Assembly: GCF_025602895.1 (NCBI RefSeq)
Contig: NW_026516285.1
Coordinates: forward strand, 148,071-212,070
Direction of reading: 5' to 3'
DNA length: 64,000 nt
Source: Polychytrium aggregatum
Lineage: Eukaryota; Chytridiomycota; Chytridiomycetes; Polychytriales
Made by a program: the position numbers and the translations under genes. Of the stretch, positions 1 through 64,000 are shown in pieces (position 1 is the first letter of the stretch; the number at the start of each line of letters is the position of its first letter). Under the pieces are notes generated by a model. It worked only from the letters and a program-made list of their open reading frames with translations. It ran no database searches and was not told the DNA's origin.

Positions 1-1900
1 GTATCAGGACAGATGCGGCCGATGACGATGGTCCGCAGGCCAACGGATGCAGAGTGCAGAGCGCCAACCTTGTGTCTCGTGAGAAAGCGAAAAGCCCGTG
101 CTTTCTGCGCCCGACTGCTTGGAACGTTGCTCCTTTCGGATCTGCTTCATGTAGCTCTTCATCTTCTCGTAGATGACAAACTGGAATGTCGACTCGGCAA
201 GACCTGGAGTGATGGATGGGCGGTGATTGTCCCCGTCATTGGGAGAGTCAGCGACACAGGCAAGGGTCCAGCTCGACATCCTCGACTCGGCTGGAAAGTC
301 GACCCACTTGGACTCAAAGTCCCGTTGCCACATAGTCAAGCTGGCTGCTTGTCGCAACCATCCCGAATGCCAGCAGTGGAGAGCATGATCAACATTGGCC
401 GATCGCGCAGAGGCTTTCGCTTGCGCTTACCGAGGAAGCTGGCCGAGAGGCCGGTGTAGAGCGCGCCGATTCCCTCGTTCTTGACGATCATGTAGGCGCA
501 GTGGAAGCTGTTTTTGTAGGGAAGAGCGTTGCCGAGGCTCTTGCTTTCAGATTGTAGTTGCTGCGATGATGCACCGCGTTATATGAGAATCAGCTCATGG
601 GAAGGGGAGGCGAACGCCACGAGGGCAGATACAAGCACGATCGACGCGGCAGAAGCGGAGGCTCGCAGAGCAACCAAAGGATGTGGAGTCAATTCGCTCA
701 CGCGGCATCGAGGCGACGGACTTGATCGAAAGGCGGCCGGCTGCCTCCGACTTGGGGGGGGGCATGTATGCAGCAGCAACTCACCATTCTCGTCTTGATG
801 AGCCAGATGGGGTTGGTGCCAACAGCTGTGCAGATACCTGCTGTCGCAGCCGAGGCCATGTGGACGATCGACGTCTCCTTGCCATCGTTCAGGTGTGTGT
901 AGAGATGCTTGCCCTGGCTGTATGCAGAGAAGTAGATCGACCGCGCCGGGATGATGCCGATCAAGTTGGGACCGAGACCCTTCCACAGAGCGCGGATGCC
1001 TTCTTGCTGGCGAATGGACCTGGAGAAGAGTCGAGCATTGAGCGAGTGGACGCAGAGGGCGGATCGAGCAACGGGACTGAACTGAGCGGGCGAGCCCGGT
1101 GGCGAAAGTGATCCGATGTGACTCACGCAGCCATCCCGTACCTCAGGATATCGACCACACCGGTCATGCTGAGGAGGGCGGCACGAAACGGGTTCAGCGA
1201 TTTGGCCCGGGTTTCCATCGGCTGGTACAGCGAAGACTACACGAGGGACGGGAGGGGCTGATGATAAGTCCATGCACAGGCATGATGTGTCCGTCCGCCC
1301 AGGCAAGCTGCTGCCTGCGAGCGGCCGTTTCTGCTTTGTCGATAGGACGAGCAGGCGAAGCCGCGGCGTACCTGCAAGCGGGTCTTGACGACTTCCAGTG
1401 GGCAGAGAATTGTTGCGCCGACTGCGGTGATGGCAGACGATTTGGATTGAGATTGGGTGAATATGGGCTGCTGGTTAGAACGAACCGGTGCTTTCGAGAG
1501 ATGGGTGATGCACCCCAGCCCACACATGGATGGCTTCGGGGACAGCTGGCTGCAACTCACTGGCACCGGCAGTTCTGGTTTGAAGGTATTTGATGTGTAT
1601 GTGATCGATGGGATCCGTGTGAGACGCCGATTGATATGCCAGCGCGAGGTGTGGTCGTTGTGGTCGTTGTGGTCATGATAGTTCCAGATCGTCGATGTGC
1701 AGGCATGGAATGGACGAGGATATTAGGCCATGAGCCATCACCACGGACTGGCAAAAGACATGCCCACAGACAGCCACATACCCTCCGGCCGCAAAGTGGA
1801 GCCAAAAGGACGGCTGTTTCTTGTGCTTGGGAGGAGCGACCTTTATCGGGCGTACCGACGGGATGACGCTGGAGGATGGGGGTTCAGAGACGGCGGCCAT
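1..1900 (-). CDS. Mitochondrial carrier, pyrimidine-nucleotide (RIM2/SLC25A33-36) type, 3' end cut by window edge
   Basis: Predicted inner-membrane solute carrier. The N-terminus MAAVSEPPSSS starts at 1900 and exon 1 (1782-1900) ends in HFAAGG. Later exons read CPLEVVKTRLQ (about 1372-1440), SLYQPMETRAKSLNPFRAAL (1142-1236), then GIRALWKGLGPNLIG and NPIWLIKTRM (785-1019). After these come SFHCAYMIVKNEGIGALYTG (about 435-550) and ESTFQFVIYEKMKSYMKQ (before 220). Carrier signatures appear twice (CPLEVVKTR and NPIWLIKTR). The PIW variant, the long insert after the first repeat and the FQFVIYEKMK segment are typical of Rim2-like carriers that import pyrimidine nucleotides into mitochondria. The third repeat lies beyond the left edge. 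Exon junctions ILR/SIRQQEG and KTRM/gtgag are clean. The substrate is inferred from family resemblance only. Confidence 0.85.
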
Positions 1901-3453
1901 GGCGAGCTGTTGCTGGCGGTATGCTTGGGTGCCGAGGAGAGTCGCAGACGAAGGTCCAAACAGCAGTCGCAGGGCCGAGACGAGGGCTGAGATGCAGGAC
2001 CGAGACGGTGGTCTGGGACGCAGGCCAAGGCAGCAAGGAGACAGGGCGGCTGCGGACGACGACCAGGCCAGAGCGGGTCATGAAGGGCAGATGAGGCCAG
2101 GAAGAAAAAAAGCGTGATGCGTTCTGTGCGTCTGTGCGGGCGGCGATTGGCTGAGCGGCTGGCTGTGTGGGCGATGAGAGCGACCAGGAGGAAATCGACG
2201 GACAGCCAGCAAGTAATTAACGGGCAACCAGCAAGTAATCAACAAGTAACCAACGGCCAACCAGCAAGTAATCAACAAGTAACCAACGGGCAACCAAGCA
2301 GCACACAGGGAACGGAAGGTGTCTGTGTCGATGCACATTTACTGCTGACTGCCGACACAGATCGACCGAAATCGCCATTGCACCGCCACAGCACCGCCAC
2401 AGATGTTCTGTGGGCACGGAACTGGCTGGAGCCGGCTGGGTGCCCTCACGTGGGGCGTGGCTTGGCCTGTCGCACGAAAAAAAAAAGATCGCCGAGCGAG
2501 AGCGGCAGCGAGGACGGGGCGAGAGCAGCCGAGGCGATGGCGAGACGAGGCGAGACGAGAGTCTGTCGAGAGCAGCCGAGAGCAGCAGCACACAGTGCAC
2601 AGCGAGAGCGGGGTGCAGCGAGGACCGCCTCGCACGCTCTCGCCGCCGTCTCGCTGTCGGCGCTGTGTCTCGGCGGCCTGTCTTTTCTGCCTCCGTTCTT
2701 GCGCTTCTTCTCTTTCTTCCTTCCTCCTCCGGTTTCCATTTGGCCTATTGCTCCCCGCGGTCGGAATATCTCCTCACAACTCGCAAAGGTACACCTGCGC
2801 CCCCTGCATCGGCAAGCTGCTGCGTTCGCGCACGGCGTGCTTGTGTGCATGTACAGACAGGCCCTGTCACATCGGGATGCTGTCGTCTGCGACACACGAC
2901 AGCTGGATGATTCGCTCGCGGAGTGCGGCTGTGGCTCCTGTCGAATGCGGGACCAAGGATGCAACGGACGCAAGCATTCATCGGTATCAATCCGATCGAT
3001 ACGGACTCGTGTGCTCAGTGAATCAGCGGCTTTGGACGACGATCCAGCATGGGACGCTGTGCCGGATGGCGGTGGGACGGCCCGAACGCCAGGATCGGTC
3101 CGTTGCTCTTTAACAAATGGATCTGTCCGTGGGAACAACACTGTCTCGGCATCAACACAGAGAAGCCACTCTCGGATGGATCCACGGCAGACGATTGCCT
3201 CCCGGACCCTGCAGCCGGTGCTGCCATAGGACATGGACTTTGGACGGCAAAGCTCTCTGTGCATTGACGGCTCCAGCCATCAGCAACGCCCACCCATGAC
3301 CTGCTCGAACAAGTCGTACCGATCCATGCCACAGCTGCACCGCGGATTCACTGTCGCTCTTTCAATTTCGATTCGTTTACCCCCCCCGGCGGCAATCCTG
3401 ACTACGAGTGCCACCTCACGACGCTGACCGTATCCGCCCCCTGGTGTTCGCAG
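1901..3453. other. Intergenic region between divergent carrier and eL28 genes
   Basis: This is the shared upstream region of two divergently transcribed genes. It holds a direct repeat (2223-2291), CT-rich stretches near 2690-2740 and a poly-C run near 3382. Several overlapping open frames occur on both strands, but their translations are low-complexity and resemble no family I recognise. I see no convincing gene here. Confidence 0.5.
2223..2291. repeat. Direct repeat, two copies of about 35 bp
   Basis: A unit beginning CAACCAGCAAGTAATCAACA and continuing to CCAACGG is present twice head to tail, with a partial third copy on the left that starts near 2208. It lies in the upstream region of the eL28 and carrier genes. 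Confidence 0.8.
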
Positions 3454-4071
3454 ATGTCCTCTGATCTTGTCTGGCTTTTGACCAAGAAGTCCAACTCCTT
3501 CCTCGTCAAGAGAAACGGTGCTGAGTTCTCTCGCGAGAAGGGCAACCTCCTCAACAAGAACTCGTACAAGTTCTCTGGCATCGCCAGCGCCCAGGTATGT
3601 TGCGAGTCGGCGTGCTGGCCGTGGGTCTGGATGCTGTTGCCGCCATCCATGTCTTGTGAACTCATCCCATCTGTGATGCTGGCTGGGTCTGCAGACCATC
3701 GGCATTGCCCAGGGTGCCAAGGGTGTCACCCTTACTCTGACCAAGACCAAGAAGGCCAACCACCCCATCAAGGCCACCACCGAGGTCGTCTTCAAGACCG
3801 GTGTCCGCGGTGCTGCCAAGACTGTCAAGAAGATCACCAACACCTACCGCCCTGATCTCCAGTCTGTACGTATCTGTCTCCGGCACGGCCCTTTGCTCTC
3901 AATGTGCGCCAGCCCTGTTGCTGCTGCTGCTATCCAGATCCTGTGACCGTCTCTGGTTTCCAATGCACTCTCAATGCCCTCGCTGACGCCTCGGCCCTGC
4001 TTCTGCTTCTGCTTCTCCAGGCTGCCCTCGCCCGCCTCAGCCGTGTTGCTCAGTCTGGCAAGGCCAACTAA
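3454..4071 (+). CDS. RPL28: 60S ribosomal protein L28 (eL28)
   Basis: Structural protein of the large cytosolic ribosomal subunit. Three exons (3454-3594, 3695-3865, 4021-4071) join in frame to give 120 aa. The product starts MSSDLVWLLTKKSNSFLVKR and continues NGAEFSREKGNL, the conserved eL28 N-terminus. Exon 2 carries TLTLTKTKKANHP and exon 3 ends SRVAQSGKAN. Introns have canonical gtatgt and gtacgt donors and cag acceptors. A pyrimidine-rich tract plus cag lies directly before the ATG, so an intron in the 5' leader is possible. Fungal eL28 is usually 120-145 aa, so the length fits. Confidence 0.93.
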
Positions 4072-4539
4072 GCGTGCGTGTGGATTTTGTTGCACATGGT
4101 CATGAATACAGTTGTTGCTGAGGATTGATTACCCCGATCCTACTCACCGGACATGTTCCTGGACTGGACAATGTGGGTAGCCACTGGATGCCACTGCTGA
4201 GCTCGGATCGTCGAGCGGTGGAGTATTTATGGCGGCTGTGACTCAGGACGACGACCATGGCCATATGTTGCGCGATCATGATTGGTGGTGGGAAGGGAGG
4301 ATGCATTGTTGGGCGAGCTGCTCCGATCTCATCGGAGGCCATCGATCGAGGATGATGCACCGCCTTCTCAGCATCGGTATTGGTGCTCGTAAAATCGAGA
4401 TTGGCTCTGCGTCGACAATGCCCAAGCACCTCATTCTTGCTCGGGGGTTCTCCGAGGGTCTGCTCGCAATCCCTCTCGCTGCCAAGCTCACACATGTCCA
4501 ACGGATCCAACGAGCGGATGCTCTCGAATACGGGTCCCC

Positions 4540-6837
4540 ATGCAGAATCCCTCGGCTTCCAAGACATACTGCAGAGTTTTCTTTGCGGGATGCTGCTACG
4601 GCCCGTTGTCGACGCCCGTCGAGCTTGCCAGGGTCTTTCGGGCACTCGGGGTTGCTTCGACCCCCAAGCCCGCGGTCTATCGGATCGTCCAGACAGTGCA
4701 TTCGGCGGTCAAGGCAGCAGACGCCCGACCCGACCGAGATGCGGGCCAGGATGCTGAAACTCGCGAGTTTGTCTCAGGCGCGATGCTTGTCGAGGCCGGG
4801 GTCTACGAAGTGGTCGGTTGTGCAGCAGGCATATCTGCTGTCCCTGGTCTCGATCCCTCATCCAAACATGCCCCTCTTCCCACGGGCCGTCGTTCGTCCA
4901 GCACCAATGACTTTTCACGCACCGGCCAAGGCTCTGCATCGCCAAGCACTCGTCGTCTCGAGAAGAACCTGTCCGAGCTCACGATCATCTCAGATACAGG
5001 CGGTCCCGGCGTCGTTCCCGCCAGGCCCGGCATGCTGGCGGGTCGACCCATGGTCCAGGCGAGGCAACCAGACCGGCACATCCACAACCAGCACACCAAC
5101 GTCGGAACCCGCAACAACAGCGATGGCGATGTGTATCAGCAGCCCCTGCCAGAGCTGCCTCGGGCACATCGGCCATTGACGTCGCGCCCGTCATCAAGTC
5201 CGACTCAAACGCAGGACCGCCAGAGCAAGTGCAGCAGTCGTCTCGCCAATGCCACTGGCAAATCCTCGTCTGGTGTGCCAAGCCCAAACCCGCTCCAGTT
5301 GTCGAACGAGGAGCTTCAAGCCAGCATCCAGGCCATGCTCCAGCTCCTGGCCACACTGCCACAGCGCTATGTCAAGTACAACTCGGTCCTCTCCAGGCGC
5401 ATCCACGATGCCGTCGGCCAAGTCGAGAGCATGCAGACTCTGATCTTTGGCCACGAGACGGACGCCGACCTTGACAGACCCATGTATACCCCAGGTGCCC
5501 AGCCGGGCAAGGACGATAAGGTCGACGCACTCGACAGTTACTACGCCGACCAGATGGAGATGGAAGACGATCCTGTTGACGCAGGAAGAGCAAGCAGCAG
5601 CAGCAGCAGCAATTGCTCCGGACGCAACGACCCCGGAAGCACTCCTGGCCACAACAATCGAATGCATGCGCACCAGCGAGACTCAGCCGGTATCGACACA
5701 GGCGATGTCCGTGTGAACGATCCTCGTCCCAGCCATGTCGTCGGCAGCAGCCCCGGGCGCAATCCCAAGTCCATCCGACTCAGCCGGCAGCAGAGGTACT
5801 TTCTCTCGCTCAAGATCCTGCGGCTGCTCAAGGACTGCTGGGATGCCGTGTGGATCCGCTTCTCGCCGGCGACCCGCATCTTCCATCTCACCGACTTTGA
5901 GAGCCTCGACCGTGTGGAGGCCGCCGAACATGTCCTCAACCGACTGCATCTGTGGAGACGGACGCTGGATCTGGCAAAGTGGAAGGAGCTCTCAAAGAGC
6001 TCGGCGCTCGAGCATCTCTGGAACACCACCCTCATTGCTCGCCGGCGCCGGTCGTTTTTACCGGCCTCGGTCTTTGTCGACCGGGCCAGCATGCCTCCGT
6101 CGAGCCGGCGCCGATCGACGGGATCATGGGCCGACAGTATCGCTGGAAATGCATCCCTCGACAAACGCTCTCGCCCGGACACAGCTGCCGGGCTGCAGCT
6201 GGGATTGGAGCGCATCCTGCACACCCAAAACCATGCCCCCTTCCCCGCCAAGGTCGTCGCCGCAGGCATTTACCACTCGGGGGCTGCTCCTCTGGCGTCA
6301 TTCTTGCCGCCGACGCCGTCGGATGATGCCATGCACATACACCGGCCACTCGACCCAAGCCGGGCAGACAGCCTCGACCGCACCCTCGATTTCGCCCTGG
6401 ACGACCTCGGGCTTGGGCTGGAGCTGGGCCTCGGACCGGAGCAGAAGCAGGAGCCGGGGCGACGCCCGAGAACTGCTCCTGCCAATGATCCTGTCTCAGA
6501 GTACCAACTGTTGAGCGAGTTCCGCATCCGCTTCATCTCCCAGATGACCGCGCGCCGACTGTATCGCGACGACGACCTCGTCGACCTGATGAACGAGCTG
6601 GCGCTCGAGCACAAGCGGGCCCTTGCCCAGTCCCATCCGAGTCAGATCTATCCCGGCCGGCTGATTGTCTCATCCATTCTGAGCGAGTTCCAGCTCGGCC
6701 TCGACCACCAACATCTGCACATGTACTCGCGGGGGAGCCTGGCAGCGGCAGAGCCGGACGAAAGTCAGACAGGCAGCGATCGGCCGGTGACGGCTGCCAT
6801 CTCAAGCCAGGCAGACATGCCACCGTTGTCGCTGTAA
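4540..6837 (+). CDS. Hypothetical protein, 765 aa
   Basis: One uninterrupted frame of 765 codons from ATG at 4540 to TAA at 6837. I do not recognise the family. The middle (about residues 100-400) is polar and Ser/Pro-rich with a run of serines near 5596, typical of disorder. Two parts look folded. One, near residues 270-310, reads LQASIQAMLQLLATLPQRYV. The other, near residues 420-510, begins RQQRYFLSLKILRLLKDCWD and continues with many Leu, Trp and Arg residues. The C-terminal 120 residues (LSEFRIRFISQMTARRLYRD onward) are also helix-like. Codon use resembles neighbouring genes. A further upstream exon cannot be excluded. Confidence 0.65.
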   Translation: MQNPSASKTYCRVFFAGCCYGPLSTPVELARVFRALGVASTPKPAVYRIVQTVHSAVKAADARPDRDAGQDAETREFVSGAMLVEAGVYEVVGCAAGISAVPGLDPSSKHAPLPTGRRSSSTNDFSRTGQGSASPSTRRLEKNLSELTIISDTGGPGVVPARPGMLAGRPMVQARQPDRHIHNQHTNVGTRNNSDGDVYQQPLPELPRAHRPLTSRPSSSPTQTQDRQSKCSSRLANATGKSSSGVPSPNPLQLSNEELQASIQAMLQLLATLPQRYVKYNSVLSRRIHDAVGQVESMQTLIFGHETDADLDRPMYTPGAQPGKDDKVDALDSYYADQMEMEDDPVDAGRASSSSSSNCSGRNDPGSTPGHNNRMHAHQRDSAGIDTGDVRVNDPRPSHVVGSSPGRNPKSIRLSRQQRYFLSLKILRLLKDCWDAVWIRFSPATRIFHLTDFESLDRVEAAEHVLNRLHLWRRTLDLAKWKELSKSSALEHLWNTTLIARRRRSFLPASVFVDRASMPPSSRRRSTGSWADSIAGNASLDKRSRPDTAAGLQLGLERILHTQNHAPFPAKVVAAGIYHSGAAPLASFLPPTPSDDAMHIHRPLDPSRADSLDRTLDFALDDLGLGLELGLGPEQKQEPGRRPRTAPANDPVSEYQLLSEFRIRFISQMTARRLYRDDDLVDLMNELALEHKRALAQSHPSQIYPGRLIVSSILSEFQLGLDHQHLHMYSRGSLAAAEPDESQTGSDRPVTAAISSQADMPPLSL

Positions 6838-7537
6838 GACCACCAGCCTTTGAACAACCAACAAACAACTCGTGCAGTCCGTAATAGCCTCATGCCGCCC
6901 GTCCCCTTTCGCAAAACAACTCCGACATGGTGCCCTGCCATGAGCCACATCCCTCGCTTGCGCTGGTCTGCCTGCCATCGCACCCACCAACAACCGAGCC
7001 GACAGTCGAGCTGGCAATCGGACGGGCGGATGGATTCCCCCCCCCCAAACAAACTCGCTCTGTCGTTCGCAGGACAGTCGCGGCGAGGCGAGAAGCTTGC
7101 TTGCGATGGTATTGTATTTTGGGCAAGATTACAACACTGATTCTGGCTATCTACGAAGACGAGAAGGGTAATAATATAAGGAATGTGGCTCTCGCACACA
7201 GATGGAGAGAGTGGAGTGGCGAGCACATCACCGCCCATCGCGAGAGGGGACGGGTGGTCGAGCAGACTCGAGGGACGAACACAGGCGGGTGGGTGATAAT
7301 GGGGGGGGGGCGGAGGAATATTGACAGAAAGGCAGAGGAGGAAAGGTCGAGGGAGAAATCATTAGCTTGCAGAGAGGTGCACTGTCAAGGTGGGGAGGGC
7401 CCTTGCGGTAACAGAATCACTCCGCTTTGCCGGCAGAGGAAGGATCTTGACCCAAGGCACAGACTTTTGGCAGAAGGCCGCCCCGCTTGGAAGGCAGTTT
7501 GTATGGACAACAGATGGACGACGGACGGGAAGGGCGC
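6838..7537. other. Intergenic region between convergent genes
   Basis: Separates the 3' ends of two genes. It contains a poly-C run near 7040 and a ten-base G run near 7302. Open frames here have no recognisable protein features. I see no gene or element. Confidence 0.5.
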
Positions 7538-8426
7538 TCACGAGTTCATGCGCTGTCGCCAGGACAGGGGGTGCAAGTCATGGGTGCTCAGTATCTTGGG
7601 CGGCTGGTAGACGCTTGGATGGTGGGCGACAGGCTGGGCAGCCCGGGGCTGAGGCTGGGGCTGAGGCTGAGGGACGACCGGCGAGGTCTCCATCTCAATG
7701 TCCATGGCATCGGGTGATGACGGCGTGAGTGGGCCGGATAGCGAGTATCCCGACGAGGCGGAGGGTGCGCCATGCGGATGATGGTATCCGGCCGCGCTTG
7801 TGACGATGTTCGCCGACGAGGGCAGGCAGGCGAATCCTGGCGCATACGGCTGTATCGGCTCGAGGCTGTCTTGGGAGCGCAGCGAGTCAAACGAGCGATA
7901 GTGCGAGAGCCCTGAGGCAAAACCCGATCCGACACACGGATGGCCGTCCTGCGACTTGGGATAGGCCGGGATCGAGCCATATGCGAGGCCGACGGCGTGG
8001 AAGGGCTCTGCAGGAGCAGGAACGCTGGCCCAGTGACCTTGGCAGGGTTCGGGACGGCGCCGCTTGAGGGAGGTGGTGTCCTGCTCAAATAGAGCCTGGT
8101 TCTGTTTGGGAAGATCGGGTGATGGGAATGGGTCAGTAAGCAGCCAAGTTGAGGCAGCCGGCACATGAGCATCCAAATGACCAGACATCAGGGCGAGACA
8201 AGACAGGTCCGGGGTGCCTTGGGTACACTACCACATCGGCAGCCACTGGATGCCACACGCATTCGCACCGAGGTACCGTTCACAATGCGTTGAACATATA
8301 ACTGCAGCGAGAAGCCCAGCAACCACCGCAGAGTAACTGGCTGACCGGTGATAAGCACACACAAACCATGGCAGTGGCAGCTGTGATTCTCACCGAGTAG
8401 AGCTCGTGGTCGAGGAGACGCTTCAT
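7538..8426 (-). CDS. Hypothetical protein, 198 aa, two exons
   Basis: Exon 1 (8394-8426) encodes MKRLLDHELYS and ends at a gtgaga donor. Exon 2 (7538-8101) follows an aaacag acceptor and continues NQALFEQDTTSLKRRRPEP. Joined in frame they give 198 aa. After a short basic KRRRPEP motif that could act as a nuclear localisation signal, the protein is Pro/Ser/His-rich and ends with a PQPQPQPQ run. I do not recognise the family. The clean splice and the compact N-terminus support a real gene. A TATAAATA motif on the same strand near 8690 could be part of its promoter. Confidence 0.6.
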
Positions 8427-9048
8427 GTTGGCGAGTGGCAGATGGGCTGTCGGTACAGGCGAATACAGAGACAGGTGTCTTGCTTGAAGGGAGCTACAGA
8501 CTTGGACTCGATGCTATCGTCCTTGGCAGAGGGACGGGGCTCGAGGATGATGCGGGGAAGGAGTGTGGGAAAGCAATGGCTTTTATGTTCCAGGCGCGGC
8601 CGATCCGAGATACAGAGACGCTGGCCAAAACGGGACGGTGTGGCAGACAGTGGTGCAGCGCCGGCGAGGGAAAATAGAAGCAGCAAGGGCTATTTATACA
8701 GGGGCCGGCAGGGCTGGTGCTGTTTGTGGATGACGACGGCGAAGGGCAGGACAGCAGCAGGACAGCGGCAGGACAGCAGCAGGCAGAAGGCGGGAACGGT
8801 CCGTGCGGCGCAATTTCCACGGTCGGGACGAAGGAGGCGGCGACAACCGCCGTATTTATACCCCGGGCGGCGCGTCGCCTCCGCCCCCCGCGCACCAATC
8901 GGAGCGCGCCCTGCCCGCAGCCAATCACGCGGCTGGAGCAGCCGTGCGCAGCGGCGTGTGGGGGTGCGTCGGTGATTGGTCGACGGCGCGGCACAGGCGG
9001 CGTGGGGTTGGCGCGAGCGAGAGGCGCGAGCGAGAGACGAGGATGCGA

Positions 9049-9356
9049 ACGAGGAGCTCCAGAAAGAAATGGGACACCTTGGTTGTTGGTCATTGACCGA
9101 GTATTTTGTTACCGGATACCATCGCACGCTGGCCATGGCCATTCGCCAGTGTGTCCAAGAGCACCATTCACCGCTGGCACTCCGAGACCAGTGTGCAGGT
9201 CGATTGTGGAGACCGGCAGCGGCCCAATGTCTTCACCCGGAGGCTGCCAAAGTGATTTGATTTTTTCTTATGGCTTTGCTTGACGCAAGCACATCACATA
9301 CTACATGTTCATGGAAGCGGGTGTGGTGTCCCGTTTTTTTTTCTGAATAGAGCGTA
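9049..9356 (+). mobile_element. Fanzor/Tc1-mariner deletion derivative, 308 bp, with terminal inverted repeats
   Basis: The left end (9049-9076) has CTCCAGAAAGAAATGGGACA and the right end (9328-9356) shows the inverted complement of TATTCAGAAAAAAAACGGGA, next to TA. Inside, ATGGCCATTCGCCAG (from 9134) matches the transposase start in the 23.4-24.5 kb element. It is followed by VSKSTIHRWH from that transposase's helix-turn-helix, then directly by the Fanzor tail VCRSIVETG. One base is missing relative to the other copy before NVFTRRLPK and a stop. The 3' tail after the stop matches the other element closely. It is non-coding now but structurally MITE-like. Confidence 0.88.
9258..9327 (+). ncRNA. 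Candidate Fanzor guide-RNA (omega RNA) scaffold, 3' tail of element
   Basis: This stretch lies between the Fanzor stop and the right inverted repeat and is conserved with the 23.4-kb element although the two coding parts differ. It contains a perfect hairpin TGCTTG-ACG-CAAGCA at 9277-9291. In known Fanzor and TnpB systems the guide RNA comes from the 3' end of the gene and runs to the element end. The assignment is by position and structure only, with no expression evidence. Confidence 0.4.
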
Positions 9357-9708
9357 CGATCCAGGCAAATCAGCCAAGCAAAGCAGTCCAGCGTCGGTTC
9401 GAATACAATGGGCGGGTGCCAGAAGAGTCGTTGCTGGAGCACTCTGGCAGTCGGTCGTCAATACCAAAAAAACAACAATGGATACGAGTCTGAAAGTAGG
9501 AGCAGGCAGCAACTTGGCCAGGCCCACAATCGATCGAGACAAAAATGCGGCTTGCAAGAAAAGCCATCTTGGACGAAGAGGCATCGGACCCGAAGAAAGG
9601 CGGCCAGTGCATCGGCAGATGTGGCTATGCGCACCGGCCACTCCTCCGCCAGGCCCTCGCTCTTGGTGTTGGAGCAGAGCCCCTTTGGTGCCAAAGCAGC
9701 GAGCTGCG

Positions 9709-11006
9709 TTAAATACCAATCGCCTCGAATCGGCGAGTGACGCCAGCCAGCAGGACATCGTCTCGCTGTTGGTTGCTGAGTGGTGCTCGGATGGGTGGAA
9801 ACTCGGAGGGCTTGATGAAGCGCTCTCTGTCGGCTTCGTCCAAGGGATCAATCCGGTATTCCTCCTTGACGACATACCGCTCAAACGATGCAATCGACAG
9901 ATTCGGAGGCTCCTGGAGGGGAGCGGAAACCTCCTCGCAGAAAGTGGGCCAGTCGCGAACGTCGGTCTTGGTCTCGTCGGAGGATACTTGAAGCAGGTAC
10001 TTCAGGAGACTGGGGAGCACCATGTCCTTCTTTGAGTCCACGGTGTGGTCCTGGGTCGTAAAGGCCGGAATATGGAGGATGTTCTTGGGATTCATTCGAG
10101 CCTTGAACAGGCTGTCGTCGATGATGATGGTGTTTTTCTGGAGCGAGCAGCAGCAGCAGACCGGGTTAGATTGGCTCTCCCATATATCTATATACAGGCG
10201 CATAGAGCCTCTGGTCCCTGAAACACTTGCATCGTCCTCGGTGAGCCTGGGCAGACGCCGCCATGATGTTTGGCTCACCGAAGCATCGCAACATATTCTG
10301 CCGTGTCCAGCGAACCGCCTGACGCGAACCATGCACAAACGCAATGACTCACCTCCGACCAGCGGTTGTCGCTGTTTACCTCTGGGCTCTCCCAGACGGT
10401 CTGCAGTTCCTTGATGATCTCGGGTTTGTTGCCGCTGCCGTTCGACTTGCGCACCTGTCGACCTGTGAGGGTGCACTTATCCTGAGACCACTGGAAGGCC
10501 AGATCTTCGCTGCGGTCCTGCATGATGAGATCTACCAAGGGCTCGGCATTTTTGGCCATGGCCGAGGTCCAGGTAGCAACGGAAAAGTTTTCGAGCAGGA
10601 CCTTGAGGAAGACGTCAACGTGCGGACGGATGTGGATGCGTCTGCCCGTCGAGGAGGCAGCGAGAACAAATGGATCAGCAACATGCGTGTGGACGGCCCA
10701 GAGTAGAGTGCTGATCAATCGACAGGTGCCAGAAGCGCAGAGCGACAGAGACGCCGAGAGCACACTGCACACAGCGGGCGGCTGGACGAGGCAGGGACGG
10801 GAAGCAGTCGTCGATCACAATGGGCATACAAATCAAACTCACTCTGGCCCTTTGCGCTTTGAGATGGTTGCATAGAGCCCGTGTGGACGGAATGGGTTTG
10901 TTTCCGATAAACGCCGGGCAGGGCTGTCGGTGATGCGATCGATCAGGACTCCATTGATGTCCAGGATGATCAGGAAGGGTCGTCTAACGGCAGTGTTCAC
11001 GGTCAT
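9709..11006 (-). CDS. FCP1/NLI-interacting-factor-like HAD protein, 293 aa
   Basis: Three exons (10843-11006, 10353-10641, 9709-10137) join in frame. The N-terminal strand reads FLIILDINGVLIDR, the position of the FCP1-type HAD motif I (usually DLDET). It is followed by RIHIRPHVDVFLKVLLENFS and VATWTSAMAKNAE, matching the RPHL...WTSA pattern of FCP1-homology domains. The segment NTIIIDDSLFKARMNP supplies the later Asp-Asp pair. Such proteins dephosphorylate phosphoserine targets such as the RNA polymerase II tail or act on membrane-bound partners. Here the second Asp of motif I is Asn, as in a DINGVL/DVNGLL subfamily known from plants and fungi, so activity is uncertain. No transmembrane segment or targeting peptide is evident. 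Confidence 0.82.
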
Positions 11007-11216
11007 GATGGTGGTGCTGGACAGAGAGGATGGAAACGGGGGAAGTCGGGGGCTGCGAGCCGAACGGAAAGCCGGGCAGATGGAGTGGGCGGAAGCTGGG
11101 TCTTCAGAACAGAGACGAAGACGACAGGCGGGCGGGCGGATCACAGGCGATCTCGAGCGGAAGGGCTTGGGGGCGGTGTGGGCGGGCCGAAGCGGTGGGA
11201 ATCTGAGCGAGAATCC

Positions 11217-11268
11217 AAGGTGGGTATCCAAGGTGGGTATCCAAGATGGGAATCCACGGTGGGAATCC
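11217..11268. repeat. Four tandem 13-bp units
   Basis: Four adjacent units of the form AAGGTGGGTATCC (11217, 11230, 11243, 11256), the last two with A for T and one C for A. They lie about 210-260 bp upstream of the start of the HAD gene, in its probable promoter. Confidence 0.85.
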
Positions 11269-11713
11269 AAAGCGAGCAAGCTGAGAAGATCTTGACGAGC
11301 AGCGTGCAAAGACGACGACGACGACCCAGAGCGCAGAAACGGCCAAGAGCGGCCCTCCCCACCCGCTCGACTCTGCCCCGCAACTCTGCCCCGCAACCCT
11401 GCCGCAGCGCCCAGACACAAAAGAATGGCCTTCATGCTGGGGCATCGCTGGTTCCGGGTGGACTGCTTTGGCACTGGCCACGACCCCTCCCGGCGACAAG
11501 GCACGGCCTTGTGAGCGCGCAGGACGCACAGGACGCACAGGGGTCACGTCCTATTTTTTCATCGTGCCTATTTTTTCATCGTGTATTGTTGGGGCTCCGG
11601 AGCGCTGCGGGCTGCCACCGATTGCTGCTGTGTGCGACTGTCGCTGGTCCTGTTGCCAGCCGCGACTGGGACTGCTCCGGGCATACTGCGTGTGTATTCA
11701 AGCACTGTCCCTC

Positions 11714-14700
11714 TTATCGCTTCCATGACCGGTCCTGGTGGTCGTCCTCGTCCTCGTCCTCATCGTTCCAGTGCGTCTCGAGGGTCGACTCGGCCGGGAC
11801 GCCCGTTTCTGCCTCGGTCTCTGCCGGCGCTGGTGTGTCTTGCTCCGGAGGCTGATCCGCCGGCTCGGTCAGCGGGTCGGTCGTGGTCGTTGGGGACGTC
11901 GCAGCGCTGTTGGCGGCGTTGCTCTGCCACGCAAGCTCGACGGCGCCGCCCGATGGCAGCTTCGAGCCGTATGCATAAGCCTGGACAGGCAGCAAGGAAA
12001 GCGTCAGCACGGCTGCGTATTGTCCCCGCACACGAATCCGCAGCGCTCCACAGCATCATTGCTCCAACACAAGGCTCTCTGCCCCAGCCAGATGCACTCA
12101 CAATCTCGGCAAACTTGCGCGCTTTGTATCGGACAAGCGCCGTCGCCTTTTCTTCGTCCAGGAACGACAGGCTTTCGATGGGGCCAAACGACTGGAGGAG
12201 CCATGGTGTTAACAACCACATCGTCGCTTTCTCTCGCCATGCTTGCCACGCAAAGACCAGAGTGCAGCCCAGGCTCACTTTCTCGCAGGGACTGCCCTTC
12301 CCAGCCGCCACTATGCATCCGGATCACCGCGGCGCTTACCTCGTACAGTTCCTTGAAGCCGTCGTGCTCGCCAGCAGGAATGCCCTTCACGAGCAGCGTC
12401 GTTGGCCGGTTGTCGAGGTTGAAGTGCCGAACAGGGGCGTGTCCGGGCCCTCCGCCACGCATCCAGCTCTGCCCTCGTCCACCCCAGCCGAACGAGGCGC
12501 CACGTCCTCGTCCTGAATAGACGGCGATTGGAGCCGAGGCAGCAGCCGCAGCGGTCGGGCTTTGTGCGGGCGGAACCTCGACACCAGGTGTCTGGAGGCA
12601 TTCGTTCAACATGGGCATCACAGACAAGCAGTCGCATGACAAGCGACGTTGCCACGACATCAGAACAGGAACGAGTCAGTGGATGCCACCAGAGCCAGCA
12701 CCGGTCGCCCAGAGCATCAAGATCCCGAGCCCGTGTCTGGCTCGCCCGATGAAATGCACAATATCGGAGCTCTCAAACGTCCATGATCGCTGCCTATTCA
12801 AACGATGTACAAGCCCGCTGTCGCTGCATTCACATACCGTGCTGGGCTTGGTAGCTTCGCCGCTGGTCGACGCCGGTTCGCTGGCATCGGGCGTCTTGTT
12901 CTGTGCGAGCAGATCCAGCTCGCGGTCCAGTCGCTCACGTTCCTTCTCATCCATCAGAGCCTTGTTGGCAGCAGGGGTCGGCGCCGCTCGGGGTGGGGCC
13001 GCCACCGACATGTTCATCATGGACTTGATCGACTCGGCCAGCAGCTTGACAGTCTTCATGATCTCCACGCGAGCCGCAGGGGTGAGCGTCTTGTCCTTGT
13101 CCAGCTTCTCCATGAGCGCTTTCTGCTGGTCCAGCTGTCGCTGAATCAGCTCTTGCTTTTGCTGCTGCAGCTTTGCGATGGCCTTGATGCGTTCTTGCTG
13201 CTGCTTCTGTTCCTCAGTCAGCTCTTGGGGCTCCTGGGGCTGGCCGGACGACGGGCCGGCGCCAAACTTGCTGCCCTCGGCCCCACCATCGTCCCGCTCC
13301 TCGCGCGACCAATAAACCTTGACGAACCGATTCGAGAAGATGGGCTCGGGCGAGTTGTAGGCCGCGTTTGCTTCCGAGTGCTGGCTGAACTGCACAACCG
13401 CCTTGTGGTAGTGTGCCATCACGTTGATGTTGACGATGGAGCCGAACTGCTTGAAGTAGCTGTTGATCTTGTCCATGTTGCAAAACTCTCGCGGGATGTT
13501 TTCAACCGTCAGCGATGTTCCTCCGGCTCGATAGCCGCTGCCTTTGGCCCCGCCACGACCCATGCGGGCCCCACCGCGGCCGCGGCCGCGCTGGGAAGGA
13601 CCTCGGCTATCCTCACGCAGCGGCCCTTCCCCGCCTGAAACAACCATGGCGCTCGATGGCTCTGCATTGAGCGCAGCTCGTTCGGGATCGTAGCCTTCGG
13701 GCATGGCCATTGGATGGCCCTGTGCACCTGAGAGATTCCGATGCATCGGCGTCAGAACCAGGCGTGGCTGCCCAGAGATCCCCCGATATCAAGTCAGATG
13801 CAACACGTCGGCTGTGAGCACTGATTCAGCCACAGGTGGCGCCGATACTCACCATACATATCCATGGGTCTAGCCGGCGCAAACATAACGTTGCCGTACA
13901 TCGGCCCTCCGGCCATTGGCACAGGCGCATTCATGACCGGGCCCATAGGATGCGACTGGTACATGTTGAACTGTGGTCGCACCATAGCGGCAGAGTCATC
14001 GACAACAATTCTGTCGGCGCCGTGGTCATACGGACACAGGTCGCCTCGGAGGCAGTATCCCTTTTCTGTTGGTGGGAGGAGAGGCTAGTGAGTGACACCG
14101 CCAAGTGTCGGCATTGCTGGCGGTAGCAGGCAGTGCCAAGCAAGCGCCCTGGGCAGTCCGGTTCAGATAGCCGACAGCACATAGCAAACCACGGGCACCC
14201 ACCGTCATAGTCGTGGCATCGCCCACGCCGGCGTTCTGAAAAGTTCCCGTTTCGTCCTCCCGCGGCGGACCGAGAGCCTCCTCGTGGATTCTTCATCATG
14301 CCACCCGCTGCAAACCGGGCCTCTGCGACAGGAATCGGATATCCCTGCATCGGCGCCACACCCCACTGTCCAGGATTCGAGCCATCCCAGGGGCCGCGTG
14401 CGCCAGGGTTGTTTCCGAGGAATCCAGGACCGCTGTTTCCATAGTTCCGCGGTCGACCCGAGTCGTAGTCCCGCCGTTGAGACGAGCTGTCGTATCCACC
14501 GCGTCGCGAAGGCCGGCCACTATCCATCCCGTCGGCGAACCCGCCGTCATCCTTGTAGGATCGCTTCTGGTCGTGCGCCTTGGATGTATGGACGCTGATG
14601 CTTCCTTCCTCGACCCTCGGAATCTTGTGCCCGGTCGATGCGTCGCCGTGCGAGCTTCCGGCGTCGTCTGAGCGGCCGTGCTTTCGGCTCTCGGACTGGC

Positions 14701-15233
14701 TGGAGCTATGCTTGCGGTGCTTGAAGTTGCGATCCGAGTTGTCTTCGTCGTCGGAATGGTCGATCAGATCGACGTCTCTCCGGTCGTCCGAGTGCGTTGG
14801 GATTTGCTGGGGCTCCGGGTCTTCCCTAGACGAGCTCGAGGGTCCCCGGGCGCTGCTCGACTTGTGCGAGAGATGTTCCAGCACAGTGTCGGTGAAGCCG
14901 TCGGTGTCTACATCCACGGTTGGCGTTCATGCCCAGATGGTTGTTCGTTTTTAAGAAACAAGAGCCACAAACTGTTAGCTGGTCGTGGGCGCATCACTCT
15001 CAAAATTGAGTCAGCCAAGCATACTCGGTGGACTAGACGGATCCTTTCAGAGCTACAAGACCCCCGAGACACATCCAACGAGACCTACCGTTTCGAAGGA
15101 ACTCGCTCAGCGAGGCAGACAGTAGCGAGCGCAGCTCTGCCGTGGACTTTTCGTGTTTCAGAAGAGCAATGACATAGTCCGCAAGCACATCTGGGTCGGC
15201 GTCGCAGCTGTTGAGTCCGGAATGCCAGCCCGA
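11714..15233 (-). CDS. RBM26/RBM27-type RNA-binding protein (CCCH zinc finger plus two RRMs)
   Basis: Nuclear RNA-binding protein of the RBM26/27 (fission yeast Rmn1) family, which links the exosome to polyadenylated nuclear RNA. Exons are 15089-15233, 14203-14907, 13853-14065, 12838-13727, 12340-12591, 12102-12191 and 11714-11980, all in phase. In order: the N-terminal fold CDADPDVLADYVIALLKHEK; a Ser/Arg/Asp-rich stretch; a CCCH finger (C-HDYDEKGYC-LRGDLC-PYDH) split by an intron; RRM1 (LTVENIPREF ... VKVYW); a Gln/Lys coiled coil; RRM2 (TLLVKGIPAG ... SFGPIESLSFLDEEKATALV); and an acidic C-terminus. This order matches the family exactly. The initiating exon upstream of 15233 was not identified: an in-frame stop precedes the CDADP exon, so another exon is needed. 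Confidence 0.9.
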
Positions 15234-16466
15234 GCCATGGGCATTTGGAGTAGAATATTCCGAGGCACATGCGACGACAGTATGCCCCACGACAGTACCG
15301 TCGCAGCACCGATATATGTCGAGTCACAGTTTTAAAGCACGGCGCCGCAGCCGCCACAAGAAAAGCCCGCATCCGCCGATCAATCGGCCGAGAAATCCAA
15401 CAGGTTCGAGGCGAGATTCGTTCGCATCGTGGAGCCCCGATATAGACAGAGGGGATACAGAAGAAGAAAGCACAGTCAGTCAGTCAATCAGTTCGATTGG
15501 AGTCAGATATTCGATGTTCGGGCAGACTCAGATCGCCTCCCTCGTCCGGTCTGCTCTGCTCGCCGCTAAAAGTCCGAAGATCGTGCCCGACAAACAGAGC
15601 AATCGGGCGGCTCTCTAGTCACTTGGAGCCGCTGGAAATCCAGCAGCCGAGGCCTTGGAAACGGCCCCAGGAATATTTGCTGGGACACAGGAGCAGAACG
15701 AAACAATACATGGGCTCCAGCTTCTCCATCAGGAAGCTCTTGAGCTGCCTCTCTTCGTCTGCGGTAAAGTACATGGCCGATGTGGGGCTTGATCGGGCGG
15801 CTTGGTGGTGTTGCAGTGCCAGTCGGGTGTGCGTATGCGGATATACTGCCTGGACGCTGTATTGCTGACTGACTGGCTGGCTGGCGATGGAGGGCCGAAT
15901 GCGTGCACGCTAGGAGACAGGCCCGGTCTTGCTGGGCTGTTGCTGGAGACCCAAGGACGCAATCGGCGATGCTCGTCGAGATCTCAAAAGCTTCGCCTTG
16001 CTGGGTGCGAGAAGCAGCCGGCTCGAACGGGATCGAGCCAGGACACAGCATCAACGCGCTCAACCGAAGCGCCAGGGTGCGAAACAGATGCGAAACAGAT
16101 GCAAAACAGATGCAACACCGCATTGCAGAGTGCACCTTGCTCCCGTACCGCAGCACCAATGCAACGCAATATCGCCCCTGTGTGCGGGCCGCTGGTGGGG
16201 ATGGGAAGCGCTGTGAGTTCTTCACTGCAGGGCTTCCCATACTGGCTGAATCGCCCTCTTTCCCACGGCGGCAGTGCGGCGTCCATATTGTCGAGAGCGG
16301 TGCCCAATCACCGAGGGACAATGGCCCAGCGTGCATGGGCGCACTTGGTTCTGTTTCCCCGAGCCTCTGGCCCGACTCTTGTGTCCTGCGGGTGGTCTCC
16401 GTGAAGACGGGAGCCCCGGTATGCTCACATTCCCATCTCGAGACTGGATATCTGCTCGCACGCAAC
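15234..16466. other. Divergent intergenic region with an unidentified first exon of the RBM26/27 gene
   Basis: It must hold the start codon and promoter of the RBM26/27 gene on the minus strand and the promoter of the plus-strand gene at 16467. A short direct repeat GCGAAACAGATGCGAAACAG with a third variant unit occurs near 16078-16112. Long open frames on both strands (for example about 15566-16687 minus) have no recognisable features and I do not call them. Confidence 0.4.
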
Positions 16467-18513
16467 ATGTATGGAACACCAGTCAATGCCTTCACTCTCA
16501 AGCCACCAACCCTGTTGGCCAACTGGTTTGAAGAGACGTTGCCCTTGCAGGTGTGTTGCCATCGACCACAACATGATGACCAAGTCTGTGCCCTCATCCG
16601 GAGCTGAAGCGATGGTCCGGAACCTGCACAAGGTCCCACAGTGACAGTTGACTCGGCTCTTGCGCTATGGCATCCACATGTATCCACAGGACAAGATGGT
16701 CGAGTTTACAGAGAAGCGAGAGGCAACGCGAGAACAGTACCAGAGAAAAACTGGCCAGGGTCTTCCCATGGCCTGGACGGCGCTGTGGACTCACTCTGAG
16801 CAAGCCAACCGACCCATTGACATCCCGCCCCTGGAGCTTCTGAAGCAGAAGGAGGCCCAGCTCCAACAACAGAGACAGTATCTGCAAGAGCAAGAGCGGC
16901 GGCTATTCATGCGCAATCTCAAGCACTACGACCAGTACCCAAAGTTCAAAAAGTGGGTTGCGAAGGAGCGGGACAAGCTCCAGAGTCCACAGCCCATCGC
17001 GGTATCTCCTGGGCCCGAGACCGAGCCAGTGGGTGCCCCATCTGCAACCTCAGCCCCACAGCGCATCTGGGTCCGTCGTGGGATCAAGCTGCCCTATGCA
17101 GCCGAGGCCACGGCTGCAGCGACAGCCCATCAGCCTCCTCCGGCTCGGTCCAAGTGCATGCACCATCTCTACTATGAGCCCGCGCCGTCTTTCATCGACG
17201 CTGGCCGCGAGAAACTGGCGTTCACACAAAGCACTCCACCCGGACCAGCCGGTGCGAGCGCAGGACAGAGCAGTTTGTCCAAACCGAGTCCGGGCAACGT
17301 CTCTGCAGGTTCGGCCGTGGCGGAGCAGGCCACCACTCACTCGCCATCCAAGCGCCAGGAGCGGCCGAGATGTGACAGCTATGCCGCGGACTCTACTCTG
17401 CATGACGGTCGTCCGCTTCGGTTTGGAGACTGTATCCAGTTGCAAAACCTCGACACAGGCATCCTGACTTTTGATGTTTGGACAAAGATCTTTGCTCCTT
17501 CGGGAGTGTTTCCCACTGTCGAACGACAGCGGTTGATGGACACTTACGGCAAGTTTGAGTTTGTGGCCTTTGCCGGAGCCGAGTCCCTCGGCAGTATATC
17601 CAGGACGGTCTTTCAGATCACAAGGTCTGTTTGGAGACGAGAGTCAAATTCTGCGACTCTTGAAAGCGCCCATCCCGTGCGCTTGATACCCTGCATATCC
17701 GACATTGCTCAGCACCCATGTGTATCGGACTTTCTGCTTGCCACCGAGCGTTCGCTCGATGCTCACGAGTACTTCCCGTTGCTGTCTAGACCCCACAACG
17801 ACCGTGACGAATGTCTTGGCGATGATGTTTTGTACTTTGGCCAACCCTTTCGGCTGCTCACCCTCCCTGGAAGGTTTGAGCGGCAGGTATGGTCTCGCGA
17901 CTGCCACGAGTTTGACTTGACTGGCATCTCTGGCGACGCTGCGTTGATTCTGCTGCGACCAGCAACCACGCCACTCGCGGTCGCAACGAATGGCTCGGGT
18001 CATACAGCGTCGATTCTCACAGCCCATTCACCGTATTCTGCATCATCAAGTACGCTGTCAAGACATCTCCCACCACCGTCTCCAACTTTTCGATCTATGG
18101 CGGGCATCAGTCTGTGACACTCTCGGACGACATCAATGCCCGGGATACTCTCTGGTGAGTTTCGTGCTGGCATATGTTCTCAATCGACGCAGGTCGCTGC
18201 CTCTGGAGCTCCGGGCTGCTGCCGAACGCAGGCGCTGTCGCTGACACGACCTCGGGGCATGCGTACGGCCTGCAGGAAAGTGGGCAGCCCGTTCATCCGG
18301 TTTCCGATGGCCGTCAACCTCCTTCCGGTGCCCTCGAGCGAGAAGGTGTATCTCCAGAGTTGCATGACGGGCAGATTCATGGAGATCTACAAGGCCGAAC
18401 GAGGGCGGTTCCTGTATGGAGACGAGCATCCAGTCGTGGCCAACCGCAGCAGCAGCGATTTACCACATGCCACATGGGGGTTTAGGCGAATATATGTCTC
18501 GGATCTGCAGTAG
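16467..18513 (+). CDS. Hypothetical protein, 579 aa, possibly CFAP161-like flagellar protein
   Basis: Four exons (16467-16550, 16648-17873, 17963-18154, 18275/6-18513) join in frame. The short first exon reads MYGTPVNAFTLKPPTLLANW. It is followed by a charged helical segment (KQKEAQLQQQRQYLQEQERR). Then come two beta-rich repeats marked by PLRFGDCIQLQN ... GSISRTVFQI and VLYFGQPFRLLTL ... FTVFCIIKY. The spacing of a gated 'RFGD/YFGQ' strand and an 'SISRTVFQI' strand resembles CFAP161, a microtubule inner protein of motile cilia. The similarity is weak, so the function is only a suggestion. A flagellar gene would fit a zoosporic fungus. The 17874-17962 intron is needed to keep frame. Confidence 0.6.
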
Positions 18514-18790
18514 TGGAGCAGTTTCCTCTCGGTTGCTCAAGCTGGCCGTGGATGGCTGACTCAAGCACACATCCATATCGAAAAAGCGGTCCATATCGCC
18601 ATGGAGACTTGCGACACCACCCACTCTTGGGATGATCGGTGCGCCCCATGCTATATTTGTGTGCTGAATTCATAAGGTTTCCATCGTTGCCTGCGGTGTC
18701 GGTCTGGGCGTATGTGCAGAGTCGCTGTCGAGGTGTGGGCTTGCACAATGTACTCATCGCAATCTGCACTCGCACAGAGGTTGAGCGGTG

Positions 18791-20011
18791 CTACTTGGAA
18801 TCGTCATAGTCGCGAGAAAACATGATGCTTCGGTTGAGATATTGCCGAACGTTGCCGGTGAAGGGGATGAGCCCTGCCAATGCAAACAAAGCAGATGAGA
18901 CCTCTGAACCAAACGTGTAACGCCAAACGGCTGAACAGTGCTGGGTGAACTGAAAACGGGTCTGTCTGCCGGATCCAGCTGATGGTTCTATAACGATGAC
19001 ATACCCATTGCCCGCGCACGGCGAACGGCCTTGGCCATTCTCTGCTGGTTGAGCCTGGTGAGCCCTGGAGTGATAGTGATATCGAGGAGGCAACGAGGAG
19101 GGATTTAGGCGTCATCGAGCGAGTCGGAACCACACGATCCAAAGCTGTACGCATGTTCACGCCGTCTGCAAACGATACGCCGATGGGTGAAAGTTGCAAG
19201 GCCCATGCCTCGCACTCACCAGTGGCTTTTCGTGACAGAATAGCGCCGTTGTCGTCCAGGAATTGCGGGAAGATGACGGTATTCTGTGTGGCATCGATCG
19301 GAGCTGGGCATCAGCAACACACATCCCAGGCTTCTGCTGGTCAGGCCCGATCAGCGCGTGGGCCGAGACGAGGTGGACGTACCTTGTAGACCTTGATGGG
19401 GTTCCAGTTCCTCACGGCGAAAAAGTCCTCCTTCTTCTCCGGAGCTTTGCGCTTCTCGCTGGTCTGTTTCTCCTGCCAGTAGATCTCGTCGTTGAGGTCG
19501 GTGGGCTTATAGGTCTAGAGGCCGTTCGATGGACACAGATTGCATCGATCCGGTGCGGCAGTCCAGTGATTGTGAGCATGCGTTCATGGCAGAAGCCCGG
19601 CACTCACGCCAATGTGGCTGTCGTTCAGCCGCTGCCCAGTCGGTTGAAGGGTGCAGATCACATGGGAAGTGAGCCATGGACAATGAATCGCCCGTTACCT
19701 GATACGGCTTGAAGACTCGAGAGCGTGATCGTCGGTTGCTGGCATCCTGATCCTGGCCTAGATGCAGCCAAAGTGCCGCGGGAGAGGGAGTGCAATCAGC
19801 ATCACCAGACCAGCCACAAGTATGAGCAGAATATACATCCTCGCAGGCGACGGAGGGGAATGCGCCATCTACCGCTCGACTCTTCGTAGCGCGGCTGTCG
19901 GAACTGGTCGATGTCGCTGCGGAAGGACGACATGCTGCAGGACTGGACGGCAGCCCATGGTGATCGCAGCTTCAGCGCCCCGAGGGCTCGCGGGATAGCA
20001 GACAGGCTCAT
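18791..20011 (-). CDS. RSM18: Mitochondrial small-subunit ribosomal protein bS18m
   Basis: Component of the mitochondrial ribosome small subunit. The first exon begins MSLSAIPRALGALKLRSPWA, an Arg/Ala/Ser-rich presequence with almost no acidic residues, suited to mitochondrial import. Further exons read VFKPYQ, TYKPTDLNDEIYWQEK, NTVIFPQFLDDNGAILSRKA, LTRLNQQRMAKAVRRARAMG and LIPFTGNVRQYLNRS, ending at TAG 18791-18793. The block ...LSRKATGLTRLNQQRMAKAV-RRARAMGLIPF is the diagnostic bS18 signature. At least six exons are needed. Donor and acceptor motifs are canonical at the last three junctions. The boundary between exon 1 and VFKPYQ is approximate. Confidence 0.82.
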
Positions 20012-20318
20012 TGTCTCTGGGGCTCGTGGTGAAGCGGCGACGGTGGTGTCGGTGGTGTCGGTGGCCTTGGTTCTGGGCAGCAGCAACAGCAGCGGCAGCG
20101 GATGCTTGATCGACAGCCGATCTGGACGGGATGCTTCCTGATGCGAGCCTGCGTTTGTTGTGCACGACAATTTTTTCGGAAGCGGGGAGCTATGCGCCAC
20201 ACACGTGGCTCGACCCGATTTCGTGAGTCATCATGACTCAGCACGCTGACCGAGGCGGTGACCTGGCCCCAAGCACCTCTCACCCGCACCAGATCCACTT
20301 CCCAGCAATCCAGGAGCA

Positions 20319-23300
20319 ATGCATAGCCAGGCCGACACACATTCGAGCGCGGCGCAGGTCTTTGCCGTCCCTGCGCTCCCGGGCGCTGCGAGAAAGCAGG
20401 AAGCTCAAACCGCATCCGACAACCACAGCGACAGCGACAAGCCGTCAGCACCGCCAAGCGCACCGCCAAGCGCACCGCCGCTCAACTATACCGAGCCATC
20501 GTGGTCGGCGACTCCCCGGTCGGATTATTACTTTGAGATCCTCAAGAATGGCACCATCGTTGGGGTTACGCATCTCAACACCAAGGCATTCTACACGATC
20601 GGTAGGAAGCTGGATGCATGTTGGATGCATGCTGGAGAGTGCCAGCGCCAGCGATCGAGAAATGTATTCCCGACCCTCTGGTCCGTCGCTCCAAATGGCG
20701 GCCAAAGATCCGATGCATGAGCTCCTCTAATGGTTTTCTTGCATTCCGCGCCCGCAAGGCCGCCTTCCGATCTGCGATATCGAGCTGGAGCATCCCGTAA
20801 GTCGACCTGTGAATGCGATGCCCTCTGACCAGATCCAGATCCAGATCCAGATCGATGCGATGGGATTCTTACCTGTGTCGCCACGCATCGGCTCTGGAAG
20901 AGCGTTTCCAGATACCATGCTATAATCCAGTTCAGGAAGGACGGTATGTATCTCCCTGGATGCACACGGCTCCTGGTCGGACTCGAAGGTCTACCTCGAT
21001 CGCTCCGCTCGCTGTCCCAGGCTCATCGACTTCAACTTTCTGCAAACAGACGCCGCCTATATCTATGATCTCGGCAGCGCACACAAGACCTTTGTCAATA
21101 AGATCGAGGTCCCAACCCGCGAGTTCTGGCGCCTCAAAGTCGGAGGCAAGTCGCAGCAAACTGCTTGGCTGGCGAGCAGGCGCTCATCCCAGTTTACGCG
21201 AGCGGCAACTGCCCGAATGCCTGACTCTCTCTCCGCTCCATAGATATGGTGCGTTTTGGTCAGAGCAGCCGGGCCTTCTTCTTCCAAGGACCTCCGGAAC
21301 CAGAGCCAGAGCCTTCTTCGGCACCTATGATGCGCAAGCCGACAGCTTCTGAGCCAGAAGACAGAGGCGTCACCTGGGGCTTCCCGGAGGACGCTGTCGA
21401 GGAAGACGACGAAGACGAGATCGACAACGAGCGGGAGGCCGACCGAACAGGACTCGACGAAAGCCTCTTTTACGTCCGTGACTCGCGCAAGGCCCTCAAA
21501 AACTGGGCCGACAATCGTGGTCTGGATGCCGATTTTGAGATCGATGAGGAGGGCCATGGACACAATCGATGCTATGTCGCCCGCGTCGAGCTGCCGCTGG
21601 ACCACGGCGCAAAACGGGTTGTTGGCATCGGACGAGCATCCAAGAAAAAGGACGCCGAGCGCGAGGCGGCCCTGGATGCCTGCATCAAACTCGATCGGAT
21701 CGGCCATCTGCGATCCTCGCCGAACAACCAGCGTGAGCAAGGTGAGTTTACACACCGAGACACACAAAGACAAGAGCTTGTACCAGTCGCTGGCGAGAAG
21801 GAGGGGGTGATCCAGTCAAGTGTCGTCTTGGACAGCGATCAAGCAGCTGAATGTGGTGATCCGATGGCACTGACGAATACCGGTCGTTGCCGCTCGGATG
21901 ACCTGACAGAGAAGAAGCGCCTCAAGGAGCTGCTTGGAAACGACGACGACGACCAAGATTCATTTTACGACCGAACAGGAACAGGTGTGTACCGAACCCC
22001 TCCAACCATGAGCGCAGTCGAGAGCAGGGTTGCTAGCGGTCGAGCATACCGTCGGCCCGAATGAGGCTGACAGTCCATCATCGACCTGTTCCCAGCGGAC
22101 CGCAAGGCTCAGCGCAAGAACAAGACTGCAGTTGAGACACTCCAGTCGCTGTCAGAGAAGCGGCTGGATGTGCTCGCAAAGATTAGCAATCTTGAGACGC
22201 AGCTGCAGGCCCACGAACAGAGTAAGATGCTTGCACGCGCTGTCATGCATTCCCGGATATCCTCATCCAACGATTGAGATTGGTGTCGGACACTGGGATA
22301 CCACCACCACCACAATTAATCAAACTAAGCTGACAGATTACTGTTTACTATGCTTGGCTATGTCTGGGTGGTCTGCTAGATGCGATTGTACAGAGCGAGG
22401 ATGCTTTGGATGACTACATGGCGCAAATCCAGGCAAAGGCCGAGCACATGGAGCGTGCCAAGATTCAGCAGCAAATCGACCAACACAGCAAGGTAACGCG
22501 AGGGCAATACAGCCGCTGCATGCTCAAGCATGCCAAGTCCTCGCGAGATGTCGCTGACAACGCTCCCGTTTGTTCCAACAGGAAGTCAAGCGTCTGGAGA
22601 AGCTCATATCGGTATACTTTGAGCCAGAATCCTGCTCTGCAGCTCGCTGATATTCTTGAGCTAACCACTACTCCCTCGTTTTCGCCTGGCTTGGCAACTT
22701 CAAAGATTGTGGCTCCTAGCGAAGCTTTCAAAGGGTCGGTGTCACCGACGGACCAAGGGTCTAACATGGGATGCCGCATGGCTGTGTGAAAAGTACTGAC
22801 ATTGAACCGTTTGATGCGACATGGTGTGGATGGTTCCTTGCCCAGGTTCGATTTATCCAAGCCCAGGAAGCCAGATCAGCCCAAGGATAGTGCTGCACCT
22901 GCATCATCACAGCAGGCCGCACCCGAATCTACGGCACCTGCATCCGCACCAAAATGTTCTCAGACCCCTCAGCCTAAAGCCCAAGTCCAAGCCCAGCCTG
23001 GCGCTTTGAAAATGGAAGATAATATTGTGCTCAGCGAGCCTGCAGAAACAGCCACGACCCAGCACCCTGGTCCGTCAGTAGCACCGCCGGCCTCATCAGC
23101 AACGAGTGCCCTGCCTGCGTCCGCACAGAAACAAGAAACGGCACCTGAATCCTCAGGCTCTGTCCACAATCAGTTTGGTCTGATTGTCCGTAACAAGAAG
23201 CGTGAGGCAGAGGCTCTGCCAGCACGTCCCGAGAAGCAGCCCCGATCCAAGCAGCCACGTTACGATGGCGACGATGACAGCCACGACGGTGACTATTCCA

Positions 23301-23443
23301 AGTATCAGTGGAGTACCGATGGTGCAGATGAGCCTGGCTCCGAGTGGGTGGCTCCTGGCGAACAGCTTAATGCAGACGACGTCAAGAAGCAGAATGCATT
23401 GTATGGCTATACACTTTATTCAGAAAAAAACGGGACAATATAG
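20319..23443 (+). CDS. Kanadaptin (SLC4A1AP) homologue, stop codon altered by a mobile element
   Basis: Nuclear FHA-domain protein. The N-terminus carries YTEPSW and the FHA domain follows over four exons (20319-20601, 20759-20796, 20901-20943, 21050-21145): YFEILKNGTIVG, GRLPICDIELEHP, SVSRYHAIIQF, YIYDLGSAHKTFVNKIEVP. The exon from 21244 has MVRFGQSSRAFFFQGP, the kanadaptin-typical WGFPEDAVEEDDEDE and a dsRNA-binding-like segment (SRKALKNWADNRG ... ASKKKDAEREAALDAC). Then come FYDRTG, coiled-coil exons (SLSEKRLDVLAKISNLETQL; ALDDYMAQIQAKAE) and the conserved tail WVAPGEQLNADDVKKQNALY. The intron 21146-21243 starts with GC instead of GT. The last eleven codons and the stop at 23441-23443 come from the inserted Fanzor element. 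Confidence 0.9.
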
Positions 23444-23509
23444 CCGTTTCCATGAACATGTAGTATGTGCTGTGCTTGCGTCAAGCAAAGCCACAAGAAA
23501 TAAAACAGA
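23438..23509 (-). ncRNA. Candidate Fanzor guide-RNA (omega RNA) scaffold, 3' tail of element
   Basis: Non-coding tail between the Fanzor stop and the right inverted repeat. It carries the hairpin TGCTTG-ACG-CAAGCA (23473-23487, read on the minus strand) inside a longer imperfect stem (GTGGC/GCAC flanks). The same hairpin and flanking bases recur in the 9.3-kb element. Position and conservation match omega-RNA scaffolds of known Fanzors. Expression is unknown. Confidence 0.42.
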
Positions 23510-23862
23510 TCACTTTGGCAGCCTCCGAGTGAAGACCGCCGGTCGCTCTCCGATCTCCACAATCGACCTGCATACTGTGATCATGTTGCGCGCCGCATTG
23601 ACGTCGCGATTCCACACTGTCCGGCAGCTGGGATTCTTGCAGCTCCTGACAAAGTGGGAATTCGCAACACTGGGCGCATCGAGTCCTTCCAACCGAACTG
23701 GCTCCCGGCACTTGGAGCACACCTGCGAGGTGTTGAACTCGTTCGTCGAGACTACCTTGACGCTTCCATGATGGTGATTGGGACGGCGGCGGTGGTGCTC
23801 GAATTGCTCAAAGTACCGAGCAAACCGCTGCCTCCGAGGGCTGGATGCATAGCCCTTAGTAC
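23510..23862 (-). pseudogene. Fanzor C-terminal fragment (zinc finger and RuvC-III)
   Basis: Open frame reading KGYASSPRRQRFARYFEQFE, then STNEFNTSQVCSKC, SHFVRSCKNPSCRTVWNRDV and NAARNMITVCRSIVEIG, ending RRLPK-stop at 23510. The CxxC...CxxxC pair is the TnpB/Fanzor zinc finger. NRDVNAARN is the RuvC-III motif with its catalytic Asp, and TSQVCS...R is the usual lead-in. All of the recognition lobe, RuvC-I and RuvC-II are absent. Compared with the 33-kb copy, roughly 60 per cent of residues look alike, so this is a different subfamily. Confidence 0.9.
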
Positions 23863-24437
23863 ATGCGATGCAGCACACCAGAGTGGTTGATGGCAAATGC
23901 AGCCGAGACAGACTTGTGTTTCATGTGATTGCGCTGGCGAAGCGGAGCACCCTTCGGTGAGTATCCGTAAAGAGGGAAAATGGATCTCCTGATCCCCGTC
24001 TCATCGACAAAAACGAATCACCGCGGGTCGATGGAGCGGACCTGGTCCCTGAACTGTGCCACTCGCTCATCCAGTCGCTTGGACTTGTTGAGGTGTGTTG
24101 CTCTCTTGTGAGAGAGACCTGCTCGGTGGATGGCAGTGTGGCAGAGTGAGAGTGATACTTTCCTCTGGAGGATGGACTCGAGCTTGCATCGCAACACAGG
24201 ACCAGTCTGGAACGGGTCCTGTTCAATCAGGGTGCGAATGACTGGACATGCCTGCTCGAAGAAAGTGGATCTGCGAGCTGGGACCCGGGATGGGTCATCC
24301 AGCTTGCATCCTCGGTGCCATCGATGGATGGTGCTCTTGGATACACTGAATATGGAGGCGACCTTACGCAGGCTATGGATGAGGGCGTAGCATCGCAATG
24401 CGGCGGTGCGAAAGTCGGATGTGTGGCGAATGGTCAT
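23863..24437 (-). pseudogene. Tc1/mariner (IS630-type DDE) transposase, truncated
   Basis: Starts MTIRHTSDFRTAALRCYALI and contains a helix-turn-helix (LRKVASIFSVSKSTIHRWHR) followed by a second DNA-binding segment (PVIRTLIEQDPFQTGPVLRC). The frame reaches DPR and then TGA near 24018. The same frame goes on with FVFVDETGIRRSIFPLYGYS, PKGAPLRQRNHMKHKS and AAFAINHSGVLHRM, which is the first catalytic Asp region of DDE_3 transposases. At about 23862 the sequence switches to Fanzor. The second Asp and final Asp/Glu are missing. One in-frame stop plus the deletion make it non-functional. Confidence 0.88.
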
Positions 24438-24900
24438 GGCCAGCGCGCGATAACATTGGGTAACAAAATATTCGATGAATGGTCAAAAACCCGGGTGTCC
24501 CGTTTTTTATTGGATTGCCTATAACTAGTTGGTCGTTTGGCCCGAGACCGGCCCGAGACTCGGCCACAGCGCAACACGGTGTCCATTGATGCACGCCGGG
24601 TCGTCCGCGCCGATTCTATATGCAATGGTTACCCGCATTCTTGTCGATGCACATGCGTCGGAGAACCCGAGCAAACGGAGCCTGCTCTCACTTCCCTGCG
24701 CACAGAGTCGGTGATGAGTTGCTGGGCTGGACTGGCTGTGGCGCTGGTTGTGCCACAGCAGCGGTGCTCACATGACCAAGAAGGCTGCGCTCTGTTCCCA
24801 GAGCCAGCACCCAAATCGGCACCGCTTGACACCGATCGCATCCGCTCTGGATCGGAAGTGTGTCTCCTGATCGCCAGACTCCCGACAGCGGCAGAGAAAA

Positions 24901-27187
24901 ATGAGCAGCCCAGAAGCGTCCCTCGAGCCGGCCCAGTCCAACGACAAGAAGAAGGTGTCAAGTCTCAGCAGCTTTGGAACTCGACAGCTGCAGAACGAAG
25001 CCGATGTGTTCAGCCATAATGCATGGTAGCCGAGCGATTCCCAAAGTGCGATGCCCGGCGTCTCGTATTGGCCGGCCAACAGCACCAGCACCAACACCGA
25101 TATGGCTTAAACGAGGCCGTGCATGCGCCGTAGCGATCCTGTAGCGAGCCTAACCAGCGATCGCCTTGTTTTTGGACTGTGGCTATCTTGCCAGGGACAA
25201 CTTCCAATGGGGAGACGAGCAGGAGAAAGATGCACTCGAGATCATCCAGAAGCAGCAAGAAAAGCCCGTCTCTGACGAGGACAAAGGTTGTGCCATCGTC
25301 CGTACTACAAGCACGATCGTGGATGCAGGCGCAATCGAGGCGATTACTGACTTGGCTCGACATCTGCTGGCGCTCGTGGACAGACATGTATCACCGAGAT
25401 CCCGATCGATTCTGGAGCTTGTTTTACAGCAAGAATCAGAACAAATTCTTCAAGGATCGTCATTGGTAACGCTGGAAGGTCGACTGGTGCGCGTGGAAAC
25501 AGGAGCGCCTCGTTGATGTGGGTGTGGCGAACTGATGCGCTGGCGGGCATGCTAACTCATCCGACCGGACCCACAACCAGGCTGAGGATCGAGTTTCCAG
25601 GTTCGTGGATGTGATTGTCGCCAGCCGGTCCTCGGCCTATTTGAGACAGGCTCTGATCATTCTCGCCCTGTGCTTGTGCAGAGCTCTTTGCCAAGCTCCC
25701 CAAGGACAATCTCGTAGGTGCCCAAGCAGGATCTGTGGTGGCTATATCGCCGGCACGCAGCGGACATACTAACGATCACGCATGCCTAGATGCCATTCAG
25801 AGTATTCGAAATCGGATGTGGAGCTGGTATGCAGTTTGTCTGCCGTGCGTTGAGTCAGGACCCTGTCGTCAGCCCACAGCACAGCGCCGAAGTATATTGA
25901 TGGCACCTTCGACGGATATCGTCGACTGATTGGAAACCCTTTGGCAGGCAACACCGTTTTCCCGCTCTTGAACGAGGCTCGTGATGCCAACGTATTTGTG
26001 TACGCAGGCGATTTTGCCTGGACGGCGATTGATGTCGTCAAGGTACGACCACCCGACACAGGCGAACGCAAGCGCAACGCACGAGTTTTTGCATACCAGA
26101 CCGGCATGTCCAGCCAGCCCTCTCCATCGCTGGGTAACGGTCTCCCAGCCGAGCATGCCACAATGACGGACACGACATTGAATCCTGGGTTTATTCTTTC
26201 TGCGACTGCTTGGGCCACGAACGTGCGCTCATGATATCAGAGTAACCCAGAGTATAACGAGGACAAGTGCAAGGCTTTTGTATATGGTATGCTCTTTGCT
26301 CGCACAATCGGCTGGCCAGGTGGGCGACGAGCTGATTTCTCTGCTTCACCATAGATATTACAGCGCCGGATATTCCGGAATACATCGAACCCGAATCGCT
26401 CGATGTTTGCATTTGCATCTTCGTGCTGTCTGCTGTGCACCCAGACACATGGGCCCGTGCCGTTGACAACATTTACAAGGTGGGCATGGCACTCTGACAT
26501 GTCGGCGATATGGATTGGCATCGTGAGGACGCTTGTGGCTCGGCGCGATCGACTTACATCCCAGACTCTGCGGCCCGTGTAGATGCTCAAGCCCGGCGGC
26601 CTTGTTCTGCTGAGAGGTGAGATCCTGCTGCCGCCAAGCACTGGTCCGGGCCTCCCTTGATTTTGCTCTGACTGCGGCCTCACACGTCTTGTGCACCGAC
26701 AGATTATGCACGCTACGACCTTGCCCAGCTGCGGTTCAAAGGCGGCCGCTTCCTGGACGAGAACTTTTATGTCCGTGGAGACGGTACTCGAGTGTATTTT
26801 TTCACTCAAGGTGAGGCAGATAGGCCAGGAGACAGCCACCCTAAGCTTCGATGCGGTCGGCAAACGTCTGACTGCACAGCCACGGAGTGATGGCGTCGAA
26901 CCGATACAAGTGGCGGGGCGCCATCGATACTCAAGAGCGACATCTAAACGATGACCACTACCCTACCACCAGATGAAATCGCGAATATGTTTTCCAAGTT
27001 CCACATCGACCAGAATGCACTTGATCGACGACTGATCGTCAACCGACACAAGAAGCTCAAAATGTACCGTATCTGGATCCAGGGCAAGTTCCGCAAGCCT
27101 CTGCCAGGAGAAGCCCCCAGGGTTTCGGCAGAGGCGTCCATTCCGACAGCGCGGCCTGAGGGCGCCGAAGCCGATGAGATGGAGTGA
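24901..27187 (+). CDS. METTL2/METTL6/Trm140-type tRNA m3C methyltransferase
   Basis: SAM-dependent enzyme family that forms 3-methylcytidine at position 32 of tRNA anticodon loops. Exon 1 (24901-25025) reads [12 protein letters not shown] ... [17 protein letters not shown] and continues across an intron into [20 protein letters not shown]. Then come [34 protein letters not shown], the SAM-binding motif [16 protein letters not shown] split by an intron, [43 protein letters not shown] and [36 protein letters not shown]. The last exon ends [25 protein letters not shown] plus a short acidic tail. These match the family block by block. About eight to ten exons are needed, and boundaries beyond exon 1 are approximate. 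Confidence 0.9.
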
Positions 27188-27614
27188 ACGGCTGCTGGAC
27201 GCTTCCTGCCGTGAAGGGGGAGATACTGGTCCTCTACCCGCCGTCCTCGCCGTCCCTGCCGTCCCAAGCATCCCAAGGATGGCAGCCACCCAGAATACAG
27301 TTCTTGGTGTATCGCTTTTGGCGGAATGCGTGCGTCCGGTTATCGGATCTTGGTTCCTGCCGAGGTTCCCGCTTGAGGTGTGGGAGCGGCCATGGATTCA
27401 CTCCTGTCAGCGCCAGAGCCGCGCTCCGCCTGGATTACGTAACCTCACCATGTCAATGGCCATACGAAAAAAAAAGATCCGCCCCGGCACCCAAACGCAG
27501 TCTCAAAACGCTGATCGATCGATCTGGCTCTCGTGTCTGCTCCGTCGACCGATCTTCGCAGCCAGCCAGCTTGCCCTGTATCTGCACCCAGCCTTCTCCA
27601 GCCACTCGCCAGCC

Positions 27615-30600
27615 ATGCTCCGATCTGCTGCCGTCCGAATCGCCAATAGTCGCGTGCCATCGGTGCGCTCGCTCGGTCTGTCCCAGACTGGTGCTCTGCT
27701 TCGTCCCTCGGCTCGCCTGTTCGCCTCGCCCGCTGGCAACCAGCCTCACCGCAACAACAACAACAACAACAACAACGCCCATGACAACCACGGCGATGCG
27801 GAAGAGGGCCAGAACAGCACTCGTCTGCTGATGCTTGCCTCGGCCGCCATCTTCGGACCGCTCGTATGTCATCGATACAGCTCATGGCTTCCCGAATGTG
27901 GTTTCGATCTCGCATCATGACGGCTGCCCTCAGCCGTGTATCAAAGGCGCTCCGAAGCCACCCGTCGTGTTCGAGTGATGTGTGCTGTACCGATCTGACA
28001 TTATCCCCTCCGTATTGATGTGGATCAGTTTTGGAAGCTCACCGAGGATCACATCAAGAGCGGCGTTGTCGAGCAGCCCAAGTCCAAATCGGTGGCCAAC
28101 AGCCTCGTCAGCAAGTCTGTGTCGACCGTATCCGCAGCTCCCGTCAAGAAAACCGACCCTGTTCCCCGCAAGCAGACGGCCATCCCCAAGGGTCGGTATC
28201 GGATCGGTTTGATCGGCGAACACCGGCGATCGCGAGCGACTGCCTGCGAGTGCAGCCAAGTCACCCGGCCGCGACTGCCTCCGCCGCCTACTGACTTGCC
28301 ATCTTGTATCCATGCTTTGGAATCGACAGTGACCTATGTCTTGGTTGGTGCCGGAACTGCCTCGTACAGTGCCATTGAGGTATGTGGTTGCCATCCGCAG
28401 TGCATGCCCTGTCAAACGGTAGTGAAATATCCGTATCTCGCGATCTGACGACATTCACTACCAGGCGATCCGGGAAGCCGAGCCCAATGCCGACATTCTG
28501 ATCATCGGAGATGAAGACCATGTGCCGTACATGCGCCCGCCGCTTTCCAAGGAGCTTTGGTTCAGCCCGAGCTCCAAGCCACTGGCCTTCAATGACTGGC
28601 ATGGCGCCGAGCGAAGGTACGTCCATCCAGACCCGCAGTCGTGAGATCGAAGAGCAACCAGCGCTTCGTGACCGAGGCATGGTGAGCTGGAAAGTTCACC
28701 TTCAAGCGGTGTTCACCAGTTCGGGATCCACCCTTCCATGTGTCTGATACCTCCATCATCCGCCATCAGCCTGTTCTACCAGGAGGAGAGTAAGTACTTG
28801 CGAGCGACACACATCGACCCATATGCATCCGACACTTTGTTTCCGGGCACACCGCTTGTCGGCTCACCCACATATGCGGTCAGGCAACTACGAGCGCGTG
28901 CCCGACGCCGAGGAGCTTCTTCAGCCTGCAAAGACCAAGGTTCGATGGCTGAAGAGCAAGGTCAGCAAGCTCGACCTCGATGGCCAGTACGTGGTCCTTG
29001 GCAACGGCGACAAGATCAAATACGGAAAAGTTTTGTATGTATTCCGTTCGTGTCACAAGAGAGGGCTTGCAACTGCATGGATATACATCCGAGCAGCGAC
29101 AACGATTGCTGTTCTTACAAGCGTTCTTGCTCCTCTCCACCTGAATTAGGCTGGCGACAGGTGCCACCCCCAACAAGCTGCCTGTGTTTGAGAAGCTCTC
29201 TACACAGGCCAAGGAGAGAGTGCTGACCTTCAGAACGGTTAGTAGTTGCCGAGCCGCATCCTCTGAGCAGCAGCCAGTCGCAATTCAGGGTATCTGCCCC
29301 CATCGTCCGTGGAGGGCGCAGTGTTGATCGCATTTCTTACCGCCAGTCGAGGTCATATCTTGTGGTGTCTAACACTTGACTGCTTCGTCTTCTATCAAAC
29401 TTTCGCTTAACAGCTCGATGACTATGAGCACCTTCTCTCCGTGGCCAACTCGGGCAAGACCATCGCCATCGTCGGCGGTGGCTTCCTCGGCAGTGAGCTC
29501 GCCGTTGCGCTTGGTGAGTAATCGCATCTGTTTGGCCATGAATCGAGCTGCACAATCTTGGGCTAACAACACTCTCGTGGTTCTGATTGCAGCACAAAAA
29601 GGTAGGCTGCCTGCAGCTAGTTGTAGCAGCAGGATACTCTCGATCCATGGTGGGATGCTTACTGCGCAGTTGACTTGATCTGACAGCCAAGAAGGGCGCG
29701 AAGATCAACGTGGTCCAGATCTTCCCTGAAGAAGGTAAGTCAGTGCCAAGATCGAGTGCACAGCCCTTCTGCTGACATGCATGCTGCTGTGATCTGGGCC
29801 TCTGTGACATCTGGGTGATCCACTAATGCCCGTGTGTTTGCCAGGAAACATGAGCCAAGTGTTCCCACGCTACCTCACTCGTTGGACCACCCAGAGACTC
29901 ATCGATGGTGAGGCAACCGCACCACCGTTTGCACTGCTCGCTCAACTCCGACACTACAGCGAAACCTAACGATACATTTGAATGTGAGCAGAGGGGGTCC
30001 AGATCAAGAACAGTGCCAGCATCACTTCAGTCAAGGAGAAGGGCAACAAGATCGTTATTGGTGTTTCGGACCAAGATACCGTTGAAGCGGTAGGCTGGCC
30101 TTCCAATTGGCAGCTCTTGCGATCGCACCGATGCGCTTTGCTAGTGTTGACTCGCCATGATTCGATCTGCAGGACTATGTCGTCGTTGCTGCCGGCGTTT
30201 CGCCCAATGTGGTAAGTGCGGCTGATCCGACTTGCGCTCCGCAGCTGCCTCACGGGACTCGCCTCTAAACACCGCCCAACGTCGTAAAGGAAATCGCCAA
30301 GGCCTCTGGACTGGAAATCGATTCTGCCCGTGGTGGCATTGTTGGTGGGTAGTAGCGACTGTGATGCAACTCCTGCGTCGTTATTGAGTGTGGTCGCCTG
30401 TGCGGCTCCAAGCTTAGGAGAGGAGGGGTGGGCTGGATTGTATCTGACCCGCGGCTCGTTTACAGTCAATGCCGAGCTGGAGGCTCGCCACAACGTCTTT
30501 GTTGCTGGAGATGCCAGCAGTTTCCACGACATTGCCCTTGGCCGTCGCCGTGTTGAGCACTATGACCACGCGATCAACAGCGGTCGTCAGGTCGGCGAGA

Positions 30601-31279
30601 ACATGACCAAAACCAAGGTAAGAGAGTCTCTGCTCTCGAAGCGAGCGCAAATGTCCCGTTCACACAAGGCCATTTGGCTTCTGTGGCTGCGCGCTCGTGC
30701 TCTGCTATATTCACACCGGCCACATCTATCCGCTACTGCAGCGCCCGTATGTACACCAGCCCATGTTCTGGAGCGATCTGGGACCCAAGATCGGTTATGT
30801 GAGTGGCTTTGTCGCGCGGCACATCATAGTTTCTTGAATGAACCTGCGTGGTGCTCGATTGGATGCGAGTATTCGCTGACCACTCGGGTTGGCGGCGGGG
30901 TTTGCTTCTGCAGGAGGCTGTGGGTATCACCGAGTCGTCCCTCTCGACCATTGGCATCTGGGCCAAGGGCGACGATAACGGTCGGGGACCTGCCGAGCAG
31001 GATCCCTCGAAGGAGGATTACGGAAAGGGCGTTGTCTTTTACATCTCCAAGGAGAAGAAGATCGGTGAGTTGCATCGCGAGCACAGACGTTCGCACAAAC
31101 GACAGCCATACAGCCGCACGTTCTCACCAACACCCTGTCCTCTGCTGCCACCGCCAGTCGGCATCTTGATGTGGAACATCTTTGGCAAGGCCCCCGTTGC
31201 CCGCAAGATCATTTCCCAGGGCAAGACCTTTGAGGACATCGAGGGTCTGGCCGGACTCTTCAACGTCCACGAACAATAA
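27615..31279 (+). CDS. AIF1: Apoptosis-inducing factor (AIFM1) homologue
   Basis: Mitochondrial FAD/NADH oxidoreductase of the AIF family. The N-terminus [20 protein letters not shown] is a basic amphipathic mitochondrial presequence. An (AAC)n run encodes eight Asn residues, followed by a hydrophobic stretch ([13 protein letters not shown]) that may anchor the protein in the inner membrane. FAD-binding [14 protein letters not shown], substrate-domain [20 protein letters not shown]-binding [17 protein letters not shown], the second FAD motif [12 protein letters not shown] and the AIF C-terminal domain ([14 protein letters not shown] ... [15 protein letters not shown]) follow in order. About fourteen small exons are needed. 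The gene lies tail-to-tail with Sus1. Confidence 0.92.
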
Positions 31280-31705
31280 GCGCGCGCTCCTAATTTCTAG
31301 ATCCCTTTTCATAATTCCTCAGACTCCCAGACTATGGTGGCAGCCTGTTTGGCGCCATATCCATCCCTCCCATCCTTGCACCTTTCCTGGCCTGGTTGCT
31401 CTGATCTCCGTCATCAGAGCCGGTCGAATACAGATCGTATGATACAGCTCCACTTTCTTCGGCAATGGCACAATGGATACGCCGGTCTATTTGGAGAGGC
31501 GGGTTGGCTCGTCGGTGAGACGCTGTCAAGGGCTCGGAGCAGGCCTCTTTCGCCCAGACCAGTCAAAGCGCCCAGCTACAGGCCGTCGTGCGTTGAATCA
31601 TCCACCCAATGGCTCGGCCATCAATCCTGAAGTATCAAGAGCCAAGAGGCGCGATGGAAGGGCACAGGAATTCCCCACGAATGAGGCGAGAAGCATCGCT
31701 GGCCC

Positions 31706-32288
31706 TCAGTTGTCCGCGTCGACGAGGAACTTGCGAATCTTTTGAAGGAGCTCGGCCTTGACGCTCTCAGGGACCTTTTCTGGATCGCAAGACGATTGAA
31801 CCGTCAGTGCAGTTCAGGCATACGACGCCATCGGCATTCCACCTGCTGGACCGCCATCCGATTGTCCTGTTCTACGACACAGGATCTACTCACCTCGACC
31901 AACAGGGGTGATCTCGGCAATGAGGTCGTCGACGCCCACTTTCTCCAAGCCCTTTGCCTTGATGACCTCTGTGGACACGAATGCCAAACGTCGGTTCAGC
32001 CATAGCCTTGTGGGATTGGGTGCTCGCAGACATGCAGTGCACATGGAGGACGGGCAGCATCCCCCGGCCTGCCCGACGCCACGGATCAGACGACTGTCTC
32101 CATAATCCGAGTCGAGCGATATTTTCACCGAAAGCAAGTCTGTCGTTTGCACCACGGCGAAGACTACCTCGGCAATATGTCCTGAGCTCGTCTCTCCATC
32201 CACAGTCGACGAGCCGTTGCTTCAGAAGCTCCTTGAGTCTGTCCTTCTCGCCTGTTTTGATCAGCTTCTGGTCAATGACCTGCTTCAT
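31706..32288 (-). CDS. SUS1: Sus1/ENY2 homologue, 89 aa
   Basis: Small helical protein shared by the SAGA deubiquitinase module and the TREX-2 mRNA export complex. Three exons (32168-32288, 31894-31968, 31706-31779) join in frame: MKQVIDQKLIKTGEKDRLKE, LLKQRLVDCGWRDELRTYCR, EVIKAKGLEKVGVDDLIAEI, TPVGREKVPESVKAELLQKI, RKFLVDADN. This follows ENY2 closely, including the TGE-RERLKELL, ECGW and VDDL-AEITP motifs. Usual length is 95-101 aa, so a few N-terminal residues may come from an extra exon upstream, where an acceptor-like cag precedes GACCGAAACATG. Introns are short and canonical. Confidence 0.92.
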
Positions 32289-33173
32289 GTTTCGGTCCTG
32301 GGATCTTCCAAAGACACCAACGACCATGCATCCGGCGATGGGGGCGATGGGGGGGCCGATGCGAGCCGCATGTGTATGATGGGGACAGCGCAATGGCCGT
32401 GCGCGAATGCGGCCGATCAAGGGCTGACTGTTAATAGAGCATATCGCAAGTACGGACGGCTCTGGTCCCATATGGCGATGCTCTCGCTCGGCAAGACTGG
32501 CCACCTACGACATTGCTGTGCTGGATCGGGCGGGATGATCAGATTGTGCATTGGCCTTCTGCAGCCGCGGCTCGCAATGGCATCTGGAGAACCGAGACGG
32601 CCATGCTCGCTCCTCGCTCCTCGCTCGCGTCTCGTCACGCCGCATGTCACATGACTCGCCGGCCGTCCCGGTTTCTGTTCCGCCAACATCGAGAATCGCA
32701 CTATCAATTTTTTACCGGCCCCTCGCGGCTGCTCATCTCGGTCACCTGAAAGTCACGTTGTATGTGGCGCAGCAAAATTGGAATCCGGCCATGGTCGGTT
32801 GACGGCATTTGGTATCGCCTTGAGCCGATTGACAGTGGTGGTGGGCGATTGGTGTGGAGGAATGACCAATTGTATCATTGTTGGAAGCTCCACTCCGATT
32901 GCGGACAAGAACCACCACCATCTGAATCTCTCTGGTTGGAAACCTAGTCAAGCGTGGCTGTGTGTCAGCGAGATGACATGATCGTTCGGCTATCAGGCAA
33001 GACTCTCCTTGACAAGATGTCTTCCCACGACTGATTGAGCGAGCGATGCGTTTCTGGATCCGAATCAAGGACGCCACTGCGCAGTATCTCTGCCAGCCCA
33101 AAATGCGCTGGTTTTGAGGAGATTCTTTCTTCCCCAAGGGCAGAACCAGCCATCGTCGCTATTTTCTCGCACT

Positions 33174-33900
33174 GATGGCTCCCCGCAAGCGAAAGACACC
33201 ACCCAGGCGACCAAGTGGATCCAGAGCACCCACAAGATCCTTGGTCTGCAGGAATGGATGAGCACCACACCGAGCCCCAAGAACCCTGGGTTGGCTTCCT
33301 TCTTGCGATATATTCGCCATGTGTTCGATGGAGACATGCTGGAGAAACAGCTGTACTTCAGCCTGACCCGGCGACGGCGATTCAAGCGACTGGATCTCCA
33401 CAGCAAGCGACAGCGCACCGTCCACGAGATGTGCAAGCAAGTCATCGACCAGGCACCAAGGGAGACCGAAGTGGTGATTGCCTTTGGGAATGCATCCTGG
33501 AAACAGGGGAAGGGATATGCATCCGTCCCAGGAGACTCAGGTTTGCCAAGCACTTTGAGCAGTTCCACCACCACCAGAGACGACCACCAAACCGATCCGT
33601 CTCCAAGATCCATGTGTGCTCGGTGAACGAGTTCAACACATCCCAGGTGTGCTCACATTGCCGGGAATTCAAGCGACTTGAGTCACCCGAGTATCTTGAT
33701 ATCGAGAAACCACACTTTGTCCGGAGCTGTGCAAGCTGCCATACGCTGTGGGATCGAGACATCAATGCAGCCAGGAACATGATCTCGGTATGCCAGTCGA
33801 TCATCGCCACAGGAGATCGACCGGATGTATTCAAGACCATGCTTCCCAAACCAACCAAAACCACTCGATTGCCAACGAAGACGGGAAACAATCACATGGC
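33174..33900 (+). pseudogene. Fanzor nuclease gene with N-terminal deletion and frameshift
   Basis: The start region MAPRKRK (33174) is joined by an out-of-frame deletion of roughly 1.8 kb to TTQATKWIQSTHKILGLQEW, so the recognition lobe and RuvC-I are gone. The rest continues SFLRYIRHVFDGDMLEKQLY, TVHEMCKQVIDQAPRETEVV and IAFGNASWKQGKGYAS (RuvC-II region). A one-base loss near 33518 shifts frame. Then RLRFAKHFEQFHHHQRRP, VNEFNTSQVCSHC, PHFVRSCASCHTLWDRDI and NAARNMISVCQSIIATG follow, giving an intact zinc finger (CxxC...CxxC) and RuvC-III (DRDINAARN). No stop occurs at the usual place and the frame would run on through the element end. Confidence 0.9.
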
Positions 33901-33960
33901 CTGCCCGCTGGGCCTACAAGTCAGTCAGCGGGCATCTGAAGCCAGAAAGGGGAAGTGTCC
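33890..33960 (+). ncRNA. Candidate Fanzor guide-RNA (omega RNA) scaffold hairpin
   Basis: A perfect stem TGCCCGCTG (33903-33911) pairs with CAGCGGGCA (33927-33935) around a 15-nt loop, a few bases before the right inverted repeat. A second inverted pair, CCAGAAAG (33943-33950) and CTTTCTGG (33966-33973), overlaps that repeat. The place corresponds to the conserved hairpin tail of the 9.3- and 23.4-kb elements. The sequence differs, as expected for another subfamily. The assignment rests on position and structure only. Confidence 0.4.
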
Positions 33961-34110
33961 CGTTTCTTTCTGGATAGACTGTAAGTATCTCGCACTGTTC
34001 CTTGAGTATTTCGACAGTGGATGCCGGGTCGCCCATATTCTGGGCAGTCCACTTCGGGGTTGCCATCCCTCTTGGGATGGTCGATGGGAGGTGTTTGACT
34101 CCCTTGTGCA

Positions 34111-34268
34111 AAGTGTGTGTGTGCTGATGTGTGTGTGTGCTGATGTGTGTGTGTGCTGATGTGTGTGTGTGCTGATGTGTGTGTGTGCTGATGTGTGTGT
34201 GTGCTGATGTGTGTGTGTGCTGATGTGTGTGTGTGCTGATGTGTGTGTGTGCACAGTGTGTGTGTGTG
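34111..34268. repeat. Minisatellite of 16-bp units
   Basis: About nine tandem copies of GCTGATGTGTGTGTGT (one GT dinucleotide block plus GCTGA), ending in GTGCACA and a further GT run. It lies just beyond the right end of the 33-kb Fanzor element and 250 bp from the 3' end of the ISWI gene. Confidence 0.95.
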
Positions 34269-34514
34269 ACGGCGAGAGGCCTCTCGCCTTCCCTCGGGGG
34301 TCTCTCGCCAGAGATTGCTCTTCTCGCCGACCGAGGTGGCTCCGAGAGCGCGCTTTTTCGTTCTCGCTCATTTTATTAACAAGAAATTTTTTCATAGTGT
34401 CGACGTAGCATGCGGCGATCCAGCGGCTGAGGCGATCGTATCAAGCAATGTGTATTCGGCCAGGAACATCCGCCAGTCTCACGAAAGTACATCAGCTGCG
34501 ATCGCAAGCCCAGA

Positions 34515-40891
<6,377 letters not shown>

Positions 40892-41574
40892 TGTCGAAGC
40901 ACAGTCTCAGGTACTGCATGCAGCGACGAGGTGCGGCAGGCACGGGCCCAGACACAGATGCGGATGTGAAGATCAGTCGTCGGCGAAGCTGCACAGAGCG
41001 TCCGCGCCCGATGCAGGCCGCAGCAAGAGCCTGCTTACTGTCCAGGGAGCTCACCTGGCGATCTGGAGCGCCGATCGATGGACACGAGGGGCTGCTCTGG
41101 CCGGTGTGGACCTTTGGGCACGTCAAAGCCGGGAGCGCTGGCGCAGTGTGGCTTAGACACTATAGTGCAACGCGTCTTGTCCTTGACTTTTCTCGCGCTT
41201 GCGAGGATCGACATCCTGCCACATGCATTCAATATATTTCTTCAAGCTCACTGTACATTTACGCAGAATTGGTGTGGCTACAACCTCACATTTTTTTTAT
41301 CGCCATCGGATGGTTTTTGGGGGAGGAATGCTGCCCCAAAGTGGGTCCTATTATTATGGCCGCCCCCAAATTGAGAACCCGGGCGGTATACAATTTCCTT
41401 TTTAGGAAGGCGACCCATCCTCCCCGGTTTTCTTTTGGCTTGGCCTCCAGGCCGCCGTTTTGCTCTCTCAGCATCCCCAAGCCTTCCCCCGGTCGCCTCC
41501 AGTTGCTTCTCAACCACTCTGCTATTGAACCACAGCGCTCATATTGGGTATTTTACAACTGCTTGTCCTGAATC
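40892..41574. other. Region between ISWI and DDE transposase relic
   Basis: Holds the ISWI promoter and, to the right, the leader of the transposase relic. A pyrimidine/purine-rich stretch with poly-T (41289-41297) and TTGGGGGAGG occurs near 41.3 kb and could mark the transposon's left end, but I could not find its inverted partner near 43.26 kb. Confidence 0.4.
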
Positions 41575-43247
41575 ATGGGCCGAACGAAGAATAAAGCCAA
41601 GGTCAGGAAGGCCATCGAGGAGCACCAAGCGAATGCTGCCAAACGTCGCAAGCTTGCAGAAGCCGCAGCGGCCCTCGTTTCAGCCGACCCCCCAGAGCCA
41701 AAGGGGCCGGGCGATAGCCCTTGCGATGCTATCGACTGCCCAGCCACCGATAGTGAAGTTGTTGGCACCGATCTATTGGAGATCGAAGGCGAAAGCACAA
41801 GTGGCTCGGAACCACCGCCCTCTGTCCCCGCAGTTTCTTGGGCGATCAAGTGGACGGCAGGGACGAAGCACCCAAAAAAGTCAGCCTATACCGGTCTCTC
41901 GTACCAAACAGGGGCCGCAAACTGAACCTGGCCCGGAAAGCCCTCCAGGTCCACGAATCGCCGTTGATCGACAGCTATATGTACCGCCCAGCCGACAATC
42001 AACCAGAAACCGAGACGGCACTGGATGAGGCCCCAACCGCTCAGAGCGATGATGATGATGACGACGAAGCGCTGTTTACCCAAGAACATATGAACGCCGC
42101 CATTTCCTCTCTTCAAGCCATCCTCAAGCCCAAAATCACAAGCGAGAGAGACGGAGACCTCTCAGCCCACGACGTAAAGCGACACAGATGTATCCTGAGT
42201 TATCTCCAAGCCAAGAGTGAAGGACAAATCAACAGCGACGCTTCCCTCTGTAAGGACTTGGAAGGAGCCTTATGGTCAGCACCTTCCTCTGCGAGTGTCA
42301 TGGGCTGTTGAAGCACCCTGACTTGGGAGATTCAACAACGATAATTTATCCTGGAAGAGGAAATTGGTGGAGAAGCAATGATATGGCAACGCAGCTGGAG
42401 AGCAAGGCCATCCCTATATTTGAAAAGCTCCATCCTGGGTGTGTGGCATTATTTCAGTTTGACAACGCCTCAAATCACAAGTCATTTGCACCCGACGCGC
42501 TTCGGGCCTCAAATATGTCCAAGAAACCAGGCAAAGCGAATCCGAAACTACGGAAGACGACTTATGGCCCCTTTGACACTCCTCAGGAGATGCAGTTTAC
42601 CAAAGATGATGAAGAAAATGGATTCGAGGTAGGAATCACTTGTGATGATAGAATGACATGCTCGAGCTAACACTCTGTACCAACTGATTTTGCAGTTCCT
42701 AGGCGTGAAGGCCAAAGCTGGACAGCAGAAAGGACTCGAATTGATACTCAGAGAGCGCCATCTTTGGCCTCCAGCAGGTCTTGTGAGGAAATGCAGCGCA
42801 GCCTCCGAGGCTGCAATCAAAAGTATCGACGCAACAGGCATAGCATGTTGCGCCGTCCATCTCTTGGATGCACAGCCAGATTTCCGAGCGCAGACACCGA
42901 TTCTTCAAGGCATAATCGAGAGACACGGGCACAAACTCATCTACCTCCCGAAATTTCATCCGGAACTCAACTTTATTGAAAGATTTTGGGGTGCATTGAA
43001 ACAGAGGACTCGTGCTCGATGCGACTACACCTTCCAGGGACTACAACACACGGTCCAAGAAGCCCTCTATGAGATCCCGCTGGTGACCATCAGGAAATAC
43101 GCCAGAGTATCATGGGAGTACATGAAGCTTTATCGCCATAATATTCCGATTGACATCATCGAGTCGACCAGGAAGATTTACAAGTCTCACCAGAGTGGCA
43201 ATGCCTCGGTGGCAGGGGACGGGCTGGGAAGGGAGGCGATTGAATAA
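41575..43247 (+). pseudogene. DDE-superfamily transposase (fungal mariner-like), internally deleted
   Basis: Begins MGRTKNKAKVRKAIEEHQAN. A frame change near 41920 is followed by GRKLNLARKALQ and an acidic stretch to about 42280. A block is then missing, including the first catalytic Asp (usually in a FHDEST-like motif). It resumes STFLCECHGLLKHPDLGD, IPIFEKLHPGCVALFQFDNA (second Asp) and MSKKPGKANPKLRK. A good intron (42629-42695) joins NGFE to FLGVKAKAGQQKGLE. The tail has HGHKLIYLPKFHPELNFIER-FWGALK (third acidic residue) and stops at 43247. The pattern is that of a DDE transposase widespread in fungi. It is unlike the HTH transposase at 24 kb. Confidence 0.85.
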
Positions 43248-43847
43248 ACCAGGAGGTCTAAATCGGCTCGAATTGGTTCGAATTTATGACTCATCGTGAT
43301 GCATCATGACTCACTGGTGGCTGAAGGAAAATTGAGTGATATTTGGGTTGGTCAAGGACAAGCTGCATTGCACCATATAAATTTTTTCCGGCCCCTCGCG
43401 GCTGCTCATCTCGAATATGAATACACGCTGTAGACCAAGATGCAGCAAAAGTTGGAATCCGGCCATGGTCGGTTGACGGCATTTGGTATCGCCTTGAGCC
43501 GATTGACAGTGGTGGTGGGCGATTGGTGTGGAGGAATGACCAATTGTATCATTGTTGGAAGCTCCACTCCGATTGCGGACAAGAACCACCACCATCTGAA
43601 TCTCTCTGGTTGGAAACCTAGTCAAGCGTGGCTGTGTGTCAGCGAGATGACATGATCGTTTGGCTATCAGGCAAGACTCACCTTGACAAGATGTCTTCCC
43701 ACGACTGATTGAGCGAGCGATGCGTTTCTGGATCCGAATCAAGGACGCCACTGCGCAGTATCTCTGCCAGCCCAAAATGCGCTGGTTTTGAGGAGATTCT
43801 TTCTTCCCCAAGGGCAGAACCAGCCATCGCTGCTATTTTCTCGCCAG

Positions 43848-45980
43848 ATGGCTCCCAAGAGAAAGACACCCCCCGACCCCGACCCAGGATCACCCAATGA
43901 CTCTCATGTGGCCAAGAAACCCGTCATCAAATCGTGTCGTGCCTGTGGCCTGACCAACCATGTCAGACCCTTCACCAAGAAGTGCACAGCCAGAGTCGAC
44001 AGCAGCCCTGCCTCTGGCTCTGCCTCGGTCGCTGAAATGGTCAGCCAAGCACCCCTTCCAGACGAGCCCAGTGACGACACTGCCTTCCCAGCCCTCGTGG
44101 TCGAGATTCCCGCACCCAAGGTCCCTGTATGTGCCACGTGCAAGCAAGAGGGTCATGCCAGAAGCAACACCCCAAAGTGCCGTTTCTATAAGCCACTCTG
44201 GAGCTCTACCTTGCCTGACTGTGGCCCAAACGAGCAAGTCAAGGCCGACTACTCCACCGTCAAGTGCACTCTGGACGCCATCATCAAGAACGATGCCTTG
44301 CACGACAAGATCGAGGAGACTGTCCGGGCCATGACTCATGTGCAGTACGAAGCATCTCGTCTCCTGGAGCTGCATCTCAGGCGATGCTTGGACGAGGGCA
44401 TCACCCTCCCCACCGTGTCGTCGAGTGAACCCGCGTTTGTTCGAAAGTGTTTCAATATGGTACAGACAGGAACAGTGGGTGCCAGGACAAACACCCCGGA
44501 AGATGACAGGCACCTCCTCGACACATATGAGATGTATCGACGTGCATGGGGAAAGTCGTGTATCCTGCCTCCAGTGTCCCTCCCAAAGGGCACTGGCTCG
44601 CAGGTTCTCGCATTGGCTGTCAAGACCTATGCAGTCAACTGCGAGACCCACGTTCTCGATCGGTATTGGTTCCTTCTACACCGATACTGCAATCTGGTCC
44701 TGGTTGCTCCCAAGGGTGTGAAACGGCACACACACGTCGATGAGTGCATGAAGCTGATGGAGAATCCCCGATCCAAGACACTCCTCGGTGATCTGAGAAA
44801 ATCCTTCGCCCACCATGCCGACCAGTTGTATGAGTTTCGGTACGAAAGCCACCAGGACCTGTACAAAGTCGTACCAATTCTGGCCAGTGAGGTCTCTCGC
44901 CTGACCCACCTGAAGGAGGCCCTCTTCATGGTGGTCTTTCAGAAGATGATCATTCCCAGGCTCGCGAGGGTGACCGATGATCTGAAAGGAGAGCGTGGAC
45001 GACTGAACGAGGAAATGTGTCAACCCATCCACCACATCGGGGCTGACAGACTCAAAGATCTCCAGACCCAGCACGAGGAGGTGTGCAAGCAGATCGCTGT
45101 CAACACGAAGCGGATCAAGCGCCTCACCGATCGACTTGCCCAGACCAAGAAGCGCCTCAACATCCCTCGAGCACAGTGCACTTTGGTCCCTCTCTGCGAT
45201 GCCCGAGCCAAGTACATCAAGCTCGACACCAGAGCATTGTGGGAAATCCTTGGATACCAGACTGGCACTGGTCTCAAGTGGGACGACCTGAAGACCAAGG
45301 TCAACGACACCACAAAGCAAGAGACCTTCTGGCAGACCAACTTCAAGCTGGATCCGAGACTCTTTGGTGCCAGGAAGGAGGGGAAGCAGCTCTTTGGCTG
45401 CGAGATCAGCACCGATGGGGTCGGGTGCTCGATCACCACGCTCAGATACAAGATCCTGAAGAAGGATCCTGATGCCAAGCCAAAAACCGAGCACAAGACA
45501 CCCAAGCTCACCCCCGAGCAGAAGATCCAGACCAGAGTCGGTCCCATTGACGACTCTCGGACCACATGGATCGGGATCGACCCTGGAGTGGGATCGATCT
45601 TCACCGCTGTCATTCGGGCACCCGGTCAACCATCCATCCAGGAGCAAGATGGTGTCAAGGTGACCAAGGCACAGCGTGCCAACGAGAAGATCGTGTCGTT
45701 CTCCAACAAGGAGTACCAGCATCGATGTGGCACCACCCAAGCGACCAGGTGGATCCAGAGCACCCACAAGATCCTTGGTCTGCAGAAATGGATGAGCACC
45801 ACACCAAGTCCCAAGATCCCTGGGTTGGCTTCCTTCCTGCAATACATTCGCCATGTGTTCGATGGAGACATGCTGGACAAACAGCTGTACTTCAGCCTGA
45901 CTCGGCAACGGCGAGTCAAGCGACTCGAGAAGGTCGTGTATCTTGATATCGATACACCATGGAGCTGTCCAGAGGGTTGA
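43848..45980 (+). CDS. Fanzor (TnpB-like RNA-guided nuclease family), 710 aa, lacking C-terminal catalytic part
   Basis: Starts MAPKRKTPPDPDPGS (ATG 43848). Two zinc-knuckle-like motifs follow, CRACGLTNHVRPFTKKC (residue 30 on) and CATCKQEGHARSNTPKC (residue 95 on). A long helical recognition region includes a coiled coil (KQIAVNTKRIKRLTDRLAQT). Then LFGARKEGKQLFGCEISTDG leads to RuvC-I, TWIGIDPGVGSIFTAV, with catalytic Asp at about residue 578, and FSNKEYQHRCGTTQATRWIQ. Compared with the 33-kb copy, about 300 bp are missing after RRVKRLE. This removes the RuvC-II region and first zinc-finger pair, and the frame ends VVYLDIDTPWSCPEG-stop. Working Fanzors are guided to DNA by a 3'-encoded RNA. 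This product should bind but probably not cut. A 5'-leader intron is possible (cag before ATG). Confidence 0.92.
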   Translation: MAPKRKTPPDPDPGSPNDSHVAKKPVIKSCRACGLTNHVRPFTKKCTARVDSSPASGSASVAEMVSQAPLPDEPSDDTAFPALVVEIPAPKVPVCATCKQEGHARSNTPKCRFYKPLWSSTLPDCGPNEQVKADYSTVKCTLDAIIKNDALHDKIEETVRAMTHVQYEASRLLELHLRRCLDEGITLPTVSSSEPAFVRKCFNMVQTGTVGARTNTPEDDRHLLDTYEMYRRAWGKSCILPPVSLPKGTGSQVLALAVKTYAVNCETHVLDRYWFLLHRYCNLVLVAPKGVKRHTHVDECMKLMENPRSKTLLGDLRKSFAHHADQLYEFRYESHQDLYKVVPILASEVSRLTHLKEALFMVVFQKMIIPRLARVTDDLKGERGRLNEEMCQPIHHIGADRLKDLQTQHEEVCKQIAVNTKRIKRLTDRLAQTKKRLNIPRAQCTLVPLCDARAKYIKLDTRALWEILGYQTGTGLKWDDLKTKVNDTTKQETFWQTNFKLDPRLFGARKEGKQLFGCEISTDGVGCSITTLRYKILKKDPDAKPKTEHKTPKLTPEQKIQTRVGPIDDSRTTWIGIDPGVGSIFTAVIRAPGQPSIQEQDGVKVTKAQRANEKIVSFSNKEYQHRCGTTQATRWIQSTHKILGLQKWMSTTPSPKIPGLASFLQYIRHVFDGDMLDKQLYFSLTRQRRVKRLEKVVYLDIDTPWSCPEG

Positions 45981-46110
45981 GCGGATGCACCACATTCACA
46001 TCGAGGGGATGCACCACACTCCCACACCGACACATCAATATCAGTCGATCGTCGCCACAGGGGATTGACCAGATGTATTCAACTCTGTGCTTCCAGAACC
46101 CACAAGCAGT
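45938..46110 (+). pseudogene. Broken C-terminal remains of the 43-kb Fanzor
   Basis: After the deletion junction the DNA still matches the 33-kb copy in pieces: YLDID (for YLDIEK) and WSC (for RSCASC), an interrupted stretch with a repeated GGATGCACCACA motif, then QSIVATGD, a TGA in place of the CGA codon, PDVFNSVLPEPTSSG. The RuvC-III motif (DRDINAARN) itself is not readable. These codons are no longer in one frame. Confidence 0.75.
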
Positions 46111-46149
46111 GGTTGATGTGGAGAGCATTCAGGTGCGCCACTGTCCGGT

Positions 46150-46312
46150 TTCGAATGGGCTGCAATCCTGCCCGAGGACACAGCGGCTGGCTCGGTACTT
46201 TGAGCTGTCCGAGTGGAGAAGGGCGCGAATGTTGAGGATCCAGACGATGGCCGTTGGTCTCAACAAAATCTCTGATGTCTCGATTTGCGAGTGCTTCAGT
46301 ATCGCTGGATAG
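46150..46312 (+). pseudogene. Additional Fanzor fragment (region between RuvC-II and zinc finger)
   Basis: Reads GLQSCPRTQRLARYFELSEW followed by RRARMLRIQ, aligning with KGYASSPRRQRFARYFEQFE-HHRRRPN of the 23.5-kb copy. At DNA level CGGTACTTTGAG is shared exactly. The downstream frame no longer resembles Fanzor and stops at 46310-46312. It belongs to the 23-kb subfamily, not that of the copy just upstream, so it represents a separate insertion. Confidence 0.7.
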
Positions 46313-47940
46313 CGTTGTGCTGTACCTGGGGGACGCTGATGTGCTCCTTCTCAAGCGACTTGGATGCGCCGTGCGGGTGCAGCCGCTCCCGGTCAGGTCC
46401 TGCGCCCGGAGTTACTGCAAAGCTCTCCTTGCGCGACGCCGTCCAGTCCTCGGCATGCCCAAAGGCAGTCTTGGAGGGCGAAAGCGCCACGGAGGCCAGG
46501 GTGTAGTAGTACTGGTGGCAGAGTGGGCTGAAGGGCGAGAGCGGGCTCAGCCCGCCTCGTAGGACTGACGACGCTCTGTCGGTAGCCTCGGCCAAGTCAA
46601 TGGAGAGATGCGGCGGCTGGGGTTTGGAGTTGATGATCCGGGCCGAGAGCGGCAGGGCAGCGCGAGAAACGCCCGCAATGGGCGTCAGGACAGAGTTGGA
46701 GGACGGCGGAGCGGGCGGCTCGAGCTTGAGTGTGCCCGGCGATTTCCAGAAGACGCCGACGAGCACCTTGCGGATGAATGTAAACGAGCACGCCCTCCAG
46801 TCCAGCGGCTCAACCAGAGCATCGCGATCGAGGAGCGCTGGATCCCGGTGGGAACGAGAGAGTGAGTGCGGCAAGCCCGACATGGCCAATTTCGCGACGG
46901 GGGATGATGCGCGGTGACATACCCTGCAGCAGGTTGTATCGGCGCAGCGTGCTTGCAAAGAGGGTGGATTGCCATATGAGGAGTTTTTCGATTTCGTCGA
47001 GAGAAGCACCTGCGACCACAGAGCCGTGCCGATGGGACAGAGAGAGATGTGGGCTTCAGGCCGGTGGCTGGTATGGCTCGCACGCATATCGAGAGGCATT
47101 TGGGTTGGCATGCATCCATCTGTTGCAACGAAGAGTCATGGCCAGTCCACAGGCCTGGGGCAGACCACAGCCCGGACGACACAGCTCGCCGATACACCGA
47201 ACGAGTCGCAGACCCTCGGCCCATGACCCCTCCGTCAGTCTACGACACCAACCGTCTTCGCCGTCGTGCACCGGCGACACCAACTGATAGTCCGTGCCCG
47301 ACTCGGTCTCCAAGACGATGCGCTGTGGAGCTTCGCCGGTCCGCGAGCACTTGCCGGCCGCCATGGCTTCAGAGAGGATCCATCTGCCGAAACGGTACAG
47401 CAGCAGTATCACATGTTATCGGCTCGTGAGGCGAGAAGCTGTGCAGGTCCCGAGACCAACATACTTGAGCTTTGTTTCGGCACACTTGTCGCATAGATTG
47501 AGGATCTAGGGTGGGAACGATTGCCCATGCATCACCGGCGTTGATGAGTCTTTTGTCGCGAAGAAGGCACGATGCAGAGCGATACAGAGCGATGCAGCCT
47601 CTTGCAGCGCAGGCGACTCCTCTCCGGCGACCTACCATGATTTCCACGACTGCTCGCGAGCACATGCCAAGATGCGATGCAACGAGACCGGGTGCGGCAG
47701 AACGAGCACGCCATGAGACAGGCCGAAAGTGAGTAAAGGATGCAGGCCAACATCGACACAGACGACATTTGGCAGGAGCGTGGGATTCCAAAACCCACCG
47801 CCGATGTTGAGCGAATGCGCCTTGTCCTTTGGCATTCCCACAAAGTCGGAGATGGAGAGTTTGGCCAGAGGAATGCCACGCACTTGCGGCGAGAGAGTCT
47901 TGGACTTCATGGCGAGGATGTGTTCGATCGACGCTGTGGG
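46296..47940 (-). CDS. Hypothetical multi-exon protein
   Basis: I do not recognise the family. Coding segments on the minus strand, in order, are MKSKTLSPQVRGIPLAKLSI-SDFVGMPKDKAHSLNIGGGF (ATG at 47910), LNLCDKCAETKLK with a CxxC pair, WILSEAMAAGKCSRTGEAPQ and VLETESGTDYQLVSPVHDGE (about 47240-47390). These are followed by VAGASLDEIEKLLIWQSTLF-ASTLRRYNLLQG (about 46920-47020) and a last exon starting DPALLDRDALVEPLDWRACS and ending HNAIQRY at 46296. A cacag acceptor with a pyrimidine tract lies just before the first listed exon, so an initial exon upstream is likely. Its last codons overlap the Fanzor fragment at 46.15-46.31 kb. Exon limits are approximate. Confidence 0.55.
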
Positions 47941-48020
47941 CAGAGGATCGAGACGAAAGGGTGAGTTGGGGGGCAGGTTCGAGGGAAGGAAAGGGCGGGA
48001 TGCACCGCGGATCAGGGCAG

Positions 48021-48186
48021 GATAGTGGTGTTGATAGTGGTGTCGATAGTGGTGTTGGTTTGTTGATAACGACTGTTGATAACGACTGTTGATAACGACT
48101 GTTGATATCGATTGTTGGTGTCGATTGTTGGTGTCGATTGTTGATGTCGATTGTTGGTGTCGATTGTTGGTGTCGATTGTTGACGA
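48021..48186. repeat. Minisatellite tract of 12- and 13-bp units
   Basis: First about three units GATAGTGGTGTT/C (48021-48056), then about ten 13-bp units that grade from TTGATAACGACTG to TTGGTGTCGATTG (48061-48186). It lies upstream of the hypothetical gene's known exons. Open frames across it translate to artificial Asn/Thr/Gln repeats. Confidence 0.92.
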
Positions 48187-48389
48187 CGCACTCCATACCG
48201 CTGCTCGGCAGTCGGAATGCCGTCGACAGCGATACGAGTTCGACGCCCATGGTCGACCATCGATCCCATCGCATCCCTGATCGACCATCGATCCGTCGCG
48301 TAACGACATGCCCGTTGCTCGATGATCCTTCGCGCAGCGATCGACTCTATCGCCCCCCCCATCGGTCGGCGTCGGCCCGTCGCTCTCCC

Positions 48390-48460
48390 GTTGCTCTCCC
48401 GTTGCTCCCGTCGTTCTCCCGTCGTTCTCCCGTCGTTCTCCCGTCGTTCTCCCGGCTGCC
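48390..48460. repeat. Tandem 11-bp units
   Basis: About five near-perfect copies of CGTTCTCCCGT (48409-48459), preceded by two CGTTGCTCCCGT-type variants. They lie about 200 bp upstream of the malate dehydrogenase start. Confidence 0.9.
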
Positions 48461-48566
48461 GGCCTCGTCCCGGAACGCACCGCCCTGGCCCACCCTCGGC
48501 CGCTCCGTCCGCGGTGGCTGCGCAAGCCTGATGCGCGGCGCTGTCAATCTGACGCACGCCCCGCGG

Positions 48567-48573
48567 TATAAAA
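48567..48573 (+). promoter_or_regulatory. TATA box of the malate dehydrogenase gene
   Basis: TATAAAA lies 81-87 bp before the start codon at 48654, in an otherwise GC-rich region, followed by a CT-rich stretch (CCCCCAACATCCCGTCTCC) typical of fungal transcription starts. Confidence 0.6.
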
Positions 48574-48653
48574 CCCGGCTCGCCAGCCCGCACCTCTTCC
48601 CCGCGCATCCTTCGCCCCCAACATCCCGTCTCCTTCTTTCAAACACTCGCAAA

Positions 48654-50626
<1,973 letters not shown>

Positions 50627-51023
50627 GCGGCGTGACCGACTCCGATGGAGCGACTGGCCCGCCTGTCCATCCCTATTCTTTTTCCGATCACCAATTTGCT
50701 TGCCGGGGCCCACTCGGCAGAATCTCAACGACTATTGTATATTGATCGCTTTCATCCAGAGAATAATATATACTTTCAATTTTGTATCTGGGGCTTCTGG
50801 CTGAGCCAGGTGTGCGCTGTCCATGTTACATGCATTGCGACGGTCCCGTCCAGCAGCAGCAGCAGCAGCAGCAGCCGAGCAAAAAAGCAAGGCAGGGCGG
50901 CCGAAAGTTCCAGGGCAAGCCAAATGCGCGCGGCCGATCGCTGTCCTGGACTCGGCTGTCTTGCTTTCCATCGGATCAGACCCTGACGACCCACAACCAA
51001 CCCGCTGCCTCGCGCTTGCTGAC

Positions 51024-52748
51024 GATGGAGAAGAAGCAGCTGTCTGCCCCAGTCAATACAGCCATTGCGGGCGAGCCTGCTGCTACTACCGCCGCCGCTG
51101 CTACCGATGCTGTTGCTGAAGCTGCTGTTGGAGAAACCCGCCGTCTCGCGGCTCAGGAAGACTCGGATGCTGTGCGCGAGGCCTATCTGGCGCTCCTCCA
51201 TGCCGTCTATCTCGGATCGAACGTCATATCCAAATACATCCAAGAGCAACCCCTCGCTCGCAAGGATATTGCCCTCAGGCTCGCTGGCACGGGAGAAGCG
51301 CATACAGCGGCGACGCTGCGTGCTTTGCCTGGCCCACAACCAGGCGATCAGAAGGATGCCAAGGCTTTGGGGCTGTCGCAGAAGGACACTGCCGGAACAG
51401 CGGACTTGGGCCGACCAACGATGGCTCGTGACAATGTGAGTTGGCTCTGGAATGGGAGGACAGAAGTCGAATCGGTTGCGGCGACGGCGCTGTTGCTAGT
51501 AATGCTTGCTGCCAACCGCTGTGGTGGGTTTGCCCGTGGCTTATCGACACCTGGGCCAATCGCCTGCGTTTGTATCGACAGAGCTCTCAGCCCACAAAAG
51601 AGCTGGTCTACTCCATCTATCCGATCTGGTGGGGCCATGAGGAGCATCAACCTTCGCACAAGTCTCGACGGCGGCTCCATGGATACCGCAAGAGCACCGG
51701 CACAACCACCAGCGCAGGGCAGGCCGCTGACGACCTCAGCGACGAAACACCATGTCAAGATAAAGCCGTCCCGTTCCAGATCCTTACAGACCCCAGCGTC
51801 CGCAGCAGCAGCCGGGATCGTCAAGCTCCTGCACAGCCTGTGGTGGTTGTCTCGGGCTTTTCATGTCAGTGAGCAGAACTCGGAGAGCACTCGAAACTAT
51901 CGATGGGGCCGTCGCCAGATCGTCGTTGTGCGAACCTCTTTTCTCTGACGACGGGGGGGGGCCGCTTCTCTTGCCTTTGTCTCCAGCAGGTCCAAAGCGC
52001 ATGATCGACGAGTGCACCCAAACCTACGCATCGGCTGGGATCGAAGCGGAAGCGAGTCCGTCGCTGCGCGGGTCAGGCGCTCAACCACCAGCAGTAGGAC
52101 TACTGAAGCCGGGATCTGGGCTACTGAAGTCGGGATCTGGGCTACTGAAGTCAGGATCTGAACCGTTGGAGTCGACGTCTCGCCGCCGCTCTGTGGACGG
52201 CGCTTCAGACACGGGCGATGCAAAAGAACCATCGGCGCCGGGCCAGGATAGGGCCACCAGCTCGGCTTGGACATCGACATGGATTTCCCATGAAGACAGG
52301 GCTGGTCCCTCACAAGCATCGGTTGCTGATACCCGTGTGCAGCCCAAGCAGCGAGGAAGGTCTGGCCGTAAGCGTGTGGAGCGAGCCGGACAGCAAGCAT
52401 CCAGCCGAGCCCGACTCGATCATGGTATGTTGTTACTCGCTCTGCTGTTCTTGTTGCTTTGGAGACGGGCGCGACTCGCTACTTGAATCCCTGACTGTCT
52501 GGATCCGAGATTGATGCTCCTCGGGGCTGGCGTCACTCGACACTGATGCTGCCCGCACCTGCTCTTACAAGTGCCTCCCTCAAGCGAGGCTGTGCAATCA
52601 ACGGCCGGCCGGGCTCGGTTGAAGGAGCTACTGGATGTCTCGGTGTTGGCCGATCTGGGAGCGATCGAAATGACGATGAACAAGCGCATCATTGACATTG
52701 CGACCGAGTTTCTCGAGTCGGAAGTAATTGGCATGCTGGAGGTGTGAG
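51024..52748 (+). CDS. Hypothetical multi-exon protein with 7-residue repeats
   Basis: Not recognised. The likely start is MEKKQLSAPVNTAIAGEPAA (51024), followed by VREAYLALLHAVYLGSNVIS (helical). Other coding-like blocks are NTWANRLRLYRQSSQPTKEL-VYSIYPIWWGHEE (about 51545-51640), a stretch with three LLKSGSG repeats (52100-52162), and RLKELLDVSVLADLGAIEMT-MNKRIIDIATEFLESEVIGM (about 52615-52742). They lie in different frames, so introns join them, but I cannot fix the junctions. A further block, SMPAKIAAKASAGSTELLSI, lies at about 53150-53210 and may belong to the same gene. The 3' end is therefore uncertain (to about 53650). Confidence 0.5.
52100..52162 (+). repeat. Three 21-bp units encoding LLKSGSG
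   Basis: Units at 52100, 52121 and 52142 of the form CTACTGAAGTCGGGATCTGG plus G, differing by one or two bases. The 21-bp period keeps frame, which supports this stretch being translated. Confidence 0.9.
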
Positions 52749-53649
52749 TCATGCGATTGCGCCGCGCTTTCAAATAGATGAGGAATCGCATGTTGTACGG
52801 AGCCGTTCAAAGGATCGACGGGGACGGCGTTGCTCCTGGAGACTGCCGCGGGAGGTTTGGATCTTTCCGAGACGAGCTGGCTCTCGAATACATAGATGTG
52901 ATACCCGCAGCGTACGCCCGACGGCGCCAGCACCGGGTCATTCCAAAGAACAGGGACCAACAAGGCAGTGTTTATGCGGCCGGCCTGCACGACGCCGCTG
53001 CCTGTGCAGGAAAGCGATGCGACGAAGTGCCTTCCTGCACTGAACTGTCGTGGAAAGGAGCGGGGCAACGAGCGTTGACAACGGACGGCAGCGAATGGGG
53101 GCTCGGTGGGTTCCTGGGTTGGCGTCGAGTCCCTGGCTACCAGATCCATGCCAGCAAAGATTGCGGCGAAGGCGTCGGCTGGCTCGACGGAGTTGCTGTC
53201 GATACTGAAAGCCACAGACGATGCAGACGAGCGGTCGGAGCAACGAGCAATGGCTCGACTGAGGCGAGCCTGGGCAGCCCGGGAAGGACCTCGCTGTTTC
53301 GAGGGCCAGCCAGATCGGGCTGATCCGTGTGAAGGCGGGAGGAATAGGATTGTCTCCGAGGGTCCATCCGAGAGAGACATCAGCAGACCAGGACGGCGCG
53401 TGGGTGGCTGCCCCTCGGGGCCAAATGGGCCGGCGCCGCTGGTGCCGGTGGCCTTGTGCTCCTCGGCGCTTGCTCGCACATTGGTCCAGCGACGATGCCG
53501 GAGGGTGGGCTGGGCAGCTGTGGTGATCGGATGGGGAAGATCATGCCTCGGACGTTGGACACTCGGCCGCCGAGCAATGCACCAGCCCGCTCACTCAGCT
53601 CAGTCACCAACGGACGAGAAAGAGGTCGCGGGCTGGGCCTGTCGCTGAG

Positions 53650-55172
53650 ACATGTTGTTCTCTGGCGACATGTCCCCAACGTACGCCCGACATGCCTCCT
53701 AGTGTTTCGGGTGGCCGAGACCGAGCGCTGCTATAGGCTGCCGATAGCGCCATGGCGGGCTTGCTGGACTCGAGAGCCACACCCGCCCCTTGCCTGGTGT
53801 CTGGGTGCGCTGCAGCTCGGCATCCAACCGGCACCCGAGCAGCAAGGCTGTCGGGGGGGGGGCCTGCTGAACAGGAGGCCAGTGGCGCCCGGGGCGGTGC
53901 TTGTTCATGGACATGCGCGGAATGGGCCTTGATGTGCAGAAAGACCAGGAGCCCCCACAGGCCAGCCGAGCCGGGCCGGGCCACAGTGTTTTGCCGTGGG
54001 TTGTTGTTGTTGCCGCATTTGCTGAGGATCTGGATGAGTACACAGATATCGCTGTTTTGTTGCTGTTTTTGTTGTTGTTTTGTTGTTACTTTTGCACTGC
54101 TGTCGATCCTGCTGCTGCTGTGTGGCGTGGGATGTCGACTCTTTCAACACAGATGGCTTATGCTTGTGGGAAACGACGCCGATGCGACCGGTCTCGCCGT
54201 CACCCCGTCGACCTGCTCCTACGGCAGCGTTGATTCCAGTGTCTCAATCCACAGCCCAGACAACATCGTCGCAGCACGCGACTGTTCACTTTTTTCTTCC
54301 TCGCGCGGCCCTCACTTTCTGCTCTTGCTTTCTGCTCTTGCTTTCTGCTCTTGCTTTCCACTCGCGCCCTCTGCTCGCCGTCTGCAGCCGCCCCCCCCCC
54401 GCAAAAACAAACTGATCACGCCGCTCCAGCGCTGGCCGCCACGGACCATTTCGCCATGGCGAGCCACTCGCAGCCGGCAAAGGACCGGCGCTCTGCCCAC
54501 GGCCAACGAAACAGACGCAACCACCACAAGGCCGGCGCCCGCTCCCGCGCTGGACCGCTTCCATCAGGGCAGCTGGATATGTCCAGAGCCTTGACGACAA
54601 GCACTGTGTCTGGGCTTTGGCAGGGCTCCTCCCCAGTAAACTCTATCCTTGCTTGCCGTGTTGCTTATGGTCCCCGCCGCCCAACCCAAACACGCCGTCC
54701 ATCATGACCACATCCAATGAACGCCGGCCCATCCAGGAGTGCTGGGCTGGCGAGCCGTGTGCGACGGTCGCGTGCGCCCCCCATTGCAAAACAGCAGCCA
54801 CCCGCCTTGCCGGCTGGCACGCATACACTCAGTGCGCCAGTGATGCTCCTTGGTCGCCTTGCGCCTCAACGAGCCTCCTTCTGGTGCGAGGACAGCGGAC
54901 GCACAAGGCCCGGCCGCGCTGCCGTTGGTTGGTGGCTCTTGTTGGTCATCTGGCGCGGCCATTCTCCAACGCGAGCGACGCTCTCGCTGTGGGAGCCTGC
55001 CGTCGAAACAAATCCCATCGCCGAGGGGTGGGAAGCAGAAGCAGCAGATGCATATAAAGACCGCTGGGACCCGCGCTGCCTCGGGCTGCCCTCCACCCAC
55101 TTCCTCATCGGCGCTCGACCGGCCTCGCTCTGCCCGCGTCCTGCTGTACCTCTCCCTCCGTGTGAACCAACC
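53650..55172. other. Intergenic region upstream of the peptide transporter
   Basis: Contains a G run near 53855, TTGTTG repeats (about 54000-54090), three 14-bp TTTCTGCTCTTGCT-type units (54315-54357) and a C run near 54393. The transporter promoter must lie in the right part. Open frames here have repetitive or low-complexity translations and I support no gene. Confidence 0.45.
55053..55059 (+). promoter_or_regulatory. TATA box of the peptide transporter gene
   Basis: TATAAAG occurs 114-120 bp before the ATG at 55173, followed by a C/T-rich leader. It is the only TATA-like element in this part of the upstream region. Confidence 0.5.
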
Positions 55173-57145
55173 ATGTCCGCCGAAGAGACCTACGAAGTCG
55201 ACCAGAAGATCCACCAGCACGCCTCGGCGATCAATGTGAGTAGTGCTCTGCGCTGGTAGTGGATCCTGGCGGTGTTGCTGGTGTGCTTCGACCCTTTGCT
55301 TCATCATCGACGAGTGCCGTCTACCGCCGGCCGTTCTCCCATGACACCTCTCCCACCCAACTACCGTCATCTCAACGCGGGCCTGCACTTGGCCCACCAC
55401 GCCAGCGGTTTCTTGGCGTGTCGTTGCGCGAGCCCCCTGCTTCGTCCGGCCCTGCTTCGTCCTCTTGCAGGTCTCCCTGCACTGCTCCTGCACTGCTCCT
55501 GCCTTGGCCCTGCACTGACCCATCTCATCGCTTCACCCTGCAGGATCTCGAGGCCGGCGATGCTGAGTTTGATGCCCAGGTCCAGGCCCATGCCGCTCTT
55601 GAGGCCGAGATCAACAAGGAGCGTGACGCCAAGATCATGGCCAATCCCAAGCGCTTCCCTCCCGCCATCTATACCATCATCCCCAACGAGTTTGCCGAGC
55701 GCTTCTGTTTCTACGGCCTGACCCCCTTGCTCAACGACTTCTTTTCAAAGTTCCTTGGCATGGATCTCATCACCGCCGATGTCTGGTATCACCTGTTCAA
55801 ATCCCTTGCGTACTTCCTCCCTCTGGTTGGCGCTGCCCTCTCGGACTCGTTCATGAACAAGTACAACACCATTGTGTCGCTCTCGGTCGTCTACACCATC
55901 GGCATGGCCATGCTCTCCATCTTTTCCAAGCCAGGCGTCCTCGGCATTCCCGGCCAGATCCCCTGGACTTGGCCCCTCATCAGTCTGGTCCTCATCGCCC
56001 TTGGTACCGGTGGCATCAAGCCCTGTGTCTCTGCCCACGCTGGTGACCAGTTCCTGTCCATCCAGACCACCCAGCTCAACGTCTTCTACAACTACTTCTA
56101 CATCGCCATCAACGTCGGCGCCCTGATTGCTGGTTTCGTCACCCCTGCGATCCAGCTTATGAACTGCTTCGGTGCCGCAAAAGACTGTTACGCCTGGGCC
56201 TGGGGTACTTGTACCATCATGATGGCGTGCTCTCTTATCGTCTTCGTCGCTGGCCACCGCCTCTACAGAACTGTCCCTCCTGCCGGCTCCTTCATCCCCT
56301 GGGAGCTTGCCAAGATTGCTGGCATCTATGTCCACAATGGCTTCAAGTTCGGCTGGGCCGAGGCTCGTGTCAAGACCGAGGAGCGTGTCGGCAAGGCCAT
56401 GGTTGTCGAACTGTTTGACCTCCTCAAGGTTATCTACGTCCTCCTGCCGTCGCCCATCTTCTGGACCGCCTTTGACCAGAACGGCTCCTCCTGGTTGCAG
56501 CAGGGTCAGCAAATGCAGTACCCCGGATGGTTCGACTATAACACGGCCTCGGCCGTCATCAACCCCCTTTGGATTGTTGTCTTGGCCCCTATCTTCTCCA
56601 ACTACCTCTACCCTGCCATCGAGAAGCGATTCCCTGGCAAGTTTGGTCTCTTGGCGCGCATGACCGTCGGTCAGTTCCTGGCCGGTATCTCGTTCTTCAT
56701 CTGCGCCATCTTCCAATCCGTCATCGAACGTGATTGCGTCACCACCACGCTCGACGACGGAACCATCGTCTGTATCTCCCCGACTTTCTCCATCTTCTGG
56801 CAGTTCGTGCCCTACCTGGTCATCACCGCCGGCGAAGTCCTTTTCTCCATCAGCGGCCTCAACCTGACCTACGTCGAAGTCGGCAAGCGCACAAAGTCCT
56901 CCTGCGGTGCCCTCTGGCTGCTCACCGTCGCCATCGGCAACGTGCTCACCAGTATCCTCTTCAGAGCCCTCGCCTCGTGGTCTCGCACGGCCTTCTTCAT
57001 TTTTATCGGTGCTCTCTGCATCGTCTGCTCGTTCCTCCAGTGGCTCGTCTCCCGCAACTATGTCTACAAGGCCGACCGTCCGGAGCATGCCCACGAGCAC
57101 GCCCACAAGGAAGCCGCAACCACCGTCACCAAGCTCGAGAACTAG
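55173..57145 (+). CDS. PTR2: POT/PTR2-family proton-coupled peptide transporter, 554 aa
   Basis: Plasma-membrane symporter importing di- and tripeptides with protons. Exon 1 (55173-55235) encodes MSAEETYEVDQKIHQHASAI-N. A 308-nt intron follows, then a single long exon (55544-57145). The family motif EFAERFCFYGLTPLLNDF (ExxERFxYYG) lies near the start of the membrane domain. The second signature is ALGTGGIKPCVSAHAGDQF, and FYNYFYIAINVGALI is the third. About twelve hydrophobic segments are readable. The WTAFDQNGSSWLQQGQQM loop and LTYVEVGKRTKSSCGALWLL near the end are typical of fungal Ptr2. The His-rich tail EHAHEHAHKE is unusual. No frameshifts are seen. Confidence 0.95.
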
Positions 57146-57428
57146 AGACCGTGCACTCTGCTCTTGGCGTGCCGGAGCATGCCGCGGGCGAGTCTATCGA
57201 GCTCTGTCCTTTTGATCAGTGTCTCTGTCCCAAGTTCCAGACCATGCACGGTGCAATGCAGTCGACGCATTTGTGGGGGGCCTCCCGGACTCGCCGCACC
57301 TGCCACACTGCTTCTTGTGCCTCTCGCCCTGTTGTGTATTTCTTGATGTGTCCGCTTCTATCCTCGCCGCCTGTGTATTGAGGGAGGTTTGATTGGCGAT
57401 TCACCTCGATATCTCAGTAATATCTCTT

Positions 57429-59079
57429 CTATGTTGTAAAGATAAAGCGAAAGCAAGGTGATTTGCCTCTATCTTCAGTATGTCCAAGAGCGCCATGTGT
57501 CGCTGGATCAGGGGATGCCAGACAACTTTCGTTGGACAGGCGTGCCCAGTCATTCGCACCCTGACCAACCAGTACCTCGCAGGTGTGCTCCAAGTGTCTG
57601 GGGGCTCTCTCGACTGAGGGATCTGGATGCACCCAGCGTTGCTCATTTCCACTTTGCCAGGGGCGAGCCGTACGAAACCCAGCTGCCGGAAAGGGTGAAA
57701 TTGCAATGTCAATGCGGCGCGCAACACGATCACAGCGTGCAGGTCGATTGTGGGACCGGAGAGCGACCCACCCACGGTCATCACTCCGAGATGAATTGCA
57801 TATCGCTCTGTTGGACTCATTCGCATCACAGACTACATGCTTATCCGAAATGGGGCATCTGGTTTGATGCCAGGATTGCCACTCTGTCTGGGTCGCGAAT
57901 ACACATCCATCGTGACCAAGCGTCTCACGCTGCCCGGGGGCCCAGTGGCTCGCTTGGTCCGACTTGCAAGCAAAGCTCTCATGTCCATCGGCTTTGGAGA
58001 ACGGTGCTCGCGGATGGAACAGCAGCAGCCGCTGCTCACACCGCATCACATCACGTTGCAGGAGAGCTTGGTTGACACTTCGATTGTTGTGCCGTCTTCG
58101 TCCGTTCTGGAGATCTGTGGCCGCCCGGTGCCAGTGAGAACGATGCAACTGTGGGGTGAGTTTGATGCAGCAGCACCAAAGAGTACCGGCGGGGACGTTC
58201 GTGCAGCCCAACCATGTGCTGCAATAGCTACAGTACTTACGGTTTTGCTGACACTTGTTCTTGCCACCCGTTGGTCTTTTGCGATAAGAGAAGGAAGCGG
58301 CCGAGACTTGACAAGGTGAGCCAGGTCGAAGACCTGCATATATGCGTCTGCGATGGCGCTGCGATACTGCTCGGTGTTGGAGGAGTTGACTTGGAGCCCC
58401 TGAATGGCAAAGATCATGCGCATGGTTTCGCGAATGGTGCGCTGTTTGGGGCTCTCTGGGTGCTGGTGCAATTCGTCTGGAAAGCGATCCAGCTGGAACA
58501 ACGAAAACGGCTGGATAGAGCCTGAGCTCGGGTCTTCGGTGGCGAGGAGCAGGGGCATGATCCGAGCCTGGCCCTGCTGCTGGAGCTCGACGGCCCACTC
58601 CCACTAGCACGGCCGGCCGACGGCAAGGGCATGAAGATTAGCATGGGAGTGAGGGTGAGCAGCAGGAAAGACGAGCCTGGCCAGTGCTGCTGGAGGCCAT
58701 CCAGCAAACCCACCTCCAGGAACATGTTGTCGCGGGTCGAGTTGATCCCGACGAGGGCATCGGGACTGATGACCAGGATGATGAGCTTGGAGGTCTTGAG
58801 GGCCGCCAGGAAGCTGTCTTCCCAGAGAGTGCCGCCAACGAGACAATACTTGTCGAAGAAGATGTGCGGCAGCAGGGAAATGTGCTCCGGCCCGAGCCCC
58901 AGTTTCTTCAGGAACCAGACGGACTGCAGATACGGTGCGAGCTTCTCGACAAAGCTGCTGTCGCTGGAGACGCGGTAGGAGATGAAGACCGGATGCTGGT
59001 CGTAGCCGAGGGGACACTTGACTGGCGTCGCAGGGGGAACGGCGCTTTGGCCGGAAGAGGGGTCGGCGTCGATGCTCAT
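57429..59079 (-). CDS. TIR-domain protein
   Basis: Exon 1 (58714-59079) starts MSIDADPSSGQSAVPPATPV and has the TIR core: HPVFISYRVSSDSSFVEKL (residue 29 on), HIFFDKYCLVGGTLWEDSFL and KLIILVISPDALVGI, ending RDNMFLE. Exon 2 (58241-58603) begins WEWAVELQQQGQARIMPLLL, restoring the LEWE motif where TIR NADases carry the catalytic Glu. It goes on with QLDRFPDELHQHPESPKQRT and a helical tail to SVSKT, at a gtaagt donor. Both exons are in phase. Exon 3 would run 57429-58148 (total 482 aa) and cross the Fanzor relic in antisense. Without that splice the frame stops at 58046. TIR domains cleave NAD or scaffold signalling. Its role here is unknown. Confidence 0.82.
57450..57794 (+). mobile_element. 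Fanzor/Tc1-mariner relic
   Basis: Reads FASIFSMSKSAMCRWIRGC and QACPVIRTLTNQ, matching the transposase DNA-binding region of the 24-kb element (VASIFSVSKSTIHRWHRGC, QACPVIRTLIEQ). This is joined directly to Fanzor sequence: SQVCSKC, LRDLDAPSVAHFHFAR, then in shifted frames the remains of NAARNMITVCRSIV and ER. No inverted repeats were found at either end and several frameshifts are present, so it is older than the other copies. It lies in the 3' region of the TIR-domain gene, in antisense orientation to it. Confidence 0.82.
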
Positions 59080-59887
59080 GGCCAGACGAGGTTCAGGGAG
59101 GATGTGTGGACGGACTGATGGATGGGTTGGTGCGTGAATGGGTGGAAAACCGGATCCAGGACAGGTCGACGACCAGAGGCCGGTACATTTGCCGACTGCG
59201 CCTCCTGTCGATGCGGCTGGGCGGGGCGTTCTGGTTGGCTGGTGCAGTCTGAGTGAGGACGATTGAGCCAGACGCGCGCGTTGCGCGTCGAGCGACACGC
59301 GGCACGCGACGGAGACGCGACCAGGGGCAATCAGCTGTGGTGCTGTGGCGGGACACAGAGCGCTGTGGCCCAGTGCGCCACACACAGAAACAGCGGCGCG
59401 CAGCAGCACACCGCAGCCCCGGTCCCTGGTGCCGCGTCGCGCATCCGCGGCAGCCAAACAGGCACGCCTCTGCGTTTCTGCGCTGCTCACACCGCACACA
59501 TGGCCTCGTCGCTGTTGGGGCTGCTGCTCGCCGTCGTCTTTCGTCCTCGCTCGCTTGCTCCTGGCCGAAAAAAACGCCGTCTCGGCTGCATCTGGGCCTC
59601 CCAAGCCGGTCTGTCTCCAGAGGCACCCGCTATCGCTTCTTTGCCGGATTCCCTGGCTCTCTTGGCCCCTCTGGCCCCTCTGGTTCCTCTGGCTCCTCTG
59701 GTCCTCTGGCCCTCTGATCTCCGCCCTCGTCGCCTGTCTCCCCAAGTGCCGGTGCAGCGCCGAGCAGGGTTGTTGCTAAGCGGTCCATCGCCAGCTAAGC
59801 GTCCATCGCCAGCTCCTGTCTCCGGCCTAAACTCACCAACAACGCTATCCGTGTCTGTCGACTGCTTCTGGCTCTGCCTCGGTCTGC

Positions 59888-61462
59888 ATGTCGGCGACCT
59901 CCTCCACAACCGTCCCGCCGCCTCCAACAGGCCCTCCGCCGGCCTCGACGAGCTCCCCGTCCGCCGGCTCGAGCGGCTCTCTCTCGGCGACCTCCTCGTC
60001 TTCGGTCCAGCCCACTTCGTCGGCCTCGACCACCATCTCGTCCTCGATCTCCCTGGCCACCTCCTCGTCGATCTTGCCGCCATCCACGACTGATGCCCCG
60101 ACTAGCTCCTTGGTGGACACCTTGACCGCGCTCTCGTCCAGCTCCAGCTCTCATCGCCCGACCTCGACGACCACTCTCCAGGTCGTGCCAACCCTGTCCC
60201 CGCCTCAGAACCCCGTCATCGTCCAGGTTTTCAATGACCCGACAAAGACCTACATCCTGTTTTACCTCTCCGGTATCGGCGGTGTGCTCTGTCTCGCCAT
60301 CCTCCTGGTGATTGTGTACATGGGATGGGACAAGAACGCCAACGACGACGAGCGAGAAAAGGAACGCAGCTTGCGGGCGGGCTCCCGAGAAAACACCCCC
60401 GTAATGACCGTGCTGTCGCCTCCCGATGGCCTGGAATCCCGAGTCAGTCTCCAGAACCCGCCGAGCGACGCCGCCATGCATCCTTTCGGCTACCGCATGT
60501 CCCCGTTCGTTCCGCCCTCGCGACCCGTCTCTGTTCATATCACCCGCCCCGGGTCTTATGCCAATCTCAATGACTCGCTGCTTCCGGGCATGCCTGACGA
60601 ATTCATCCCCGGCGATGTCTCGAACCGAGAAAGCATCTACTCAAAGCCTTCCCGACGCAACAGCGCCAATCGCATCAGCGGCATCGATGTCTTTGGCTTC
60701 TCGGAACGCCCACCTTCGACTCTGCCTGGCCCTTCCCCGGCCTTCATCAGCCCATCTCGATTCGGCAGCACTTCGGACCTCCCTGCGCTTACCGGCGATC
60801 CGCTGTATCCGGCCATACCAAGGCCCTCTTCCTTGGTTCCTGGCCCGCCTCCTGACAGCATGCCCATCGTATCCGACAACTGGCCCAACTTTGCGTACAA
60901 CCCGAACCAGAACATGTCGTCGTCGTCCCTCCAGTCCAAGGGCAGCCGGCGGTCGTGGCGTGGAAGCCATCTCGATCCAAATGCCGTCGCCATCATTCTG
61001 CCGAGCCAAGAGTACTTTGCCGACCCAGTGATCGCTCCAACCCGAGCCGCTAACCCGGCCGTGCAAGGCGCTCCACACTCCACCTCAGCCACGCCGTCTT
61101 CGAATGTCTACAGCCAGGGTGCGACATTCACCATCGACGACGAGGACGACGATGCTCCCAAGGGCGCTGCCTCCTCGATGCTCCAGCCTCCGAACCCCAA
61201 GAACGGATCGCCCAGCTCGGGCCAGAGCAGCGCCAAAGAGCTCCATATTGTCCAGGAGCTACTGAAGGATTCTGGATCGACACACGACTCTCCTGTCTCC
61301 CCCGTATCTGCTGTAACTGACACCTGCGACGGCCTCCGCTCCGACATCTCCCCACGCCAAGGCACCCATAGCACGGCGCCGCTGATAACGACGCCGCAGT
61401 GCAATTCAGCCGACCCCTTTGGCGATGCATCCTCCATCATCTCCAATGAGGATCACCGCTGA
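59888..61462 (+). CDS. Serine/threonine-rich single-pass membrane protein, 524 aa
   Basis: One open frame from ATG 59888 to TGA 61462. The first 110 residues are almost only Ser, Thr, Pro and Ala, as in heavily O-glycosylated cell-surface sensors. One transmembrane segment follows (ILFYLSGIGGVLCLAILLVI), then WDKNANDDEREKERSLRAGS and a long Ser/Pro-rich tail of about 370 residues with many possible phosphorylation sites and an acidic patch (DDEDDD). The layout resembles fungal wall-stress sensors such as Wsc/Mid2 types, but there is no conserved ectodomain. No signal peptide is visible, so an upstream exon may be missing or the membrane segment itself directs insertion. Function not assigned. 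Confidence 0.72.
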   Translation: MSATSSTTVPPPPTGPPPASTSSPSAGSSGSLSATSSSSVQPTSSASTTISSSISLATSSSILPPSTTDAPTSSLVDTLTALSSSSSSHRPTSTTTLQVVPTLSPPQNPVIVQVFNDPTKTYILFYLSGIGGVLCLAILLVIVYMGWDKNANDDEREKERSLRAGSRENTPVMTVLSPPDGLESRVSLQNPPSDAAMHPFGYRMSPFVPPSRPVSVHITRPGSYANLNDSLLPGMPDEFIPGDVSNRESIYSKPSRRNSANRISGIDVFGFSERPPSTLPGPSPAFISPSRFGSTSDLPALTGDPLYPAIPRPSSLVPGPPPDSMPIVSDNWPNFAYNPNQNMSSSSLQSKGSRRSWRGSHLDPNAVAIILPSQEYFADPVIAPTRAANPAVQGAPHSTSATPSSNVYSQGATFTIDDEDDDAPKGAASSMLQPPNPKNGSPSSGQSSAKELHIVQELLKDSGSTHDSPVSPVSAVTDTCDGLRSDISPRQGTHSTAPLITTPQCNSADPFGDASSIISNEDHR

Positions 61463-62496
61463 CGCTCCAGCCGGCGCCCCGTTGTCGGTGGCTCTGTCGT
61501 GGGGCTCTGTTGATGAGATCCAAATCCCTGTCCCCTGCCCTGCCCTGCCCTGCCCCTTCCATATGACATCCTGGTTGTTTGTTTTAGAGTCCCTCAACCA
61601 GGTGCCCTTAATGCTGAGTCTCGAGCTTCATGAGCACGCAAGTAGACCGACCGGTGGGCCGAGCCGCCGTATAGCTGGCTGACCAAAGGCTTGTCGGATG
61701 ACATCGAGCTGCTTGCCCCGGCTCTTCCTTTTTCAACTTTGCCTGTTTGATTGCCTTTTTCTGTTTTTCCTCCCGGTAGATCCGCTGTCTCGTTCAAGCA
61801 CCAACTACAAACTACTGCTTTCTTTGTCGCGCCGTCTGCCGTACATGTCTCTCTTCCTCCCTCCTCCTCTCAGATATGTACCCACGGTCCTTGTCCTGTT
61901 CATGCTTCTTCACCGTTTGATTTCCTTGTGTTTGAACACCCTGAATACGTCCACAGGAACACGACTTACTCCATGTAAAACTTAAATATAGCCCCATGAA
62001 TGAAAAACAATAAAAGGAGACTGCACACTGATCACGAAAGTCGACGATGACTGGGGCAACGGTTTGGATAAGCTGGAGATCAAGTCGTTGCGTCGCCATG
62101 GATGAAATCATTGTGGGTGATGTGCATCGTCAGAGTCCGGAGCACCGGTTGAGGGGTGACTTCGAAACCAGAACACTCCTCTGCCTTCGCCAGCGGAAAG
62201 AATTCCTCCTCCAAACACCGTGCCGACTGGCCGATGGTCGAGTGCGAGTGTTCCCACGACCGGTGGCGGTGATTGCGCTGGCTGGGAGCGGGTCTCGGCG
62301 AGACCGAGCGAGAAGCGTCTGCCAAGACACCCTGGCCTGAGCCGATTCGCACTTACAGCGCCGTCTTTCCAATTCTTGCTCTGGAACCACCTCCCCCGGC
62401 AAACAGTCTGCGATTCACCGTCGCTGTGACGAGCATCGACCATCAATATCCCCGTCGGACCCCTCCGCCCAGTTCGCCGCTACCTCTATCGCACAC
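61463..62496. other. Intergenic region
   Basis: Contains a four-unit CCCTG run (about 61535-61555), CT-rich tracts and an A/T-rich part near 61980-62030 that could hold the polyadenylation region of the upstream gene. No open frame here shows family features, and I see no RNA gene. Confidence 0.45.
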
Positions 62497-63357
62497 ATGG
62501 CCCTGGACACATCGCAATATCGAGATCGGGTTCGCGCGATTCTCGAGTCGAGCGACCTGACCACCACCACCTCCAAGAAGGTCCGGCTCCAAATCGAGTC
62601 GGAATTTGGCGTGTCGCTCGAGAGCCAGAGGAAAGAGTTTGACCGCATCGTGCTCTCCGTCATGGAGGAGCTGGAGGAAGAAAACACCGAGGACGAGAAC
62701 CTGGGAGGCGATGATGCCCACAACGATGATCACAGCGACGACGATGATGATGGCGATAACAATGGCAGTGATGATGATGATGATGATGATGATGACGAAG
62801 GTGGCCGCAACCGCAGAACTGAAACCAAAGCCCGTCGATCCGGCACCTCAAAAAAAGAATCCAAGAAGGCGGCCGGCAAGAAGCGCAAACCCGAGTCCGA
62901 CGACGAGCCTTCGCCCAGATCCTCCAAATCTTCCCGCCAGAGCAAACGCTCCTCCAGCAGCAAAGCTGGCTCCAAGGATAAGGATGGCTCTAAGCCCAAG
63001 AAAGAGACTGCCTTCACCAAGCCGCTGCTTTGCTCGCCGGTCCTGGCCAACTTCATGGGCACGCCGGCTGCGGCCCGAACCGACGTCGTCCGCAAGATCT
63101 GGGAGCACGTCCGTGCCCACAACCTGCAAGACTCGAGCGACCGTCGCTTCATCAACTGCGACCAAGTCCTCGAGAACGTCCTGGGAGTCAAGCGCGTCCA
63201 CATGTTCACGATGAACAAGATCCTGGCGGCTCATCTCAAGGCTGGAGGAGATTTGGCCGTGTCTGCCAAGGCCGAGGCATCCAGTGCATCGCCGGCGCGG
63301 ATTGAGATCCTGACCGAGACCGACATCAAAAGCATTCAGAGCGCCGTGAAGTCGTGA
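62497..63357 (+). CDS. DEK_C plus SWIB/MDM2-domain protein, 286 aa
   Basis: Nuclear chromatin or transcription factor of the Uaf30/Tri1 type. Residues about 5-60 form a DEK C-terminal-like fold (RDRVRAILESSDLTTTTSKK-VRLQIESEFG). There follow an acidic stretch with long Asp runs encoded by GATGAT repeats, and a Lys/Ser-rich linker with possible nuclear signals (KKAAGKKRKPES). The SWIB domain starts TKPLLCSPVLANFMGTPAAA and includes VVRKIWEHVRAHNLQDSSDR, FINCDQVLENVLGV and MFTMNKILAAHL. In yeast, Uaf30 works in the RNA polymerase I upstream activating factor. Which paralogue this is cannot be told. Single exon, no defects. Confidence 0.92.
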   Translation: MALDTSQYRDRVRAILESSDLTTTTSKKVRLQIESEFGVSLESQRKEFDRIVLSVMEELEEENTEDENLGGDDAHNDDHSDDDDDGDNNGSDDDDDDDDDEGGRNRRTETKARRSGTSKKESKKAAGKKRKPESDDEPSPRSSKSSRQSKRSSSSKAGSKDKDGSKPKKETAFTKPLLCSPVLANFMGTPAAARTDVVRKIWEHVRAHNLQDSSDRRFINCDQVLENVLGVKRVHMFTMNKILAAHLKAGGDLAVSAKAEASSASPARIEILTETDIKSIQSAVKS

Positions 63358-64000
63358 GCGACTTTGCGTCTGCGTTTTGTTGGCGTCAGGTCTTGGAAAC
63401 TCGCTCCTCGCCCTCTTGGACTCTCGTACCGATGATACTGTGCCGATTGTCGAATTGGTGCAGCATCTGCCGACAGCAACGCCACGCATCCATCAATGCT
63501 TTTCCCATCCAGCATGTGGCTTGAGCCGCTGTGCTTGGACTCGCAAGGCCCCAGTGTCTTCTGCACGCACATTGCCTGGATTCCCCGTTCGTTTTTTTTC
63601 TCGCTTTCGTCCAAAACGGCACTGTTTCTGTCGAACCAGCTGCCGCTGCTCTTCGTCGGATCCTCCCTTCGCTTAGAATATCTGTTCTATACCGAATCTC
63701 TTGCTGCCAGCACCACGGACCCCGCCACTGTCGCCATGACCATCGCTGTGATTGAGACGTGGTCTCTCTTCATATCATTTCATGAATACAGGAGGATCTG
63801 CAGTCGACCACACGACAGCCACGGGCGCCGCCGACATCTTGGCCGAGCCTGCATCTGGTCGCTGCCTTGGTGCTTAGTGCTTGGTGCTTGGTGCTTGGAA
63901 TTTGATGCTTGGGCATCAGAGAGCCAGGCCGTGGCGCAGCTGGACCAGTGGCGGCGCAAACAGCGATCTCACGTGATGCCGTTTCCATTCAGCCCAACGC
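63358..64000. other. 3' flank to window end
   Basis: Non-coding as far as I can see. It has a short tandem run GCTTGGT/GCTTAGT (63872-63897). An open frame on the minus strand near the edge has no recognisable features. Confidence 0.4.

Follow-up and report, generated by a model that had tools for sequence, protein, structure and literature searches.

The 1110-bp unit at positions 23412-24521 of this Polychytrium aggregatum DNA is a deletion scar, a non-autonomous internal-deletion derivative (ghost) of a Tc1/mariner transposon carrying a Fanzor1 nuclease gene, and a comparison across many copies suggests a part for the Fanzor in determining at which sites such elements survive. The best explanation, which we consider probable, is that the unit derives by internal deletion from a two-gene transposon in which wRNA-guided Fanzor cutting would retain insertions at TTA, with ectopic repair swapping one form of the element for another. 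The window is the whole 64,000-nucleotide stretch analysed (contig NW_026516285.1, positions 148,071 to 212,070, forward strand), and feature coordinates are window positions.

Read along the minus strand, the unit opens with the 5' repeat and transposase residues 1-193; after the junction base come Fanzor residues 695-809, their stop codon and a 3' UTR of 98 nt, which takes in the 3' repeat. Its ends were set by comparison among copies, and the initial annotation, which had a transposase head joined to a Fanzor tail with TA on both sides, was right to the base. The unit comprises:
23412..24521, minus strand: whole element, ghost of the mariner-Fanzor1 transposon (end repeats, copy comparison)
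24522..24523, no strand: TA target-site duplication (TSD), transposase-side (5') end (copy comparison)
24496..24521, minus strand: 5' terminal inverted repeat, whose first base is T instead of C in the window copy
23859..24437, minus strand: transposase head, residues 1-193, with a weak HTH match, the first catalytic D in VDETG and one in-frame stop
23858..23858, minus strand: deletion junction base, parent positions 663 and 3291, C or T by copy
23510..23857, minus strand: Fanzor tail, residues 695-809 (zinc finger, WNRD) and stop codon, in a frame unlike that of the transposase head
23412..23437, minus strand: 3' terminal inverted repeat, also the 3' end of the candidate wRNA scaffold
23410..23411, no strand: TA target-site duplication, Fanzor-side (3') end (copy comparison)

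The head matches residues 1-193 of a 310-aa transposase copy (97.9% identity, 24437-23859), and the tail matches Fanzor residues 695-809 (98.3%, 23857-23513). The HTH and first DDE motif first read in the head correspond to a DDE_3 match with the catalytic D in VDETG and a weak HTH match, but both fall below the Pfam cut-off (DDE_3 at 9e-5, 22.8 versus 28.6 bits); the Cas12f1-like TNB zinc finger on the tail lies above it (5e-11). "Matching" was too strong a word for the inverted repeats, whose 20-bp arms are 85% complementary but whose outer 12 bp are unlike between the two ends (CAGGCAATCCAA versus CACTTTATTCAG, as read in other copies). Since the two halves lie in different reading frames and an extra in-frame stop interrupts this copy, no fusion protein can come from 23412-24521; the fused form holds as two halves joined in one unit, and a protein fusion is ruled out. 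Splicing as the origin of the junction is also ruled out, since the borders do not read as an intron, and 16 occurrences at 94-100% identity exclude a chance origin.

These occurrences came from a query of the genome (64.7 Mb, 418 contigs) with the whole unit, which returned 16 full or near-full chimeras and then half-matches; the number of chimeras is at least 16, among the best 40 of 1443 candidates and with haplotypes counted separately. All 16 break at parent positions 663 and 3291-3293, and 13 have both ends (L016, L017 and L062 lack the first 49 bases). They share one common junction; a single clade is ruled out, since no site is diagnostic for them and parents fall among them. With the Fanzor half alone as query, at least 40 near-identical matches came back, and 26 parent loci were fetched, 20 of them through the Fanzor half and 6 through the transposase half. 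In 26 of 26, the transposase and then the Fanzor lie on the same strand within one unit, which bears out the proposals that Fanzor travels here in a mariner-type element and that the parent order was transposase, then Fanzor; the refuting case, two genes never in the same unit, did not arise (L048 holds both genes and lacks the 3' end). Full-length parents had been predicted at 4-5 kb; they exist, but at 3.4-3.8 kb. Setting aside L048 and L038, whose 5' end is divergent, the other 24 measure 3386-3770 bp. Among these, stop-to-stop frames reach at least 800 codons for the Fanzor in 16, at least 320 for the transposase in 7 and both in 3, in a sample biased to copies with a good Fanzor end. The pN/pS ratios, 0.25 for the Fanzor and 0.27 for the transposase, indicate that both have been under purifying selection. 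A profile of diversity along the parent was set aside, its alignment being poor and its sample biased.

The parent transposon is a Tc1/mariner element by its TA duplication (TA on both sides in 41 of 43 two-ended rows, the exceptions being L035 and L040), its DDE_3 domain (1.4e-24, above cut-off, in a parent copy, where HTH_23 at 0.0016 is below it) and its terminal inverted repeats. On sequence grounds, its cargo nuclease gene is a Fanzor1, by motifs, zinc finger and profile match. Fanzor1 proteins are defined, in the descriptions given in PMC3627910 and PMC10711439, by D...[TS][TS]xx-C4 zinc finger-...RD plus DPG and TDG motifs, and the 809-aa copy carries GIDPG, NTSQVC, WNRD and STDG, the last reading STNG in L067, one of seven aligned Fanzor rows. 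Its zinc finger is above the Pfam cut-off, and a profile of the Fanzor finds SpuFz1 (8gkh) at E 0.0018 and GtFz1 only at 0.076; a single-sequence search with the Fanzor found no characterised Fanzor1, and a scan for viral relatives found none.

Smaller derivatives are more numerous than the chimera. The 5' end is matched at 254 places genome-wide with at most one mismatch, and pairing 80 exact 5' ends (contigs up to C168, among 100 listed) with 100 listed exact 3' ends gave 53 pairs: 43 of 3.4-3.7 kb, 3 of 1110 bp and 7 of 279-380 bp. Six of the seven short copies were read and keep about the first 97 or 207 nt and the last 166 or 214 nt; a query with the 308-bp form returned at least 40 near-full copies, haplotypes counted separately. 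The whole Fanzor 3' UTR is kept in every two-ended derivative read, the six short copies and the chimeras, so that ghosts in the sense of copies keeping both ends and the wRNA region and losing the Fanzor gene include the six short copies and the 13 of 16 chimeras that are two-ended. As the independent deletions are few, retention of at least 166 nt at the 3' end says little about selection, which we do not claim. The useful features of the chimera family are this retained 3' end, with its candidate wRNA, and the flanking T described below, rather than the fusion.

By analogy with other Fanzors, the 3' UTR is the expected guide-RNA (wRNA) locus, a candidate whose expression is presumed:
23410..23509, minus strand: candidate wRNA scaffold, Fanzor 3' UTR (98 nt, 3' repeat included) plus TSD, by its fold and its retention in six short copies and the chimeras
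23390..23409, minus strand: expected guide, host DNA just past the TSD, of a length assumed from other Fanzors as described in PMC10432273

The window copy's 3' UTR plus TSD folds into a hairpin and a repeat stem-loop with a closing helix that includes the TSD (-24.2 kcal/mol, z -1.98), and the consensus fold of 23 F1-type variants (F1 being the Fanzor type of the parents) keeps hairpin, stem-loop and TSD closing helix. A TSD in the closing helix is among the features reported for Fanzor reRNAs (Yoon et al., PMC10711439). Two complete 3' UTRs of the F2 sister elements described below, with different letters, also fold with the TSD in the closing helix (z -1.43 and -2.15); the TSD is unpaired in an F2 derivative stretch (z -1.64), and z is -0.37 for an F1-type stretch ending short of the TSD and -0.11 for another stretch of other shape. 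Across the six folds z runs from -0.1 to -2.2, there is almost no covariation among the copies, which vary too little, and the modelled structures give the wRNA modest support.

A T precedes the 5' TA almost without exception:
24522..24524, minus strand: TTA (T plus TSD) lying ahead of the element's 5' end, a candidate target-adjacent motif of the Fanzor; T in 97 of 100 listed copies

These 100 were listed out of 123 copies with an exact 5' end fitting the pattern, and exact matches with a base other than T number six genome-wide. Among distinct fetched sites, T is present at 38 of 40 (chimera 12/12, short 6/6, parent 20/22), and the two others, L035 and L040, have abnormal ends. Short copies without both genes have it in 13 of 14 (matched by eye, duplicates included). 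As background, T precedes 336 of 2460 TA sites in the window, both strands taken together (13.7%). The base after the 3' TA has no clear bias (C34 T24 G22 A20, in 100 listed of 221 exact 3' ends); A, the mirror of T, stands there in 20 of 100 against 13.7% expected (p = 0.08, not significant). When 24 joined flanks were searched in the genome, none had a spanning match among the best 40 of 295 candidates, and 11 of the 24 sites had a second contig whose flank match stopped at the junction, none of them empty; among fetched sequences no empty site was found either, the only row being the locus itself. The T rule is therefore read from filled sites, and the T before insertion is indirect. In Spizellomyces punctatus, a conserved CA upstream of the 5' repeat is described as corresponding to the SpuFz1 motif CATA, and the preference given there for GtFz1 is TTAAN (PMC10432273).

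Ahead of the 5' junction of L035 (element at C112:990787) stands a second copy of the host bases found after its 3' TA. The two meet in about 7 shared bases, as if a break slightly beyond TTA had been joined through microhomology; C407:188922 reads the same and is probably the same event. This copy of guide-side host bases is possibly an aberrant repair product.

A second set of elements separates the two halves of the parent. L070-L073 have the same transposase region (1012 bp, 96-97%; protein 96-97%) and a different Fanzor, F2, which in L070 is 38.8% identical to the F1 Fanzor over 863 positions, and L075-L079 are also of F2 type (96-97% DNA identity for the transposase), L079 being the same site as L075. 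They were found through an altered-5'-end pattern with 52 matches, 28 of them with TACAG in place; these 28 are less strict as a group (T 18, A 5, C 4, G 1, haplotype duplicates included). The 11 TACAGCC rows were all read except C101, whose letters repeat C88; the first batch happened to be non-T, and the T rows came in the second. We dropped L074 (C88) as a different family, L080 and L081 (C before TA) because they match over the first 85 and 44 bases only, and, from the count of eight sites, L082 (T before TA), a short derivative whose tail is F2; the three copies that read TTGA where others have TA (C96, C127, C140) also lie outside it. In six of the seven fetched F2 3' ends, the F2 end is followed by TA; the seventh (L077) was not found, and L070 has no 3' end. 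A further 5' end variant has two genome matches, both beside F1-type 3' ends.

The base before TA at the eight distinct F2 sites is A, C, G, C, T, T, T and T. This 4/8 differs from the 97/100 of F1 (Fisher p = 4e-4; p = 7e-4 when L082 is added, 5/9; p = 1e-3 with the TTGA copies as one more T site, 6/10), and the difference is also seen against the 38/40 fetched F1 sites (p = 0.005 to 0.011), for the six F2 elements with both ends (3/6 T, p = 0.002) and, more narrowly, against the gene-less short copies (13/14; p = 0.04, weakening to 0.06 with L082 and 0.12 with the TTGA copies too). Since F2 elements share the transposase and yet half of their sites are without T, the T does not simply come with the transposase. 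From these sequence comparisons, which involve small numbers, the T rule appears to follow the F1 Fanzor/wRNA half, apparently even when the last 214 nt alone are present, as would be expected of a Fanzor target-adjacent motif. The F2 requirement may be weaker or different, T at 4/8 being above background (p = 0.016).

The strongest competing explanation traces the T before TA to target choice by the transposase, acting alone or together with the F1 3' repeat; on this view the Fanzor has no influence on the persistence of insertions, and the chimera is an ordinary non-autonomous mariner derivative. The unlike terminal 12 bp of the two ends make an orientation-specific contact possible, F2 elements differ from F1 in the 3' terminal repeat as well as in the Fanzor, so that the repeat could influence the transposase, and T is above background in F2. 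We nevertheless think it unlikely. F2 has the same transposase and nearly the same 5' end, the end that adjoins the T, yet 4/8 sites lack it; TA is palindromic, so that a bias of the transposase would generally be expected on either side, and A after the 3' TA stands at 20/100 (p = 0.08); and in S. punctatus the conserved CA ahead of the 5' repeat agrees with the CATA motif of the Fanzor, according to the description in PMC10432273.

Another account of why the chimera persists would make it a repressor, its truncated transposase, with the DNA-binding part and first catalytic residue, competing with the full transposase. KP elements of Drosophila are a comparable case of a repressor derivative. 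A 209-codon open frame from the transposase start is indeed present in 6 of 13 two-ended chimeras (L003, L006, L007, L008, L058, L061), but the other seven, the window copy included, stop earlier, and the 308-bp form, whose 5' part is down to 97 nt, outnumbers the chimera (at least 40 versus at least 16), and we give the repressor account a small chance.

Homologous separate contigs are read here as haplotypes, from agreement such as that of C124 with the window (99.9% and 99.6% for 1-kb samples taken at two places about 55 kb apart). The homologous site is known for 7 chimera sites (a count that leaves out L004 and L059-L061) and was not found for L003 and L057. The partner site also holds a chimera in 2 of the 7 (L001/L002; L016/L017, with L062 a third copy) and another form in 5: a parent in L006/L046, L007/L066, L008/L067 and L005/L069 (5' side only for the last), and a 310-bp copy in L058/L068. 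L006 and L046 go back to one insertion event, given two changes in the first five bases that are absent from other aligned copies. Pooled over the five heteromorphic sites, flanks differ at 4/2526 positions and shared element parts at 82/4262, a 12-fold excess (p = 1e-12). The parent pairs L028/L029 (51/3737 inside, 3/1892 outside) and L045/L049 (27/3755 inside, 0/342 outside) also differ within the element, and the same-form pair L001/L002 has no excess inside (4/1101 versus 6/3000, p = 0.47). Recurrent deletion at one programmed junction is disfavoured, as the shared parts are about 2% apart and the flanks 0.16%. The simplest account would be that element sites are repaired time and again with other copies as templates, as would follow excision (gap repair). 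The in-place swaps are not by themselves proof of homing, because the insertions look older than the haplotype split. Although high-copy repeats are prone to misassembly, it is quite improbable that the swaps are assembly artefacts, since colinear flanks lie on separate contigs (C124 versus the window, 99.9% and 99.6%), four heteromorphic sites share both flanks and L005/L069 the 5' side, the only side fetched, and some contigs exceed 1 Mb, which makes long reads likely.

Two further flank patterns were observed. The parents L031 (C359:341566) and L036 (C359:360500-366200), about 23 kb apart, have more than 700 bp of 3' flank in common and different 5' flanks, as if recombined within the element. 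The chimeras L004 (C399:35612) and L060 (C384:73201) likewise have a common 3' flank and different 5' flanks.

In the mechanism we favour, the transposase would insert an element at TA. Where a T precedes the 5' TA, the element's own wRNA, a scaffold ending in the TSD with a guide copied from the adjacent host DNA, would have the Fanzor cut the empty site (TTA plus guide). After excision, or on an empty homologue, the cut site would be repaired by copying the element back, so that TTA insertions persist and others are lost; repair from an ectopic copy would account for parents, chimeras and short copies replacing one another at fixed sites. The unit at 23412-24521 encodes no complete protein but retains the two ends recognised by the transposase and the Fanzor 3' end, the expected source of the guide RNA; it would thus be moved in trans by the family transposase and served in trans by the family Fanzor. 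Expression of the wRNA, cleavage and homing are predictions of this scheme. Its strongest form, that the Fanzor decides which insertions survive, with the transposase supplying TA and the Fanzor the extra T, and gene-less ghosts equally retained and swapping interiors in place, we advance tentatively, judging the case for it nearly balanced by the case against.

IS200/IS605 elements belong to another transposase class, and their target doubles as the nuclease motif. There, the requirements of transposase and nuclease are inseparable, whereas in F1/F2 elements they are separable. The likeness of the favoured scheme to IS200/IS605 TnpB with its wRNA, and to plasmid gene drive by TnpB (PMC11870625), is that a nuclease with a flank-derived guide cuts element-less sites and so retains the element.

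Mariner elements, Fanzor1 and their union are already known: Bao and Jurka 2013 (PMC3627910) describe the mariner-Fanzor1 elements PUl-1 and PGv-1, which carry both genes, and the Fanzor-only PUl-4, so the remark that Fanzors had been reported in mariner elements agrees with print. As in P. aggregatum, those elements have a mariner transposase and a Fanzor1 in one TA-flanked unit, and related elements share the transposase half and differ in 3' cargo; PGv-1 and three relatives are, by contrast, described as single-copy, and the account of these elements in PMC3627910 describes no flanking-base rule, cargo-swap test or transposase-Fanzor deletion family. The Spu-1 and 'ghost' Spu-1 loci of S. 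punctatus (SpuFz1; Saito et al. 2023, PMC10432273) are described as having a Fanzor1 between inverted repeats, many gene-less copies that keep the repeats and wRNA region, and, ahead of the 5' repeat, conserved bases in agreement with the Fanzor motif CATA. The description of Spu-1 has no transposase found inside its repeats, whereas the P. aggregatum parent carries its own; here, moreover, the flanking rule is TTA, and the ghosts are traceable deletions, one of them fused to a transposase head. New here are the T rule, its F1/F2 Fanzor-linked separation and the in-place replacement at chimera sites; among open-licence papers we found no printed report of such a flanking test.

The biological role of Fanzor is stated to be unknown in PMC10432273. 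One P. aggregatum genome pairs one transposase with two Fanzors, in more than 200 copies with gene-less derivatives and two haplotypes, and with the F1/F2 pairing, sequence comparison can distinguish a flanking rule imposed by the nuclease from a preference of the transposase. If the reading is true, the F1/F2 cargo swap would be a natural experiment and would argue that Fanzor acts in vivo to retain elements. The comparison yields a bench prediction, a TTA motif for the F1 Fanzor, and shows one origin of ghost elements, internal deletions that keep the guide-RNA end.

The window holds other members and remnants of the two families:
9063..9353, plus strand: second, older ghost, transposase-head pieces plus the Fanzor 3' end/wRNA region
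57408..57791, plus strand: decayed derivative, transposase-head joined to Fanzor-tail pieces
32986..33982, plus strand: derivative of the F2 sister element that keeps the transposase end, the F2 Fanzor tail and the 3' end
43663..45977, plus strand: decayed F2 element, 730-codon F2 Fanzor frame without the C-terminal catalytic part

The first F2 sample, L063-L065, was a composite repeat and unusable for ends. F2 Fanzor tails (window 32986-34000 and 43380-46205; L063-L065) lie inside a larger repeat: in the window copy and the three copies read, the common sequence runs on past the 3' end. An F2 derivative thus seems to spread as part of a composite unit. The frame at window 42481-43250 resembles, judged by eye, a remnant of another DDE-type transposase. 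CAGCG stands right after TA at the 3' flank of L032 and at C1:962893, C50:44640, C76:43053 and C112:1045632; in L032 and C76 it is the 5' end of another family member, and insertions next to element ends may be common.
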